Of a stretch of 64,000 bases of DNA, positions 1 to 64,000 are shown piece after piece; position 1 is the stretch's first letter, and each line of letters starts with the position of its first letter. The stretch comes from Phorcysia thermohydrogeniphila (lineage in GTDB: Bacteria > Aquificota > Aquificia > Desulfurobacteriales > Desulfurobacteriaceae), in assembly GCF_004339575.1 (NCBI RefSeq), contig NZ_SMFV01000001.1, forward strand, positions 425,119 to 489,118. Direction: 5' to 3'. The translations under genes and the position numbers were made by a program. The notes beneath the pieces are model-generated. The model was not told where the DNA came from, did no database searches, and saw only the letters and a list, made by a program, of their open reading frames with translations.

Positions 1-305
1 TCTGGGTCTCTAACGGCAATATCTGCCAAGATTTTCCTGTCAAGCTCAATTCCAGCCTTCTTGAGACCGTGGATGAACCTGCTGTAGTTGAGACCTAAAG
101 GCCTTACTGCAGCGTTAATTCTTACAATCCAGAGTCTCCTGAAGTCCCTCTTCTTAAGCCTTCTGTGCTGGTAAGCGTAAAAGAGGGACTTCATTACAGC
201 AATTTTCATAGTCCTGTAGAGCCTTGAACGGCCACCAAAGTAACCCTTTGTAAGCTTTTTAAGCTTCTTCCTTCTCTTCCTTCTCGGACTGTACTTTACC
301 CTCAT
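1..305 (-). CDS. rplT: 50S ribosomal protein L20 (partial, C-terminus beyond window)
   Basis: L20 binds 23S rRNA early in large-subunit assembly. The visible N-terminal 101 residues start [20 protein letters not shown] and continue through the basic helix and the [11 protein letters not shown] segment typical of L20. The ATG at 303-305 follows an AAAGGAGGAG ribosome binding site. It is the last gene of the thrS-infC-rpmI-rplT order, which is conserved across bacteria. The 3' end lies to the left of base 1, so full length is unknown. A folded RNA element lies just upstream (322-367) and may control its translation. Confidence 0.97.
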
Positions 306-321
306 TTTCTCCTCCTTTCTC

Positions 322-367
322 CGTAGTGCAGGCGTCCCCTGTGGGGAGCTTTTAAGCCTGCCTTACG
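322..367 (-). promoter_or_regulatory. Folded leader between rpmI and rplT (possible L20 autoregulatory site)
   Basis: Read on the minus strand, this intercistronic RNA forms three stacked stems. CGTA/TACG is the outer stem. A 2x2 internal loop follows, then GCAGGC/GCCTGC, then an asymmetric bulge of 8 versus 1 nt, then TCCCC-ACA-GGGGA as the apical hairpin. It ends about 10 nt before the rplT ribosome binding site. In E. coli and Bacillus, L20 represses this operon by binding mRNA structures near here. That this hairpin is such a site is inference; the base pairing is seen directly. Confidence 0.5.
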
Positions 368-372
368 TCCCT

Positions 373-570
373 TTACTTGTAGAGAACAAGTTGCTTAAAG
401 TTTGCAGCCTGTGTTCCTTCAAGGTATCCAGCCTTACCGAGGTGTCTCTTCCTCTTCCTGCTCTTCTTTGTGAGAAGGTGGCTCTTGTTTGGCTTCCAGT
501 GCTTAATCTTTCCCTTAGCCGTTACCTTTACCCTCTTAGCAGCAGACTTCCTCGTCTTTATCTTGGGCAT
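373..570 (-). CDS. rpmI: 50S ribosomal protein L35
   Basis: Small basic large-subunit protein of 65 residues, the usual length. The N-terminus [20 protein letters not shown] and the [16 protein letters not shown] segment are diagnostic. The ATG at 570 is preceded by GTAAGGAGGC. It lies 43 bp after infC and 67 bp before rplT in the initiation factor/ribosomal protein operon. A TATAAT on the minus strand (606-611), at the end of infC, could be an internal promoter, but no clear -35 is visible. Confidence 0.97.
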
Positions 571-613
571 TGCGTGCCTCCTTACGGTTTTGAAAACGGA
601 TGAGAATTATAAG

Positions 614-1135
614 CTATTTTTTCTTAGGCGCAAGTATCATTATCATGTCCCTGCCTTCTTTCTTAGGCTTGCGCTCAATCTCTGCTATGTCCTTAACGGC
701 CTCGTATATCTTCATGAGCTGGGCTTCTCCTATCTCCAGATGGGCCTGCTCCCTACCTCTAAACATTACAACGGCCTTTACCTTGTTCCCTTTCTCAAGG
801 AACTTCCTTGCCTGCTTTATCCTTACCTGCATGTCGTGCTCGTCTGTTCTGGGGCGGACCTTTATCGTCTTAACTTCTATAGTCTTCTGTTTCTTCTTTG
901 CCTCGTGCATCTTCTTCTGTTGCTGGTACTTGTACTTACCGTAATCCATAATACGGCAAACGGGAGGGTTGGCGTTCGGAGAGACCTCAACAAGGTCCAG
1001 CCCCTGCTCCTGAGCAAGCTGTAGCGCCTTGTAAGTAGGCATTACCCCTAAGTTCTTACCGTCGCTATCAATTACCAGAACCTCTTTAGCCCTGATTCTT
1101 TCGTTTACTCTGGTCTGGTCAAGTTTCTTACTAAT
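614..1135 (-). CDS. infC: Translation initiation factor IF-3, AUU start
   Basis: IF-3 binds the 30S subunit, discriminates start codons and prevents premature subunit joining. The frame runs upstream of the first ATG (1042) to an ATT codon at 1133-1135 that sits 5 nt after GGAGG. The product from there starts with SKKLDQTRVNERIRAKEVLV, the canonical IF-3 N-terminal domain, giving 173 residues. Starting at the ATG would remove that conserved segment. AUU initiation of infC is the known basis of IF-3 autocontrol in E. coli. The gene follows thrS by 18 bp and precedes rpmI. Confidence 0.95.
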   Translation of the reverse strand: MSKKLDQTRVNERIRAKEVLVIDSDGKNLGVMPTYKALQLAQEQGLDLVEVSPNANPPVCRIMDYGKYKYQQQKKMHEAKKKQKTIEVKTIKVRPRTDEHDMQVRIKQARKFLEKGNKVKAVVMFRGREQAHLEIGEAQLMKIYEAVKDIAEIERKPKKEGRDMIMILAPKKK

Positions 1136-1153
1136 GGCTCCCTCCTTCTAAGC

Positions 1154-3130
1154 TTAGGTTTTCTCTTTTATTTCTGTAAGTATTTTATCCAGAAAAGCGT
1201 TTAAGTCCATAGCTCCAAGGTCACCTTCCCTCTTTGACCTTACAGAGACCGTTCCGCTCTGCTGTTCTTTCTCACCAACTATGAGCATGTAAGGAATCTT
1301 CATTAACTCCGCCTTCCTTATCTTATACCCGACCTTTGCACTTTCATCGTCAAGCTTCACCCTTATGCCAGCTCCCTTTAGCTTCTCGTAAACCTCATCG
1401 GCGTACTCAAGGTACTTGTCGCTAACCGGGATTATTACGACCTGAGTTGGAGCAAGCCAAGTTGGGAAGAGTCCTGCGTAGTGTTCTATGAGAAGTCCTA
1501 TGAACCTTTCAATGCTTCCCATAATAGCCCTGTGAACCATTACGGGACGTTTCTTCTGGCCGTCCTTGTCAACGTAGGTAAGGTCAAAGCGCTCCGGAAG
1601 GTTAAAGTCAACCTGAATTGTTGGCCCGTCCCACTTCCTTCCAATGGCGTCAAGGACGGCTATGTCAATTTTTGGACCGTAGAAAGCTCCGTCACCCTCA
1701 ACGATGTTGTAGTCAAATCCTCTCTCCTTAAGGGCGTCTATCAGAGCTTGCGTTGCGTGCTCCCAAGCCTCGTCGCTACCGATATACTTTTCGGGCTTTG
1801 TGCCGATGTTTATGACGTAGTCAAGCTTAAAGGTGGAGAGGAGCTCCATCACGTAGTCAAGAACTCCCTGAATCTCCTCTTTCAGCTGGTCGGGACGGCA
1901 GAATATGTGTCCATCGTCCTGAGTAAATCCCCTAACCCTTAAGAGACCGTGGAGAGAACCGCTCTTTTCGTACCTGTAGACAGTTCCAAATTCAAAGAAC
2001 CTTATGGGTAAGTCTCTATAACTTCTAACCTGAGATTTGTATATAAGGATGTGTCCGGGACAGTTCATAGGCTTTACTGCGTACCAGTGGGCTTCCTTTA
2101 TCTCCTCACTCGTGAGGGGAACTTCCTCGTTACCGAGCCTCTGCTCCTCGTCGTGCTCAACAACGGGAACGAAGAACATGTTCTCCCTGTAGAAGTTATA
2201 GTGGCCTGAAGTCTTCCAGAGGTCGGCCTTCATTATGTGGGGAGTGTATATTCTCTGGTAACCCCTCTTCCTGTGCTCTTCCTCAACCCACTTTTCTATT
2301 TCCTGCCTTATGATTGCACCGTTTGGATGCCAGAAGACAAGTCCCGGACCGGCTTCCTCGTAAATGCTGAAAAGGTCAAGCTGTTTACCGAGAACCCTGT
2401 GGTCCCTCTTTTTCGCCTCCTCAAGCCTGTGGAGGTACTCGTCAAGCTCCTTCTTCTTCCAGAAGGCCGTTCCGTAAACCCTCTGGAGCATCTTGTTCCT
2501 TGAGTCTCCCCTCCAGTACGCACCGGCAACAGAGAGGAGCTTAAAGGCCTTTACCATTCCTGCGTGCTCAACGTGTGGACCCTTACAGAGGTCAAAGAAG
2601 TCCTCCCCGAGCCAGTAGATTGTTATCTCTTCATCCTCAGGAATTGCCTCAAGGAGCTCCAGCTTATAAGGGTCGTCCTTAAAGAGCTCCTTAGCCTTTT
2701 CCCTCGTTACCTTCTCCCTCCTAAAGGGCTCTTTCGCCTTTACGATTCTCTCCATCTCCTTTTCAATCTTTTCTAAGTCCTCCTCGGAGATGGAGACGGG
2801 AAGGTCAAAGTCGTAGTAGAAACCCTCTTCTGTTGCCGGACCTATTCCAAGCTTTACCTTATCGTGCCCGTATATGTTCTTAACTGCCTTTGCCAAGATG
2901 TGGGCAGCGCTGTGCCTCAGGATTTCAAGGGATTCTGGGTCTTTCGGCGTTAGAATCCTTATCTTTCCACTCTCCCTTATAGGCGTGTGAAGGTCTATTA
3001 TCTCCCCGTTAAAGAGAGCTCCAACTGCGTTCTTCTCAAGGCTCTTTGCTATCCTACCGGCAATCTCCTTAACGCTCGTCTCACTCTCAAAGGTAAGCTT
3101 GCTACCGTCTGGGAGCTCTATTTCAATCAT
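1154..3130 (-). CDS. thrS: Threonyl-tRNA synthetase
   Basis: Charges tRNA-Thr. At 658 residues it has the full bacterial architecture. The N-terminal TGS domain is at about 1-60. The editing domain carries HSAAHILAKAV (about 74-84) and the later CKGPHVEHAGM zinc-site motif. The class II catalytic core has the MNCPGH motif 2 region, and the C-terminal anticodon-binding domain starts near PTQVVIIPV. The ATG start has an AAGGAG site upstream. It leads the thrS-infC-rpmI-rplT operon. Only 39 bp separate it from ftsI, leaving no room for a T-box leader. Confidence 0.97.
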   Translation of the reverse strand: MIEIELPDGSKLTFESETSVKEIAGRIAKSLEKNAVGALFNGEIIDLHTPIRESGKIRILTPKDPESLEILRHSAAHILAKAVKNIYGHDKVKLGIGPATEEGFYYDFDLPVSISEEDLEKIEKEMERIVKAKEPFRREKVTREKAKELFKDDPYKLELLEAIPEDEEITIYWLGEDFFDLCKGPHVEHAGMVKAFKLLSVAGAYWRGDSRNKMLQRVYGTAFWKKKELDEYLHRLEEAKKRDHRVLGKQLDLFSIYEEAGPGLVFWHPNGAIIRQEIEKWVEEEHRKRGYQRIYTPHIMKADLWKTSGHYNFYRENMFFVPVVEHDEEQRLGNEEVPLTSEEIKEAHWYAVKPMNCPGHILIYKSQVRSYRDLPIRFFEFGTVYRYEKSGSLHGLLRVRGFTQDDGHIFCRPDQLKEEIQGVLDYVMELLSTFKLDYVINIGTKPEKYIGSDEAWEHATQALIDALKERGFDYNIVEGDGAFYGPKIDIAVLDAIGRKWDGPTIQVDFNLPERFDLTYVDKDGQKKRPVMVHRAIMGSIERFIGLLIEHYAGLFPTWLAPTQVVIIPVSDKYLEYADEVYEKLKGAGIRVKLDDESAKVGYKIRKAELMKIPYMLIVGEKEQQSGTVSVRSKREGDLGAMDLNAFLDKILTEIKEKT

Positions 3131-3169
3131 ACTCCTTACCCCTTTAAAATTGATTGATGGCTAATTTTA

Positions 3170-5182
3170 CTACTTTTCCGTTTGAAGTCCGTTCGTTAAA
3201 AGGTAATCCCTATTTATCTCCGAGCAGAGGATAGCCCCATCCTTCCCAACCCTATACTCCTTCTTGTCGGGAGCTACCCTCTCATAGAGGAGAACCCTCT
3301 CTGCAAGCTCCCTAAAGAGGGGAACTGCGATTTTGCTCGCCCAGAGCTCCCTCTTTGGAACTTTCGGCTCGTCAACGGTTACGGCCAGAACAAACCTTGG
3401 GTTCGTCATAGGGAAAGCACCGACAAAAGAGGCCGTAATCTTCTGCTTGTTGTAGGCCTTTATCTTTGGGTCGTACTTTACGGCCGTTCCCGTCTTTCCG
3501 CCAACGTAAAAGTTCTCAAAGCGCGTTCCCGTTCCAGTTCCCCCCTCAACAACCATGGTGAGAACCCTACGCATTACCTTAGAGGTTCTCTCAGAGATTA
3601 CCCTCCTCTTTTTAACTACGGGAAACCTCTTAATGACTTTCCCCTTGTCGTCAACGATTGCAAGGAGGAGACGGGGCTTTACGTAAACGCCACCGTTTAC
3701 GAGGGCAGAGTAGGCAGCCGCAAGCTGAAGCGTCGTTGTCATTATGTTGTGTCCAAAGGAGAGGGTGGCAAACTCAACGTCCCTCCACTTTTTCCAGTGG
3801 CGCAGTACACCGGGGTCTTCTCCGGGGAGCTCTATCCCGGTTTTTTCCCCAAAGCCGAAGGCCTTAAAGTACTCGTAGAGCTTCTCCTTTCCAAGAAGCT
3901 GGGCTACCTTTATTATCCCCACGTTATCCGAGTACTGAATAATCTCCCACGCCCTTAATTTCACGTCCCTTCCGTGAAACTCGTTCTTAAAGGTTTTCTT
4001 TCCAACTTGGTAGGTTGCAGGACAGAAGAACACGGTATCTGCCGTTACAAGTCCCTCATTTATAGCTGCAGCTAAAGTTATCGGCTTTATAACAGAGCCG
4101 GGCTCATAGGGAGCAGTTATGAACCTTGCATTAAGCTTTGAGAGAAGTTTTTTCCCTCTCTTTTCCCCGTACTTATAGAAGGGATAGCTTGCAGCAGCCA
4201 GAATATCCCCAGTGTAAGGGTCCATTAGAACGGCGTTTATAAAGTTGGGATGCCACTTTTTACCGAACTCTTCTATTGTTTTTTCAAAGATGTACTGAAG
4301 GTTTCCGTCTATGGTTATTACTACGTTGTTCCCCTTCTGTCTACTTAAGAAGAGTCTCGCCTCCTTTCCAAGGTAAACCCTACCACGGGTATCCTTCTCT
4401 CCTGAGAGGGTTATCGTATCACCGGTTATTATCTTTCTCCTTTCAAGTAAATACTCAAGACCAGAAAGCCCCTCCCCAGACCTGTTTGTCAGCCCAACAA
4501 CGACAGAGCCGGTGCTGTAGGGGTAAACCCTCTTAAACTCTGTAACGTAGCCCAGCAAATCCGGATATCTTTTTTTAAACCTATCCTCCTTAGAGAGGTA
4601 GTAGTAGATGTTTAAAGCCGTTCTAACTGCCCTATAGGCCTCTTTACGGGAGCAGGAAATCCTCTTTTTAAGCCAGACAAAGGGAACTTTTATAGTTTTT
4701 CCGTCCTTCTTAACGATGGTAAACTCTTTTTTGTAGGCAAAGTCTATGTCCTTAGGGGAAATATTTTCAAAGACGCTAAGAGATTTTTTGATTTTCTCAC
4801 TGCTCAGTCCCTTCTCACGGGCGTAATCTTCAATAACATCTTTATCTCTAAGTAAAATTCTTTTAAAGAGCTCCTTATCCTTTATCTCTGAGGGTCTCAC
4901 GTAGAAGGAGATAACCCTTTCGCTTGCAGCAAGGAGAGCTCTATTCCTATCAAGAATCTCTCCCCTTTCAGAGGAAATCTTTATAGCACCTGCAAACTGC
5001 TTCTCTACCAAGTTTATCCAAAATTCCCTCTGGCTGAAGGTAAGAAGGTAGAGCTTGCCCAAGTAAATAAAGACAAGTACAATCGAAACGAAGAGAAAGA
5101 GGTTAAGCCTATCGTCCTTAAAGGGCTTTACGAAGTTGTAAAGCCTGAGTAACAGTTCCTTTAGTTTTAGGAGGATTCTCAT
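3170..5182 (-). CDS. ftsI: Penicillin-binding protein, FtsI/PBP3-type transpeptidase
   Basis: Class B PBP that cross-links septal peptidoglycan. At 670 residues it has a short cytoplasmic tail, one membrane anchor (about 27-50), a PBP dimerisation region beginning GAIKISSERGEILDRN, and a transpeptidase domain. The active-site motifs are all present: SVIK in EPGSVIKP (about 362), YSDN (about 419) and KTGT (about 563). It overlaps the upstream small coiled-coil gene by 4 bp, the usual ftsL-ftsI arrangement, so FtsI rather than MrdA is the better call. No PASTA repeats are seen. The gene ends 39 bp before thrS starts. Confidence 0.92.
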   Translation of the reverse strand: MRILLKLKELLLRLYNFVKPFKDDRLNLFLFVSIVLVFIYLGKLYLLTFSQREFWINLVEKQFAGAIKISSERGEILDRNRALLAASERVISFYVRPSEIKDKELFKRILLRDKDVIEDYAREKGLSSEKIKKSLSVFENISPKDIDFAYKKEFTIVKKDGKTIKVPFVWLKKRISCSRKEAYRAVRTALNIYYYLSKEDRFKKRYPDLLGYVTEFKRVYPYSTGSVVVGLTNRSGEGLSGLEYLLERRKIITGDTITLSGEKDTRGRVYLGKEARLFLSRQKGNNVVITIDGNLQYIFEKTIEEFGKKWHPNFINAVLMDPYTGDILAAASYPFYKYGEKRGKKLLSKLNARFITAPYEPGSVIKPITLAAAINEGLVTADTVFFCPATYQVGKKTFKNEFHGRDVKLRAWEIIQYSDNVGIIKVAQLLGKEKLYEYFKAFGFGEKTGIELPGEDPGVLRHWKKWRDVEFATLSFGHNIMTTTLQLAAAYSALVNGGVYVKPRLLLAIVDDKGKVIKRFPVVKKRRVISERTSKVMRRVLTMVVEGGTGTGTRFENFYVGGKTGTAVKYDPKIKAYNKQKITASFVGAFPMTNPRFVLAVTVDEPKVPKRELWASKIAVPLFRELAERVLLYERVAPDKKEYRVGKDGAILCSEINRDYLLTNGLQTEK

Positions 5183-5451
5183 TTTAAGTACTTGACCTCG
5201 TTTTCCCTGAGTAGTCTGAGGTCCTTAGAGTTCTCGTCAACGGTTTTAGGGTTGAGTATGGAGTAGTACTTTACCGTCAGTCTGTTGTTCTCCTCCTTAA
5301 GGCTCTCTATCTCCTTTACCAGTTTTGTTATTTTAGCCTTCTGGTGGGTACACTTTGAGCGAATGTTGGCAACCTTAGCGCTGATGACTATGGCTAAAAC
5401 GCAGGACACTACGTATAATATCACGCACAAATAGCTCAGCGCTTTTTTCAC
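5179..5451 (-). CDS. ftsL: FtsL-like septum protein
   Basis: A 90-residue bitopic protein. It has a short basic N-terminus, one membrane segment (about 4-27), then a predicted coiled coil (KITKLVKEIESLKEENNRL). That is the topology of FtsL, which with FtsB and FtsQ activates FtsI. Sequence alone is too short to prove orthology; the 4-bp overlap with ftsI is the main argument. The start is a GTG at 5449-5451 with AGGAG only 2 nt upstream, an unusually short spacing. No rsmH/mraW precedes it; a tRNA gene on the other strand does. Confidence 0.72.
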   Translation of the reverse strand: MKKALSYLCVILYVVSCVLAIVISAKVANIRSKCTHQKAKITKLVKEIESLKEENNRLTVKYYSILNPKTVDENSKDLRLLRENEVKYLK

Positions 5452-5493
5452 TGCTCCTGCCGGCTATATTTATTTCAGGAAACCAAAGGATAC

Positions 5494-5570
5494 GCGCCCG
5501 TAGCTCAGCTGGATAGAGCCCAGGACTCCGGATCCTGGTGTCGCGGGTTCAAGTCCCGCCGGGCGCGCCA
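5494..5570 (+). tRNA. tRNA-Arg (anticodon CCG)
   Basis: A complete cloverleaf with the 3' CCA encoded. The acceptor is GCGCCCG/CGGGCGC with discriminator G. The D arm is GCTC/GAGC, the anticodon stem CAGGA/TCCTG, the loop CTCCGGA with anticodon CCG reading CGG, and the T arm GCGGG/CCCGC with loop TTCAAGT. It lies alone on the plus strand, diverging from ftsL-ftsI. Its CCA ends at the base next to the purF stop codon on the opposite strand. A TATATT hexamer at 5465-5470 could be its -10 element. Confidence 0.97.
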
Positions 5571-6959
5571 CTACTTTTTCTTTGACTGCTCCACTATCCT
5601 TTCAGGAACGTCTACAGGGTACTTGCCGTCAAAGCAGGCGGTACAGAACTCCTCTCTACTTCCACAGGTAGCTTCAAGCATCCCCTCTAAGGAGAGGTAT
5701 CCAAGGCTGTCGGCCTCTATGAACTTACATATCTCCTCTACAGAGTAGGAAGAGGCTATAAGCTGGTCCCTCGTTGGAGTGTCTATACCGAAGTAACAGG
5801 GCCACTTTGTAGGGGGAGAGCTGATTCTCATGTGAACTTCCTTTGCTCCAGCTTCCCTGAGCATCCTGATAATTTTCCTGCTCGTCGTTCCTCTCACAAT
5901 GGAGTCGTCTATGACAACTATTCTCTTACCTTTTAGGAGCTCCGGAATGGGGTTAAGCTTAACCTTTACCCCAATGTCCCTCATCTTCTGCTCAGGCTTT
6001 ATGAATGTCCTTCCAACGTAGTGGTTTCTTATGAGCCCCATCTCAAAGGGAATGCCACTTTCCTGAGAGTAGCCGAGAGCCGGAACTACGCCAGAATCGG
6101 GAACGGGAATAACGAGGTCTGCCTCTACGGGGTACTCCCTCGCCAATATCCTTCCAAACTCTTTCCTCACTTCATAAACGCTCTTTCCAAATATACGGCT
6201 GTCTGGCCTTGCAAAGTAGATGAACTCAAAGATACACTGGGACTTCTTACACTTTTCGCTTCCCGGAAGACGTAGACTGCTAACCTTCCCGTTTTCAACT
6301 ACGACTATCTCCCCCGGCTCTACGTCCCTGATATACCTTGCCCCTATCAGGTCAAAGGCGCAGGTTTCAGAGGCAAAAACGGGACTGCCGTTGAGCTCTC
6401 CCATACACAAGGGGCGAAATCCCCAAGGATCTCTCGCAGCAATTAACTTCTTATTTGTCATAACGAGGAGGGAGTAAGCACCCTTAAGCTTAGAGAGGGC
6501 ATCTATTAGCTTTTCAAGGAACTTCTTCTTCCTTGACTTGACTATCAGGTGAACGATTACTTCAGAGTCCGTAGTTCCCCTAAAGATTGAGCCCTCTTCC
6601 TCTAACTTTTCGCGGAGCTCCAGCGCGTTTACAAGGTTACCGTTATGGGCAATGGCCAGCTGACCGTACTTGTAAGAGACAACGATTGGCTGTATGTTGT
6701 CAGGAGAGTCCGAAGCCCCAGAGGTTGAATACCTGTTGTGGCCAATGGCAGTGTGGCCTGTAAGCTTTTTAAGGCTATCGCTCTTAAAGACGGAAGAGAC
6801 GAGACCAAAGTCCCTATAGTAGGTAATCCGCTTACCGTCCGTTACAGCTATACCAGCGCTCTCCTGCCCCCTGTGCTGGAGGGCGTAGAGCCCCAAGTAG
6901 GTGTAGTAGGCGGCGTTAGGGTTATCGTATATACCGAAAATGCCGCAGTACTCCTTCAT
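5571..6959 (-). CDS. purF: Amidophosphoribosyltransferase
   Basis: First committed step of purine synthesis: PRPP plus glutamine gives 5-phosphoribosylamine. It has 462 residues. Cys5 in MKEYCGIFG is the expected Ntn nucleophile exposed after removal of a four-residue propeptide. The PRPP loop [13 protein letters not shown] is at about 348-360. Cys242, Cys388, Cys439 and Cys442 match the four [4Fe-4S] ligands of the Bacillus-type oxygen-sensitive enzyme rather than the E. coli type. GAGGTAAG precedes the ATG. It diverges from purC over 96 bp and converges with zero spacing on the tRNA-Arg gene. Confidence 0.96.
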
Positions 6960-6994
6960 CTTACCTCACCAAAAAGGTATTGATTGAGCTAAGA

Positions 6995-7021
6995 ATTATA
7001 GCAACAGAAATGGCTTATAAT
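6995..7021. promoter_or_regulatory. Divergent purF/purC promoter region (putative -10 boxes)
   Basis: The 96-bp gap between the divergent start codons holds a TATAAT on each strand. One is at 7016-7021 (plus), about 35 bp before the purC ATG. The other is at 6995-7000 (minus), about 36 bp before the purF ATG. Neither has a convincing TTGACA at 17 bp, so the assignment rests on the -10 boxes and their placement. No PurR-like box was recognised. Confidence 0.4.
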
Positions 7022-7055
7022 TTAACAGCAAAACAGCACCCAATCGGAGGAGTCC

Positions 7056-7781
7056 ATGGAGAAGAGAGAGAAACTCTACGAAGGAAAGGCCAAGGTTCTC
7101 TATACTACAGACAGCGAAAACCTTCTCGTTCAGTACTTTAAGGACGACACCACAGCCTTTGACGGAGCTAAAAAGGAAGTCCTTGAAGATAAGGGCGTAA
7201 TCAACTGTGCAATCTCAACCGTAATCTTTGAATACCTAGAGAAGCACGGAGTAAGGACTCACTTTGTAGAGAGGCTCTCCCCAAGGGAAATGCTCGTAAA
7301 GAGGTGCGAAATCATTCCCGTTGAGGTCGTCGTAAGGAACGTTGCCGCCGGAAGTTTCTGTCGTCGCTACGGAGTTGAGGAGGGAACTCCTTTAAAGGAA
7401 CCTCTCGTAGAGTACTTCTACAAGTCCGACGAGCTCCACGACCCGATGGTCTGCCCCAACCACGTTTACCTCTTTGGCTGGGCAACAAGGGAAGAGCTCG
7501 GACAGATGACAAAGGCAGCCCTTGAGGTAAACGAGCTCCTCAAAAAGTTCTTTGACGAGATAGACATACTCCTCGTTGACTTTAAGCTTGAGTTCGGTAG
7601 ACACAACGGAGAGGTAATCCTCGCAGACGAGATTACGCCAGACTCCTGTAGGCTCTGGGATAAATCCACAATGGAAGTTCTTGATAAGGACAGGTTCAGG
7701 AAGGACATGGGTAAAGTTGTAGAGAGCTACAAGGAGGTTTACAGGAGGATTATGGAGAGGTACGAAAGGGTGGAGGAGTAA
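7056..7781 (+). CDS. purC: SAICAR synthetase
   Basis: Phosphoribosylaminoimidazole-succinocarboxamide synthase joins CAIR and aspartate with ATP in purine synthesis. The 241 residues show the family start KREKLYEGKAKVLYTTD, the VVRNVAAGS motif and the LADEITPDSCRLWD signature near the C-terminus. CGGAGGAG precedes the ATG. It is divergent from purF, consistent with shared purine control. It runs directly into trpS, whose ATG begins on the base after the purC stop, so the two are probably cotranscribed and coupled. Confidence 0.96.
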   Translation: MEKREKLYEGKAKVLYTTDSENLLVQYFKDDTTAFDGAKKEVLEDKGVINCAISTVIFEYLEKHGVRTHFVERLSPREMLVKRCEIIPVEVVVRNVAAGSFCRRYGVEEGTPLKEPLVEYFYKSDELHDPMVCPNHVYLFGWATREELGQMTKAALEVNELLKKFFDEIDILLVDFKLEFGRHNGEVILADEITPDSCRLWDKSTMEVLDKDRFRKDMGKVVESYKEVYRRIMERYERVEE

Positions 7782-8846
7782 ATGGAGAGAGAGGTTCTGG
7801 TTGCAAACGTTGACAAGGAGATGAAAATCGCCCTTGAAAAGTACGAAGAGCCGAAGGACATAAAGAGAGTCCTTTCTGGAATGAGACCAACCGGAAAGCT
7901 CCACCTTGGTAACTACTTTGGAGCGCTAAAGACGTGGATAGAGCTTCAGGATAGAGCCGAGTGCTTCTTCTTTATAGCCGACTGGCACGCAATAACCACC
8001 TCCTACCACGATACAAGCGCCCTCTCTGAGAACACCGTAGAGATGATGGCCGACTGGCTTGCTGCCGGCCTCTCTCCCCAGAAAGCCACCCTTTTCATCC
8101 AGTCCTTTGTGAAGGAGCACGCAGAGCTCCACCTCCTTTTAAGCATGATTACGCCCGTAAGGTGGCTTGAGAGGAATCCAACCTACAAAGAGATGATGGA
8201 AAACCTTAAGGACAGAGAGCTTGCCACCTACGGCTTCTTAGGTTACCCAGTCCTTCAGACTGCCGACATCGTGATTTACAAAGCCGACACCGTCCCCGTC
8301 GGTATAGACCAGCTTCCTCACTTGGAACTTTCAAGGGAGATAACAAGGCGCTTTAACAGGTTCTTTGGCAACATATTCCCCGAGCCAAGGCCTTTCCTCT
8401 CAAAAGCGCCCAAACTCCCCGGCCTTGACGGCAGGAAGATGAGTAAATCCTACGGCAACTGTATCTACCTCTCAGACTCAGAAGAGGAGGTAAACAAAAA
8501 GGTAAGGAGCATGGTTACAGACCCTGCAAGGGTTAGGAAAACAGACCCCGGTCATCCAGAGGTCTGCTCCGTCTACGCCTACCACAAGATATTTACACCA
8601 GAAGAAAAGGTTGAAGAGCTTGAAGAAGCCTGCAGGAAAGGGGAAATCGGCTGCGTTCAGTGTAAGAAAGAGCTGGCGAAGAACCTCAACGCCTTCCTCC
8701 AGCCTATAAGGGAGAAGAGGATAGAGTTCCTAAGGAAGAGGGACGAGCTAATAGACGTCTTCGTTGAAGGCTCAAAGAAAGCAAGAGAAGTTGCAAGGCA
8801 AACGATGGAGGAAGTTAGAAGGGCGATGAACTTTCTATCTGTATAG
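7782..8846 (+). CDS. trpS: Tryptophanyl-tRNA synthetase with N-terminal extension
   Basis: Class I synthetase charging tRNA-Trp. The nucleotide-binding TGKLHLGNY (HIGH variant) is at about 37-45 and KMSKS at 219-223. Most bacterial TrpS start about at the KRVLSGMRPTG segment. Here about 27 residues precede it. The ATG at 7782 is well supported, because it follows the purC stop directly with GGAGG 4 nt upstream. A second in-frame ATG at 7821 gives a shorter form. The C-terminal helical domain is intact. Confidence 0.95.
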   Translation: MEREVLVANVDKEMKIALEKYEEPKDIKRVLSGMRPTGKLHLGNYFGALKTWIELQDRAECFFFIADWHAITTSYHDTSALSENTVEMMADWLAAGLSPQKATLFIQSFVKEHAELHLLLSMITPVRWLERNPTYKEMMENLKDRELATYGFLGYPVLQTADIVIYKADTVPVGIDQLPHLELSREITRRFNRFFGNIFPEPRPFLSKAPKLPGLDGRKMSKSYGNCIYLSDSEEEVNKKVRSMVTDPARVRKTDPGHPEVCSVYAYHKIFTPEEKVEELEEACRKGEIGCVQCKKELAKNLNAFLQPIREKRIEFLRKRDELIDVFVEGSKKAREVARQTMEEVRRAMNFLSV

Positions 8847-8854
8847 GTTTGGTG

Positions 8855-8941
8855 ATGAATAAAAAGATTAAAGCTCAGTTTGGAATTCTCCTCTTCCTTC
8901 TCTTCCTCCTCTTTTACTACATTCTTCACAGAAAGTTCTAA
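8855..8941 (+). CDS. Predicted 28-residue membrane miniprotein
   Basis: A short open frame fills the gap between trpS and ribD. It has a basic start (MNKKIKAQFG), an uninterrupted hydrophobic stretch of about 17 residues (ILLFLLFLLFYYIL) and a basic end (HRKF). This looks like a single-span membrane peptide. The start is ATG at 8855; a GTG just before it at 8852 is in the same frame. The upstream ribosome binding site is weak. It begins 8 bp after trpS and ends 9 bp before ribD, on the same strand. Function unknown; it could be a chance frame. Confidence 0.4.
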   Translation: MNKKIKAQFGILLFLLFLLFYYILHRKF

Positions 8942-8950
8942 GGGGGTGGA

Positions 8951-10075
8951 GTGGCCACGCCTGAAGATGAAAAGTTTATGCGCCTTGCCGTCAAAGAAGC
9001 CTACAGGGGAAAGGGGAAAACCCTCCCAAACCCTGCCGTCGGTGCAGTAATCGTTAAGGACGGAAAAGTAATCTCAACAGGATACCACGAGAGGGCCGGA
9101 CTTCCCCACGCCGAAAGCATCGCAATAGATAGAGCAGGAGAACGGGCTAAAGGAGCAACCCTCTACGTAACCTTAGAGCCCTGCAACCACTACGGAAGAA
9201 CTCCCCCTTGTAGCGAGAAAATAATAAAGGCCGGCATAAAGAGGGTAGTTGTTGGCGTTAGAGACCCCAACCCAGTTGCCTCTGGTGGAATAGAACGTTT
9301 AAGAAAAGCAGGCATAGAAGTTGAAGTAGGTGTTTTAAAAAAAAAGTGCTTTGAGCTGATAGACGACTTCTTGGTCAACATCAAAGAGAAACGTCCTTTT
9401 GTTTCATTAAAGCTTGCCTCAACCCTTGATGGCCTAATCGCCGACAAGAGAGGAAACTCAAAGTGGATAACCTCTGAAGAGTCAAGGAAACTCGTCCATA
9501 AACTCCGAAGTTACCACAACGCCGTTATGGTCGGAATTGGAACTGTCCTAAAGGACGACCCTCTTCTAAACGTCCGTTACTTTAAGGTAAACAGCCAACC
9601 AAAGGCGATAGTTGTAGATAGAGACTTAAAAATTCCCGTCAACTGCCGATTAATAAAAGAGAGGGCGGAGGAGTTAATAATCGTTACAGCCCAAGAATCC
9701 CTTCTATCTTACAAGGCAAACATTCTGAAGGATTTAGGAGTTAAAATCTTGCCGGTATCCGTCAGTGGTAGTGAGCTAAACCTCTTAGAAACGCTGAGAG
9801 CTCTCAGGGAGAGTTTCGGCATTTTCTCTATCATGTGTGAAGGTGGAGCTAAGCTGGCTTGGAACCTCCTAAAAGCAGGGCTTATTGATAAGTATCACCT
9901 CTTCTACGCTCCCAAGATTTTAGGTGGAAGCGAAGGAATCCCCATGTTTCAGGGTTCTTTCGGCGACATATCAGGAGCTCTCAAACTTAAAACTTTTTCC
10001 ATAAAACCTGTAAATGAGGACATTCACATAAAACTTTACACTCCTAAACTCTACAACACCTACATGGAACTATAA
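8951..10075 (+). CDS. ribD: Bifunctional riboflavin biosynthesis deaminase/reductase
   Basis: Deaminates then reduces the pyrimidine intermediate of riboflavin synthesis. It has 374 residues. The N-terminal deaminase has the zinc motifs HAES and EPCNHYGRTPPC. The C-terminal reductase begins near RPFVSLKLASTLDG and includes SEGG-like nucleotide-binding segments. The start is GTG at 8951 after AGGGGGTGG. An A9 run at 9337-9345 lies at the junction of the two domains. The other riboflavin genes are not in the window. Confidence 0.95.
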   Translation: MATPEDEKFMRLAVKEAYRGKGKTLPNPAVGAVIVKDGKVISTGYHERAGLPHAESIAIDRAGERAKGATLYVTLEPCNHYGRTPPCSEKIIKAGIKRVVVGVRDPNPVASGGIERLRKAGIEVEVGVLKKKCFELIDDFLVNIKEKRPFVSLKLASTLDGLIADKRGNSKWITSEESRKLVHKLRSYHNAVMVGIGTVLKDDPLLNVRYFKVNSQPKAIVVDRDLKIPVNCRLIKERAEELIIVTAQESLLSYKANILKDLGVKILPVSVSGSELNLLETLRALRESFGIFSIMCEGGAKLAWNLLKAGLIDKYHLFYAPKILGGSEGIPMFQGSFGDISGALKLKTFSIKPVNEDIHIKLYTPKLYNTYMEL

Positions 10076-10084
10076 GGAGGCGCT

Positions 10085-11317
10085 GTGGAAAAGGTTTCTC
10101 TCCTCGTTTTAAGCGAAAGTGAACCAAAGGAAGAGTTCTTAGAGGCCATAAACGAAAATGCCGATTTTATCCACGAAGTCATATTCTCTGGAGAGGAAAG
10201 TGACGTTGAGCTTGACTGTCCTGTAAAGTTCCTCGGACTAAAAGGAGAACCGAAAGGAAAGATAAGGAACGCCCTCGTTGAGTCTGCCAATTCAGAGAAC
10301 CTACTCTTTGTTTCCTCTTCCACCATACTGGAAGAAGACGCCATTGAGGAGCTCTTAGAGGAAAGAGAGTCAACCGGAGCAGATATAGTTTTCCCCAATA
10401 TTATCTTTCATGTTGGAGGAAAAGAGGAAGTTAAGAACTTTGAACAGCCCTTTGAAAAGGAGCTAAACCTCGTTGCAAGCCTTTCTATAGAGGACTACGT
10501 GCCTGAGTGGGGCATCCTGACGTCTAAGTCCGTAGTAGAAAAAGGTAAAGGCTTTGATAGCTCCTTAGGTGACTACGATTTCTACGACTTCCTCTACAGA
10601 AACATCCGCTGGCTAAAAGTAAGGTTAGCAGAACTTACCTACGTTACCCAGAAAATTGAGGATTCTTTCATAGATACCTCTTGGAGGAGCTACGTCCTGA
10701 GGAAAAGGGTTCTTCAGGATTTTGACTGGGAAAAGGAGCTCTTTCCGTTCCTTTCATGGCACGAAAAGCCAGAAGCTGCAGAAGCTACAGCTTTAACGAT
10801 TATAGGGAATAAACTCTCAAACTACTACGACTTCTTCAACGCCACCGACTTTTACAGGAGAGCTCTTCTTAAGTTCCACAACCAAGAGAGCCTAAGGTGT
10901 CTAATCAACGCCCTTAAAACGATGGGGCTCTTTGAAGAGGCAAAGGAGCTCCTATCCCCTGAGCAGGGAGTCTCTGAAGAGACCATCTCAAGCGAGAAAC
11001 AGCTCATAGAGAACATTGAGTCCATAATAAAGGAACTGGAAAAGGCCGTTGAAGACGGGAAAGTTTACGAGGTTATAACCGCCATTCAGGACGTGGTCTC
11101 TGTTTACGAGGGAGCTCCCATCTACAACATCCTTGGGGTCTTAAGCTGGATTCAGAAAAAGGAAGAAGAAGCCTACCGTTTCTTCTTCAAGGCGGTAACG
11201 ATAAATCCAATAAACCAAGACTACCTCTTCAACTTGGCTTCCGTAGCTAAACGCCTCAAAAGGGAAGAAGAGGTTAAAAAGCTAATCCAAATATTAGTAG
11301 GAGACTTAAATCTCTAA
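10085..11317 (+). CDS. GT2-like protein with TPR tail, DXD motif missing
   Basis: A 410-residue protein. The N-terminal part (about 1-215) follows the layout of a GT-A glycosyltransferase: alternating beta/alpha segments, a strand LLFVSSST where a DXD motif would sit (Ser77-79), and a later FDSSLGDYDFYDFLYR segment like the FDE...ED region of GT2 enzymes. From about 240 onward it is helical with TPR-like repeats (YDFFNATDFYRRALLKF; AYRFFFKAVTINPIN). The metal-binding acidic residues are absent, so catalysis is doubtful. The start is GTG at 10085 after AAGGAGG. It lies between ribD and a true GT2/TPR gene. Family assignment is inference. Confidence 0.6.
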   Translation: MEKVSLLVLSESEPKEEFLEAINENADFIHEVIFSGEESDVELDCPVKFLGLKGEPKGKIRNALVESANSENLLFVSSSTILEEDAIEELLEERESTGADIVFPNIIFHVGGKEEVKNFEQPFEKELNLVASLSIEDYVPEWGILTSKSVVEKGKGFDSSLGDYDFYDFLYRNIRWLKVRLAELTYVTQKIEDSFIDTSWRSYVLRKRVLQDFDWEKELFPFLSWHEKPEAAEATALTIIGNKLSNYYDFFNATDFYRRALLKFHNQESLRCLINALKTMGLFEEAKELLSPEQGVSEETISSEKQLIENIESIIKELEKAVEDGKVYEVITAIQDVVSVYEGAPIYNILGVLSWIQKKEEEAYRFFFKAVTINPINQDYLFNLASVAKRLKREEEVKKLIQILVGDLNL

Positions 11318-11335
11318 ACCTTGTCAAGGGGAGCA

Positions 11336-12553
11336 ATGAAAATCTCTGCCTGCATAATAGCAAAGAACGAAGAGAAGAACCTTCCAAGGCTCTTAAAGTC
11401 TCTGAAAGGCAAGTTTGATGAAATAGTTCTTGTAGACACAGGCTCTACAGACAGGACTAAAGAAATAGCAAAATCTTACGGCTGTAAAGTTGTTGAACAC
11501 GAGTGGAACGGATTTGCAGATGCAAGGAACAGGGCCGTCAAAGAGGCATCAGGTGACTGGCTCTGGCACTTTGATGCCGACTTTGAACTTGAGGATTTAG
11601 AGTTTAAAAAAGCACTCTCTGCTATGCAGAGAGCCCCCAAAGAAGTAGACGCCTTCGCAATAGGAGTGAAAAATTTCGGAAGGAACGGAGAGATAAAGGC
11701 TATATCTTCCCACATTTTCATTCACAGAGCCGGAATAGAGTGGAAAGGTAAAGTCCACGAAAGTCCCAAAGCAAAACTCGTCATAGGAATTCCCGTTTTC
11801 GTTAACCACTACGGTTACGCTGATCCAAAACTACTTTTTAAAAAAGGTGAAAGAAACCTTAACCTTCTCCTAGAAGAACTACAAGAACTCCCCAAAGGTT
11901 CCAAAGAATACAACTACAAGCTTTTCTTTCTCGTTCAAACATACAACCTCTTATCTGCAAAGGATAAATCTTACCTCTCAAAAGCTCTCTCAGCAGCTGA
12001 AGAATTCCTCAGAGCTGCCAAAGACAACTTCTCCGACTATGGCTTTTTCCTCGTATATATGTACAATTATTACCTGCAACTTCTATGGAAAACCAATCGT
12101 AGAAAAGAAGCAGAGAAAATCCTAAATCATGTCTTCTCACTTAACATTAACCTCCCAGAATTCTTCTTCTTCGCCTATAAAATTTTCAGAGAAAAAGGAA
12201 ATTCTGCAAAGGCTTTTGACTATATACTACAAGTAGCAAAACAATTAGACATAATTAATTCCAATCCCTTTGTTTCCTCGTGGGGAAATGCTTCAGAATG
12301 TTTACCAGCATTTGAGAACGAAATCCTCACTCCCCCATTTTCTATTTCCTCCAAGAATATGGAAAAGCTTCGGGAAGAATGGAAGAAAAACAAAGGAAGA
12401 AATTTAGGTCTCCTCCTCTACTGGTTTGAGGCAAACAAAACTGAGAAGATAAAAATCTTACGGAAGCTATCCCTTAGGTATGGAGACTCCTTCATCTATA
12501 AACTCTTTCTCCTGAATAAGCTACAAGAAGAAAAGCATCATTTAAGTACTTAG
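11336..12553 (+). CDS. GT2-family glycosyltransferase with TPR tail
   Basis: Probable sugar transferase of 405 residues. Its N-terminus (ISACIIAKNEEKNLPRLLKS, then VLVDTGSTDRT, with DAD at 80-82 and DARNRAV before it) is that of GT2 enzymes of the SunS/TPR-glycosyltransferase group. These often modify proteins. The C-terminal half is helical, with TPR-like pairs. The ATG at 11336 is preceded by AAGGGGAG; an in-frame TTG at 11321 is less likely. A+T content rises along the gene. It overlaps the convergent triple-GT2 gene by 62 bp. Proximity to flagellin suggests flagellin glycosylation, which is inference. Confidence 0.85.
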   Translation: MKISACIIAKNEEKNLPRLLKSLKGKFDEIVLVDTGSTDRTKEIAKSYGCKVVEHEWNGFADARNRAVKEASGDWLWHFDADFELEDLEFKKALSAMQRAPKEVDAFAIGVKNFGRNGEIKAISSHIFIHRAGIEWKGKVHESPKAKLVIGIPVFVNHYGYADPKLLFKKGERNLNLLLEELQELPKGSKEYNYKLFFLVQTYNLLSAKDKSYLSKALSAAEEFLRAAKDNFSDYGFFLVYMYNYYLQLLWKTNRRKEAEKILNHVFSLNINLPEFFFFAYKIFREKGNSAKAFDYILQVAKQLDIINSNPFVSSWGNASECLPAFENEILTPPFSISSKNMEKLREEWKKNKGRNLGLLLYWFEANKTEKIKILRKLSLRYGDSFIYKLFLLNKLQEEKHHLST

Positions 12554-15386
12554 AAAACACCTCTACATCACGAGGACGGGTAAGCAGATAGTCTCTCCCT
12601 TTCTCTAACGCTAAAACTTTGCTCACCTTTCTTATCTCTAAGTACTCTCTCAAGAGTTCAACTCTTTTCTTAGAACTGGGAACATGAGAAAGAGAATCTC
12701 TCTTCCCCAAGAAACCGAACACACCATCATAAATAGCTGCGACCAAAGCCTTTATTCTTCTCTTCTGGGTAAAAGAATTCTTATAAAAGGCCAAGACATC
12801 ATTAATAGCTTTCTCAAATGCTGGTAAACTACCGCTCCTTATAGAATAGAAAATGTGATTTCTGAAGAAGTAGTAAACTTCTAAGGGCGATGTTAAGAAA
12901 CTTTTCTTTTTATTTTTATGATAAACAGATGTATAGGGAGTATATAGAGGCACTATCCCTCGTTTTAGCAGCTTTTCCATGAAATCATTATCCTCAAAAT
13001 ATAAGAAATATCTCTCATCAAACTTAACAGTCTTTAAGACTTCGGCTGTGGCAAAAATATTAGCTCCAGATAAAAACCTAACCTTTCGTATACGATGAAG
13101 ATAGTCAGGAAAAGGAGTATATGAAACCTTAAACCCATCATACTGAAGTTTATCCTTTTCAACTAAATCCCTTATTTTGCAAGTTACCACTGGAACATCG
13201 GTAAAAAGAAGTGTCTTTAGCAACTCAAGTAAAGTATCTTCTTCAACTACTACATCAGGATTCAATATCCAGATGTACTCACAATTATTCTCTAAAGCTT
13301 TTTCAACTCCAAAGTTTACCCCAGCAGCATATCCTTTATTTTCTCTTGTGAACAGAAAAACCTTTTCTGAAGGCAAGGTTGATAAAACCTTCCTTAAATT
13401 CTTTACCTCTTCCTCATTCTCTGAATGGTCAACTATGTACCACTCAAACTCCTGATAGGACATTTTTTTCAAGCTTTCCGCCATCAACTCCAAGTCATTT
13501 GAAGAATAGTAGGACACGGTAACGATACCTACTTTTGGCCTTCTCGCAATCTCTTTCGCTACCTGTTGAAAATCTACCTTTTTATCAGAAAATCTGAACA
13601 TGAACTTATACTTAGAACCTATCGGGACAAAAGCATCAAAATAGAGAGTATCTTCCTCTCCCCATAGCTCTTCCGGCGTGGGTACATTTCCGAAACCGTA
13701 CTTCTTTATTAACTTTTCAGCAAAGATATTTTCCGTCAATTTCTTGTGCTTTTCACTTTCCCTGTTTTTCTTAAAGGAAACATGTCCCTCGTGGTAAACA
13801 AAAAGATTCTTAGGAAGAAGAAGCTTTAAACCTATCTTTCTCACTTTTAGAGAATAATCTAAATCGTCCATCCCTAAAAAGAGCTCTTCATCAAAGCCTC
13901 CCACCTTCTCAAAAACTTCTCTTTTCGTTGCTAAGAAGAAACCAACAAGAAGTTTCTTCTCCTCACTGTCCTTTCCATACAAGTTATTCAAGTGTTCATT
14001 TACCAAGTTTATGTATTTCACTATCTCTTTTCCTTTGAGAATCCAGCTAAAGTTAGAGAACCTCACTAAATGCTGAGGACTCAAAACGAAATTTGATAGA
14101 GCGCCTACCGCCCCTACTTTATCATCCTTCAAGTTCTCATAGACAATCTCTGTCCAACTATCTGGCAATACTGTATCAGGATTAACAAAAACCAAGTAAT
14201 CGTTCCTTGAAACTTTTACTCCCTCATTAACAGCTTTAGCATAACCAAAATTCTTTTCCATTTTTAAAATTCTAAAGTTTTTAAGTTTTTCTCTTTCTAT
14301 AAACCTCTTTACCAAAGCAAAAGTTTCATCTTGCGAATTATTGTCAATAATTATCACTTCATCATTTTGCATTAACGAAGATTTTAAAGAGCTCAACAAC
14401 TTTTCAATAGTTGAAGACGAGTTGTAAGTAACCACTATTACAGAGAAGGAAGGACGCCCACATAACCTCTTACTACTCCTATTTGAACATAACTTTTCCG
14501 AATATCTCTCCAAAAAAGACCTTATAAGGCTCTCTTCTTCCTTCCCAGAACCTCTTGAAACTAAGAGCTTTACCTCCAATATCAATTTTTCAACTGCCTG
14601 AGCAATTTCTCGTAAAGTCAAAGAAACGTTAAGCATGCGATGTATCTGCTCGTTCAAAATAAGCTCAACACGTTCCCTTAATCCTGCAAGCTGAACATCC
14701 AAATTGGCCTGATCTTGTCTTGAATGAACAGTAAAAAAGGACAAAGGTTGCGAAAAATAAAAAAGTTTTCCCTTCGTCAACAAATATGACCATAAAATCC
14801 AATCTGCATTGGCTCTAAATCTTAAACCACAGAAGTGAAAAGGATTTATATCTAAAAGAGACTTCCTAAACATAAAAGTAGAAAATTCTCCAACATAGTT
14901 TCTCAAATCAACAAACGATTTCTTTATAATTTCTTTTCCATCTAAAATCTGGTCCTCCTCACATAAAGGTTCAGCAGCCTTTACACCTAACAGGCATTCC
15001 TCATCCTCATTTACTGGAATTCTCCGAGAAGAAACAAGAGCTACCTCCCTGAATTTATCTAAAACACCCTTCATTTTTTCCAAAGCCTCAGGATGCAACC
15101 AGTCATCATCTGCAAGAAACTTCACATATTCATACTTAGCCAGCTTAAGAAGTTTTAAGTAGCTCTCTACAACTCCGAGATTCCTCTCATTCTTTTCGTA
15201 TCTTATAAGCCAACAGTATTGCTCTATAAGATCCTTAACAGCCTCGTAGTTATCCGTAGATTTAGGATTATCATCCAAGATAATAACCTCATCTGGAAGC
15301 GTAGTTTGTCTCAAAACAGAAAGAAGAGCCCTACGTAAAAGCTTAGGTCTATTATAAGTAGGTATCAAAACACTCACACCTTTCAA
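12492..15386 (-). CDS. Triple-domain GT2 glycosyltransferase (964 residues)
   Basis: Three GT2 catalytic domains in one chain. Domain 1 (about 1-245) has VSVLIPTYNRP and DDD at 93-95. Domain 2 (about 312-545) has SFSVIVVTYNSS, NPD at 402-404 and GGFDEELFLGMDDLDY. Domain 3 (about 617-870) has VGIVTVSYYSS, NPD at 709-711 and FEDNDF. Domains 2 and 3 resemble rhamnosyl/galactofuranosyl-type GT2 enzymes. A helical linker (about 250-305) and tail follow. No membrane segment is seen. The start is TTG at 15384-15386, 4 nt after GGAGGG. It may build a whole oligosaccharide. The gene is A+T-rich compared with the flanking metabolic genes, suggesting transfer. Confidence 0.88.
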   Translation of the reverse strand: MKGVSVLIPTYNRPKLLRRALLSVLRQTTLPDEVIILDDNPKSTDNYEAVKDLIEQYCWLIRYEKNERNLGVVESYLKLLKLAKYEYVKFLADDDWLHPEALEKMKGVLDKFREVALVSSRRIPVNEDEECLLGVKAAEPLCEEDQILDGKEIIKKSFVDLRNYVGEFSTFMFRKSLLDINPFHFCGLRFRANADWILWSYLLTKGKLFYFSQPLSFFTVHSRQDQANLDVQLAGLRERVELILNEQIHRMLNVSLTLREIAQAVEKLILEVKLLVSRGSGKEEESLIRSFLERYSEKLCSNRSSKRLCGRPSFSVIVVTYNSSSTIEKLLSSLKSSLMQNDEVIIIDNNSQDETFALVKRFIEREKLKNFRILKMEKNFGYAKAVNEGVKVSRNDYLVFVNPDTVLPDSWTEIVYENLKDDKVGAVGALSNFVLSPQHLVRFSNFSWILKGKEIVKYINLVNEHLNNLYGKDSEEKKLLVGFFLATKREVFEKVGGFDEELFLGMDDLDYSLKVRKIGLKLLLPKNLFVYHEGHVSFKKNRESEKHKKLTENIFAEKLIKKYGFGNVPTPEELWGEEDTLYFDAFVPIGSKYKFMFRFSDKKVDFQQVAKEIARRPKVGIVTVSYYSSNDLELMAESLKKMSYQEFEWYIVDHSENEEEVKNLRKVLSTLPSEKVFLFTRENKGYAAGVNFGVEKALENNCEYIWILNPDVVVEEDTLLELLKTLLFTDVPVVTCKIRDLVEKDKLQYDGFKVSYTPFPDYLHRIRKVRFLSGANIFATAEVLKTVKFDERYFLYFEDNDFMEKLLKRGIVPLYTPYTSVYHKNKKKSFLTSPLEVYYFFRNHIFYSIRSGSLPAFEKAINDVLAFYKNSFTQKRRIKALVAAIYDGVFGFLGKRDSLSHVPSSKKRVELLREYLEIRKVSKVLALEKGRDYLLTRPRDVEVFSKYLNDAFLLVAYSGERVYR

Positions 15387-15522
15387 ATTTCCCTCCTATA
15401 ACCCCAAATAACCCTGCCGCATCTAATTTCGCAACCCCTGACACAAAAATCCTCTATGACATACAATAGAGTTAAGAATAATTGAAGTAATATGCTTAGT
15501 AGATTGATTCTATCATTTTTGT

Positions 15523-15528
15523 TATAAT
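15523..15528 (+). promoter_or_regulatory. Putative -10 box in the divergent gap 15387-15618
   Basis: TATAAT lies about 90 bp upstream of the methyltransferase ATG, in the 232-bp A+T-rich gap between two divergent genes. A TTGATT at 15504-15509 is only 13 bp away, so the -35 fit is poor. I saw no coding remnant or clear repeat in the rest of this gap. Confidence 0.25.
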
Positions 15529-15618
15529 TGCTGCAATTGTAGTGAAAGTTTTTGCAGACTTATATTACTTACGGAACTTTATCTTTTGTGTTTCAAACTA
15601 AGGGGAGGTACCTCAAAT

Positions 15619-16368
15619 ATGCAGCTTAAAGATCTTTTCCTTCAACATGATAACTACGTTACAGACAAATGGGAAGGTTACATTGAATTTTACGAAGAAA
15701 TATTCTCCCCTTTTAGGGAAAAACCAATACGTCTGCTGGAAATTGGTATTCAAAATGGAGGCTCTCTGGAGATTTGGAAGAAGTATTTCACCAAAGCTAA
15801 GCTAATAGTTGGATGTGATATAAACGATAAATGCCATGAACTAAGATTTTCGTACCCAGTTAAAACCGTCATTGGCGATAGTTGTTCAGACACTACCTAT
15901 GAAAAAATCAAAACATTAAGTAAGGAATTTGACATTATTATTGATGACGCCTCACACACTGCAGACAATATTATCTGCAACTTTATAAGATATTTCAGCT
16001 TACTTACAGAAAATGGTATATATATCGTTGAAGACCTCCACTGCTCATACTGGAGGAATTTCAACCCCATACCGGGCAAAATCTCATCAATAGAGTTCTT
16101 CAAAACCATTGTTGACATAATTCACTACGAGTTTTGCGACACCAGCCTAAGGGATAGGTTAAAGAGAAAGCTACATAAGTTCATAGAGATAACACATTCG
16201 GAGGTTGACATAGATAACTACTTAGAGTTCATCTTGCAAAACGTGGAATCCATAACCTTTAGAAACAGTTTATGCATCATTAAAAGAGGAAGAAACTCCT
16301 TAGGAAAGAGAATTATATCAGGAAGAGTTGCAAAAGTTGATGAAGGGGTGTTATTTATAGAAGGGTAG
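15619..16368 (+). CDS. SAM-dependent methyltransferase, sugar O-methyltransferase-like
   Basis: Class I methyltransferase of 249 residues. The SAM motif I is LLEIGIQNGGSLEIWKKYF, followed by the acidic GCDIND strand, DIIIDDASHTADN, and GIYIVEDLHCSYW. The DDASH...EDLxxSYW pattern is known from macrocin-type sugar O-methyltransferases and cephalosporin-hydroxylase-like proteins. The ATG at 15619 follows GGGGAGG by 10 nt; an in-frame GTG at 15586 lacks a good site. It sits between the triple-GT2 gene and flagellin, so methylating a surface or flagellar glycan is a reasonable but unproven role. Confidence 0.8.
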   Translation: MQLKDLFLQHDNYVTDKWEGYIEFYEEIFSPFREKPIRLLEIGIQNGGSLEIWKKYFTKAKLIVGCDINDKCHELRFSYPVKTVIGDSCSDTTYEKIKTLSKEFDIIIDDASHTADNIICNFIRYFSLLTENGIYIVEDLHCSYWRNFNPIPGKISSIEFFKTIVDIIHYEFCDTSLRDRLKRKLHKFIEITHSEVDIDNYLEFILQNVESITFRNSLCIIKRGRNSLGKRIISGRVAKVDEGVLFIEG

Positions 16369-16582
16369 AAAATAAGAAACTGTGTTCTCCTGAGCTATCG
16401 CTTCTTTAATAGTTGCCATATTACTGACCTACAAACAACCTTCTTCTATATCCAACTGCCATTTTCCACTTACGTCCCTTTCCTTCATCACAAGAACTAT
16501 TTTAGCTCCGCATAGACTTTTCCTTACCTCCCCTTTCTTTCCTATACTGGATACTAAAGTCCTTTAAGTGCTATACAGCCTC
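16369..16582 (-). other. Intergenic stretch with possible decayed coding frames
   Basis: The gap before flagellin contains stop-free fragments on the minus strand. One runs 16429-16563 (43 codons, including SIGKKGEVRKSLCGAKIVLV) with no good start. A second is a 22-codon ATG frame at 16351-16419. They read like protein, with K/E/V composition, but have no ribosome binding sites and are in broken order. They could be the tail of a decayed gene, possibly transposon-related, or chance. I do not recognise the family. Confidence 0.2.
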
Positions 16583-16609
16583 TAAAATTCTCAAACCTCC
16601 TACCGATAA
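16583..16609 (+). promoter_or_regulatory. Sigma-28 (FliA) promoter of the flagellin gene
   Basis: TAAA at 16583-16586, exactly 15 nt, then ACCGATAA at 16602-16609. The enterobacterial sigma-28 consensus is TAAA-N15-GCCGATAA, so only one base differs. Transcription would start near 16616, giving a leader of about 27 nt with AAAGGAGG before the flagellin ATG. This predicts that a FliA homologue is encoded elsewhere in the genome and that flagellin is a late-class gene. Confidence 0.85.
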
Positions 16610-16642
16610 TTAAGAGTAGAAAACTTTTAAAGGAGGTTCACC

Positions 16643-17500
16643 ATGGCACTGAGAATCAACTACAACTATCAAGCTGACTTTACACATTTTAACCTGCTTC
16701 AAACAGAACAAAACATGAACAAAGCTTTAGAAAGGTTAGCAACCGGTTACAGAATCAACAGGGCTGCGGATGACGCAGCAGGTCTTTACATTGCTGACCA
16801 GCTGAAAACTTACGCTGTTTCCCTTGAGCAGGCTACAAGAAACTCCCAAGATGGAATCTCCATAGCCCAAATTGCACAAGCAGCCCTTCAGAACGTTTAC
16901 AACATCCTCAACGACATCAAGTCTAAGGCTATTGAGGCTGCTAACGACTCACAGGACAATGCTACCAGACAAATCATACAGCAAGACATCAACAAGCTAG
17001 TAGACGTAATCTCTAAAATTTTCTCAGACACAGAGTTTAACGGCAAAAACATTTTCTCCGGAGGGCCAAATACATTCACAATCCACTACGGTGGAAGGAC
17101 TAACCAAAACCTTGCAATGTTAATTTGGACAGCTACAGCTACCCCTGCTCAAGACACTAACGCTCCGTCCACCATCGTTATTGGAGATACTACCATTACA
17201 ATTGACGTAACTTCTCAAACCTTAGCAGAACTCTCTATACAAAATATAGACAATATCATTAAAGCAGTAGACCAACTTAATGCAAAAATAGGTTCTTACC
17301 AAATTGAGCTTGAGAAAATTGTTATAAACAACGAAAGCCAGAGGATTAACGTTCAAGAAGGTGAATCACGGATTAGAAACGTTGACTTTGCTAAGGAGAT
17401 GTCCGAGTTTACAAGGAACCAGATTCTCATGCAGTCCGGTACAGCTATGCTTGCTCAGGCAAATCAGCTTCCACAGCTTGTCCTTCAGCTTCTCAGGTAA
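16643..17500 (+). CDS. fliC: Flagellin
   Basis: Filament subunit of 285 residues, short for a flagellin. The conserved N-terminal D0/D1 (ALRINYNYQADFTHFNLLQTEQ, then ALERLATGYRINRAADDAAGL) and C-terminal D1/D0 (ESRIRNVDFAKEMSEFTRNQI, ending LPQLVLQLLR) are intact. The middle is only a small Thr/Ser-rich variable part (about 140-205), which could carry O-glycans. An AAAGGAGG site precedes the ATG, and a near-perfect sigma-28 promoter lies upstream. A long hairpin follows. It heads fliC-flaG-fliD-fliS-fliT-like. Confidence 0.96.
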   Translation: MALRINYNYQADFTHFNLLQTEQNMNKALERLATGYRINRAADDAAGLYIADQLKTYAVSLEQATRNSQDGISIAQIAQAALQNVYNILNDIKSKAIEAANDSQDNATRQIIQQDINKLVDVISKIFSDTEFNGKNIFSGGPNTFTIHYGGRTNQNLAMLIWTATATPAQDTNAPSTIVIGDTTITIDVTSQTLAELSIQNIDNIIKAVDQLNAKIGSYQIELEKIVINNESQRINVQEGESRIRNVDFAKEMSEFTRNQILMQSGTAMLAQANQLPQLVLQLLR

Positions 17501-17506
17501 TAAGCT

Positions 17507-17540
17507 TTATAGAGGGAGGGATTGCTCCCTCCCTTTATAA
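17507..17540 (+). terminator. Hairpin after flagellin (terminator or mRNA 3' stabiliser)
   Basis: A 15-bp stem with one G-U pair. The core GGGAGGGA/TCCCTCCC closes a TTGC loop, extended outward by A/T pairs from TTATA to TATAA. It begins 7 bp after the stop. Only a mixed T/A tail follows rather than a clean U-run, so partial termination or protection of the flagellin message are both plausible. flaG starts 16 bp downstream. Confidence 0.7.
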
Positions 17541-17555
17541 GTTATTAGGGGTAGA

Positions 17556-17930
17556 ATGATGGACGTTAAGCCTGTGGCTCACTTACAGCCGTCAGTTGAG
17601 ATGAATTCCCAGAGCTTAGAGGTAAAAAATCAACAGTTGAAACAGCCAAATACTCAGGAACAGGTGAACCTTGACAGTAAAAGAAAAGAAGAAACAGTTA
17701 AAACTACCCCTGAAGTAATTGAAAAAATAGTTGAGGATTTAAAGAAAAAGCTGTCCATGCTTAACACACAGCTTGAGATACAAATTGATAAAGATACTGA
17801 TATTGTAGTAGTTAAAGTTATTGATAGAGAAACTAACAAAGTTATAAGACAAATACCTCCAGAGTACGTCCTAAAAATTGCCAAATACTTGGACGAAATA
17901 GCAGGAATACTTTACAACGAAAAAGTTTAA
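17556..17930 (+). CDS. flaG: FlaG family flagellar protein
   Basis: A 124-residue protein. The first half is polar and probably disordered. The second half is the FlaG domain (LKKKLSMLNTQLEIQIDKD, then VVKVIDRETNKVIRQIPPEYVLKIAKYL). FlaG proteins influence filament length. It lies between flagellin and fliD, the standard position. The start is ATG at 17556 (a second ATG follows at once) with a modest GGGG site. It is likely cotranscribed with fliD, whose ATG is 12 bp downstream. Confidence 0.9.
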   Translation: MMDVKPVAHLQPSVEMNSQSLEVKNQQLKQPNTQEQVNLDSKRKEETVKTTPEVIEKIVEDLKKKLSMLNTQLEIQIDKDTDIVVVKVIDRETNKVIRQIPPEYVLKIAKYLDEIAGILYNEKV

Positions 17931-17942
17931 TGGAGAACTCTT

Positions 17943-19292
17943 ATGGCCGGTGAGTTTTATATTAGTAACTTAGCTGGAACTTTTGATTACCAAACCATAT
18001 TAGACGCTTACTATCAGGCTCAAATGCAACCTGTTCTTATGCTTCAAGAACAGGAGTCTACACTTAACAGTAAAATTTCTGCAATCAACGAATTTCAGGA
18101 CTTAATTTCTAACTTTTACAACGTTTTTGATGAGCTTACTTCAACAAACATACTTGAACAAAAAGTTGCTTTCTCCTCCGACGAATCTGTTCTCTCAGTT
18201 AAAGTAACCGACCCGCTGAAAGCTCAAGTTGGTAGCTATGACGTTACAGTTAAACAGTTGGCAAAAAACGATGTCTGGCTATCAGTAAACGGAGTCGCCT
18301 CTACCGACAGCGTTCCAGCAACAACTGCAGGTACCCTACAGATTTCCTACGCTGGAACCGTAATTGCAACTGTAGACTACGATACAGATACAAACACAAG
18401 TACTCCTTCAACTCTACAAGAGATTGCTTCTGCTATAAACAGCGCTCAGGACAAAGTTATAGCCTCGGTAATTTATGATGGAAGCCAATACAGGCTTTTA
18501 CTCTCAGGGAAGGATACCGGCGAGACAAACGTTATCAGCATAACTGAAATAGGTTCTGGTGACCTTCTTGACCAGCTTCAACTCGGAGACAGTTACACAA
18601 GTAGCCACGTTCAGCAAGCACAGGACGCTATAATTACGCTCTACGGTCAAGATATTAGCAGTCCTACTAACACTTTTAATGAAGCCATACCCGGTTTAGA
18701 GTTAAGCGTAAAAGCTACTTCTTCTACGGCAGTATCTATCACTGTTGAGAACGATTATACAAGCTTTGAAGAAACATTCCAAAACTTTATCAACGCCTAC
18801 AACAGTATTGTTGACTTTGTTCAGACCGAAAGCAGCAAGGATGGAAGGCTTTCAGGAAATACTACTTTGCAGATGATAAGGTCATCCATACTTTCCAAAC
18901 TTCAACCCCTCTTTGACAACAATCTGATAGATGTTGACAAGGATACAGGACATTTAACCTTAGATAGCTTAGCGCTTGAAGATATGTTGTCAAGCACTCC
19001 TGAATCTGTAGAATCTCTCCTCCAATCCCTCAAAACTAACCTTTACGATTACCTTATCTATCTTAAGAGCCCTTCCGGTCCGGTAGATGCATACGAAAAG
19101 TCCTTAGAAAATCAGAAAAGCTATCTGGAAGAACAGATATCAGAAATGCAAAAGCTTATTACAGAACAGGTAGAACAGTTTAGACAAGAGTTAATACAGG
19201 TACAGCTCCTGCAGGAAGAAATGGAAGCCATTAGGGCAAAAATTGTTTCTGTTTTTGGAAATACTTCCCTCTTACCAACTACGAGCTCCTAA
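17943..19292 (+). CDS. fliD: Flagellar hook-associated protein 2 (filament cap)
   Basis: FliD caps the filament and folds flagellin monomers at the tip. At 449 residues it is of typical length. The N-terminal part has the FDYQTILDAYYQAQMQPVLMLQ heptad region and the VKQLAKND domain. The middle has beta-rich D2/D3 domains. The C-terminal part has the FQNFINAYNSIVDFV segment followed by a long coiled coil (about 375-435). It sits between flaG and fliS, as in many flagellar operons. The start ATG at 17943 is 12 bp after flaG. Confidence 0.95.
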   Translation: MAGEFYISNLAGTFDYQTILDAYYQAQMQPVLMLQEQESTLNSKISAINEFQDLISNFYNVFDELTSTNILEQKVAFSSDESVLSVKVTDPLKAQVGSYDVTVKQLAKNDVWLSVNGVASTDSVPATTAGTLQISYAGTVIATVDYDTDTNTSTPSTLQEIASAINSAQDKVIASVIYDGSQYRLLLSGKDTGETNVISITEIGSGDLLDQLQLGDSYTSSHVQQAQDAIITLYGQDISSPTNTFNEAIPGLELSVKATSSTAVSITVENDYTSFEETFQNFINAYNSIVDFVQTESSKDGRLSGNTTLQMIRSSILSKLQPLFDNNLIDVDKDTGHLTLDSLALEDMLSSTPESVESLLQSLKTNLYDYLIYLKSPSGPVDAYEKSLENQKSYLEEQISEMQKLITEQVEQFRQELIQVQLLQEEMEAIRAKIVSVFGNTSLLPTTSS

Positions 19293-19304
19293 GGGAGATA
19301 GCTG

Positions 19305-19670
19305 ATGACAGGAGTAAACCCTTACCTTAAGATTCAAGTAGAGACAGCTTCCCCGGTTGAACACGTTATTATGCTGTACGATAAAACAATCCTCCTTCTT
19401 AAGGAAGCAGAGGAAGCTATAAAAAACGGTGACGTCAAAACCAAGGTGGAGGCGATATTAAAAGCTGATAAGATTCTACGGGTTCTTAACAGTTCTCTTG
19501 ACATGGAGAGAGGAGGAGAGATAGCGAAGAACCTTCGGGAGATTTATAACTTCGTCATAAATGCATTAGTGATTGTTAATAGCAAAAACGACCTAAAGAT
19601 GCTCTCTGATATCATTGAAATCCTCTCTACCCTGAAGGAAGGATGGGAAGGTATAAAGAACAAAGTTTAA
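19305..19670 (+). CDS. fliS: Flagellin export chaperone FliS
   Basis: Helical chaperone of 121 residues that holds the flagellin C-terminus before export. NPYLKIQVETASPVEHVIMLYDKTILLLKEAE is the typical N-terminus. The RVLNSSLDMERGGEIAKNLREIYNFV segment also matches FliS. An AAGGGAG site precedes the ATG. It overlaps the following FliT-like gene by 28 bp, implying coupled translation. Confidence 0.94.
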   Translation: MTGVNPYLKIQVETASPVEHVIMLYDKTILLLKEAEEAIKNGDVKTKVEAILKADKILRVLNSSLDMERGGEIAKNLREIYNFVINALVIVNSKNDLKMLSDIIEILSTLKEGWEGIKNKV

Positions 19671-19894
19671 TAGAACAGCTGGCGTTGCTAATTGAAGAAA
19701 ATCGCTTTAAGGAAGCCCTTTCAGTTGCAAAGTCTATTAATAACTACGAGTACATCCACTCCCTTAGCATAGAAGAGGCTAAACAGCTCTACTCTCTTAT
19801 TGGGGAGCTCCAGAAACGCCTTTCCGCAAAAAAGGAGGAGCTCTCATCAGCAATAGAGATGAGGAACAAAGTAAAGAAAGCTTACCTGTGGTAG
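19643..19894 (+). CDS. FliT-like small flagellar protein
   Basis: An 83-residue, all-helical, charged protein (LIEQLALLIEENRFKEALSVAKS, then LQKRLSAKKEELSSAIEMRNKV) directly after fliS and overlapping it by 28 bp. Size, helical pattern and position match FliT, the FliD chaperone. These proteins are too divergent to name from sequence alone. The ATG at 19643 follows GAAGGAAGG. It is the last gene of the flagellar run; bioD starts 9 bp on. Confidence 0.6.
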   Translation: MGRYKEQSLIEQLALLIEENRFKEALSVAKSINNYEYIHSLSIEEAKQLYSLIGELQKRLSAKKEELSSAIEMRNKVKKAYLW

Positions 19895-19903
19895 GCGGAA
19901 CGG

Positions 19904-20524
19904 ATGATTTTAGTAACAGGTACTGATACAGGTGTCGGAAAAACTTTCGTTACCATCTCCTTAGTTAAATGGTTAAGAGAGCAAAACAGAAACGTCTGTG
20001 CTTTTAAAATAGTTGAAACGGGATGTCTTCCTATTTGTGAGGACGCCCAAAAAATCTCTGAAGCCTGCGGAAAGGAGATTAGGCCCATTTACTCCTTTAA
20101 GGCTCCTGTAGCCCCCTCTGTCGCAGCAGACATGGGAAGAACCTCTATCTCTATTGAAAGGATAAAGAAAGAAATTCTGGCTTTTTCGGGGGAATACGAG
20201 GAGGTTTTCTTTGAGGGGGCCGGGGGGTTACTTGTTCCTATAACGTGGGAGTACACATTTTTAGACCTTGCCAGAGAACTTGGCATGGACGTCGTCATAG
20301 TAGCCCTCAACAAGCTCGGGGTGATAAACCATACGTTACTCACTGTAAAGGCGTGCGAATGTGAGGGGGTAAGGGTAAAGTGCGTCATTTTAAACACAAA
20401 AGAAAAATTTGATGAGAGTGTAGAGACAAACTACGAAAGCCTAAGGAAACTGCTCAAAATTCCCGTATACCTCTTTAGTTCCCTTGAAGATGCCTCAAAT
20501 TTTGCTGAAAGCCTTCTGGACTGA
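19904..20524 (+). CDS. bioD: Dethiobiotin synthetase
   Basis: ATP-dependent carboxylation of 7,8-diaminononanoate to dethiobiotin. At 206 residues it has the P-loop GTDTGVGKT at the N-terminus, KIVETGC, and the EGAGGLLVPI motif. No other biotin gene is near. It lies only 9 bp after the flagellar genes on the same strand, so it may be read from the flagellar transcript. No hairpin is visible between them. Confidence 0.95.
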   Translation: MILVTGTDTGVGKTFVTISLVKWLREQNRNVCAFKIVETGCLPICEDAQKISEACGKEIRPIYSFKAPVAPSVAADMGRTSISIERIKKEILAFSGEYEEVFFEGAGGLLVPITWEYTFLDLARELGMDVVIVALNKLGVINHTLLTVKACECEGVRVKCVILNTKEKFDESVETNYESLRKLLKIPVYLFSSLEDASNFAESLLD

Positions 20525-20608
20525 TTTTTCTCTCTACTTGAAAATTTTTTGCAACAACATATTATTTCTAACAAGCGGGGAACAAAAATTCTGCCTTTGG
20601 AGGAGGAA

Positions 20609-21829
20609 ATGAAAAGGCTACTTACCGCACTCATAATCTTTTTGGCAGGAACGGGAAACGGTTTGGCGGCCGTTTGGGAAAAAAACTGTGAAGGGTGTCA
20701 CAACGGAACGGTAGCTCCAACCAAAGAAGAGCTCCTTTCCCAGCACCCAACCCCAGAAGATTTCCTTGACGCCGTTAAGGAGGCAATGAGAGAGGAGAAG
20801 ATGCCTCCGGGCTTAAAATACTTAGCAGCCATAAAGGAGCTCTTTGGGAGACTTCCAGTCAAAAAGGCCCACGCGGAGAACTCCCACGGAAAAGTCCATG
20901 AAAGTGACGAGTACTCAAAGTATAAACGTTACTTCACCCCTCTACCAACCTTACCTCCTATCCCTGCAGATAACCCCTTAACCCCTGAAAAGGTTAAGCT
21001 CGGCAAGATGCTCTACTACGACCCAAGACTCTCAAGAAGCAAGATTATCTCCTGCAACACCTGCCACAACATCGCCTTAGGAGGAGACGATAACGTTAAA
21101 ACTTCTATCGGCCACGGCTGGAAGACCGGCGGAAGGAACGCTCCTACAACCCTTAACTCTGGATTCCTAAAGGTTCAGTTCTGGGACGGCAGGGCTCCAA
21201 CCTTAGAAGAACAGACCAAAGGACCAATCCAAGCCCACGTTGAAATGAACGCAACTCCTGAGCTCGTTGTAAGAAGGCTTAAAGCTATTCCAGAGTACGT
21301 TGAACTGTTTAAAAAAGCTTTTCCCAACGACCCCGACCCTGTAAACTTTGAAAACGTTGCAAAAGCAATTGCGGCATTTGAGAGGACCCTTAACACTCCT
21401 AACTCTCCCTTCCAGAGGTACCTCTTGGGAGAAGAAAACGCTTTAACGAAAGAGCAAAAGGAGGGAATGAAACTCTTTGTTGAAAAAGGCTGTATAGCCT
21501 GCCACAATGGTCCCGTCCTTTCCGATGGCAGGTTCCACAAGTTTAAGAGTAACAACGATACGGGAAGATTTAGAGTTACAAAAAATCCCAAAGACAAATA
21601 CCTCTTTAGGACTCCACAACTATTAAACGTTGCTTTAACTGCTCCCTATTTCCACGACGGCTCAGCCAAGACCCTTGAAGAAGCCATAAGGCACATGGCA
21701 GAACAGGAACTCGGTCAAAAGCTAAGCATGGAAGAGGTTCGCAAAATTAAGGCCTTCTTGGAGTCCCTAACTGGAGAAATCCCCCTTGAAGCAAGGACTG
21801 TTCCTATCCTCCCTCCTGAGAGGCAATAA
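20609..21829 (+). CDS. Triheme cytochrome c peroxidase (CcpA/MauG family)
   Basis: Periplasmic enzyme reducing hydrogen peroxide with c-type heme electrons. A signal peptide (MKRLLTALIIFLAG, cut near GLAA) is followed by three CXXCH sites: CEGCH at 27, CNTCH at 149 and CIACH at 295. The classical diheme enzyme has two. The additional N-terminal heme domain matches the triheme group seen in Epsilonproteobacteria and Aquificota. The ATG at 20609 follows TTGGAGGAGG; an upstream TTG at 20549 would bury the signal peptide. A strong terminator follows. The length of 406 residues fits one extra domain. Confidence 0.92.
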   Translation: MKRLLTALIIFLAGTGNGLAAVWEKNCEGCHNGTVAPTKEELLSQHPTPEDFLDAVKEAMREEKMPPGLKYLAAIKELFGRLPVKKAHAENSHGKVHESDEYSKYKRYFTPLPTLPPIPADNPLTPEKVKLGKMLYYDPRLSRSKIISCNTCHNIALGGDDNVKTSIGHGWKTGGRNAPTTLNSGFLKVQFWDGRAPTLEEQTKGPIQAHVEMNATPELVVRRLKAIPEYVELFKKAFPNDPDPVNFENVAKAIAAFERTLNTPNSPFQRYLLGEENALTKEQKEGMKLFVEKGCIACHNGPVLSDGRFHKFKSNNDTGRFRVTKNPKDKYLFRTPQLLNVALTAPYFHDGSAKTLEEAIRHMAEQELGQKLSMEEVRKIKAFLESLTGEIPLEARTVPILPPERQ

Positions 21830-21835
21830 TCTGAG

Positions 21836-21865
21836 CCCTCCCTTTACGGGAGGGTTTATAATTTT
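21836..21865 (+). terminator. Rho-independent terminator after cytochrome c peroxidase
   Basis: A perfect CCCTCCC/GGGAGGG stem with a five-base loop TTTAC is followed by TTTATAATTTT. It begins 6 bp past the stop codon. The next gene's ATG is at 21869, so the T-rich tail also forms that gene's leader. The TATAAT-like bases inside it could serve as a -10 for the downstream LPS run. Confidence 0.85.
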
Positions 21866-21868
21866 CCT

Positions 21869-22426
21869 ATGAGGTACTTTATTTCTGATACCCACTTTTT
21901 CCACAGGAACATTATAAGGCTCAACCCTCTCAAGAGAAAAGTAGGTTTTGAGAGCCTTATCATAGAAAACCTTAGAAAGGCTCTGAAAGAAGAAGATGAA
22001 CTCTACCTCGTTGGCGATTTTCTATGGACATTAGAGCCGGAATTTTTGGAGCTCTGGAAGAGCGTCCCCGGAAGGAAAATCCTCATAAAGGGCAACCACG
22101 ACCTCTGGTTTCCTGAAGAAGAGCTAAAACCTTTCTTTGATGAAATTGTACCCTTCTACACCATATTAGAAGTGAGAGGCAAAAAGGTTCTCCTTTCGCA
22201 CTATCCAGCAAGGGATTTAAGGACGTTCAGGTATAGGGAGCTCCAGAAGGAAATCTCCGAAATCTACCACCGAGAATCCTGCTCACTCCTCCTTCACGGC
22301 CACGTCCACTGGAACAGGTTCGGGGTATTCTGCGGCTGTCACCTTGAATCTGTCAAATGCATCAATGTTAATGTAGAATTCACCAACTACTGGCCAATTT
22401 CTGAGGAGGAGCTCCCACTGTGGTAA
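21869..22426 (+). CDS. Calcineurin-like metallophosphoesterase
   Basis: A 185-residue protein with the metal-binding motifs of the superfamily in order: FISDTHFFH (DxH), LVGDFLW (GD), IKGNHDLW (GNHD), LLSHYPARD and LLHGHVHWN (GHxH). Members of this small family act on phosphomono- or diesters of unknown identity. Its last 7 bp overlap the GTG start of kdsC, so it leads the kdsC-lptCAB run. Whether it acts in LPS metabolism is unknown. Confidence 0.85.
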   Translation: MRYFISDTHFFHRNIIRLNPLKRKVGFESLIIENLRKALKEEDELYLVGDFLWTLEPEFLELWKSVPGRKILIKGNHDLWFPEEELKPFFDEIVPFYTILEVRGKKVLLSHYPARDLRTFRYRELQKEISEIYHRESCSLLLHGHVHWNRFGVFCGCHLESVKCINVNVEFTNYWPISEEELPLW

Positions 22427-22893
22427 AGCTAATAGTCCTTGACGTAGATGGCGTCCTTACCGACGGTTCAATTGTTTACGACAGCGAAGGTAGAGAGTAC
22501 AAGAGCTTTAACGTTAAGGACGGTTATGGGATAGTCACCGCAATAAAGAGGGGAATAAAAGTTGTAGTCATATCTGGAAGGAACTCTCCGATTGTAGATA
22601 GGAGGTGCAAGGAACTCGGCATAACAGAGGTCTTTCAGGGAGTTTCAGACAAGCTGAAGGTTTACGAGAAAATAAAGGAAAAGTACGGTTTAGATGACTT
22701 TGAAATTGCCGCTATGGGCGACGATATTCCGGATATCCCGATTTTAGAAAAGGCCGGCTTTTCTGGAGCTCCAGCAGACGCCGTACCTGAGGTTAAGAAA
22801 GTCGTTAATTTAGTTACAACTCTACCGGGCGGGAAAGGAGCGGTAAGGGAGTTCATAGACTACCTCCTTAAAAGCGGAGAGAACCCAAGGTGA
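22420..22893 (+). CDS. kdsC: KDO-8-phosphate phosphatase
   Basis: HAD-family phosphatase giving free KDO for the LPS inner core. At 157 residues it is typical KdsC length. It has the nucleophile motif DVDGVLTDGSI (Asp8, Asp10), VKDGYGI, VISGRNS and GDDIPDIP. It is a C0-type HAD without a cap domain. The start is GTG at 22420, overlapping the metallophosphoesterase gene. It precedes lptC with a 4-bp overlap, as in E. coli where kdsC and lptC adjoin. Confidence 0.95.
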   Translation: MVKLIVLDVDGVLTDGSIVYDSEGREYKSFNVKDGYGIVTAIKRGIKVVVISGRNSPIVDRRCKELGITEVFQGVSDKLKVYEKIKEKYGLDDFEIAAMGDDIPDIPILEKAGFSGAPADAVPEVKKVVNLVTTLPGGKGAVREFIDYLLKSGENPR

Positions 22894-23423
22894 AAGAGGC
22901 CATATACAAAATTGCTGCCTTCTTAGCTATCGTCTCAATTCTTCCCTTTGTCATCTTCATGGCAAGGAGAGAATCTCCTCCAGAAAAGTTTCACGTTGAA
23001 ACCCACAAAAAACAGCTCATAAAGAACTTTACCTTAGAGTCAAAAGGAGAGAAAAGGAGCTGGGTCTTAAGAGCTCCCGAAGCAGTTTTTGAGGGAAACA
23101 AAGAGATCATTCTCAAGTTCCCTGAGCTTGAGCTCTTAGAGAAAGAAAGGGTTCTCATTCACGCAGAGTCAGCAATCTACAATCAGGAAACCGAAGAACT
23201 TTTTCTGGAGAACGTAAGTATAGAAAGTGAAAATCTTTCTGGAAAGACAAGAACAGGTACCTACAGCACCAGCAAAGGGGTATTTGTAACCCACGATACA
23301 TGTGAAGTCACACTAAAAAACAGATTCACGGTAGAAGGCAAAGAGTGCATTTTAGACTTGAAGAACAAAAGAGTTATAATCCAGTCTAAGGTTAAATCCA
23401 TCCTCAGAGAGGAAGGAAAATGA
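22890..23423 (+). CDS. lptC: LPS export protein LptC
   Basis: Inner-membrane bitopic protein passing LPS from LptB2FG to LptA. It has 177 residues. An N-terminal membrane anchor (about 5-25) precedes a periplasmic beta-jellyroll (NFTLESKGEKRSWVLRAPEA; AESAIYNQETEELFLENVSI) of the OstA-like fold. The start is GTG at 22890, overlapping kdsC by 4 bp, and it overlaps lptA by 4 bp. The gene order kdsC-lptC-lptA-lptB confirms the assignment. Confidence 0.9.
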   Translation: MKEAIYKIAAFLAIVSILPFVIFMARRESPPEKFHVETHKKQLIKNFTLESKGEKRSWVLRAPEAVFEGNKEIILKFPELELLEKERVLIHAESAIYNQETEELFLENVSIESENLSGKTRTGTYSTSKGVFVTHDTCEVTLKNRFTVEGKECILDLKNKRVIIQSKVKSILREEGK

Positions 23424-23917
23424 AAGCTCTAAGATTATTTGCTCTGCTCTCTATCCTGCTATCACTACTCAATTACCCAGCTTCTGCAGTAGAGTTTAAG
23501 GAGAATAACCTCCCTATAGTTATTGAAGCACAAAAGCTCAGCTACAACGATAGTGAAAAAGTCGCAATCTATACAGGAAATGTTATTGCTCAGCGCGGCA
23601 ACACAGTAATGAAGGGAGACAAACTTACCGTTTACTTTGACAAAACCGGAAAGTTCATAGAAAAAATAGAGGTCACAGGAAACGTCTATATAGAAGATCC
23701 AAGAGGGAAAGGGTGGTGTGACAAACTTACCTACTACCCTGTGCAAGAAAAGCTTGTTTTAGAGGGCAACGCTAAATTGCAGCAGGATAAGAACACGGTC
23801 TTGGGTGACAGGATAGTAGCCTACAAGGAAGGCAGGATATTAGTTGAAGGAATAAAACAGAAAGTAAAAACTGTCATCTATCCAGAGGGAAAAGTTGGAG
23901 AGAGTTTCAGACCTTAA
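23420..23917 (+). CDS. lptA: LPS export periplasmic protein LptA
   Basis: Periplasmic OstA-domain protein of 165 residues that forms the LPS bridge. A signal peptide ([20 protein letters not shown], cut after ASA) precedes a beta-jellyroll: [20 protein letters not shown], then [20 protein letters not shown] and [19 protein letters not shown]. It overlaps lptC by 4 bp and lptB by 23 bp. Confidence 0.93.
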
Positions 23918-24635
23918 TTTACTAAGGGCTGAAAACATAACAAAGATTTACGGCAACCGAAAGGCCGTTGATGGTGTAACGATTGAGGTTTTAGAGGGAG
24001 AGGTTGTTGGCCTCTTAGGGCCAAACGGTGCAGGGAAAACAACTACTTTCTACTGCATAGTCGGCCTAATAAGACCCGATGGGGGAAAGGTTTTGATTGG
24101 GGAAGACGACGTTACAGAAGACCCAACCTACATCAGAGCAAGGAAAGGAATTTCCTACCTCCCTCAGGAGCCATCCATCTTTAGAAAACTTACAGTGGAG
24201 GAGAACATAAAGGCCGTCCTTGAAATGCACGGACTCCCAAAGAAGGAGGTAGAGGAAAGAACAGACTGGCTCCTTGAACGTTTCGGCATTTCTCACCTCA
24301 AGAAACAGAAGGCAAGCTCTCTATCTGGGGGAGAGAGAAGGAGACTGGAGATAGCGAGAGCTCTCAGCATAAATCCCAAGTTCCTGCTCCTTGACGAGCC
24401 CTTCGCCGGAGTAGACCCAATAGCCGTTTACGAGATACAGGAACTCATCAAAGAGCTAAAGGAAATGAACATAGGGATTCTCATAACCGACCACAATGTT
24501 AGGGAAACTCTTAAAATTATTGATAGGGCCTACATCATAGGACACGGCAAGGTTATAGCTTCTGGAACCCCTTCTGAAGTAGCCGAAAAAGAAATCGTCA
24601 GAAAAGTCTACTTAGGAGAACAGTTTACGCTGTAG
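23895..24635 (+). CDS. lptB: LPS export ABC transporter ATP-binding protein LptB
   Basis: ATPase that powers LPS extraction with LptF/LptG (not in the window). It has 246 residues. Walker A is GPNGAGKTT, the Q-loop region is [11 protein letters not shown], the signature is LSGGERRR, Walker B is [12 protein letters not shown], and the switch His is in [17 protein letters not shown](E/A)EN is characteristic of LptB. The start is TTG at 23895, after GAGGGA inside the end of lptA. No other start fits the conserved LLRAENITK segment. Confidence 0.95.
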
Positions 24636-24665
24636 GTGCCTTAAACGCTATTATACGGGGATGTA

Positions 24666-25307
24666 GTGAAGGTCCTACTTGTGGAGGACGACCCTCTTTT
24701 GGGAGAATCGTTAAAAGAATTCCTTGAAGACAGTGGAGTAGAGGTAAATTGGATACAGGATGAAAGAGAGCTCTTTAAACTGGACCTCAACAGCTACGAT
24801 ACCGTAGTTCTTGACCTTATGTTAAATTTTTTAAAGGGTGAAGACCTCCTTGTTCACATAAAAAGAGTCTCAGACGTTCCTATTCTCATACTTACAGCCA
24901 AACAGAGCCTTGAGGATAAAGAAGTATGTTTTGAAAGGGGAGCTGACGACTACCTTACAAAACCCTTTGAACCTAAGGAACTCCTCTTGCGCCTTAGAGC
25001 TCTGTCAAGGCGTAAACCCCTCCCAAGAATCCAGAAGATAGGAAACGTAACCGTGGACCTTGACGCAGAAACCCTGTTCGTTGACGGAAAAGAAGTTAAA
25101 CTCTCAAGAACTGCGTGGAAACTCTTCTACCTCCTTCTAAAGCACAAAGGAGAAATACTCTCAAAAGAGAGGATAATGAGCTACGTCTGGGAAGGAAAAC
25201 CTGTCAGCGACGATATCTTAAGGGCCTACATAAAGGAGCTCCGCAGGAAACTGCCCAGAAATCTTATAGAAACTTTTAAAGGAAGGGGCTACAGATTAAA
25301 AGGATGA
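24666..25307 (+). CDS. OmpR/PhoB-family response regulator
   Basis: A 213-residue regulator. The receiver domain has acidic EDD (7-9), phosphoacceptor Asp50 in VVLDLML, Thr in ILTAK and Lys in YLTKPF. The C-terminal winged-helix DNA-binding domain follows (LSRTAWKLFYLLLKHKGEIL, then LRAYIKELRRKL...GRGYRLKG). The start is GTG at 24666, 30 bp after lptB. It overlaps the sensor kinase gene by 4 bp. Its position after lptB hints at envelope control, but the targets are unknown. Confidence 0.93.
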   Translation: MKVLLVEDDPLLGESLKEFLEDSGVEVNWIQDERELFKLDLNSYDTVVLDLMLNFLKGEDLLVHIKRVSDVPILILTAKQSLEDKEVCFERGADDYLTKPFEPKELLLRLRALSRRKPLPRIQKIGNVTVDLDAETLFVDGKEVKLSRTAWKLFYLLLKHKGEILSKERIMSYVWEGKPVSDDILRAYIKELRRKLPRNLIETFKGRGYRLKG

Positions 25308-26257
25308 AGTTTGAAACAAAAGTCATCCTTTCTGTAATTCTCTCCCTAACCTTGGGGCTTTCAATCCTTAACGCAGTTAGCGTTACCCTCCTAAAGCGAG
25401 AAATAGAAAAGAGAGTTATAAGAGAAGCTGAACTCTACTCACTCCTTTGCCAAGATAACTGCACCCTTCCCGACTATATTGTAGTTTCTAAGGGAGCAAT
25501 TATCTCCGATGAACTTAAGCCAGTGCTAAAAAAGAAAGAGAAAATTTTTTGGATAAATACAAGACACATAAAAAATAAGCTAAAAGAAGCAGCTCTAACG
25601 ATTTTTCTGTGGGAGGTAACCCTTTTACTCTTTTTAAGCATAGTCACAGCCAAGTTTATCAACCGTTACCTTAGGCAGGAAAAGGAGATAAGGGACTACC
25701 TAAAAATTATCCTACTGGTCTTTACCCACAAGCTCGGTAACTTCCTTTCCCTACAGCGGATAAACTTAGAACTCATTAAATCTAAGTGCGGCCCCTCAAA
25801 ACCACTAAGGAGGATGGAAGAGGGCTACGAGCTTATGGAAAAAAACTTCTTTCAGCTACTTTCTGCCGTTAAAGAACTCGGGAGTAACGAAGAAGTTGAA
25901 CCATTAAACCTCAAAGAGCTCATTGAAGAGCTACTCAAACACTTTTCTCACCTTTTAAGCGAAAAAAAGATTTATCTCTCTTTAAAGGATGTCCATTTCT
26001 CTATGAAAAGAAGCGACGCAGAAAACCTCTTTTTCTTCCTGCTTGACAATGCCTTTAAGTATTCATCCTCTAAGATATGGGTCAGACTCGGGAACTTAAA
26101 AGGAAGACCTTACTTTGCCTTATGCAACGACGTCTCATCTGCTCCTTTAAAAGGTAGCGGCGTGGGTCTGGAGCTCGTTAAATTTATATGCGAACGATAC
26201 GGTATAAGATATCAGGTAAAACGAGGAAGAACATTCTGTATCTTCCTACACTTTTAA
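25304..26257 (+). CDS. Sensor histidine kinase, short periplasmic domain with CxxxC
   Basis: A 317-residue partner of the preceding regulator. It has two membrane segments (about 8-29 and 97-117) flanking a sensor loop of about 65 residues. The loop contains Cys49 and Cys53 (CQDNC), a possible disulfide. No HAMP is evident. The dimerisation box is unusual: His142 in FTHKLGNFLSLQ instead of SHELRTPL. The ATPase domain has the N-box FFFLLDNAFKYSSS and a G-box GSGVGLELV. It is small but keeps the key residues, so it is probably active. Overlaps the regulator gene by 4 bp. Confidence 0.85.
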   Translation: MKFETKVILSVILSLTLGLSILNAVSVTLLKREIEKRVIREAELYSLLCQDNCTLPDYIVVSKGAIISDELKPVLKKKEKIFWINTRHIKNKLKEAALTIFLWEVTLLLFLSIVTAKFINRYLRQEKEIRDYLKIILLVFTHKLGNFLSLQRINLELIKSKCGPSKPLRRMEEGYELMEKNFFQLLSAVKELGSNEEVEPLNLKELIEELLKHFSHLLSEKKIYLSLKDVHFSMKRSDAENLFFFLLDNAFKYSSSKIWVRLGNLKGRPYFALCNDVSSAPLKGSGVGLELVKFICERYGIRYQVKRGRTFCIFLHF

Positions 26258-26281
26258 TCCTGTTCACGTCACGAAGGAATT

Positions 26282-26356
26282 ATGGCGACAGTTCTGTTAG
26301 AACTCTTTGAAGAGGCCCTACAAGCTATTGAAGAAAACGATAGAATACACTGTTAA
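26282..26356 (+). CDS. Very short open frame (24 residues), doubtful
   Basis: Within the 198-bp gap between the kinase and pilY1 there is an ATG frame of 24 codons (MATVLLELFEEALQAIEEND...). It has AAGGA 4 nt upstream and an amphipathic helical look. It could be a remnant of a longer helical protein or a chance frame. Nothing else in the gap looks coding. Confidence 0.2.
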   Translation: MATVLLELFEEALQAIEENDRIHC

Positions 26357-26415
26357 CCTGCCAAGAACCTTTTAAAGGTGAAAAGAGAATTCCCGATTTT
26401 TTCACAAAAAAGCGT

Positions 26416-26421
26416 TATACT
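26416..26421 (+). promoter_or_regulatory. Putative -10 box upstream of pilY1
   Basis: TATACT lies 34 bp before the pilY1 ATG in an A/T-rich stretch. No TTGACA-like hexamer is at the right distance. If used, it would drive the five-gene pilus run to 32964. Confidence 0.3.
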
Positions 26422-26455
26422 TTAAGGAGAAAAAAACAGTTTCAAGGTGGACAAA

Positions 26456-29400
26456 ATGAGGAGGGTTAAAAAATTTTTAAGTTTCCTCTTCTTCTTATTC
26501 CTTCCATTCTCCGCCCTTGGAGACATTATTGATGACATAGAAAACTGGTGGAAGCAACAAGATTCTTTAATAGCACAACTTCTTCTTGAAGAAGAAAATG
26601 CAACCAATCTCTGGTATAGCTCATGTAGAGACAATGTAGAGAGCGAATGTAGAAAGTGTGTAGAGAGTTCTCTCAAAGAATGTACAGAGTGCTTAGAGGA
26701 CGTTCAGAGAGAGTGTAAATCCTGCGTTGACGAATGTATAGAAGACTGCCAGAAATGTATAGAAAAGGAAGGAATTGATAAGTGCACAAATGAATGTAAC
26801 TGTCAAGATAAATGTTCTGCTGAATGCGACTACTCTCAATGTGACGAAGAGTGTAATTGCGAGTCAAATTGTCAAGAAGAGTGCAAAGACGCAGAAATGA
26901 GCAAAGACTGTGCTGGAGTGTGTTTTGGAGAAACAGCCGATTACACTGCCGTTCCTCCATTTATTCCTTATGCAGTCCCTCCCAACGTCCTCCTCGTAGT
27001 TGACAAAAGCGGCAGTATGAGGTTTGCTGCTTACTACAATTCCATCTTTGAAAACGTTCTACCCCCTTACTGTTGGTGGCTTGAATCTAACCCAGAACTC
27101 GTAGGCGAGTACGACCCCAACAAAACCTACGAGGGCTACTTTGACCCCCACAAACTTTATGAAGGAAAGGGCAAAGGGAAGAAGTGGAAAGAAACCAATA
27201 AAAAAGAGAACTGTGAGCTTTACTTAACATGCGATTACGATGGCTGGAGCTGCATATGTTATTGGGATGTGAGTAAGGCTAAAAAGAAGGGTAAGCTGGT
27301 TTGTTCAGGTAATAAGTTAAACTTTGCCTACATGACTCGGATGGACTTACTAAGATGGGCTATAACGGGTGGAAAGCCTTCTAAGTGTAAAGAAGGCAAA
27401 AAACTTAAGTCTCTAAAGGATGCCCAGAAATGCGATGCTGAGTACGTGTGCAATGGCAAAGAGTGTGAGCTTGAAACTCTCGGTATAGGTATTGGAGACG
27501 AAAGGTACGGGAAACAAGTTAAAGTTACTGTACCTTACTCAAGAATAAAAACAGCTTTAATACCTCAGCTTGAGGCAAGGGAGGAAAAGCCAAGGCTTGG
27601 ACTTATAATGTTTGCAAGCACCGTTGACGAAAAGGTTTACATAGGAGGATATCCAACGGTAGACGACGAAATTGACGAGTTTGACCCCTCAAACCCTTAC
27701 CTTTGGATAAAAGCGTACATCAACTCCGTAATTCCAGAAGGAGCTACAGCAACAGCTCCAGCCCTCTGGGAAGCTTACGACTACTTCAAGCAAAGCGACG
27801 AGCACAACTATAAGAGCGGCTTTAAAATGGCAACTTCTTCCACCCTCTACCGCGACCCGCACTACCTATGCGATGAAAATGGCAAGAACTGTCAACCTTA
27901 CCCTTGTGCTCAGGATTTTGTAATTCTCCTCTCCGATGGTAAGTGGAACACAGGTGGAACAGGCTCAGAACCTCCAGCAATGGAAGGCTGCAGCATTTAT
28001 GACGGCTACGAGAATTACTCTGCAGACCCTGTAGTTCCGTCTTACTGGATGCACACTAAGGACTTAAGAAAAGTTGAAGGGCACGACATAAAGGTCACTG
28101 CTGTTTACTCTGTCAGCATGTTTATGGATGACAAGCAGGGAGAGCTTGCCCTTGAAAACGTTGCCATGTACGGTTCTTTTGATACAACCCACGGAGATTG
28201 GCCCGACTCTCTAAAAGGTTATCCAAAGAACAGGTGTTTAGCCTGTGACTGTTGGGACTACGACTGTCAGGGAAGCCTCTGTACGCCTCTACCTTCTTCC
28301 TCTCCTGATTGGGATGCAAACGGTGATGGAGTTCCAGATACCTTCTACACAGCTTCAAACGCTGTTCTGCTTAAAGACAGCCTACTTAAAGCGATTGATG
28401 ACATAATGAAACGTTCTTCTGCTGGGAGCTCAGTTCCCGTCTTTATGAACGACCCACTTTCTGGGAGCTCCGCCTCCCCTTGCAGCTTAAAAGGCTCAAC
28501 CGTTATACATCAAGCTCTTTTCTACCCCAAGAAAGAGTTTGGAGACAATGCCGTTTCTTGGCCCGGATACCTATACGCTTGGTGGCTCTACGTTTCCTCT
28601 TCTGTACAGAACGCAAGGGAAGACACGAATAAAAACCTCGTTCTTGATGTTGAAAGTGACTACATCTTAAACTGGATTCTCAACTCCTACGGAGAGCTCA
28701 CGATAGAAGCCTACGGAAGCGACTCTAAGGGTAATCCCACAAACCTTAAGAAAGTCTACTCCTCTTTTGATGAAACCTCTCCACTTTGGGAGGCCGGTAA
28801 AAAACTTGCAGAAAGGTCGGCAGACAGCAGGAAGATATACACCGTTAGCAAGGATGGAAAGCTTGTAGAGTTTAAAGCAAGCAGGGTAGATGACTTCGCA
28901 GAACTCTTGGGCAACGGCAGTATGCTCTACCCCGATTGCCTATTGAAAGACGGAAAGCCAGACTATGCCAAGCTTGTTGAATACATAAGGGGTGAAGACT
29001 TTGACGGGTGTAGGAGCAGAAAAACTGAAGATGGAAAGGTCTGGAAACTCGGGGACATCATCAACTCATCACCAACTATTGAGAACTACGGAGACTTTAG
29101 CGTTGTATTTGTAGGCGCAAACGACGGAATGCTCCACGCCTTTAAGGTTGGATACGTTAAAGTACAAAGCGACAGTTCTCACCCGATAAAGCTTCAAAAT
29201 GACGCCGCAGATGAGGGAAGTAGTGAGCTTGGAGAGGAGCTCTGGGCCTTCATTCCAAAGAACGTCCTTCCATACCTTAGATTCTTGGCAGACCCTGACT
29301 ACAAGCACATCTACTTGGTTGACCTGAGGCCAACGGTGTTTAAAGCTGACTACGACAATGACGGGGAAGATGAAGTTGTTCTCATAGGAGGGCTAAGACT

Positions 29401-30583
29401 TGGAGGAGGTGTAGGTTGCACAGAAAGTGAATGCATCTCTCCTCCAAGTGATACCTGCTCTGATGTAGAGGACGAGTCCTGCGTTGGACTTTCCTCTTAC
29501 TTCGCCTTGGACGTTACAGACCCCACTTCCCCTAAGCTCCTGTGGGAGTTCTCCCACAAGGACCTCGGATTCTCCTACTCAGGTCCTGCACTTATCAAGA
29601 AAGGTAACGAGACAATAGTTCTCTTTGGTTCAGGTCCAACAAACTATGAAGGAACTTCCGTTAAAAGGCTCAAGTTTTTCGCCGTAAGGCTCAAAGATGG
29701 AAAGCTCTTAGAAGAAATAGACGGAAAAGTTGACAGCGCTTTCTCCGGTAGACTCTTTACGGAAGGATTTGACGCAAATAACGACGGAAACACCGACTAC
29801 GTCTTTGCTGGAATAGTTATTCAGGATGGAACAGAACAAAAAGGTGGACTTGCTATGATTGACGTAAGGGATGAGGACCCTGACGATTGGGAAGTAAAAA
29901 CCTTCTTTGTTAGAGCAATTCCTCCAGTAACTGCCAAAGTAGAAGTAATGAAGTGCTTCAACAACTACTACCTATACTTTGGAACTGGTAAATGGTTCTT
30001 CAAGATGGACAACCCATTACAAGGTATGAGAGAGAGGATTTACGGACTACCCCTTAAATGTTCAGGTAACGAGTGTGAACTAATCACGAACGTTGCCGAC
30101 GTAACCTACGGGACAGATGGTATATGCAACGACCTTAAGAACGGCGTCCTTAGAGGATGGTACTTGGAGCTTGAAGGGAACACCGAAGGCTACCTTAAAG
30201 AAAGGGTAATTTCAGATCCGACTGTAACGGATAAGAACGTAATAATCTTCTCCACCACTGAGCCAACTGCAGACGTTTGCGAATATGGAGGCCGTTCAAG
30301 AGCGTGGATACTAAACTGTGCCCTTGGAGGCAGCATAGCAGACAAGTGCTCTGAATACAGCGTTTCTTCTCTGAGTGGAACTCTACTACTTCAGCTTTCA
30401 GGAGCGAACATAGAAGAGATTTCTGTCAACTGGTCGCAAGAAAACGGAGGTTCACCACTACCAGAAGAGGGAGGAATGGCAACCGCTTGGTACAACGGTA
30501 TAACTTCAGAAAGTGCTGCTCCATTTATTTCTCCGTCGCCGACCTCTTTAGTTGGAAAACTCCTGCTTTGGCTTGAGAGGTAA
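26456..30583 (+). CDS. pilY1: PilY1/PilC-like type IV pilus adhesin with Cys-rich N-terminus
   Basis: A 1375-residue exported protein. A signal peptide (basic start, then FLSFLFFLFLPFSALG) is followed at about 58-159 by a region with about 22 cysteines in CxxC and CxxxC spacings. Next is a von Willebrand A domain with MIDAS DKSGS (about 182) and more cysteines. The PilY1 C-terminal propeller follows (ATEN-like SSPTIENYGDFSVVFVGANDG; FIPKNVLPYLRFLADP). Calcium-loop motifs DANGDGVPD (about 620), DYDNDGEDE (about 965) and DANNDGNTD (about 1105) are visible. The ATG at 26456 follows AAGGTGG. PilY1 acts in pilus biogenesis, adhesion and surface sensing. Minor pilin genes follow. Confidence 0.9.
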   Translation: MRRVKKFLSFLFFLFLPFSALGDIIDDIENWWKQQDSLIAQLLLEEENATNLWYSSCRDNVESECRKCVESSLKECTECLEDVQRECKSCVDECIEDCQKCIEKEGIDKCTNECNCQDKCSAECDYSQCDEECNCESNCQEECKDAEMSKDCAGVCFGETADYTAVPPFIPYAVPPNVLLVVDKSGSMRFAAYYNSIFENVLPPYCWWLESNPELVGEYDPNKTYEGYFDPHKLYEGKGKGKKWKETNKKENCELYLTCDYDGWSCICYWDVSKAKKKGKLVCSGNKLNFAYMTRMDLLRWAITGGKPSKCKEGKKLKSLKDAQKCDAEYVCNGKECELETLGIGIGDERYGKQVKVTVPYSRIKTALIPQLEAREEKPRLGLIMFASTVDEKVYIGGYPTVDDEIDEFDPSNPYLWIKAYINSVIPEGATATAPALWEAYDYFKQSDEHNYKSGFKMATSSTLYRDPHYLCDENGKNCQPYPCAQDFVILLSDGKWNTGGTGSEPPAMEGCSIYDGYENYSADPVVPSYWMHTKDLRKVEGHDIKVTAVYSVSMFMDDKQGELALENVAMYGSFDTTHGDWPDSLKGYPKNRCLACDCWDYDCQGSLCTPLPSSSPDWDANGDGVPDTFYTASNAVLLKDSLLKAIDDIMKRSSAGSSVPVFMNDPLSGSSASPCSLKGSTVIHQALFYPKKEFGDNAVSWPGYLYAWWLYVSSSVQNAREDTNKNLVLDVESDYILNWILNSYGELTIEAYGSDSKGNPTNLKKVYSSFDETSPLWEAGKKLAERSADSRKIYTVSKDGKLVEFKASRVDDFAELLGNGSMLYPDCLLKDGKPDYAKLVEYIRGEDFDGCRSRKTEDGKVWKLGDIINSSPTIENYGDFSVVFVGANDGMLHAFKVGYVKVQSDSSHPIKLQNDAADEGSSELGEELWAFIPKNVLPYLRFLADPDYKHIYLVDLRPTVFKADYDNDGEDEVVLIGGLRLGGGVGCTESECISPPSDTCSDVEDESCVGLSSYFALDVTDPTSPKLLWEFSHKDLGFSYSGPALIKKGNETIVLFGSGPTNYEGTSVKRLKFFAVRLKDGKLLEEIDGKVDSAFSGRLFTEGFDANNDGNTDYVFAGIVIQDGTEQKGGLAMIDVRDEDPDDWEVKTFFVRAIPPVTAKVEVMKCFNNYYLYFGTGKWFFKMDNPLQGMRERIYGLPLKCSGNECELITNVADVTYGTDGICNDLKNGVLRGWYLELEGNTEGYLKERVISDPTVTDKNVIIFSTTEPTADVCEYGGRSRAWILNCALGGSIADKCSEYSVSSLSGTLLLQLSGANIEEISVNWSQENGGSPLPEEGGMATAWYNGITSESAAPFISPSPTSLVGKLLLWLER

Positions 30584-30587
30584 AAGG

Positions 30588-31025
30588 GTGAAGAGAAAAG
30601 GGTTTACCTTAGCAGAACTCCTTGTAGTTTTTGTAGTATCCGCCATAATTTTGACTTACGGCTACAACAGCTTCAAGAAGTGGAGAGAAGCTGTCAGCAT
30701 TGAGGGGGACGTTCAAAGAATCTACACACTACTGCAAAAGGAAAGGATGAAAGCCTTCACAAACAAGCTAACCGTTGTAATTACCTGTAGCGACAAAACG
30801 TTAACGGTGGAGGAAGACGACGGAAGCGGAACGCCAAAAACTCTTACCTTAGAGCTTGAAAATAACTTCAAGGTAGATAACTCTTACCACAAGATAAAGA
30901 TAAACGAGAAAGGACTCTTCTCCATAACTGGCACAATAGTTTATGACGGAAGTTACTCCTCTTCTCCCGCTTATGACTGCGTTGTTGTAAGCAGGAACAG
31001 AATAAGAATGGAGAGGTGCTTGTGA
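30588..31025 (+). CDS. Minor pilin, FimT/GspH-like
   Basis: A 145-residue prepilin. The leader KRKG is followed by FTLAELLVVFVVSAIILTYGYN. Peptidase cleavage falls after Gly, with Glu5 present, the class III signal of type IV pilins. The C-terminal part is small and beta-rich (VVITCSDKTLTVEEDDG) like GspH/FimT. The start is GTG at 30588 after GAGAGG, 4 bp past pilY1. It overlaps the next gene by 4 bp (GTGA). Confidence 0.85.
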   Translation: MKRKGFTLAELLVVFVVSAIILTYGYNSFKKWREAVSIEGDVQRIYTLLQKERMKAFTNKLTVVITCSDKTLTVEEDDGSGTPKTLTLELENNFKVDNSYHKIKINEKGLFSITGTIVYDGSYSSSPAYDCVVVSRNRIRMERCL

Positions 31026-31462
31026 GGAAAGGTTTCACCCTTTTAGAGGTTCTTGTTGCAACGGCCATTCTGGCGATAACGCTCCTTGGACTTCTTGGTG
31101 CAATTGTGGTTTCTCAAAAAGAGAACCTTTCATCCTTAAAGAGAGAGGAAGCTACAAGGCTCTTAAAAGAAGAACTTGATTCTTTCCTCGCAAAAAACTA
31201 CGATGACGTCACTCTCCCTAATTGCCCCCCAAGTGATACAAACAGGGAAAACTTCTTAAAAACAACTTGCTCCAATAACTTGGACTCTGGAACTGACATA
31301 AGGGTTAGAATTGCAAGGAACATTAACCTTGAATTTGCAGTTTCAAGCTGTATGACAGAGGATACCACTTTAAACATAAAGACTGTTTACGTTGATGTCT
31401 GTTGGAAGAGAGCAGGAGGAAAAGAACACCTTATAGGTTCTATGGTTGTAAGGAAGGAGTGA
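31022..31462 (+). CDS. pilV: Minor pilin, PilV-like
   Basis: A 146-residue prepilin with leader RKG and FTLLEVLVATAILAITLLGLLG, the conserved Glu5 and the LLG pattern of PilV/GspI. Four cysteines lie in the C-terminal half. The start is GTG at 31022, overlapping the preceding stop; a GTG at 31016 is in frame but too close to GGAG. It shares one base with the next gene's ATG. Confidence 0.8.
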   Translation: MRKGFTLLEVLVATAILAITLLGLLGAIVVSQKENLSSLKREEATRLLKEELDSFLAKNYDDVTLPNCPPSDTNRENFLKTTCSNNLDSGTDIRVRIARNINLEFAVSSCMTEDTTLNIKTVYVDVCWKRAGGKEHLIGSMVVRKE

Positions 31463-32532
31463 TGAGAAAAGGTATCACAGTACTGGAACTTCTAATTGCC
31501 ACCGTTTTGAGCCTCGTAGTTTTAGCAGCCGTTTACTCTGCATACCTTACCCTTTTTAAAAGCTACAAGAAGGAAGGCACGGCTATAACCACCCAGATGG
31601 AAAGTACTATAGGCCTTGAAGTTTTACGTCAGGACCTTGAACACGCTGGATACGGTATAAGCAAAGATGAGACGAACTTCCCTTTAGAGGTCTTTCACCT
31701 TCCGAAGACACCTCCAAACTGTCAAGCTCCTTCTGTTCACTTGGTAATTCGCTCTACTTACAAGACTTCCGATGACGATACTCAAGGATGGGCCGTTTTA
31801 AGCTGTAACGCCGGCGATGTTCCCCACTGTTTAGCCTACTACAACTTCCCCTACTGTCCGAGAGAAAGGGCAGCAACGGAAGCTGTTCTTTTAAGACCCG
31901 ACGGAAGTTTCTTCCCTCCTCAATCGCCTACCAAAGGTGGTCACCCTCCAACGTACTTTATAGTTGACGACTCAGGGGATAGGTGTTCAAGCACAGTTTC
32001 TACCCTGCTCGCTTTTCCCATAAGCGGCTCAGGAGAATGGGAAAGGTGTGACAACACCATTGTTCCAAGCTGCCAGAACCAGTTCTGTAACGTTATTGAG
32101 TACTACTTGGATGAAGACTCTGACGCCCAGAGCCCCTACTGCGAGGGAACCTACGTCCTAAAAAGAAGGGTTGACAGAAGGGAAGAACCTTTCTTAGACT
32201 GCGTGGGAGACTTTAAGGTTGTTTACGACTGGAACGGTAGTCTGTGCGACCCGAGCGGTCAAGACCCCAACCTTCCAGCATGTCCAGTTCCCTCAAACGC
32301 TACAGAGCTGAGAAACAATTTAAAGATGGTCTACGTTTACCTTCTTCTAAGGGAAGGGAAAGAAGACAAGGACTTTAGATTCAAGTACGGAACGAGCTTC
32401 AACGTTGACGGGGTAACTTTAAACCTCCCAGTGAACTTGGACTACTACACAAAAGATGGACACGACCCCCTTAAATTTAGATGGAGGGTGGTGAAAATCG
32501 CAGTAAAACCTATGAACCTTCTAAGGTATTAA
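31462..32532 (+). CDS. pilW: Minor pilin, PilW-like
   Basis: A 356-residue prepilin, the longest in the set. The leader MRKG is followed by ITVLELLIATVLSLVVLAAVYS. Length, Glu5 and order between PilV-like and PilX-like genes match PilW. It is Cys-rich in its periplasmic part (for example PNCQAPSVHL, CSSTVSTLL, PSCQNQFCN), suggesting several disulfides. The start ATG at 31462 overlaps the preceding stop as TGATG, with AAGGAAGGAG upstream. Confidence 0.82.
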   Translation: MRKGITVLELLIATVLSLVVLAAVYSAYLTLFKSYKKEGTAITTQMESTIGLEVLRQDLEHAGYGISKDETNFPLEVFHLPKTPPNCQAPSVHLVIRSTYKTSDDDTQGWAVLSCNAGDVPHCLAYYNFPYCPRERAATEAVLLRPDGSFFPPQSPTKGGHPPTYFIVDDSGDRCSSTVSTLLAFPISGSGEWERCDNTIVPSCQNQFCNVIEYYLDEDSDAQSPYCEGTYVLKRRVDRREEPFLDCVGDFKVVYDWNGSLCDPSGQDPNLPACPVPSNATELRNNLKMVYVYLLLREGKEDKDFRFKYGTSFNVDGVTLNLPVNLDYYTKDGHDPLKFRWRVVKIAVKPMNLLRY

Positions 32533-32544
32533 GGAGCTACAGGT

Positions 32545-32942
32545 ATGTTTCGGAAAGGTCTCGTTCTAATGACCGTTGTTGTAGTATCTCTGGTAGCCCT
32601 TGCGTTTACGGGAGCTCTTTTATACCTCATAACGAGCGAGACGGGAATAAGCGGAGCAGAAAAGAGGTATACAAACGCTTTAGAAGTTGGTAAAGGGGTT
32701 TCCTCTTACATAATGCAGATTGCGACAAAGGGAGACCTTTGTTCTATGGTTGACTGCACAAAAACCGGTGAAGAGATAAGCGAAAGCGGAAGTTTTAGAT
32801 TCAAAAACGTGGGGAACTATGAAGTTGAAGCTTACCTCTTAAGGAAAGTTCCTGCAACAACTTCCCCAGAGGGGATTTATTCCTTTAAGGTAGTCGTTAA
32901 AAACAAGAACAACGAAAAGGAAAGGTCTGAAATATACTTTGT

Positions 32943-32964
<22 letters not shown>
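32545..32964 (+). CDS. pilX: Minor pilin, PilX-like
   Basis: A 139-residue protein. The N-terminus MFRKGLVLMTVVVVSLVALA is followed by a helix ending YLITSETGISGAEKRYTNAL, similar to PilX (RG...ALIVSLILLLVLTLLG, then S.E...A). Glu5 is not obvious, as in many PilX/GspK-like tip pilins. AAGGAG is upstream. It is the last gene of the pilus run. Its 3' end overlaps the convergent Uma2 gene by 22 bp. Confidence 0.75.
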
Positions 32965-35212
<2,248 letters not shown>

Positions 35213-35216
<4 letters not shown>

Positions 35217-36055
35217 ACTACCTCCAAAGAGACATCAACCCACTTTGCGGCTGTTATTATTTTACTCGTTGAAACGTAGTCTACAGGGAGCTCCCTGATT
35301 ACCCTTAACTTTTCTAAGGTTATCCCTCCCGAGAGCTCCACCTTAACAGAGGGTTTTGCCTCTTTCAGTCTCTTTACTGCTTCCTCAACACCTTTAAGCT
35401 CCCAGTTATCAAGCATAACGATGTCCACAAGGTCTATTACCTCAAGGAGCTCTGTAAGTTGTTCGTCGCTTTCCACCTCTACTTCAATCTTTGTCGTTAC
35501 AGGGATACTTTGGGCAACTCTCTTTACAGCTTCCTGAACGCCACCAAAGGCTTTAATGTGGTTGTCCTTCACCATTACAGCGTCGTAAAGACCAAAACGG
35601 TGGTTGAGAGCTCCCCCGACTCTCGTCGCGTACTTCTCCAAAAGCCTAAGTCCCGGCGTTGTCTTCCTCGTATCAAGAAGCTTAACTCTTGAGCCTTTCA
35701 GGATTTCCACGTAACGGCGGGTCTCTGTAGCTATGCCTGAAAGCTTCTGAAGGAGGTTAAGGGCCGTCCTCTCACAAGTAAGGAGGGTTTTTATGCTACC
35801 GCTAACTTTTCCTATTACGTCTCCCTTTTTAACAGGAGCTCCCTCACCGTAAAACCAAGAAAAGGAAACTCTACCGTCAAGGAGGGTAAAGACCTTCTCA
35901 AATACTGGAGCTCCACAGAGTATAAAGTCCTCGCCGGCAATGAGTTCTGCCTCGGCCTGCTTTTCGGGTAGAACTCCCGACGTTAAATCTCCTATAATTC
36001 CTAAGTCTTCTTCAAGGAAGGATAGGATTAACTTTCTCAAGTAAAGGTCGTTCAT
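35213..36055 (-). CDS. nadC: Nicotinate-nucleotide pyrophosphorylase (carboxylating)
   Basis: Quinolinate phosphoribosyltransferase making NaMN in NAD synthesis. It has 280 residues. Motifs seen are LEEDLGIIGDLTS, TALNLLQKLSGIAT, LDTRKTTPGLR, YDAVMVKDNHIK, VDIVMLDN and ELSGGIT. The ATG at 36055 has TAGGAGG 5 nt upstream and begins at the conserved N-terminus. Longer readings run back into the divergent pgsA gene and are rejected. It starts only 25 bp from the pgsA start on the other strand. Confidence 0.95.
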
Positions 36056-36080
36056 CCAGCCTCCTACGGAGAGGAATAGA

Positions 36081-36632
36081 ATGGTAAATCTACCGAACCT
36101 GATAACGTTATTTAGAGCCTTCCTCGTTCCAGTTTTCATTATGGCCGTTTTCTACAGGAATTTCAAGCTGGCACTTGCGGTTTTCTTGGTTGCCTCAGTG
36201 AGCGACGCCCTTGACGGCTTCCTCGCAAGGAGGTTAAATCAAGTAACAACCCTTGGCGTTATCTTAGACCCTATTGCAGATAAAGCCCTCATAAATTCGG
36301 GTTTCATACTCCTTTCGTACGTTGACAGGATAATACCTGTATGGCTCACCGTTTTGGTCATAAGCAGGGACATTCTGATTTTAGTTGGCGGATGGCTTTT
36401 AACGGCCTTTGGGAAAATAAACAAGATAAGGCCGACTTTGGTTGGAAAGTTAACTGCATTTTCGCAATTCTTTACAATCTTTCTAACGCTGCTTAACTTG
36501 AATTTTAAGGTTTGTTTGAGTAGTTGTATTATGACAGCTTACGCTATAACTGCCTGCTTGACAGTTATCTCCGCTGTTAGCTACAGCGCCCGAGGAATCA
36601 GGGAGCTAAATAGTGAGAAGATATCTCAGTGA
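36081..36632 (+). CDS. pgsA: CDP-diacylglycerol-glycerol-3-phosphate phosphatidyltransferase
   Basis: Membrane enzyme making phosphatidylglycerophosphate. It has 183 residues and several spans, beginning NLPNLITLFRAFLVPVF. The CDP-alcohol phosphotransferase motif is intact (DALDGFLARR, eight residues later G, then DPIADK). The family also contains other CDP-alcohol enzymes, but length and start favour PgsA. The ATG follows GGAGAGG. It overlaps the next gene by 20 bp. Confidence 0.88.
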   Translation: MVNLPNLITLFRAFLVPVFIMAVFYRNFKLALAVFLVASVSDALDGFLARRLNQVTTLGVILDPIADKALINSGFILLSYVDRIIPVWLTVLVISRDILILVGGWLLTAFGKINKIRPTLVGKLTAFSQFFTIFLTLLNLNFKVCLSSCIMTAYAITACLTVISAVSYSARGIRELNSEKISQ

Positions 36633-37674
36633 GCTTTACTTTTTAGTAACTCTCCTGATACTCATAGCGTCCCTATTTTTTATGAAGCCGGCCGTTATGC
36701 CCTTTTTTCTCGGTTCCGCACTTGCCTACGTTTCCTATCCCCTCTTTGAACTCTACTGCCGCCTTACAGAGTGCAGGAGAAGGGTAGCCGCTATTCTAAC
36801 GCTCCTTTCCATACTCCTAATACTGGCAGTTGTCCTCTTCGTTGTCCTGCCTACCGTCATATCTCAGGTTCAGAGCTTTATAAACTTCCTTCCTCAGCTT
36901 GTTAAAAAACTTGACGCCTTTATTTACAAGTTCCTCGGAGAACACTTCTTCAAGAAGATGAACTTTGACGCATCCACCTTTCAGGCTATTGTGAGGAGCG
37001 CCTATCTGCAGCTTGGGGAGCTCCCCGTCGGCAACATCGTCCAGCGCCTATTCTCAGGCGTTTTCTCAGTCATAAGCGTCCTGATTAACCTTGTATTAGT
37101 TCCACTCATCACCTACTACCTCCTCGTAAACGCTAAGAAGATAAAGGAAACTTACCTCCTCGTAGCCCCCACCTCCATTAGAGAAGAACTCCGAGTCCTA
37201 ATAGACAAAGTCCACGGGGCTCTCTCAAGTTACCTTATAGGACAGATGCTTGTAGCAACTTTTGTAGGAATCTACATAGCAGTCGGTCTCTACTTCGTCG
37301 GAATTAAGTACGCCCTGCTCATAGGCTTTGTAGCTGGTATCCTAAACATGATTCCTTACGTTGGATTCTTCTCCGGCTTAATCCCCTCCGTTCTTCTTGC
37401 TATCCTTGACAACGGAGACCTTGCCTACGTAATAGGCGTATTAATAGTATTCCTCACAGAGGTCGGCATAGAGAACCTCATCTACCCAATAGTCATGAGC
37501 CGAACCACGGGCGTTAACCCGCTACTCGTGCTGCTATCTATCTTCATTGGCGGGTACTTGGGTGGCTTCTTGGGAATCGTTATCGCCGTTCCCGTAGCCG
37601 TTATGGTAGTTCCAGTATTTGAGAGCTTTATTGAGAAGAAGGAGAACTTCCTTGCTGGTGGGGATAACGGGTAA
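36613..37674 (+). CDS. AI-2E family (PerM-type) membrane transporter
   Basis: A 353-residue polytopic protein with the layout of the AI-2E/UPF0118 family. It has an N-terminal pair of spans, the PTVISQVQSFINFLPQLVKKL periplasmic-like helix region, and C-terminal spans with GFVAGILNMIPYVGFFSGLIP and SIFIGGYLGGFLGIVIAVPVA. Members export AI-2 or act in Na+/H+ exchange; the substrate here is unknown. The start is GTG at 36613 inside pgsA, and the 3' end overlaps coaE by 23 bp. Confidence 0.85.
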   Translation: MRRYLSELYFLVTLLILIASLFFMKPAVMPFFLGSALAYVSYPLFELYCRLTECRRRVAAILTLLSILLILAVVLFVVLPTVISQVQSFINFLPQLVKKLDAFIYKFLGEHFFKKMNFDASTFQAIVRSAYLQLGELPVGNIVQRLFSGVFSVISVLINLVLVPLITYYLLVNAKKIKETYLLVAPTSIREELRVLIDKVHGALSSYLIGQMLVATFVGIYIAVGLYFVGIKYALLIGFVAGILNMIPYVGFFSGLIPSVLLAILDNGDLAYVIGVLIVFLTEVGIENLIYPIVMSRTTGVNPLLVLLSIFIGGYLGGFLGIVIAVPVAVMVVPVFESFIEKKENFLAGGDNG

Positions 37675-38236
37675 CATAGGAGCTGGCAAGTCAACGGTCT
37701 CTAACTTTTTAAGGGCTATGGGATATCACGTCTTTAACGCTGACTTCATCGCTAAAAGACTACTGCTTAAAGGTTTTCCAGCTTACAACAAAGTAGTAGA
37801 AGCCTTCGGAAAGGGGGTTCTTAGAGAAGACGGAGAGATAGATACCAAAAAGCTCGGGGAAATCGTCTTTTCAAGTAGGGAAAAGTTAAACCTTTTAACG
37901 TCAATAACACATCCCTTGGTACTCAGAGAAATTGGAGCCATAAGGGAACTCTACAAGGAAGACTTGGCCTTTTTAGAAGCTGCTGTTCTTTTTGAGTATA
38001 GGTGGGAAAAGCATTTTGACAAAATAGTAACAGTCTTTGCCTACAGGGGACAGAGGTTACTCCGTGCCGCCAAGAGGTTCGGCTTAAAAGAAGCTATAAG
38101 AAGGGATAAGTTCCAGCTCCCCTACTCAGAAAAGCTCAGAAAGACAGACTACCTTATCTGTAACACCAAGGATATGTTACATTTAAGGCTCCAAGTTGAG
38201 GAGCTCGTGAAAGCACTGGAGGAAACGTGCGGATAG
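37652..38236 (+). CDS. coaE: Dephospho-CoA kinase
   Basis: Last step of coenzyme A synthesis. It has 194 residues from a TTG at 37652 that has AAGGAG 7 nt upstream, reading LVGITGNIGAGKSTVSNFL. The P-loop (GNIGAGKST), the FNADFIAKRLL segment, the ITHPLV motif and EAAVLFE are all seen. Longer frames add only basic residues from within the permease gene and are rejected. It overlaps ymdB by 10 bp. Confidence 0.9.
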   Translation: MLVGITGNIGAGKSTVSNFLRAMGYHVFNADFIAKRLLLKGFPAYNKVVEAFGKGVLREDGEIDTKKLGEIVFSSREKLNLLTSITHPLVLREIGAIRELYKEDLAFLEAAVLFEYRWEKHFDKIVTVFAYRGQRLLRAAKRFGLKEAIRRDKFQLPYSEKLRKTDYLICNTKDMLHLRLQVEELVKALEETCG

Positions 38237-39036
38237 CTTTCATAGGCGATATTGTAGGAAGACCGGGAAGGAAAGCTGTCCATAGCTGGCTTGAGGAAAA
38301 CAGAAAAAGGATTGACCTCTGTATAGCCAACGGTGAGAACGCGGCAGGTGGGTTTGGGCTGACGGAGAAAATCACTAAAAACCTCCTCTCCTACGGAGTT
38401 GACGTAATAACCGGCGGCAACCACACCTTTGACAAGAAAGAGATTTACCAGTTCATAGACAAATACCCAATCCTAAGGCCAGCTAACTACCCAGAAGGTA
38501 TTCCCGGAAAAGGTTTTACTCTTCTTGAGGTCTGTGGAAAGAAGGTTCTAATAGTGAACCTCATGGGAAGGGTATTTATGGAGTGTCTTGACAACCCATT
38601 CAGGAAGTTTGACCAGATTTACGAAGAAAATCCTGCCGACATTGTAATCGTTGACTTTCACGCGGAAGCGTCGTCTGAAAAGCAGGCTTTTGGCCTTTAC
38701 GTTGACGGTAGAGCAACGGTAGTTTGTGGAACCCACACCCACGTTCAAACGGCAGACCTAAGAAAACTCCCAAAGGGAACTCTGTATATAACAGATGTTG
38801 GAATGTGCGGCGCTGTTGATACAGTTATAGGCATGGGAAAAGAAGAAGGAGTTGACCGCTTTTTAAGACAGCTTCCTGTCAGGTTTAAAGTTCCAGAAAA
38901 GCCTTCTCTTATCCAGTTCTGTGGCGTTATTTTTGAAGTAGATGACAGCAATAAAGTGGTAAACTACGAGAGAATCTACGAGGTTTACGAAAGGAGAGAG
39001 GATGGCAGTTATATTAGACGGGAAGGAGCTCTCTAA
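38227..39036 (+). CDS. ymdB: YmdB-like metallophosphoesterase
   Basis: A 269-residue protein of the TIGR00282/YmdB family. Motifs in order: FIGDIVGRPGR (D), ANGENAAGGFGLT (N/E), GGNHTFDKKEI (GNH), VDFHAEASSEKQAFG, CGTHTHVQTAD and ITDVGMCG. Bacillus YmdB is a cyclic-nucleotide phosphodiesterase affecting motility and biofilm choice; whether that holds here is unknown. The start is GTG at 38227, overlapping coaE by 10 bp. The end overlaps folD by 35 bp. Confidence 0.92.
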   Translation: MRIAFIGDIVGRPGRKAVHSWLEENRKRIDLCIANGENAAGGFGLTEKITKNLLSYGVDVITGGNHTFDKKEIYQFIDKYPILRPANYPEGIPGKGFTLLEVCGKKVLIVNLMGRVFMECLDNPFRKFDQIYEENPADIVIVDFHAEASSEKQAFGLYVDGRATVVCGTHTHVQTADLRKLPKGTLYITDVGMCGAVDTVIGMGKEEGVDRFLRQLPVRFKVPEKPSLIQFCGVIFEVDDSNKVVNYERIYEVYERREDGSYIRREGAL

Positions 39037-39859
39037 GAAGATAAGGGGTAAGCTAAAGGAAGAAGTTAAGGAGCTAAAGGAAAAGGCAGGAAGGCCTCCA
39101 GCCTTGGCAGTTGTCTTAGTAGGGAACGACCCGGCAAGTGAAATATACGTTAGGAACAAGATAAAGGCGTGTGGGGAAGTGGGCATCCGCTCCATAGAGA
39201 GAAGGCTCCCCGCTAACACACTTCAGGAAGAGCTTAACCAAGTAGTAAGGGAGCTCAACGAGGACGATACAGTTGACGGCATAATAGTTCAGCTTCCACT
39301 CCCAGAGCACCTCTCCTGCAGGGAAGTAATAAACTACATCTCACCGGAAAAAGACGTTGACGGTTTCCATCCCGTTAATGCCGGTAAGTGCTTACTTGGC
39401 CTCTACGATGAAGGACTCATGCCGTGCACTCCGGCAGGTGTTATGAAGTTCTTTGAAGAGTACGGAATAGAGTTACAGGGCAAAAACGCCGTTATGGTAG
39501 GCCACAGCAACATTGTAGGGAAACCCCTTGCCAACATGCTCCTTAACGCAAACGCGACCGTCTCTGTCTGCCACGTTTATACAGACGACCTTGCCCACTA
39601 CACGAGAAACGCAGATATACTCTGTGTGGCAACAGGCGTTCCCCACCTCATAAAGGCGGACATGGTGAAAGAGGGAGCTGTCGTCATAGACATCGGCATC
39701 AGCAGGGTAAACGGTAAAATAGTTGGTGACGTAGATTTTGAAAGGGTTAAGGAAAAAGCTTCAGCCATAACGCCTGTACCCGGCGGAGTCGGCCCAATGA
39801 CGATAACGATGCTCCTTTACAACACAGTTAAAGCATTTAAGATGAGGATGGGTTATTGA
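39002..39859 (+). CDS. folD: Methylenetetrahydrofolate dehydrogenase/cyclohydrolase
   Basis: Bifunctional enzyme between methylene-, methenyl- and formyl-THF. The 285 residues show VGNDPASEIYVRNKIKACGE (with the catalytic YxxxK), DGIIVQLPLPEHL, PCTPAGVM, the NADP-binding GHSNIVGKPLANMLL and the C-terminal PGGVGPMT. It supplies one-carbon units used by ThyX and MetH in the same window. The ATG at 39002 is in an AGAGAGG context inside ymdB. The end overlaps the ferredoxin start by 4 bp. Confidence 0.96.
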   Translation: MAVILDGKELSKKIRGKLKEEVKELKEKAGRPPALAVVLVGNDPASEIYVRNKIKACGEVGIRSIERRLPANTLQEELNQVVRELNEDDTVDGIIVQLPLPEHLSCREVINYISPEKDVDGFHPVNAGKCLLGLYDEGLMPCTPAGVMKFFEEYGIELQGKNAVMVGHSNIVGKPLANMLLNANATVSVCHVYTDDLAHYTRNADILCVATGVPHLIKADMVKEGAVVIDIGISRVNGKIVGDVDFERVKEKASAITPVPGGVGPMTITMLLYNTVKAFKMRMGY

Positions 39860-40050
39860 AGGTAATACCCAATATTGACCAAGAAACGTGTATGGGCTGT
39901 GAAATCTGCGTTGAGGTCTGCCCCTCAGGCGTATTCATAATGGGTGAGGATAAGGCCGTTGTCATGTATCCAGAAAAGTGTAACGGCTGTGCCATCTGCG
40001 TTGAGAACTGCCCAGTTGACGCAATAACCTTAAGGTGGGCAGACCTGTAG
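39856..40050 (+). CDS. 2[4Fe-4S] ferredoxin
   Basis: A 64-residue ferredoxin with two CxxCxxCxxxCP clusters: CMGCEICVEVCP and CNGCAICVENCP. This is the clostridial/bacterial type, adapted for low-potential electron transfer. The start is TTG at 39856, overlapping the folD stop as TTGA. It lies between folD and a B12/radical SAM gene and ends 1 bp before that gene's ATG. It may reduce the radical SAM [4Fe-4S] cluster; that is inference. Confidence 0.92.
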   Translation: MKVIPNIDQETCMGCEICVEVCPSGVFIMGEDKAVVMYPEKCNGCAICVENCPVDAITLRWADL

Positions 40051-40051
40051 A

Positions 40052-41710
40052 ATGTCAGAGCTCCTTTTCATAGAAGAGTGTTGCCACCTAAACTTAAGAA
40101 AAGACGACCTTAAAGTCTGCTTAATCTACCCCGGCGAAGAGAGGGCAGGCCTCTCAAGTCTTGCCGTTCATAGGATATACTCCATACTGAACGGAATAGA
40201 GGGCGTCTCTTGCGACCTCTACTTTGAGGACTCAGAAGTTTCCTACTTCCTCGGTTGGGAGCTTAAAGACTTTGACGTTATCGCCGTTTCTATAACCTAC
40301 GAGGAACACATATTCTCCTTGGCAAAAATCTTAAGTAAAGCAGGCATTCCCCCTTTGAGGGAGGAAAGGGAAGAAGGAGCTCCAATCATCTTTGGAGGAG
40401 GCATAGGCCTCTTCTACAACCCAACGCCCTTTATGCCAATCTTTGACGCAATATACTTAGGAGAAGCTGAAGGCCGTATAGAAGAAGTCTTCTCAAAGCT
40501 AAAAGATACGAGAAATCCCAAAATCCTCCGGGAGTTTGATAACGTTATCTTCTGTCAGGATTACCTCTTTGAGTATGAAGGAGAAAGGGTCAAAAGAATA
40601 GAGGGAGAGAAGAAAAAAATCTTCAGGTCTCCTCTCTTTTCCCTTACTTTCTCCCACTCCTGCTTCATCTCAGGGGATACGGCCTTTAAGGACATGCTCC
40701 TCATAGAGTTAAACAGGGGATGCATAGAGAAGTGCCGTTTCTGCATCGCTTCCTATATGGGATTACCTTACAGAGAAAAGAGTATAGAAGTCATTGAAAA
40801 AGAAATAGAGCTAGCTTCAAAGTATACCGATAGGGTAGGACTCATAGGGGCTGGCGTGACAGATTACTCCCGGATGGGAGAGCTCTACCAAATACTCAAA
40901 AAGTACGGCGTTAAAGCTTCTTTTTCCTCTATGAAAGCCTCTTCAACCTCGGAGTACATCTTCAAAATCGTTGAAGAGTCCGGCCAAAAAACGGTAACCC
41001 TTGCCCCTGAAGCCGGAACTGAGGAACTCAGGTTCGCCATAAACAAGAAGGTTCCTGATGAAAGGTACTTTTCCTTCGCCAGAAAAGCCTTTGAACACGG
41101 TGCAGAGAATATTAAGCTGTACTTTCTCATCGGTTTGCCGGGAGAAACCGACGAGGACATTGAGGGTATTGCCCTAATGGCAAAGAAGTTCAGAGAACTG
41201 GCAATGGAGTTCTGGAGAGAAAGGGGAAAAGCCGGAGAGGTCATTTTGAGCGTTAACCCTGTAGTTGCAAAACCCTTTACTCCCTTCCAGTGGTACGGTC
41301 AAAACTCAAAGTCGCAGGTAGAAAAAAAGTTCCGTTTCCTTTCCAAACTCCTCAGGAAAATCCCCGGAGTGAAGCTTTCACGGGAGAGCTCCAAAAGCTA
41401 CGTTCTTCAGTCCGTCGTTTCAAGAGGAGACCCCAGAGTGGGAGTTGCCGCAGTAAGTTCGGCAGTTGAGGGCAAAAACTTCCGCAAAGCCTTAAAAGAA
41501 CAGGGACTTGACATAGAGAGCCTCTACACCCGTGAAAGGGACGAGGAAGAGCTCTTCCCGTGGGAAATTGTGGAAAGCGGAATAAACAGGAAATACCTCT
41601 GGAGAGAATACAGGATGGCCTTGGAGAGAAAATCAACGCCAACGTGTTTTCCCGGATGCAAGGTGTGCGGTATTTGTGCAACTTTGCAAAAGGAAAAGGC
41701 TGATGTTTAG
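40052..41710 (+). CDS. B12-binding-domain radical SAM protein
   Basis: A 552-residue protein. The N-terminal part (about 20-165) resembles a cobalamin-binding Rossmann domain (KVCLIYPGEERAGLSSLA; DVIAVSITYEEHIFSLAKIL; PIIFGGGIGLF), but without a visible DxHxxG. The radical SAM core starts at ELNRGCIEKCRFC (CxxxCxxC, about 223-231). It is followed by GLIGAGVTDY and VTLAPEAGTEELR. The C-terminal CFPGCKVCGIC adds further possible cluster ligands. The substrate is unknown. The gene directly follows the ferredoxin in a tight operon. Confidence 0.88.
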   Translation: MSELLFIEECCHLNLRKDDLKVCLIYPGEERAGLSSLAVHRIYSILNGIEGVSCDLYFEDSEVSYFLGWELKDFDVIAVSITYEEHIFSLAKILSKAGIPPLREEREEGAPIIFGGGIGLFYNPTPFMPIFDAIYLGEAEGRIEEVFSKLKDTRNPKILREFDNVIFCQDYLFEYEGERVKRIEGEKKKIFRSPLFSLTFSHSCFISGDTAFKDMLLIELNRGCIEKCRFCIASYMGLPYREKSIEVIEKEIELASKYTDRVGLIGAGVTDYSRMGELYQILKKYGVKASFSSMKASSTSEYIFKIVEESGQKTVTLAPEAGTEELRFAINKKVPDERYFSFARKAFEHGAENIKLYFLIGLPGETDEDIEGIALMAKKFRELAMEFWRERGKAGEVILSVNPVVAKPFTPFQWYGQNSKSQVEKKFRFLSKLLRKIPGVKLSRESSKSYVLQSVVSRGDPRVGVAAVSSAVEGKNFRKALKEQGLDIESLYTRERDEEELFPWEIVESGINRKYLWREYRMALERKSTPTCFPGCKVCGICATLQKEKADV

Positions 41711-41731
41711 AAAATTTTCAAATTCCTAAAC

Positions 41732-41737
41732 TATAAT
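41732..41737 (+). promoter_or_regulatory. Putative -10 box upstream of lpxC
   Basis: TATAAT lies 32 bp upstream of the lpxC ATG in the 59-bp gap after the radical SAM gene. No matching -35 is evident. It suggests that lpxC has its own promoter. Confidence 0.35.
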
Positions 41738-41769
41738 TCCAGCCGTAAAAGGACTGTTGGGAGAAGCAA

Positions 41770-42696
41770 ATGCAGGTCTATCAGCGCACACTCAAAAAAG
41801 AAGTTTCCTTTAGCGGAATAGGCCTCCATACGGGGAAAAAAGTAAACGTTCGCTTAGTCCCCGCACCTGCCGATACAGGGATAGTTTTCGTAAGGACCGA
41901 CCTAAAGGGAGCACCCTCCATAAAAGCCTCTCCCGAGTACCTATCTAAGCTCTTTTACGCTACAAACTTATCCAACGGAGAGATTGCGGTTCAGACAGTA
42001 GAGCACCTTATGGCAGCCCTCTCAGCCTTTGGAATAGACAACCTGTTCGTCTACCTTGACTCTGAGGAACTTCCGATACTTGACGGGAGCTCTGCCCCTT
42101 ACGTCTACCTCTTTGAAGAAACAGGCGTAAAGGACCTTCCCCATAGGAAGAGAAAATACCTAAAGCTAAAAAAGGAGATAATCGTTGAGCACGACAACAA
42201 GAGGATAAAGGCAGAGCCTGCTGACCAGCTCGTCATTGACAACACCATATCTTTTGACCACACCTACAAAAAGATTAGGTATCAGAGGCTCGTATACGTT
42301 CACAACCTTGAGAACTTCAAGGAAATTTCAAAAGCAAGAACTTTCTGCTTTTACCATGAAGTAGAAGCCTTAAGGGCAGCTGGACTTGCAAAGGGAGGAA
42401 GCTTAGAAAATGCTATAGTAATTGACAAGTACGGCATCCTCAACGAGTCAGGCCTCAGGATGGAAAACGAGTTTGTAGCTCACAAAACCCTTGACCTCGT
42501 TGGCGACCTTTACATCTTGGGATATCCGCTCCTTGCAAAAGTAACAGCTTACAGGACCGGCCACGCCCTTAACGCTGCTCTTGTTAGGAGAATATATCAG
42601 GAGAAAGTTTACGAGATAGTTGAGCTTGAGGAAGTTCAAGAGGAAAACAAACCCTTTGTGGCCTTTAATAATGAAGAAGCTTACCAAACTAATTGA
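41770..42696 (+). CDS. lpxC: UDP-3-O-acyl-N-acetylglucosamine deacetylase
   Basis: Zinc deacetylase committing to lipid A synthesis. The 308 residues start QRTLKKEVSFSGIGLHTGKKV. The zinc ligand region VEHLMAAL and the later AHKTLDLVGDLYILG (His and Asp ligands) are intact, as is the TGHALN catalytic His region. No C-terminal FabZ fusion is present. It confirms a lipid A outer membrane together with the Lpt genes. The last 26 bp overlap a small membrane gene. Confidence 0.96.
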   Translation: MQVYQRTLKKEVSFSGIGLHTGKKVNVRLVPAPADTGIVFVRTDLKGAPSIKASPEYLSKLFYATNLSNGEIAVQTVEHLMAALSAFGIDNLFVYLDSEELPILDGSSAPYVYLFEETGVKDLPHRKRKYLKLKKEIIVEHDNKRIKAEPADQLVIDNTISFDHTYKKIRYQRLVYVHNLENFKEISKARTFCFYHEVEALRAAGLAKGGSLENAIVIDKYGILNESGLRMENEFVAHKTLDLVGDLYILGYPLLAKVTAYRTGHALNAALVRRIYQEKVYEIVELEEVQEENKPFVAFNNEEAYQTN

Positions 42697-43042
42697 TGAA
42701 TACCTCTTACAGATAACTATTTTCATCTTCTTCCTGACGCTTACGTTTCTTTTACCTCTCTCAAGCGTTTCAGTACCAGAGAATTACCAGTTAAAGGTTC
42801 TTACCGTTAGGTGCCTTGTACTTGACATACTCTCCATAGTGGTCTTCGCCATCTTTGGAAAAGAAAAGCGGCGCTTTCTGTCCCTCTTTCCAGCAGGGGG
42901 TGTTTTATTCTCAACTACATATATGCTGTTTAAAGACAAGCTCTCACTCCTTCTCCTTGTCTCCTTCACAGTAACGGCCGTAATCTCTACTTCTCTCCTC
43001 GCCTTTACCCTGATAAAGGTTAGGTTCAACGGCGTAGATTGA
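42671..43042 (+). CDS. Small polytopic membrane protein, unknown function
   Basis: A 123-residue hydrophobic protein with about four predicted membrane segments (near 11-30, 43-60, 68-84, 91-114). Short basic loops (GKEKRRF, LIKVRF) separate or follow them. I do not recognise a family. The ATG at 42671 lies inside the end of lpxC in another frame, suggesting translational coupling. Its last 99 bp lie antisense to the end of the convergent 509-residue gene. Confidence 0.6.
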   Translation: MKKLTKLIDEYLLQITIFIFFLTLTFLLPLSSVSVPENYQLKVLTVRCLVLDILSIVVFAIFGKEKRRFLSLFPAGGVLFSTTYMLFKDKLSLLLLVSFTVTAVISTSLLAFTLIKVRFNGVD

Positions 43043-44473
43043 CTGGGCAGCAGTTCTAACAAAGTTTCTCTCTCCTTCAGAGAGCTTCTTGTCCCTTATG
43101 TAGCTAAGTAGAAGAGGCGGAAACACCTTAAGGTCGGTATCCCCTATTTTATCTGCAAACCTGTAACAAAAATAGAGGATGTTAAGTTTTGTCTTTAAAG
43201 GGAGGAGCCAGTTAAAGGCCTTCTGTGCCATCTCCTCAAGAACTTTATCAAAAAGTTCTTCAGGTATTGAGAGCCTTGAAAGGGCTACGATAGCGTGGTT
43301 AAGGTAGGCAATCTCCTCTTTGGTGCGAAAAGAACTCCTCTTCATTATGTATAGGAGCTCGTAAACAAAACTCTCAAGCTCCTTCCTACTCAAATCCCTC
43401 CCTGTAAGCTCCTCTATAAGCTTGACTCCCCTAAGGTCCCTCTTGTTAAAGAAGTACCTCAAGTCTTTAATTGAAACCTCGCTAACGCCAAAAGCTTCCG
43501 TTTCGCAGCCAAAAAGTTCTCTGTAGGAAGGAAAATCTACTCTCCTAAGGTGCACCTTAAAGTTTCTGTTAAGAGGAGAACGGGAAAGGAGTTCTTCCTC
43601 ACTAACCTCCCTTACAGGAACTGGAAATATCCTCTGAAGGACTTTGATAAAGGGAAACTTTAACCTACCGATAACGGCAACTTCCTTAACTTTTGGCCTC
43701 TCCCTAAGAATCTCCTCAAACTGGTAAAGGGATAGAACGAGGGCAGAGGCTAAATCTACAGCCCTTTCTACAAAATCCCCATAGTTTGATGAGCCTGTAA
43801 GTGGCGAAAGGACTAAATCAACTTCCTTAGGACTTACCTCCCTGCTATAACCGTACTCTTGGAGCTCTACCCTCTTTAAGCCCTTAAAGAGTATCTTACC
43901 TGCAAAGCTTCTAAAGCGGTCAAGGAGCTCCCCCCTCAAGCCCTTTTTACGGAGTTCCGTGTTTGATATTCCTTTCTCTAAGATAAATCTGTTAAAGAGG
44001 TAGTTCCCTAAGAGGTCAACCATGTGAAACTCGCCTACAGGGATAACGGAGAGGAAAATCCCCCCTAAGGAGAAAGAGCTCTTCGTGTAGCCAACGTTAA
44101 GAACAAGGGTCTCTGGCGGAAAGAGGTTAAAGTCGTAGTAAATTGAAACTTTACTCGCAAAGGTCTTCTCAAAAAGGTTCCTTATTAGGAAGGTAGGTTT
44201 ACCGTAGAGGTATCCCGGAAGGACGAGTTCTTTTACACTCCTTGGCTCGCAGGAGAAAAGAGCAAATTCAAGTATGTCAATAGCGTCGTATATGACGTTC
44301 CCTATGAAGATGTAGGCTTTTTGTTCAAGGTTCTCTAAAAGGGAAAGGAGCTTTCGCTTTACCTCTACGGGAACGCTAAGGTAGTCAACGTTTACCTCTT
44401 CAAGGAACAGGTCCTTCAGCTTAAACCTTCCATAAGAGCTCAAAGACTCAGGGTAACCTAAGTAAAGCCTCAA
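42944..44473 (-). CDS. Unknown protein, possible degenerate actin/Hsp70-fold ATPase
   Basis: A 509-residue protein of unrecognised family. Its outline suggests an actin/Hsp70-like fold. An N-terminal RLYLGYP strand sits where the first phosphate loop would be. LVLNVGYTKSSFSLGG...VGEFHMVDLLGNYLF (about 123-160) resembles the DIGGGTTDxS...GGxxxDxxL phosphate-2 region. VKEVAVIGRLKFPFIKVLQRIF (about 262-283) resembles the adenosine-motif GGSSRIPGV segment. The usual Asp and Gly residues are largely replaced, so nucleotide hydrolysis is doubtful. A helical C-terminal part follows (about 310-480), ending in a charged tail. It overlaps the MBL hydrolase gene by 4 bp. The fold is my inference only. 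Confidence 0.5.
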   Translation of the reverse strand: MRLYLGYPESLSSYGRFKLKDLFLEEVNVDYLSVPVEVKRKLLSLLENLEQKAYIFIGNVIYDAIDILEFALFSCEPRSVKELVLPGYLYGKPTFLIRNLFEKTFASKVSIYYDFNLFPPETLVLNVGYTKSSFSLGGIFLSVIPVGEFHMVDLLGNYLFNRFILEKGISNTELRKKGLRGELLDRFRSFAGKILFKGLKRVELQEYGYSREVSPKEVDLVLSPLTGSSNYGDFVERAVDLASALVLSLYQFEEILRERPKVKEVAVIGRLKFPFIKVLQRIFPVPVREVSEEELLSRSPLNRNFKVHLRRVDFPSYRELFGCETEAFGVSEVSIKDLRYFFNKRDLRGVKLIEELTGRDLSRKELESFVYELLYIMKRSSFRTKEEIAYLNHAIVALSRLSIPEELFDKVLEEMAQKAFNWLLPLKTKLNILYFCYRFADKIGDTDLKVFPPLLLSYIRDKKLSEGERNFVRTAAQSIYAVEPNLYQGKGEERSRDYGRYCEGDKEKE

Positions 44474-45744
44474 AACCTTATAACCTCTCTGTTTAGTCCG
44501 TGTTGTTTGAGGCTATTCGGGTAGCCGTGAACAAACACAGTCTTCTCTGGCGATAGCCTCTCCACTATCGTTTCAATTTCTCCTTTATCTGCATGTGCCG
44601 AAAAGTGGTGTCTTTCTATTCGGCAGCGGAAACTCCTTAAAACGTTCCTATCGTGAAGGAGCCTATACCCAAAGCTTTCCTCAACCATGTAGCCGCTGAA
44701 AATTATCGCTGCGGAGCTCCGCTTAGAAAGAAGCTGAGCGTAAACAAAAGAAGGAGTTCCCTCCATCAGCATTCCAGAGGTTGAGACTATACAGTCGGCT
44801 TCTCTCAGGTTCTCCATGCAAGCTTCTTCAAAGCTAAGCCCCTCATACCTTGGAGCTGGCTGAACATAGAAGTTAAAGAGCTCCCTCTCAAGGAGGTTCT
44901 CGTATATAACGGAGACTTCCTTTGCTAACCCGTCAACGTAAACCGTTAGTGGCGGTATTTTCCCTTCCCTCATCCCCTGTGAGAGGAGGAGCATAATCTC
45001 CTGAGCTCTTCCAAGGGCAAAGACGGGAATAAGTATTTTTCCCTTCCTCTCTACGGTCTCTTTAACTGTGGAATAGAACTCCTCAATAGCCTCTTCTCTG
45101 CTAAACTTCCTATCTGAGTAGTAGTAGGTACTCTCCGAAACCAAAAGGGTTGGCTTCTCTGAAGGTAACTCAGCTCCACCAGTAGTAAGCTGCGGGGTTA
45201 AAGATATATCGCCGGTATGGTAGACAAAACCGGAATCTCCGTAGAAAATACCCACAGAAGCAGCTCCCAAGATGTGACCTGCAGGGTAGAAAACAATTTC
45301 CACGTCCCCGAGGACAATCCTATCGTAAAAGTCCCTCCTCTCAAGACGCGAAAGGGCTTCGTCTAAGAGCCTATACTCCCTCCACTCATCTGGGGAGTTC
45401 CTGTTTCTTATGTACCTCACCTTTATCGCGTCCTCAACCATAAGGGAGAGGAGCTGAGCCGTCTCGTGAGTCGTGTATATGGGAGTTTCTGGGTAGAGGG
45501 AAGAGAGAAGGTGAACGCTGCCGCAGTGGTCAACGTGGGCGTGGGTAATAACTATCGCGTCAAGCTCAGGAGAGAGGCTCTTAAGGAGAGAGAAGTCCGG
45601 GTAAGGGTCCTCCGGGTTAAAGCGAATCCCAGAATCTACTAAGATCCTCTTCCCGCCAACCAAGTAGAGGTAGGCACTAGCACCTATCTCATTCCCGCCA
45701 CCTATGGGTACAAGTAAGTTCTCCATGGGAAGGAAGTTTAACAT
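44470..45744 (-). CDS. MBL-fold/beta-CASP hydrolase (probable RNA-processing nuclease)
   Basis: A 424-residue metallo-beta-lactamase-fold protein. VPIGGGNEIGASAYLYLVGG is followed by VDSG, THAHVDHCG (HxHxDH at about 68-73), PAGHILGAASVG and HTGDIS. Beta-CASP motifs continue: LVSESTYY, PVFALGRAQEI, STSGML, IIFSGYM and HHFSAHADKGEI. This matches the CPSF73/YSH1-like prokaryotic group, which cleave RNA. The ATG at 45744 directly follows the amrS stop (TGA-A-ATG). A further ATG at 45726 is in frame. The partner is the unknown gene just downstream. Confidence 0.85.
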   Translation of the reverse strand: MLNFLPMENLLVPIGGGNEIGASAYLYLVGGKRILVDSGIRFNPEDPYPDFSLLKSLSPELDAIVITHAHVDHCGSVHLLSSLYPETPIYTTHETAQLLSLMVEDAIKVRYIRNRNSPDEWREYRLLDEALSRLERRDFYDRIVLGDVEIVFYPAGHILGAASVGIFYGDSGFVYHTGDISLTPQLTTGGAELPSEKPTLLVSESTYYYSDRKFSREEAIEEFYSTVKETVERKGKILIPVFALGRAQEIMLLLSQGMREGKIPPLTVYVDGLAKEVSVIYENLLERELFNFYVQPAPRYEGLSFEEACMENLREADCIVSTSGMLMEGTPSFVYAQLLSKRSSAAIIFSGYMVEESFGYRLLHDRNVLRSFRCRIERHHFSAHADKGEIETIVERLSPEKTVFVHGYPNSLKQHGLNREVIRF

Positions 45745-45745
45745 T

Positions 45746-46747
45746 TCAGAAGACAAAGTCCACAGCTCTCCCGCAGTTAGGACACTTACCGTCAGAAGTA
45801 AAGAGAACCCTCACGTCGTAGCCTTCCCGCCTCACCAAGAGCTCCCCGCAGAAAGGACAGTAGGTAGATTCCCTCTTAGGGTCTACTACATTACCAACGT
45901 AAATGTAGTATAGGTACTCCTTTGTAACGTCATAGGCTAAGTCTAAAACCTCAACCGGCGTGGGAGGGGTGGAAAGTAGCTTATAGGCCGGGAAGAACCT
46001 TGAGTAGTGAACCGGAACGTCTTTGCCGAGGTTTTCTGCGACCCACCTTCCAAAACGTTCAAAATACTCAGGTGTAAACTCATCAAAATCGGGAACAATG
46101 AGTTTTGTAAGTTCTAAGTGTTTTCCGGCCTTCCTTATCTCCTCACACACCTTCCAGACGTTTGGGCTTGGGAAAGAGGAAAACTTAAGGTAGTAGTCAC
46201 TGTCCATTCCTTTAAGGTCAACGTTAAAGGCATCTATGAGGGGAAGGAGCTCCCTTAAGGCATTAATGTTAATGTTACCGTTAGTCACCATCACGTTGAC
46301 AAGTCCAGCTTCCTTTACCTTCTTAGCCGTATCTTTCACGTACTCAAACCAGATAATCGGGTCGTTATAGGTGTAGGCTATACCTATGGAACCGTAGCGT
46401 CTTGCGTAAGTTACAGCCGCTTCCGGTGGGAAGAACTGGCGCTGAGTTTCCTGCCTTGAGATTTCCCAGTTCTGGCAGGATTTACAGTCAAGGTTACAGC
46501 CGTTAGTTCCTATGGAGAAAATGACAGAGCCGGGATAAAAGTGGTAGAGGGGTTTCTTCTCTATCGGGTCGTAGGCCGCCGAGGTTACTTCTCCATAAAC
46601 TACGGTGTAGAGAATACCTCCCCTGTTCTTCCTCACAAGACAGAACCCTTGCCCTCCATCCGGTATAGTACACTCCCTTGGACAGAGTACACACTTTACC
46701 TTATTACCCTCCAGCGGTACGTAGTACTCAGCTTCAAGCGTAGGCAT
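45746..46747 (-). CDS. amrS: AmmeMemoRadiSam system radical SAM enzyme
   Basis: A 333-residue radical SAM protein of the PflA-like AmrS family. N-terminal CVLCPREC and later FC make a Cys cluster, and the radical SAM site CNLDCKSC has Cys84, Cys88 and Cys91. IAYTYNDPIIWFEY, NVDLKGMDSDYY and HYSRFFPAYK are typical. The C-terminus adds a zinc ribbon (CPFCGELL...CPNCGRAV). AmrA and AmrB partners are not nearby. GGAGGG precedes the ATG. It leads a three-gene operon with the MBL hydrolase and the unknown gene. Confidence 0.9.
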   Translation of the reverse strand: MPTLEAEYYVPLEGNKVKCVLCPRECTIPDGGQGFCLVRKNRGGILYTVVYGEVTSAAYDPIEKKPLYHFYPGSVIFSIGTNGCNLDCKSCQNWEISRQETQRQFFPPEAAVTYARRYGSIGIAYTYNDPIIWFEYVKDTAKKVKEAGLVNVMVTNGNININALRELLPLIDAFNVDLKGMDSDYYLKFSSFPSPNVWKVCEEIRKAGKHLELTKLIVPDFDEFTPEYFERFGRWVAENLGKDVPVHYSRFFPAYKLLSTPPTPVEVLDLAYDVTKEYLYYIYVGNVVDPKRESTYCPFCGELLVRREGYDVRVLFTSDGKCPNCGRAVDFVF

Positions 46748-46765
46748 TTTTCCCTCCTTGTTTTG

Positions 46766-46771
46766 TATAAT
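46766..46771 (+). promoter_or_regulatory. Putative -10 box in the amrS/SPOR divergent gap
   Basis: GTATAAT lies 63 bp before the SPOR-protein ATG in an 87-bp divergent gap. On the opposite strand, TATACA overlaps the same bases and would suit amrS. The -35 elements are not recognisable. Confidence 0.3.
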
Positions 46772-46834
46772 TTCCTATCCTACGAATTAATTTATTTCTC
46801 CCATAGCTTCTAACTGCAAACTCCGGAGAAAGAA

Positions 46835-47968
46835 ATGGGGGAGGAAAGATTTCAAGGAACGCGAATTAACGCTTACATAAGGGTTGACGACGGACAGTAT
46901 AGGGTAAGGGAGCTGGGGATTGAGGGTGTAATTCTGGAAGGAAGAATACCGGCCTTAGTAGAAGGAAAGTCAAAAAGGGTAACTTTAACAGTTCCCTTTG
47001 ACGGACAGAACCAGCTTGAAATAAAAGGTCTAAAGCTCGTCTGTAGCTACGGAAACGGCGAAACAGTATGCTACTTTAGGGAGCTCTCAAAAAGTCAAAA
47101 CGAAGCTATCAAAATGCTCCTTAGAGAGTGCAACTGGAAAAGGCTCGTCCCTTCAGAGAAGGAGTTTATGAACTATACAAAAGAAGAGAGGACGAGGGAA
47201 CTCCTCCTTTCCTTCATAGAAGAAGAGCGGAAGAAGAAACTGAGACTTCTGTCCTACACCTTAGCTGTAGCCCTCGGACTCCTCATAGTCGCAGTCTTTT
47301 TTAAGCTATTTGTGCTTCCCCTTAGACCCGTCGGTAAACCCTTAGAGGTAGCAGAAGTCAATCAAAAAGAAGTCTCCCAAAGTACTTCTGAAAGTCAAAC
47401 AGAACAAACAGAAACGGAAGAGATTCCGGACACGATAGAGGGCCTTCCGGAAGATTTGGTTGTCTCTAAGGTTGAGTGGAACAACATAAACACGATGGGA
47501 AAAGTTCCACCCTACTTTAACCCCGTTAACCCAAGCGAGTCAGCACCCAAAGAGACAGTAGCTAAAGAGGAGCAAAAAGAGCAAACCCTTGTGTCCACAA
47601 AGGAAACGTTACAAGCTCCACCCTTAAAAGAGCAGAAACAAGAGGTAAATGAGGAAAAAGAAGAAAAAGAAACCATAGAGAAAGAAGAGGAAATGGAAAA
47701 GCCCCAGCTTTCAGAAAGTGAGGATTACATCTGCATACAGGTCGCAAGCGATAGGAAACCGTCATGGCTCTTAAAGGTTTCAGAGGAACTAAAAGCATTC
47801 CCTTACGTCAGGGTAGAAAAAATAGGAAACGCCTATACCTTAAGAGTAGGCTTCTTTAAAGAGAGAGAAGAGGCTAAAAAGGTTTTAAGAGAAATTAAGA
47901 AACGTTACCCAAGAGCCTTTATGAGAACTTGCGCTTACAGACCCAAGAGGTGGGTTCATTCAGAGTGA
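46835..47968 (+). CDS. Membrane protein with PilZ-like N-terminus and SPOR C-terminus
   Basis: A 377-residue bitopic protein. The N-terminal cytoplasmic domain (about 8-98) reads RINAYIRVDDGQYRVRELGI, EGVILEG, then beta strands, resembling a PilZ domain (RxxxR...[D/N]xSxxG) with imperfect motif residues. A basic stretch and one membrane segment (about 139-162) follow. Next is a long acidic, Glu/Lys-rich linker (about 165-295). The SPOR-like domain (about 297-370; YICIQVASDRKPSWLL, YTLRVGFFKEREEAKKVL) should bind denuded septal glycan. The PilZ call is inference; SPOR is more secure. The end overlaps selU by 9 bp. Confidence 0.7.
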   Translation: MGEERFQGTRINAYIRVDDGQYRVRELGIEGVILEGRIPALVEGKSKRVTLTVPFDGQNQLEIKGLKLVCSYGNGETVCYFRELSKSQNEAIKMLLRECNWKRLVPSEKEFMNYTKEERTRELLLSFIEEERKKKLRLLSYTLAVALGLLIVAVFFKLFVLPLRPVGKPLEVAEVNQKEVSQSTSESQTEQTETEEIPDTIEGLPEDLVVSKVEWNNINTMGKVPPYFNPVNPSESAPKETVAKEEQKEQTLVSTKETLQAPPLKEQKQEVNEEKEEKETIEKEEEMEKPQLSESEDYICIQVASDRKPSWLLKVSEELKAFPYVRVEKIGNAYTLRVGFFKEREEAKKVLREIKKRYPRAFMRTCAYRPKRWVHSE

Positions 47969-48985
47969 GCTTAAGAGCTCCTTTAACTTCTCCTTAGCAT
48001 CCTGTAGGGTTCTTGCCTCTACCGTGTACTCGGTTTCAGGGGTTGAACGGCTGTAGAGCTTATCGTAGTAGTTGACCATAAGCTCCTTTACGGCTTCTTT
48101 ATAGTCTTCAGTCTCTATGAGGCTCTTGATGTGGCTGTACTTCTCCTCACCAAGTATCTTCCTTATTCTACTTAAGGCCTGCAGGTAAACAGAAGGTGGA
48201 AAGTCTCCGACGCCGTAGTCCTCTAAGGACACTTTTACCCTTTCCTCAAGGGGAAGGGTAAGAAGGAGTTTTCTTCCCCTCTCCATAGCTCTCCAAAAAG
48301 CGTCCGGGATGAAGAGTTTTCCTATCTTTTTACTCTCCCCTTCAACGAGGACGTAAGGAGCACCTTTTAACCTTTCAAGCTCCTGCCAAAGGTAGGCGTC
48401 AAACATTTTCTGTGAAGGCTGTTTTAAGCCTATTCCGCCAAAAACAGACCCTCTGTGACCGGCAAGCCCTTCAAGGTCTACTACAGGGTAACCTTCCTCT
48501 TTTAGCTCCCTCAGGATTCTCGTCTTCCCGGCTCCAGTAGGGCCGTAGAGAACTACTACTTTAAGATTTTCCGATATCTCCTCTATCCTCTTCAGGATAA
48601 ACTGCCTAAAGGCCCTATACCCCCCTCTAAGCCTAAAAACGTGAACGCCTGTCAGGTTGCATATAGTAGCGACGGCCAAGCTCCTCATTCCTCCCCGCCA
48701 GCAGTAGACGGCAACCTGACCTTCCCTTTCCCTGATTTCTCGGATTCTGCTCACTATGGCGTGGAGCTTTGGGCCAATCAGCTTCAGGGCAAAAAGTCTT
48801 GCCTCCTTCTCTCCCTTCTCGTAGTAAACCTTAGAAACTTCCTCACGCTCTTCCTTACTAAAGAGGGGGACGCTCACAGCTCCCGGAATGTGAAACTCCT
48901 CAAACTCTTCCTTCGTTCTTACATCTACCAGCTTAAAGCCCTTACTTAAGGCCTCTTCTACTGTAACCTCTCTTACCAGCTCCAT
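47960..48985 (-). CDS. selU: tRNA 2-selenouridine synthase
   Basis: MnmH/SelU converts 2-thiouridine at the wobble base to 2-selenouridine using selenophosphate. It has 341 residues. The N-terminal rhodanese domain has the catalytic Cys95 in YCWRGGMRS. The P-loop domain has LYGPTGAGKT and GHRGSVFGG. The ATG at 48985 has AGGAGAGGG just upstream; a longer frame from 49027 adds 14 residues without support. It implies a selenium pathway (SelD) elsewhere. It overlaps the upstream methyltransferase by 44 bp. Confidence 0.92.
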   Translation of the reverse strand: MELVREVTVEEALSKGFKLVDVRTKEEFEEFHIPGAVSVPLFSKEEREEVSKVYYEKGEKEARLFALKLIGPKLHAIVSRIREIREREGQVAVYCWRGGMRSLAVATICNLTGVHVFRLRGGYRAFRQFILKRIEEISENLKVVVLYGPTGAGKTRILRELKEEGYPVVDLEGLAGHRGSVFGGIGLKQPSQKMFDAYLWQELERLKGAPYVLVEGESKKIGKLFIPDAFWRAMERGRKLLLTLPLEERVKVSLEDYGVGDFPPSVYLQALSRIRKILGEEKYSHIKSLIETEDYKEAVKELMVNYYDKLYSRSTPETEYTVEARTLQDAKEKLKELLSSL

Positions 48986-49676
48986 CCCTCTCCTTGACCC
49001 TAAAACGGACGACCCCAAATCCTCCAATTGGCAAGTTAAAACCGAGTTTCCTCTCTATCCTATCGCTTAAGAATCCATCCACACATAAATTAAGAGTCGT
49101 GTAAAAGGTGTCAAAGGTGACAATTTTGTCAGTTATCTCCCTTGCAAAACGCGCAAAGCTTTTTATTTCGTCAAGGGAGAGAAAGTTAGCCTTCCTGTAG
49201 GCTGTTGCTTTTAGCAGGGACTTAAAATAGCGGTAGGCGGAAAGGAGGGAATACTTATTAAGGAAACCCACGACAACAGCTTCCTTTGCCACTTTTACGG
49301 CCTCAACAAAGGCCTTCCTCCCATCACCGATAAACTCAAGGCTCGTTATAAAGAGGACAACATCTACGCTATTTTTCTTAAAAGGAAGGTGGTGGGCGTC
49401 GCCCCTAACTAGCTTTTTAAGGCCTTTTCTCCTTGCAACTCTTAACATATCCTCAGAGATGTCAATTCCTATTGGCTCTTTAAACCCTTCCTCCACTAAG
49501 GTTTTTATCCAAATACCGGTACCACATCCTACTTCAAGAATTTCTTTATCCCTCTTATCCTCAAGAACCTTAAGAAGGAGCTCTCTCTCAAAGCTAAAGA
49601 CCTTCTTACCGAATTCCGTTTCAAAAAAGCTATCGTACTCCTCGGCTACTTTTCCGCAGAAAGCATTACTCTCCAA
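48942..49676 (-). CDS. Class I SAM-dependent methyltransferase
   Basis: A 244-residue Methyltransf_11-type protein. Motif I is ILEVGCGTGIWIKTL, followed by IGIDISEDMLRVARRKG, VRGDAHHLPFKKNSVDVVLF (motif II/post II) and AVVVGFLNKYS. The substrate is unknown. The start is TTG at 49676, with GGGAGGGAG 5 nt upstream, inside the end of nurA. The 3' end runs 44 bp into selU, so nurA-methyltransferase-selU form one transcript. A role in tRNA modification with SelU is possible but not shown. Confidence 0.85.
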   Translation of the reverse strand: MESNAFCGKVAEEYDSFFETEFGKKVFSFERELLLKVLEDKRDKEILEVGCGTGIWIKTLVEEGFKEPIGIDISEDMLRVARRKGLKKLVRGDAHHLPFKKNSVDVVLFITSLEFIGDGRKAFVEAVKVAKEAVVVGFLNKYSLLSAYRYFKSLLKATAYRKANFLSLDEIKSFARFAREITDKIVTFDTFYTTLNLCVDGFLSDRIERKLGFNLPIGGFGVVRFRVKERDGAGKRGYSRRGLK

Positions 49677-50736
49677 GGGACTCCCTCCCAGTTACCCCTC
49701 TGTGCTTAAGAAGCTCAACGGTAAATTCAACGTCACTGCTTTTTATCTTAACGAGCTCGTGGACGTCCCTTAAAGGGTATGGATACCCCCTAACCGCATA
49801 GTATCTAAGTATAGACAGAGCATCCTGCGGTTTTAGAGCCGTTTCAACCTTAAGGACGCTTCCCTTTGGAAGGCGGAAGAAAAAGGAGTAAAACTCAAAA
49901 CCCCTCAGCTTTTCTTCAAATTTTTCAGGAAACTTAAACTTTTTCTCCTTTGTCACAGAAACCCTGATAGGCTTCGTGTAACCCGGAGGAAGGTCAAGGG
50001 AATTAAGGACTGCAACGTCAGGAAGGAGCGGGTCAAAGGAATAATTTCGGGAATCGGAGTGTTTAGACACAGAAATGATTTTATCTACCCCCTTTTTAAG
50101 CAAGAGGTAGAGGGAATAAAGGTACTCTAAGTACTCCAAGTAACCTGCAACAACAGCAAATTCTCTGCCAGAGGCAAACTTTTTGAGCTCGCCGTAGTAC
50201 CTTGCTGAATCAATCGGGAACTCTGAAGAAAGAGAAAAGTTAGGAACTAAAAAGTCTTTAAAGAGTTCCTCTACTTTTGCTTTAAGCTCTGGAGGAACCT
50301 CCTGATTAAAAACCGAAGGCCTCACCATTGCGCCGACTATAGAACCGTCAAGGAGGATGTACGAGACGCTGTCACAGTTAAGGAGGGCCGTCTTAAACTC
50401 CAATATACCCATAAGTATCCTTATCCTTGCGTCTGAGTACTCCTCAGGCTTAAGGAGGTCTATGTCCACTAAAAACCTTTCCCCTCCTTTAACCCTCTGA
50501 CCATCCCTATACAGGACGCTCCCAGCTCCAACGGCGTAGAGGACGTAACCAGCAAAAGACTTTCTGTTCCTGCTGCCGTCAACCGCAACAGTAGAGTCTG
50601 GCCTAAACTCTTCCGGCAGTTCAGAAATCCAGACTTCCCACACTCTCTCTTCTAAAGTAGCGTAATTCCCCTCAATAAGCTTGAGCCGGTCTTTTTTTCT
50701 AAGGGCTGTTTCTATAAGGTATCTCTTTATAGCCAT
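49666..50736 (-). CDS. nurA: NurA domain nuclease
   Basis: A 356-residue NurA-family 5'-3' nuclease. VAVDGSRNRKSFAGYVLYAVGA (Asp53) and SYILLDGSIVGAM (Asp130) give the acidic catalytic residues. SVSKHSDSRNYSFD and the C-terminal FFRLPKGSVLKVE...DVHELVKI segments also fit. NurA normally works with the HerA helicase in end resection; no herA is in this window. The ATG at 50736 follows TAGGAGGGG. It diverges from a transpeptidase gene with a perfect palindrome in the 48-bp gap. Confidence 0.85.
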   Translation of the reverse strand: MAIKRYLIETALRKKDRLKLIEGNYATLEERVWEVWISELPEEFRPDSTVAVDGSRNRKSFAGYVLYAVGAGSVLYRDGQRVKGGERFLVDIDLLKPEEYSDARIRILMGILEFKTALLNCDSVSYILLDGSIVGAMVRPSVFNQEVPPELKAKVEELFKDFLVPNFSLSSEFPIDSARYYGELKKFASGREFAVVAGYLEYLEYLYSLYLLLKKGVDKIISVSKHSDSRNYSFDPLLPDVAVLNSLDLPPGYTKPIRVSVTKEKKFKFPEKFEEKLRGFEFYSFFFRLPKGSVLKVETALKPQDALSILRYYAVRGYPYPLRDVHELVKIKSSDVEFTVELLKHRGVTGRESLGE

Positions 50737-50752
50737 TTTAACCCCTCCTAAC

Positions 50753-50769
50753 GGCATATATTATATGCC
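50753..50769. promoter_or_regulatory. Perfect inverted repeat between nurA and transpeptidase gene
   Basis: GGCATATA-T-TATATGCC, two 8-base arms around a single T, fills the middle of the 48-bp divergent gap. It lies directly between the ribosome binding sites of the two genes. It could be an operator for a dimeric repressor of both genes. The A/T-rich core may instead contain overlapping -10 boxes. It is too short and tightly closed to be a good RNA hairpin. Confidence 0.5.
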
Positions 50770-50784
50770 CTGCAGGAGGTAAGA

Positions 50785-52047
50785 ATGAAAAAGGTTTGGA
50801 CGTTTCTACTATTTGCTGGCCTATTAGCTTTCGCAGGAGGATTTCTTTTAAAGAGCTCTGACGGAAAAGAAACGGTTACAGAAAGGGCTGAACAGACCAT
50901 TAATAAAAGCCAACTTTCACGTTCTCGTCCCCAAAAGAAAGAGAATCCTCAAGAAGAGTTTGTAAAAAAACTCCTTTCCGACTTTTCATTACAGTTTTCT
51001 CTGTTCAAACAGTCCACTCTTGAGAATAACAGATACGTTTACAAGGACAGAAATATAACTGTAATTTTCACTGTAGACCCTCTTTTTCAAAAAGCTGTAG
51101 AAAAGGAATTTAAACGCTTTCGCGTAAAGTACGGAGCTTACGTTGCAATAGATGCCGATACCGGAAAAGTCCTCGCCGCTGTCTCAAGCACAGACTATCC
51201 AGACCTTACCTTTAAGAGAACCTTCCCGGCAGCTTCAACCTTCAAGATAGTTACTGCTGCAGCAGCCCTTGAAACTGGATTAGCAACCCCTAATACCGAA
51301 ATGGTCTGCGGTGGAACGGGAGACTCATGCTCCCCGTCTGTTTGGCTTAACAGCCGCTACAAGGTTAAACGGAGGTTTGCTGAATCCTTTGCTACTTCAG
51401 CCAATCCATTTTTTGGTAACTTGGGAAGACTCCTTGGGAAAGAGACACTCTTAGAGTTTGCCAGAAAGTTCGGTTTTAACAGGAAGGACTACGGTTTTCC
51501 GTGGGGAATACTTAGGGAACCCCTTGACGATTATGACATAGCCCTGACTGCAGCAGGACTCGGAGAAACGAGAACGAGCCCCTTCCACCAAGCCCTCATA
51601 GCCTCCGTAATAGAGAACGAAGGAATCATGGTAAAACCTACGCTAATAGAAAAAGTACTCACTACAGACGGAAGGCCGCTATACACCTTTAGGAAAGAGC
51701 TCTTCGGACGTGTTGTATCCGTTGGTACAGCCAGAGCAATTAGAGAAATGATGCTCCTTACCGTCAAGCAGGGAACGGTGTCCGACAAGAGACACTTTAG
51801 GAGACTAAGGAGGTTCTACCCGAGAATAGTTATAGGTGGAAAAACGGGAACTCTTTCGGAGCTCACTTACCCGGAAGGGAGATGCGAGTGGTTTACAGGT
51901 TTCATGGAGTATAACGGAAGGCATATTGCTTTCTCCTCCCTTGCCGTTAACAACCACTACTTTTACATAACAGGATATGAGATAGCTGCCGTAGCTTCCG
52001 CAGATTTTGCTAAACTTTACAGAAACTTTGCCGTAAGGGGGAGATGA
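50785..52047 (+). CDS. Penicillin-binding transpeptidase-domain protein (short)
   Basis: A 420-residue protein. An N-terminal membrane anchor (about 4-22) and a Ser/Lys/Glu-rich linker precede a lone transpeptidase domain. It has STFK (Ser151, Lys154), SAN (205-207) and KTGT (353-356), so it should be catalytically competent. The large PBP2/FtsI dimerisation domain is missing, making it about half the size of FtsI at 3170. It may be a minor DD-transpeptidase or, less likely, a class D beta-lactamase relative. GCAGGAGG precedes the ATG. It overlaps the HIT gene by 4 bp. Confidence 0.82.
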   Translation: MKKVWTFLLFAGLLAFAGGFLLKSSDGKETVTERAEQTINKSQLSRSRPQKKENPQEEFVKKLLSDFSLQFSLFKQSTLENNRYVYKDRNITVIFTVDPLFQKAVEKEFKRFRVKYGAYVAIDADTGKVLAAVSSTDYPDLTFKRTFPAASTFKIVTAAAALETGLATPNTEMVCGGTGDSCSPSVWLNSRYKVKRRFAESFATSANPFFGNLGRLLGKETLLEFARKFGFNRKDYGFPWGILREPLDDYDIALTAAGLGETRTSPFHQALIASVIENEGIMVKPTLIEKVLTTDGRPLYTFRKELFGRVVSVGTARAIREMMLLTVKQGTVSDKRHFRRLRRFYPRIVIGGKTGTLSELTYPEGRCEWFTGFMEYNGRHIAFSSLAVNNHYFYITGYEIAAVASADFAKLYRNFAVRGR

Positions 52048-52388
52048 TGTGCGTCTTCTGCGAGATTATTAACGGGGAGCTCCCTGCGAAGGTAGTTTAC
52101 GAGGATGAAAAGGTCATAGCCTTCCACGACATCAACCCTCAGGCCCCTGTTCACATCCTAATAGTTCCAAAGGAGCACATACCTACAGTCAACGACCTTG
52201 AGGAGAAACACGCCGAGGTGGTTGGACACATCTTCCTCGTTGCAAAGAAGATAGCCCAAGACATGGGCTTTGCAGAAAATGGCTACCGTATACTAATCAA
52301 CTGCAACAGGGATGGTGGACAGGAGGTATACCACATTCACTTTCACCTTCTTGCAGGGAAACCACTGGGTCCAATGCTCTGCAGATAA
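52044..52388 (+). CDS. HIT family nucleotide hydrolase (HinT-like)
   Basis: A 114-residue histidine-triad protein. CVFCEIINGELPAKVVYEDE at the start and YHIHFHLLAGKPLG at the end carry the HxHxHxx triad. HinT-type members hydrolyse adenosine phosphoramidates. Two ATGs (52044, 52047) are possible; GGGGGAG lies upstream. It overlaps the transpeptidase gene by 4 bp and ends 2 bp from the convergent GGDEF gene. Confidence 0.93.
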   Translation: MMCVFCEIINGELPAKVVYEDEKVIAFHDINPQAPVHILIVPKEHIPTVNDLEEKHAEVVGHIFLVAKKIAQDMGFAENGYRILINCNRDGGQEVYHIHFHLLAGKPLGPMLCR

Positions 52389-52390
52389 AC

Positions 52391-53464
52391 CTATCCACTT
52401 TTCCTCTTCTCTTCGTACATAGCCTTATCTGCTTTATCAAGGGCTTCGGTAAAAGACTCCTCCGGCGAGTTCCACAAAGAATAGCCCAAGGAAACACTTA
52501 AGGGGGGCGTTAGCCCCTCCTGTTCATTAACGTAGCCTAAGTTGTTCCTTATTCTCTTAACGATCTTTTCCATGACTTCTTCATTCGCCCTTGGAATCAA
52601 GACAATAAACTCGTCTCCTCCAACCCTAAATATCCTATCTCCTCCTCTTAACGAAGCTTTGAGGACTTCAACCATTCTAACAATGTAACGGTCTCCCTCT
52701 TTATGGCCGAGGGTATCGTTTATGAGCTTGAGGTCGTCTATATCGGCAAAGAGAATTCCTACGGGGAACATCTCCCTATGTTTTCTCAGAAGCTTGAGCT
52801 GCTCGTTTAAGAAGTGTCTATTGTAAGTGTCCGTCAGAGGGTCCCTAAAAGCGTAGTACTTTATCTTACTTGGAACTACGAGGGTGGTTAAAAAGTTTAT
52901 GGAATCGGCCAAATCGTTGAAAGCCTCAAAGATTGTCCTTAGTCCCAAGTTCCTATAACGAGGGTACCTTTTCACAACATGCTCAGCGGTTAGCTCTTCT
53001 ATTCTGTTTAGAATGAGGAAGTAGTCACTTCTAAACCTCTTTTTCCGCCTTATAGTAACTCTTCTCTGAAAAGCATTAAGGAAGAGGTTGGCCTGAAAGA
53101 GCATCTGGGAGTGGTCTATCTTCTCTATTACCTTGTTGGTAACGAGCTTCATCCCCTGACAGCCACTTGCTATCCCTAAGAAGTACTCCTCCTCCTCTTC
53201 CCGGTAGATGAGGGGAATAACGCAGTTCAAGCTACCAGTGTAACACCTGCAGATGAAAGGTCTCTTCTCCCTTTTTGCCCTTTCAAGCCACTCCTTAAGT
53301 TCAGACTCATACTCCTCAGCTTTCGGAGCCATAAAATCGGAAAAAACGAGGTTTCCTTCCTCGTCCCAGAGCATTGTGGAGGCTCCCAAAGGCATGAAGA
53401 ACTTCTGGAAAAGCCTCCCTGCCTCTTCTGCAGAAATGAACTCTTCAAGCTTTCCCGCCTTCAT
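52391..53464 (-). CDS. Diguanylate cyclase with PocR-like sensor domain
   Basis: A 357-residue protein. The N-terminal part (about 8-140) resembles a PocR ligand-binding domain, with a cysteine cluster (FICRCYTGSLNCVIPLIY) and EYFLGIASGCQ. A helical linker follows. The GGDEF domain has DPLTDTYNRHFL, ADIDDLKLINDTLGHKEGD and GGDEF at 281-285. An RxxD (RGGD) lies five residues before it, matching the product-inhibition site. It should make c-di-GMP. It is the last gene of the metH-to-hisE run, 6 bp after hisE. The signal sensed is unknown; one-carbon compounds or metals are possible. Confidence 0.88.
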   Translation of the reverse strand: MKAGKLEEFISAEEAGRLFQKFFMPLGASTMLWDEEGNLVFSDFMAPKAEEYESELKEWLERAKREKRPFICRCYTGSLNCVIPLIYREEEEEYFLGIASGCQGMKLVTNKVIEKIDHSQMLFQANLFLNAFQRRVTIRRKKRFRSDYFLILNRIEELTAEHVVKRYPRYRNLGLRTIFEAFNDLADSINFLTTLVVPSKIKYYAFRDPLTDTYNRHFLNEQLKLLRKHREMFPVGILFADIDDLKLINDTLGHKEGDRYIVRMVEVLKASLRGGDRIFRVGGDEFIVLIPRANEEVMEKIVKRIRNNLGYVNEQEGLTPPLSVSLGYSLWNSPEESFTEALDKADKAMYEEKRKSG

Positions 53465-53470
53465 CTTCCC

Positions 53471-53761
53471 CTACTTCATTCGTTTTTTAAGTTCTTCTCC
53501 TACTTCTTCCCACGTTATACCAGAGTTTACCAGAGCAACTGTTAGGTGGTAAAGTAAGTCAGCTGTCTCATAAATTGCGTGCTCCTTATCCTTTGATTTA
53601 AAGGCTAAAATAACTTCTACTGCTTCTTCACCAACTTTCTGGAGAATCTTGTCCTCTCCCTTCTTAAAAAGCTTAGCTGTATATGAACCTTCCGGAAGCT
53701 TCTCTTTCCTTTCCTTCACTATCCTGTAGAGTTCTGAAATAACTGTGCCAAAATCATTCAT
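53471..53761 (-). CDS. hisE: Phosphoribosyl-ATP pyrophosphatase
   Basis: Second step of histidine synthesis. It has 96 residues: [44 protein letters not shown], and [14 protein letters not shown], the all-alpha MazG-like HisE fold with its Glu ligands. The ATG at 53761 is preceded by GGAGAGAGG. It overlaps hisI by 8 bp. Separate hisI and hisE genes, rather than a fused hisIE, are found here. Confidence 0.94.
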
Positions 53762-54113
53762 CCTCTCTCTCCGCAAGGGTTCTAAAAAAGCAGGAGTACT
53801 CCCCAGTATGACAGGCAACTCCCTCCTGCTCAACAACGTAGAGGAGCGTATCAGAATCACAGTCAAGGAGAATTCTCTTTACCTTCTGAACGTTCCCCGA
53901 AGTTTCCCCTTTCTTCCATATTTTCTGTCTTGAGCGGGAGTAATAATGGGCGTAGCCGGTTTCTATGGTTTTTTCAAGAGCTTCCCTGTTTGCGTAGGCA
54001 ACCATTAAAACGCTACCGCTCTTTTCGTCCTGAACAACTACCGGAACTAACCCTTTCCCCTTTTCAAAGTCAATACTATTTAAGAGCTCCCTATCGCAGT
54101 TTAGCATTGCCAC
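53754..54113 (-). CDS. hisI: Phosphoribosyl-AMP cyclohydrolase
   Basis: Third step of histidine synthesis. The 119 residues show [69 protein letters not shown] and [10 protein letters not shown], including the zinc and magnesium ligands. The start is GTG at 54113, 1 bp after the ahcY stop; an ATG two codons later (54107) is the alternative. It overlaps hisE by 8 bp. The other his genes are elsewhere. Confidence 0.95.
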
Positions 54114-54114
54114 C

Positions 54115-55407
<1,293 letters not shown>

Positions 55408-55415
55408 TTATCAGA

Positions 55416-56411
55416 CTACGAAAGCATCTCTAATTCTTCAAAATCTAAGGATTCAAATGCCAGTTCAAGCTCCTTAAAGAGATTTTTCTTTACCTCTTCA
55501 AGACTTCCTTTTGTCTCGTAACCGGCAGCCATCTTATGGCCACCGCCACCAAGTTTTTTAGCTATCTCAGCTACGTTAATCTTTCCTTTTGACCTAAGCG
55601 AAACTTTCCAGCTCTCCTTTTCAATTTCTTTGAAAAAGATAGCAACTTCAACGCCTGCTATTGAGCGGGGATAGTTGATGAAACCTTCTGTTTCTTCAAG
55701 AAAAGCTTCTGTTTCTTCAAGGAATTTTCTGTAAACCGTGATGTGAGCCACTTTTCCATCAAGAGCAAACTCAAGAGTTTTTAGAACAAGCTCTAAGAGT
55801 TTAAAGCGGTTTATCCTATTTCTCTCAAACAGGTTAAACCTAACAACGTAAGGGTCTACCCCCTTTTTAAGGAGCTCCGCCGCTACCTCGTGGGTCCTTG
55901 GAGAGGTATTGTTATAGCTAAAGCCACCGGTATCGGTAAATATTCCGGTATAAATCGGAAGAGCCACTTCGTAGGTAATTTTTTCCGGGTCTATTAGGAC
56001 CATGAGCTCGTAGGAAAGCTCACACGTACTTGATATGTTAGGTTCAACTATGGCAAAGTTGGTAAAGGGCTCAGCTGTTATGTGGTGGTCTATGACTATG
56101 GATTTTTCTGCAGGGATACTTTCAAAACCTGTACGCTTCGGCTCTGAAACGTCAGTTATTATCACCCAATCGTACTGTTCGTCCAGTTTCTCTTTAACCT
56201 CTACTTTGTTAATCCCCGGCAAAAAGTCAAAAAAGTAGGGGATTCTATCCCTGTAAACTACTCTTACATCCTTCCCCAAGCTTTTTAGGAAGCTAAACCA
56301 GCCAAGGGAGCTCCCTATCGCATCTCCATCAGGATTTTTGTGGGTCGTTATCAGGATTTTTCCATCAATACCTTTAAGGAGCTCCGCCATTTCTTTCCTT
56401 GACAGTTTCAC
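55416..56411 (-). CDS. nrnA: DHH-family nanoRNase/pAp phosphatase (NrnA-like)
   Basis: A 331-residue DHH/DHHA1 phosphoesterase. Metal motifs are TTHKNPDGDAIGSSLG, ITDVSEP, the DHH motif VIDHHITAEPF and GIFTDTGGF. The C-terminal DHHA1 has LGGGGHKMAAGYE. NrnA degrades short RNAs and pAp and can clear pGpG from c-di-GMP turnover, notable because a GGDEF gene closes this operon. The start is GTG at 56411, overlapping rbfA by 4 bp. Confidence 0.92.
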   Translation of the reverse strand: MKLSRKEMAELLKGIDGKILITTHKNPDGDAIGSSLGWFSFLKSLGKDVRVVYRDRIPYFFDFLPGINKVEVKEKLDEQYDWVIITDVSEPKRTGFESIPAEKSIVIDHHITAEPFTNFAIVEPNISSTCELSYELMVLIDPEKITYEVALPIYTGIFTDTGGFSYNNTSPRTHEVAAELLKKGVDPYVVRFNLFERNRINRFKLLELVLKTLEFALDGKVAHITVYRKFLEETEAFLEETEGFINYPRSIAGVEVAIFFKEIEKESWKVSLRSKGKINVAEIAKKLGGGGHKMAAGYETKGSLEEVKKNLFKELELAFESLDFEELEMLS

Positions 56412-56710
56412 AGTAACTCCTCCGGCGAAACGACAAATTCAGGCCTTGGAACAATCCTTATCTTTAGACGCTTACCTAAAAGGTGATGTATGTAACCTGC
56501 AGCTCTGTTCAAGGTTTCAACTGCCGTTAAGGCGTCTTCTTTCTTGAGGGCGGAAATGAATACTGTGGCCTTACTCCCGTCCTTTGAAAGGTGCACGTCA
56601 CGAACCGTTATAAAAAGGTTCTCGGGTAAGTCTATTTCGCTCCGTATAATATCAGAGAGTTCTCTTATAAGAAGCGACCTTAGCCTCTCTCTCCTTCTCT
56701 CTCTCATCAC
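56408..56710 (-). CDS. rbfA: Ribosome-binding factor A
   Basis: 30S maturation factor with a KH-like fold. It has 100 residues: RRRERLRSLLIRELSDIIRSEI, ITVRDVHLSKDGSKATVFISAL, then YIHHLLGKRLKIRIVPRPEF. It is adjacent to nrnA, as in many bacteria where rbfA and nrnA follow one another. The start is GTG at 56710 or ATG at 56707. It overlaps pmbA's end by about 4 bp. Confidence 0.93.
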   Translation of the reverse strand: MMRERRRERLRSLLIRELSDIIRSEIDLPENLFITVRDVHLSKDGSKATVFISALKKEDALTAVETLNRAAGYIHHLLGKRLKIRIVPRPEFVVSPEELL

Positions 56711-58035
56711 ACCCCGCTTACCGTCAGTGATTTAACGAGAACCGATGGACTTGAAACCCTGCCCACCCAGCGCTGGTCCCTTCCAACCTCGGTTATGCCT
56801 GTGAGGAGCTCCTTAAGGTTTCCTGCAACAGTCATCCCAGAAACCGGCTGAACCTTCTCTCCATCCCTGTAGTATATACCGCTTATACCTATGGAAAACT
56901 CACCGGATATAGGATTTATCGTATGTATTCCCATAGCATCCGTTACTAAGAGAACCTCTTCTGGTGTCTTTATTAGCTCCTCAAGTCCTAAAGCTCCACT
57001 CTCAACCACGAGGTTAGTTATGCCAGACTGAGGAAGAGACGAAAGGGAAGAACGAATTCCGTTTCCGGTTGGTTCCATGCCAAGTTTTCTCGCCGAGTAA
57101 ATGTCAAGGAGGAAGTTTTTCAGAACTCCCCTCTCTATAACTGCTTTCTTCCGCGTTACCGTTCCTTCATCATCAAAGGGAATACTGCCAATTCCACCCT
57201 TTTGAAGGGGGTCGTCGTACAGGTTAAAGACGTGGCTTGCAACCTCAAAGCCGAGCTTATCGGCGAAGAGAGATTTACCCCTTAGGACGTTGTTCCCAAG
57301 AAAAACAGGGGAGAGTGCCTCAATAATTTCGGCAAAGACGGTATTCTTGAAAATCACCGGAAGCTTTTTGGTCTTCATTGGCTTGGCGCCAAGGAGCTCT
57401 AAAGCACTTTCAGCTGCCCTTACAGCAACCAAGTCAACGTTAAGCTCAGAAAAATAACGCCTTACATCGTAGTCCCATCCCATCTGGGAATCGCCGTTTT
57501 CCTCAGCAGCAAGGAGGACACTCAGGGAGAAACTGGAGGTCGTATAGGAAAAACTGTGGTCGTTTGAGTTAAAGTAGTAAACCGTAGTTACCGCATCACC
57601 GTAGGAAGCTTTTCTGACCCTCTTTATCCGCCTGTCAAAGTTCATAACTTTTGCTTCAAGCTCAAGGGCAAGCTCAACTTTCCTGTCTACCGGTATCTGG
57701 GGATAACTCTCGTCATAAAGAGGAAAATCAACGGTAGCAGAGGCCGGCATTGAGAGAGAATACTCATCCTGAGAGGCCATCTTGGCGTTTTCCTTAGCAC
57801 ACTCAATCGCTATCCTGATTCCATCGTCCGAAACGTCCGTGGTATACGCAAATCCAAGCCTTCCATCTACAACAACCCGTATAGCTACCCCTTTCTTAAT
57901 AGAAGTTTTCACCTTCTCTACGCTTCCCTTCTTGACCTCAACTGAAAAGCCTGAAGACTCAACACCGTAAATATCAAAGTTCTCAACGTTCTGTTTTTTT
58001 AGGATTCCGGCAGTTCTTTCAATCAGTTTAAACAT
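56707..58035 (-). CDS. pmbA: TldE/PmbA-type metalloprotease subunit
   Basis: A 442-residue member of the TldD/PmbA family. FDIYGVESSGFSVEVKKGSVE, IKKGVAIRVVVDGRLGFAYT, FDDEGTVTRKKAVIERGVLKNFLLD and SIGISGIYYRDGEK are typical. It lacks the HExxxH metal site of TldD, so it is the TldE-like partner. The complex matures small peptides or degrades unfolded proteins. TldD is not in the window. The 1-bp overlap with thyX indicates coupling. Confidence 0.92.
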   Translation of the reverse strand: MFKLIERTAGILKKQNVENFDIYGVESSGFSVEVKKGSVEKVKTSIKKGVAIRVVVDGRLGFAYTTDVSDDGIRIAIECAKENAKMASQDEYSLSMPASATVDFPLYDESYPQIPVDRKVELALELEAKVMNFDRRIKRVRKASYGDAVTTVYYFNSNDHSFSYTTSSFSLSVLLAAEENGDSQMGWDYDVRRYFSELNVDLVAVRAAESALELLGAKPMKTKKLPVIFKNTVFAEIIEALSPVFLGNNVLRGKSLFADKLGFEVASHVFNLYDDPLQKGGIGSIPFDDEGTVTRKKAVIERGVLKNFLLDIYSARKLGMEPTGNGIRSSLSSLPQSGITNLVVESGALGLEELIKTPEEVLLVTDAMGIHTINPISGEFSIGISGIYYRDGEKVQPVSGMTVAGNLKELLTGITEVGRDQRWVGRVSSPSVLVKSLTVSGV

Positions 58036-58643
58036 TACGCACCCCTTTTGCCGAGAGTGGCAAAGAACCTCCTGACATCCTCCGGTCTACCGCAGCTCTT
58101 CTCTCCTTCAGTACAGTGTCCCAAGTAGTAGCAGTTTGGACCAACGTGACTAAAGAGGGAAGGGAACTTTTCCCTCAGTATCCTAAGCATCTCAACGGCC
58201 ATCTTCCTAATCTCCCATTGAGCCCTTGTACACGTCCTAAGCCTTAAAAAGTGGACAAGCTCCTCGCCGTTCATCGTAAAGAGAACCCTCGTTGTGCAGG
58301 CATTCGGGAGGACAAACCTTGCGTCCTCCTTCGGAGCTCCAGCATCAACGAGACCCTCGTAGAACTTACCTATAAGAGACATCAAGTCGTCATAAGTCAA
58401 CGTCTTACCTTCTACCGTAACCTCTTTACCTCTTACAGAGTCCGGCACTACAAAGGGAAAATTCTTCATTGCCACGTATCTCTGGGATTGCTGGCTGTAA
58501 GAGGCCGGACGGTGCCTTACAAGCTGGTGGGAACAGGCTCGGGATATCCCATCAACGAGAAAAGTAAAGTATGAGTGCCTTAAAAGGGTATCCCTATCGG
58601 CATTTACCTTTGGAACGTTTTTAGAAAGCAAAAGGACTTTCAT
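58035..58643 (-). CDS. thyX: Flavin-dependent thymidylate synthase
   Basis: Makes dTMP from dUMP with methylene-THF and FAD. The 202 residues include SHQLVRHRPASYSQQSQRYV, the ThyX RHRxxSxxxxSxR motif (RHR at 43-45), and RLRTCTRAQWEIRKMA. The cysteine-rich C-terminal segment (NCYYLGHCTEGEKSCG) is unusual. ThyX rather than ThyA is common in thermophiles. It sits between apt and pmbA; methylene-THF would come from the folD pathway. Confidence 0.95.
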   Translation of the reverse strand: MKVLLLSKNVPKVNADRDTLLRHSYFTFLVDGISRACSHQLVRHRPASYSQQSQRYVAMKNFPFVVPDSVRGKEVTVEGKTLTYDDLMSLIGKFYEGLVDAGAPKEDARFVLPNACTTRVLFTMNGEELVHFLRLRTCTRAQWEIRKMAVEMLRILREKFPSLFSHVGPNCYYLGHCTEGEKSCGRPEDVRRFFATLGKRGA

Positions 58644-58678
58644 TACGTTTGCCCCTACGTTATTTCAAGCGGTAAGGT

Positions 58679-59245
58679 TTAGAACTTTATCAGGGAGAAT
58701 ACAGGGTATCCCCTCTTCTGTATCCTCTCCCTTCCCCCTAAGAAAGTTAGCTCCAAGAGGAAATCTACACTTATGATGTTTCCTCCAAGCCTCTCAACAA
58801 GGTCAATTGCCGCGTTCATAGTTCCGCCGGTTGCGAGAACGTCGTCAATGAGAACAACTTTCATTCCTTCCTGAATTGCGTCCTCGTGAACCTCTATCTT
58901 GTCCTCACCGTACTCTAAGGTATAGGTGGCGCTAATTGTCTTGTAGGGGAGCTTTCCCGGCTTCCTGATAATTGCAAGCCCTGCACCTATCTTGTAGGCA
59001 AGGGCTGCTGCAAGCAGGAATCCCCTTGACTCTATTCCGGCAACTATGTCTATGCCGAGACCAACGTACCTGTTTCCTATGTAGTCTATGACTTTCTGAA
59101 AGGCCCAAGGCTTATGAAGCAGGGGGGTTATGTCCTTAAAGACAATCCCCGGTTTTGGAAAGTCTGGAACATCCCTTATGAGGGACTTGAGCTCCTCAAT
59201 CTCCTTGTGAAGGTTGAGGTCCGTTTCATTTACGTAGTTTCCCAT
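58679..59245 (-). CDS. apt: Adenine phosphoribosyltransferase
   Basis: Salvages adenine to AMP. The 188 residues have IRDVPDFPKPGIVFKDITPLL, GIESRGFLLAAALAYKIGAG, and the PRPP loop VLIDDVLATGGTMNA. CGGAGGAG precedes the ATG. It lies 13 bp after metH and 35 bp before thyX. Adenine and adenosine released by SAH turnover downstream could be recycled by it. Confidence 0.96.
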   Translation of the reverse strand: MGNYVNETDLNLHKEIEELKSLIRDVPDFPKPGIVFKDITPLLHKPWAFQKVIDYIGNRYVGLGIDIVAGIESRGFLLAAALAYKIGAGLAIIRKPGKLPYKTISATYTLEYGEDKIEVHEDAIQEGMKVVLIDDVLATGGTMNAAIDLVERLGGNIISVDFLLELTFLGGRERIQKRGYPVFSLIKF

Positions 59246-59258
59246 CTGTCTCCTCCGG

Positions 59259-61784
59259 TTAGTCTTCTATCCCAAGAAGTTTCTTTACAATTTTAACAGC
59301 TTCCTGAGCATCACCCCCGTAGTGGCCTCCTATTTTCTCTGCATACTCAGGGGTAACGACGGCTCCACCAACGATTACCGGAATATCAAGGCCGGCCTCC
59401 CTGAGGGCCTTTATCGTATCCTCCATAGCCGGTAGTGTCGTAGTCATTAGAGCACTGAGACCTACAAGGTCAGCCTTTTCCCTCTTTACGGCCTCTACCA
59501 CCTTTTCAGGGGGAACGTTCGTTCCAAGGTCTACTACTTCAAAACCGCTGTTTTCAAGCATAGTTATGACTATGTTCTTACCTATCTCGTGGACGTCACC
59601 GTAAACGGTAGCCATTACAATTTTTCCACTCGTCTTAAGGTTTTTCCCTTTCTTTTTCATCTCCTTCTTGAGAATTTCAAAGGCGGCCTGAACTGCCTGT
59701 GCCGAACGGAGCATCTGAGGGAGGAAAATCTCTCCCTTTTCAAACCGCTTACCGACGACATCAAGGGCAGAAATTAAGGCTCTATCGCTAATTTCCATAG
59801 GTTCGTAACTCTTTAACGCTTCCTCCGTTGGCTTTAAGATTCCTTCTTTGTCTCCCTCAATCACCTTCTTGAAAATCTCCCCAAGTACTCCTTCTGGAGC
59901 TCCCTCTTCTTCAGCCTTCTCACCTTTCTCTTCCTTTTTCCTCTCTTCCCCTCCAACTTCAACAGAAACCTTCTTCCCCTCCAAGAAAGAACAGGTAAGG
60001 GTACAGATTTTCTTAAGGAGCTCCCTACACTCCCTATCCTCTGCCTTCGGCTTGTAGCCCGTAAACTTTTCAACGTAGCGGGTAGCCCCTCTGTCTTTGC
60101 CGACGAGAACGTCAGAGGCGTATATGGTTTCAACCATACGGGAATCACCGGGGTTAACGATACCAGAGTCAAGACCGGCCTCAATAGCCATTGCCATAAA
60201 GGCGGAGTTTATAAGTGACCTTGCAGGAAGGCCGAAAGAGACGTTACTAACCCCTAAGGTGGTAGCAACACCAAACTTTTCCTTAACGAGCCTTATAGCC
60301 TTTAGAGTTTCTACCGTCGCTTCCTGCATTGCGCTGGCAGCCAAGTTCAAAACATCGGCTATAACAGCATCTCTTCTAATCCCTACCTTTTCACACTCGT
60401 TTATTATCCTCTCTATTACAGCAACTCTGTCTTCCGCCTTCTCTTTTAAACCTTCATCATCTATCCCAAGGGCTAAAACGTTTGCTCCGTACTTTTTAAC
60501 GAGGGGAAGTATCTCCTTTATGTCCTTCTCCTCTCCAGAGCAGGAGTTAACTATAGGTCTTCCGTCGCACATCTTGAGAGCTCTCTCTATGGCCTCTGGG
60601 TTTTTACTGTCTATCATTATTGGAACTGTTACCGTCTCCATCACTATTTTTACGGCTTTCTCCATAGCCTCAGCTTCATCTATTCCCGGAACTCCAACGT
60701 TCACGTCAAGGATTTCTGCCCCCTCCTCTACCTGTTTCTTCGCCTCCTCCTTTACGAGGGAAAAATCTCCTTTTTTGAGGGCTTCCTGCAACTTCTTTTT
60801 GCCCGTCGGATTTATCCTCTCGCCGATTATCCTTGTCGGATGGTCAGAGCCGATAAAAACAAGCTCCGTCCTGCTTGCAACCTTGACTCCCCTTACTGGA
60901 TTCCTTTTAGCAGGCTTAAGGTTCTTAACAGCCCTCTTTATAGCCCTTATGTGCTCCGGAGTTGTTCCACAGCAACCACCTATGATGTTTGCTCCTGCCT
61001 TAATAAGTTCAACTGCTACCTTTTCAAAGGTTTCGGGAGGCTCAGGGTAGATGGTTTTACCATCCCTTAGAACGGGCAGTCCCGCATTTGCATAGACAAT
61101 GATGGGAGTTTCCGTTACCTCTGCCATCTTCCTGACAATTTCAACGAAACTTTCAGGACCTAAGGAACAGTTCGCCCCTACAGCAGCAACGTCAAAGCCT
61201 TCAAAAATGGCAGCTGCAACCTCTGGAGGAGTTCCAAGGAGGGTTCTGCCGTCCTCCTGATAGGTCATACTCACCATTACGGGGAGGTCACACACCTCCC
61301 TTGCAGCGACAACTGCAGCTTTAGCCTCCTTAGTGTCAGACATCGTTTCTATCAGAATTAAGTCTGCCCCGGCCTCTGCCCCTGCCTCTATCTGCTCCTT
61401 AAAGATTTCAACCATCTCATCAAAGGTATAATCGCCGACAGGCTCAACAAAAACCCCCGTTGGACCAACTGAAAGAGCAACCAAAGCTCTACCGGCCGCT
61501 GCTTCCTTTGCAAGCTTTACGCCGGCAGCAGTTAACTCCTTTACCCTGTCCTCAAGCCCGTAGTGGGAGAGCTTTATACGGTTACTACCAAAGGTGTTCG
61601 TCTCTATTATGTCCGCCCCTGCTTCTACGTACTCCCTGTGTATCTCTATGAGAACTTCAGGCCTTTCAACGTTTAAAAGTTCTGGGGCAAAATTGACGTC
61701 AAGGCCCTTTTTCATAAGCATCGTTCCCATTCCACCGTCAAGAACCCATATCTTTTCTGAGTCCTTAAAGGGATTCTCATTCAA
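59259..61784 (-). CDS. metH: Cobalamin-dependent methionine synthase lacking the activation domain
   Basis: Transfers methyl from methyl-THF to homocysteine through B12. It has 841 residues in four parts. The homocysteine domain has zinc ligands in GANCSLGP and GGCCGTTPEH. The pterin domain contains IGERINPTGKKKL and NVGVPGIDE. The cap helix is PQMLRSAQAVQAAFEIL. The B12 domain has DVHEIGKN (His ligand about 732). The C-terminal AdoMet reactivation domain of E. coli MetH (about 1227 residues) is missing. The start is TTG at 61784 with GGAGG 8 nt upstream; a TTG at 61799 is possible but has no site. It is first in the ten-gene run. Confidence 0.95.
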   Translation of the reverse strand: MNENPFKDSEKIWVLDGGMGTMLMKKGLDVNFAPELLNVERPEVLIEIHREYVEAGADIIETNTFGSNRIKLSHYGLEDRVKELTAAGVKLAKEAAAGRALVALSVGPTGVFVEPVGDYTFDEMVEIFKEQIEAGAEAGADLILIETMSDTKEAKAAVVAAREVCDLPVMVSMTYQEDGRTLLGTPPEVAAAIFEGFDVAAVGANCSLGPESFVEIVRKMAEVTETPIIVYANAGLPVLRDGKTIYPEPPETFEKVAVELIKAGANIIGGCCGTTPEHIRAIKRAVKNLKPAKRNPVRGVKVASRTELVFIGSDHPTRIIGERINPTGKKKLQEALKKGDFSLVKEEAKKQVEEGAEILDVNVGVPGIDEAEAMEKAVKIVMETVTVPIMIDSKNPEAIERALKMCDGRPIVNSCSGEEKDIKEILPLVKKYGANVLALGIDDEGLKEKAEDRVAVIERIINECEKVGIRRDAVIADVLNLAASAMQEATVETLKAIRLVKEKFGVATTLGVSNVSFGLPARSLINSAFMAMAIEAGLDSGIVNPGDSRMVETIYASDVLVGKDRGATRYVEKFTGYKPKAEDRECRELLKKICTLTCSFLEGKKVSVEVGGEERKKEEKGEKAEEEGAPEGVLGEIFKKVIEGDKEGILKPTEEALKSYEPMEISDRALISALDVVGKRFEKGEIFLPQMLRSAQAVQAAFEILKKEMKKKGKNLKTSGKIVMATVYGDVHEIGKNIVITMLENSGFEVVDLGTNVPPEKVVEAVKREKADLVGLSALMTTTLPAMEDTIKALREAGLDIPVIVGGAVVTPEYAEKIGGHYGGDAQEAVKIVKKLLGIED

Positions 61785-61853
61785 CTTCCTTGCCTCCAAA
61801 TCACTTAGTTTAGAGGAATAGTTGTGTTAACATTTTAGCAGGAGAGAGAAAAG

Positions 61854-62315
61854 ATGGGTGTGTTGCTAAAGTCTCTATACCTCTATTCCATATCTTTGTG
61901 GGTGGGCTCTCTGTTCTTTTTCTCCGCAGTTGGAGCTCCAGCCGCTTTTAGAGCTCTACCTAAAGAGGAAGCCGGAAAGTACACAGGCACGGTTTTTCCT
62001 AAGTATTTTGGCCTTGGCTACATTTTCGGGCTAACAGCCCTCGTTAGCCTATACCTCCTTACAAAAAACACTCTTACACTACTATCATCCTTAGTGCTCC
62101 TTTTGCTGCTCCTAATGAACCTCCTTAACGTGGTAAACGGCCTCGTAATCGTTCCCAAAGCAAGCCTTTTAAAAGCTGAGTTCTACAGGAGTAAAGAGGA
62201 AAGCTACTACAATAAATTCCTGAAACTCCACAGAGTCTCTATGGTTCTTAATGCCTTAACGCTGATTCTTGGGCTTATGGCTATTGGAGTTACATCGCTT
62301 TACCTAAGCTTATAG
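61854..62315 (+). CDS. DUF4149 membrane protein
   Basis: A 153-residue protein with four predicted membrane spans (about 5-25, 45-68, 72-95, 125-150). The family start SISLWVGSLFFFSAVGAPAAFRAL and TVFPKYFGLGYIFG match DUF4149/TMEM205-like proteins. Function is unknown. CAGGAGAGAG precedes the ATG. It diverges from metH and is followed after 11 bp by a LapA-domain gene. Confidence 0.82.
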   Translation: MGVLLKSLYLYSISLWVGSLFFFSAVGAPAAFRALPKEEAGKYTGTVFPKYFGLGYIFGLTALVSLYLLTKNTLTLLSSLVLLLLLLMNLLNVVNGLVIVPKASLLKAEFYRSKEESYYNKFLKLHRVSMVLNALTLILGLMAIGVTSLYLSL

Positions 62316-62326
62316 CGGGGCTCATT

Positions 62327-62644
62327 ATGACTCTCAAACAGAACATCTACTCACTGATAGTCGCCTTAATAGTCGTTGGGGTAACCCTTTTTGCTCTCCA
62401 GAACTTTCAGGATGTTGACGTAACCATACCTTTTGTGGGAGTATTCCACACCAAAGTTTTTGTTGTTATAGTTTTCTCGTTTCTGGCAGGTTTCCTTACT
62501 GCTGGATTCCTCTCACTGATACTGAAGATATTTACCTTTCCGTCAACTCTAAAAGAGAAGAAGAGGAGAAGCGGTGAGGCTGGACCAGTTCCTGAAACTC
62601 TCAAGGGTAATCAAGAGAAGGAGTCAGGCAAAGGAACTGTGTGA
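62327..62644 (+). CDS. LapA-domain (DUF1049) membrane protein
   Basis: A 105-residue protein with two membrane segments (about 8-24 and 41-66) joined by [19 protein letters not shown], the LapA/YciS pattern. A charged cytoplasmic tail follows. In E. coli LapA helps regulate LPS assembly with LapB. The last 71 bp overlap the rqcP frame, so the tail is written in dual-coding DNA. Confidence 0.82.
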
Positions 62645-62861
62645 CCACGGGGTAGTTAAGGTAAACGGCCAGCCTGCCAAACCTTCTAAAAGCGTAAAGC
62701 CCGGAGATGTGGTAGAGATAGACACCATCTCCCGCTACTTCAAGTTTCGCATCTTAGAAGTGCCCAACTCTAAGAACGTCTCAAAGAAAAAGGCCAGAGA
62801 ACTTGTAGAAATCCTCGTTGACCGTAAGAAAGACATCAGGGACATAATAGACCTAATCTAA
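62574..62861 (+). CDS. rqcP: S4-domain RNA-binding protein (RqcP/Hsp15-like)
   Basis: A 95-residue S4 protein: [41 protein letters not shown] and [20 protein letters not shown]. Bacillus RqcP acts in ribosome-associated quality control and E. coli Hsp15 on stalled 50S. Length and the C-terminal KKAREL segment favour RqcP. The start is GTG at 62574, inside lapA. Alternatives lack the conserved N-terminus. Confidence 0.85.
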
Positions 62862-62877
62862 TCGTGAGAGGTCGTAA

Positions 62878-64000
62878 ATGAAAACCTTTGTAGAACGAGC
62901 ATTTGAAAACATAAGAGAACACCCAGAGAAGGAAATTCTCATAGGAAAAAGGAACGGAAAGTACTTCCCGTTAACTTACGGTGACTTCGGGAAACAGATT
63001 TCAACCTTCCAGAAGGCTATGGAAAATCTTGGTGAGGAGGACCGCGTAGTTATCTTCATGGAGAACCGTCCTGAGTGGGTATCGGCCTTCTTCGCAGTTC
63101 TCTTTAAAGGTGGTATAGCCGTTCCAGTTGACTACCTACTTTCTGCAAGGGAGCTCTTTAACATCCTAAAGGACTCCCAGCCACGCTACATCGTAACTTC
63201 AGGGGAAAACCTAAGAAAGGTTAAGGAAGCAATCAAGAACATCGGCTACCACGTCCACGTCATAAATACAGACGAGCTTGACTTTTCTACAAGCAGTGGG
63301 AAGTTCAAGTTCACAGAGAGAAACATAGACGACGTAATAGTCATACTCTACACCTCAGGAACAACCGGAAACCCAAAGGGGGTAATGCTTACAACGAGAA
63401 ACCTTGACCACAACGTTAGGGCAGTTGAAAAGCTCGGCTTTTTAAAGGAAGATGACAAGTTCGTCGCAATCCTACCCTTCCACCACACCTACCCCCTAAT
63501 GGCAACCGTTCTCCTACCTGTGACGTTAAGACTCCCTCTCGTCTTCATTGAAAAGCTCACTCCTACCGACATCCTCTCAACTATCAACGAGCAGGGTGTT
63601 ACCATCTTAGTAGGAGTTCCAAAGCTCTATCAGGTGATTCACCACAACATAATGGCCGAGATAAAGAAGCTACCGGCAGTAAAGAGACGGGCCGTTATGA
63701 CGGCCTTAAAGCTCTTTAGGAAGTTTGACGTAAAGCCTATTGAGAAGAAAGTGTTTAAAGAAATTCACAACCGTATCGGAAAATCTCTGCGCTTCATGAT
63801 AAGCGGTGGGGCAAAGCTAAGCGAGGAGGTCTGGAGAGACTTCGAGGCCTTCGGCTTCAACATCCTTGAAGGATACGGACTAACGGAAACCTCCCCGTTA
63901 ATCTCCGTCAATAGACCTGACAAAAAGAAGATAGGAACTGCAGGGCCTCCAGTTGACGAGGTAGAGGTAAAGGTAACTGAGAAAGGGGAAATAATCGTTC
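62878..64000 (+). CDS. AMP-forming acyl-CoA synthetase (partial, right edge)
   Basis: About 374 residues are visible before the window ends. MKTFVERAFENIREHPEKEI leads into an AMP-binding domain with the P-loop LYTSGTTGNPKGVML, LPFHHTYPLMATVLLP and GYGLTETSPLISVN. This matches long-chain fatty acid-CoA ligases of the FadD group. GAGAGG precedes the ATG, 17 bp after rqcP. The C-terminal subdomain with the catalytic Lys is outside the window. In an autotroph it may activate fatty acids for lipid recycling. Confidence 0.93.
   Translation, partial: MKTFVERAFENIREHPEKEILIGKRNGKYFPLTYGDFGKQISTFQKAMENLGEEDRVVIFMENRPEWVSAFFAVLFKGGIAVPVDYLLSARELFNILKDSQPRYIVTSGENLRKVKEAIKNIGYHVHVINTDELDFSTSSGKFKFTERNIDDVIVILYTSGTTGNPKGVMLTTRNLDHNVRAVEKLGFLKEDDKFVAILPFHHTYPLMATVLLPVTLRLPLVFIEKLTPTDILSTINEQGVTILVGVPKLYQVIHHNIMAEIKKLPAVKRRAVMTALKLFRKFDVKPIEKKVFKEIHNRIGKSLRFMISGGAKLSEEVWRDFEAFGFNILEGYGLTETSPLISVNRPDKKKIGTAGPPVDEVEVKVTEKGEIIV

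Follow-up and report, generated by a model that had tools for sequence, protein, structure and literature searches.

A conserved gene pair of the Desulfurobacteriaceae encoding a beta-CASP-type nuclease and a protein with a predicted degenerate Hsp70/actin fold

Introduction

Beta-CASP RNases of the CPSF73/INTS11 kind trim the ends of messenger RNAs in human cells. These nucleases work with protein partners, as in INTS11-INTS9-BRAT1 and CPSF73-CPSF100, the partners being a catalytically dead MBL paralogue and a protein of the HEAT type. To our knowledge, neither assembly contains an Hsp70-fold subunit. BRAT1 has been reported to stabilise INTS11 (PMC9418311). A simpler enzyme is found in archaea, where aCPSF2, a protein of about 420 aa reduced to the MBL and beta-CASP core and devoid of KH domains, is a 5'-3' exoribonuclease for which no Hsp70-fold partner is reported in the same article (PMC3792030). 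Hsp70-like proteins have been described next to RNases in the CoCoNuT systems, in which CnuD combines Hsp70-like and HEAT-like parts and is predicted to be a poor ATPase at best and to bind RNA (PMC11090510).

The locus presented here brings together features of these separate families. It lies in a window of 64,000 nucleotides, the whole stretch of DNA that was analysed, taken from a 1.62 Mb genome whose relatives are Desulfurobacterium, Thermovibrio and other Desulfurobacteriaceae, a family of thermophiles from the deep sea. Its core is a pair of genes encoding a beta-CASP-type nuclease and a 509-aa protein with a predicted Hsp70/actin-like body and a HEAT-like arm. The nearest published analogue is CoCoNuT CnuD, or the Type III CnuCD, which likewise places Hsp70-like and HEAT-like domains beside RNases. 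The CoCoNuT RNase, however, is a HEPN enzyme and the core of these systems is McrB/McrC, whereas the present nuclease is of the beta-CASP type and the module is limited to two genes; no HEPN RNase, McrB-type GTPase or McrC homologue was found among the neighbour genes examined. A preliminary description of the window, which had recognised no known system with such parts, was roughly right for the exact pair, but close precedents exist in the CoCoNuTs and in the plasmid operons described below.

Gene organization and conservation of the pair

That description had proposed an operon of three genes for amrS, a hydrolase and an actin/Hsp70-like protein, joined by junctions of 1-4 bp. The three minus-strand open reading frames are indeed present: amrS at 45746..46747 (333 aa, a radical SAM enzyme), the hydrolase gene at 44470..45726 and the gene of the 509-aa protein at 42944..44473, with a TTG start. 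The hydrolase and 509-aa genes do share a 4-base overlap, but an overlap between amrS and the hydrolase gene would require an unlikely TTG start. The hydrolase reading frame opens at 45756 (428 aa), and most relatives start at the ATG of a 'MENL' motif that corresponds to window position 45726. This conserved ATG, rather than the TTG overlapping amrS, is most likely the true start, which would leave amrS and the hydrolase gene about 19 nt apart.

The pair was searched in 136 Aquificota genomes. The 509-aa gene was detected in 20 of them, all from a single family, the Desulfurobacteriaceae, of which 22 genomes are available in the sample; in the two remaining members, whose completeness is 83-85%, the hydrolase is missing as well. 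The two genes therefore co-occur in relatives as expected from the preliminary description. In every genome having the pair (20/20), the 509-aa gene directly follows the hydrolase gene, the 4-base TTGA stop/start overlap is identical, and a ribosome-binding-site-like GAGGT, which lies inside the hydrolase gene and precedes the TTG start by about 9 nt (44483..44487, minus strand, in the window), is invariant. The glutamate codon contained in this GAGGT is GAG in all 20 genomes, compared with 52% GAG use across the hydrolase gene (p about 2e-6, shared ancestry being ignored). These signals constitute good evidence that the two genes are translationally coupled, and such a coupling would point to a need for matched amounts of both proteins. 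The pair is single-copy, with 45-76% identity across the family, and in several genera it sits inside a conserved housekeeping block. No relative of the 509-aa protein was found outside the Desulfurobacteriaceae in plasmids, in viral contigs or, by one motif-based scan, in other genomes.

The place of amrS is different. Its identity was confirmed by the TIGR04337 profile (307 bits for a cut-off of 220), and it adjoins the hydrolase gene in the window and in genomes G008 and G005, an arrangement in keeping with the three-part RNA-processing complex of AmrS, hydrolase and Hsp70-fold protein that had first been suggested. The genome context contradicts this proposal, which is highly improbable. 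Indeed, amrS lies elsewhere in 5 of the 18 testable genomes (G002, G003, G007, G012 and G016), in which the pair stays together; in about 11 relatives, a gene for a phosphatidylethanolamine-binding protein (PEBP, PF01161) is found just before the hydrolase gene, and in several genera a PEBP gene separates the hydrolase gene from amrS. In addition, amrS is part of a longer conserved block with selU-type rhodanese, NurA and lpxC genes, and an AmrS homologue is kept by Aquificota without the pair. Conservation of the gene neighbourhood, the check proposed at the outset, consequently holds for the hydrolase and its partner but not for amrS: this loosely linked neighbour is a bystander, and the unit is a pair rather than a trio.

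A nuclease of the CPSF73/INTS11 kind

The hydrolase matches PF00753, PF10996 and PF07521, all above cut-off, which bears out its original assignment as a beta-CASP hydrolase. The residues that define beta-CASP nucleases (HxHxDH, the histidine of motif 3, the aspartate of motif 4, and motifs A (D/E), B (H) and C (H)) are all found, in the form of THAHVDH, AGH, GDIS, SES, HFSAH and VHG sequences that are conserved in the family. When compared with the sequences of the PDB, the protein matches INTS11 best, followed by aCPSF, CPSF73, Cas14 and TTHA0252. The profile of the aCPSF1/FttA class (TIGR03675) is matched over its positions 178-605 alone, with 232 bits for a cut-off of 580, and no KH domain is present in the hydrolase, which places it outside this class. 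The RNase J profile (TIGR00649) is matched by an N-terminal stretch only, with 54 bits where 400 are needed; no RNase J above cut-off was found in any genome of the sample. The genome of the window does encode RNase E/G and RNase Y. The hydrolase is also distinct from the TTHA0252-like enzyme of most other Aquificota (28-31% identity). This latter enzyme is missing from the genome of the window, and the hydrolase is therefore the sole CPSF-type beta-CASP protein there.

With 418-428 aa and no extra domain, the protein resembles archaeal aCPSF2 in its published size and core (PMC3792030). Judging from these motifs and profiles, the hydrolase, which has no KH domain, is probably a catalytically active beta-CASP enzyme of the CPSF73/INTS11/aCPSF kind and is predicted to cleave RNA.

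A partner with a predicted Hsp70/actin fold

The 509-aa protein has no sequence match in Pfam, NCBIfam, PADLOC or the PDB, its best Pfam scores being those expected by chance. Its structure was predicted by AlphaFold2 from 18 sequences, with one protein per model. The whole protein was modelled with a pLDDT of 86.7, but the presence of two domains blurred the full-length Foldseek search, so the N-terminal domain (residues 1-314; 43532..44473, minus strand) was modelled alone and reached a pLDDT of 93.7 and a pTM of 0.89. Against the PDB, this domain gave 22 Foldseek matches at E <= 0.001, all of them of the ASKHA class, including DnaK, actin, MreB, ParM, Ssz1, MamK and crenactin. The best match is the nucleotide-binding domain of DnaK (E 9.8e-7, probability 1.00, TM 0.51); TM-scores are moderate over the set (0.3-0.55, mostly 0.4-0.55). 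As read from the model, the elements follow twice the order beta-beta-beta-alpha-beta-alpha-beta-alpha, with reduced IB-/IIB-like inserts, which is the duplicated RNase-H-like fold (beta3-alpha-beta-alpha-beta-alpha, twice) by which the ASKHA class is defined. Among viral structures, Foldseek returned for the 509-aa protein one Hsp70-like fragment, the rest being noise. The degenerate actin/Hsp70 fold first suspected from the layout of strands and loops is thus supported by a confident model, and the proposed comparison with actin/Hsp70 proteins found DnaK and MreB among the matches.

The resemblance is limited to the overall fold, which is shared with Hsp70/DnaK, actin, MreB and crenactin. 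By contrast with these proteins, no sequence kinship to DnaK, MreB, FtsA or PilM was detectable with hhalign, the Hsp70 profile (PF00012) is not matched, and the beta-sandwich substrate-binding domain of Hsp70 is absent from the model, in which the C-terminal part is all helical. The canonical nucleotide motifs D-x-G, D-x-G-G-G and G-G are likewise not found. When motif equivalences were set by matching strands and turns to DnaK, and not by superposition, phosphate-1 (DLGTTNS) corresponded to YLGYPxS, phosphate-2 (DLGGGT) to NxGYxx and the adenosine motif (GG) to GR; Tyr4, Asn126 and Arg270 at these places are invariant in the 18 sequences. The four turns at the nucleotide positions contain 11 invariant residues out of 21, as compared with 59 out of 292 elsewhere (p 0.002), and control turns taken elsewhere have no such excess (p 0.37). 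Since the loops of the cleft are conserved and yet apparently rebuilt, ATP hydrolysis by the predicted domain is unlikely, and the binding of a ligand or of RNA is likely. The scaffold ATPase of the preliminary description is doubtful: a scaffold or pseudo-ATPase fits better, because the expected acidic residues are apparently replaced by invariant Tyr and Asn.

The same conservation could also signal a regulator that binds ATP, ADP or another nucleotide and switches the RNase according to the energy or stress state of the cell. Invariant D185 and R188 fall, by visual placement, at the site expected for the helix that contacts adenosine in Hsp70, and ATP/ADP binding is predicted to persist in the CnuD homologues (PMC11090510). 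The apparent replacement of both phosphate-loop aspartates, together with the invariant Gly-Arg in place of the Gly-Gly of the adenosine loop, makes this nucleotide sensor fairly unlikely.

The genomic background is compatible with a domain that no longer depends on nucleotides. DnaK (PF00012) is absent from all 24 Desulfurobacteriales genomes (G000-G023), in agreement with the loss of DnaK-DnaJ-GrpE published for D. thermolithotrophum and T. ammonificans (Warnecke 2012, as cited in PMC8215388). A role independent of nucleotides would be in keeping with an Hsp70-fold protein that works without co-chaperones. In these 24 genomes, matches to the MreB family are weak and FtsA-like only, so that a true MreB seems absent as well; the FtsA of genome G000 (C1:52351-52830) has itself a degenerate phosphate-2 motif, YMGAGNT instead of D-x-G-G-x-T.

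The C-terminal domain (about residues 335-480; 43034..43471, minus strand) is made of helices only in the AlphaFold2 model and is predicted to be ARM/HEAT-like: its Foldseek matches, with modest E-values, are DHR14, beta-catenin, Armc8, importin-alpha and BRAT1. The match to BRAT1, in the INTS9-INTS11-BRAT1 structure, is a hint only. It evokes a partner that would stabilise or mature the RNase, in the manner of BRAT1 with INTS11 (PMC9418311), without any catalytic part, a role for which the probable translational coupling would also be well suited. This match is nevertheless not significant (E 1.1) and is one of many to solenoid proteins; moreover, the mean column identity is higher in the Hsp70-fold body (66%) than over the whole protein (60%). 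An assembly or stability factor is accordingly considered improbable.

Relatives of the nuclease on plasmids

Two plasmid-borne relatives of the nuclease belong to an operon in which the beta-CASP gene is followed by genes for a coiled-coil protein, an Hsp70 and a HEAT-repeat protein, as identified with Pfam. This four-gene operon, apparently undescribed, occurs in two phyla, on Priestia megaterium plasmid NZ_CP032530 (L154:10062-16919) and on Klebsiella grimontii plasmid CP079755 (L155:8948-16557), where the annotation splits the Hsp70 in two. No further cassette was found in a search of plasmids, phages, viral contigs and E. coli, and no Hsp70 or HEAT neighbour was seen beside the nuclease relatives of Herpetosiphon, Nostoc, Crinalium, Deinococcus, Paracoccus, Anaerotruncus, Halorussus and Criblamydia. 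In a maximum-likelihood tree of beta-CASP proteins, which samples the Aquificota and plasmid-borne relatives only, the window clade forms a single clade with the Priestia and Klebsiella nucleases (support 99/98), and the grouping of the window clade with Herpetosiphon, the next candidate, was rejected (p 0.013). Within this sampling, no enzyme outside the window clade is thus closer to the window hydrolase than the plasmid one, even if the latter carries an N-terminal extension. The operons differ from the pair by their mobility, by separate Hsp70 and HEAT genes and by the extra coiled-coil gene, as opposed to a chromosomal module of two genes.

As the plasmid neighbourhoods were examined after the fold had been found, a beta-CASP nuclease, an Hsp70 fold and a HEAT-type arm can be said to meet twice independently. 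The 509-aa protein may descend from a fusion of cassette-type Hsp70 and HEAT proteins. The cassette Hsp70 keeps the canonical motifs, however, and no sequence kinship is detectable between the cassette Hsp70 or HEAT protein and the 509-aa protein, so convergence is possible as well. Over a short C-terminal stretch, the coiled-coil protein resembles GrpE of E. coli; a GrpE-like nature was considered and rejected (7% hhalign probability, no Pfam match).

Both plasmid operons lie near an HNH endonuclease gene, and that of Priestia also near dprA. This location, together with the association of Hsp70-like and RNase parts in the CoCoNuTs, would suit a function in anti-phage defence. The mobile cassettes would then cut RNA in infected cells, and the window pair would be related to them but chromosomal. 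The distribution of the pair, once per genome in 20 of the 22 Desulfurobacteriaceae and within a housekeeping block in several genera, speaks against this possibility, as does its absence from viral contigs. Neither the window pair nor, for any specific system, the plasmid operon is matched in PADLOC. Defence has consequently a slim chance of being the function of the pair; being chromosomal and single-copy, the pair probably has a housekeeping role in the processing or decay of RNA, rather than one in immunity.

Proposed function

It is very probable that the nuclease and the 509-aa protein associate in a complex for RNA processing that has no published description, the physical interaction being suggested by their fixed pairing. 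The more precise model of an RNase module made of two subunits, a KH-less beta-CASP RNase and, as its obligate partner, a non-hydrolysing Hsp70-fold/HEAT protein that would hold the nuclease and present RNA to it, has in our opinion about an even chance of being correct. According to this model, the partner would be made in step with the RNase by translational coupling, and its ARM/HEAT-like arm would dock on the enzyme. The Hsp70-fold body, with a cleft that no longer hydrolyses ATP, would bind RNA or a fixed ligand and would deliver RNA to the RNase or gate its access. The partner would in this way supply the recognition given elsewhere by KH domains or by the CPSF and Integrator partners.

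A broader and rather doubtful extension is that of a new class of RNA-processing machine, in which a CPSF73/INTS11-type nuclease is governed by a non-hydrolysing Hsp70-fold/HEAT subunit. The mobile four-gene versions would keep a canonical Hsp70, and the DnaK-less Desulfurobacteriaceae would have made a fused, nucleotide-independent housekeeping form of two genes. If true, this would join two subjects so far separate, the beta-CASP nucleases of CPSF/Integrator type and the Hsp70-fold proteins with altered ATPase found beside RNases in the CoCoNuTs. In such a compact thermophilic system, the targeting or gating of a nuclease by its partner could be solved with one structure. It would also raise the question of the use made of the Hsp70 fold in a lineage that lost DnaK-DnaJ-GrpE.

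Other features of the locus

Examples of the PEBP gene of the relatives are found at L026:6275-6733, L022:6518-6988 and L025:11227-11685; this gene is missing at the corresponding place in the window. A convergent plus-strand gene (42620-43042), encoding a 140-aa protein that is kept in relatives, overlaps the 509-aa gene at its 3' end over about 99 bases (42944-43042). Further along the conserved block that contains amrS, a NurA nuclease-domain protein is encoded at 49666-50757 and adjoins methyltransferase-like and selU-type rhodanese genes.
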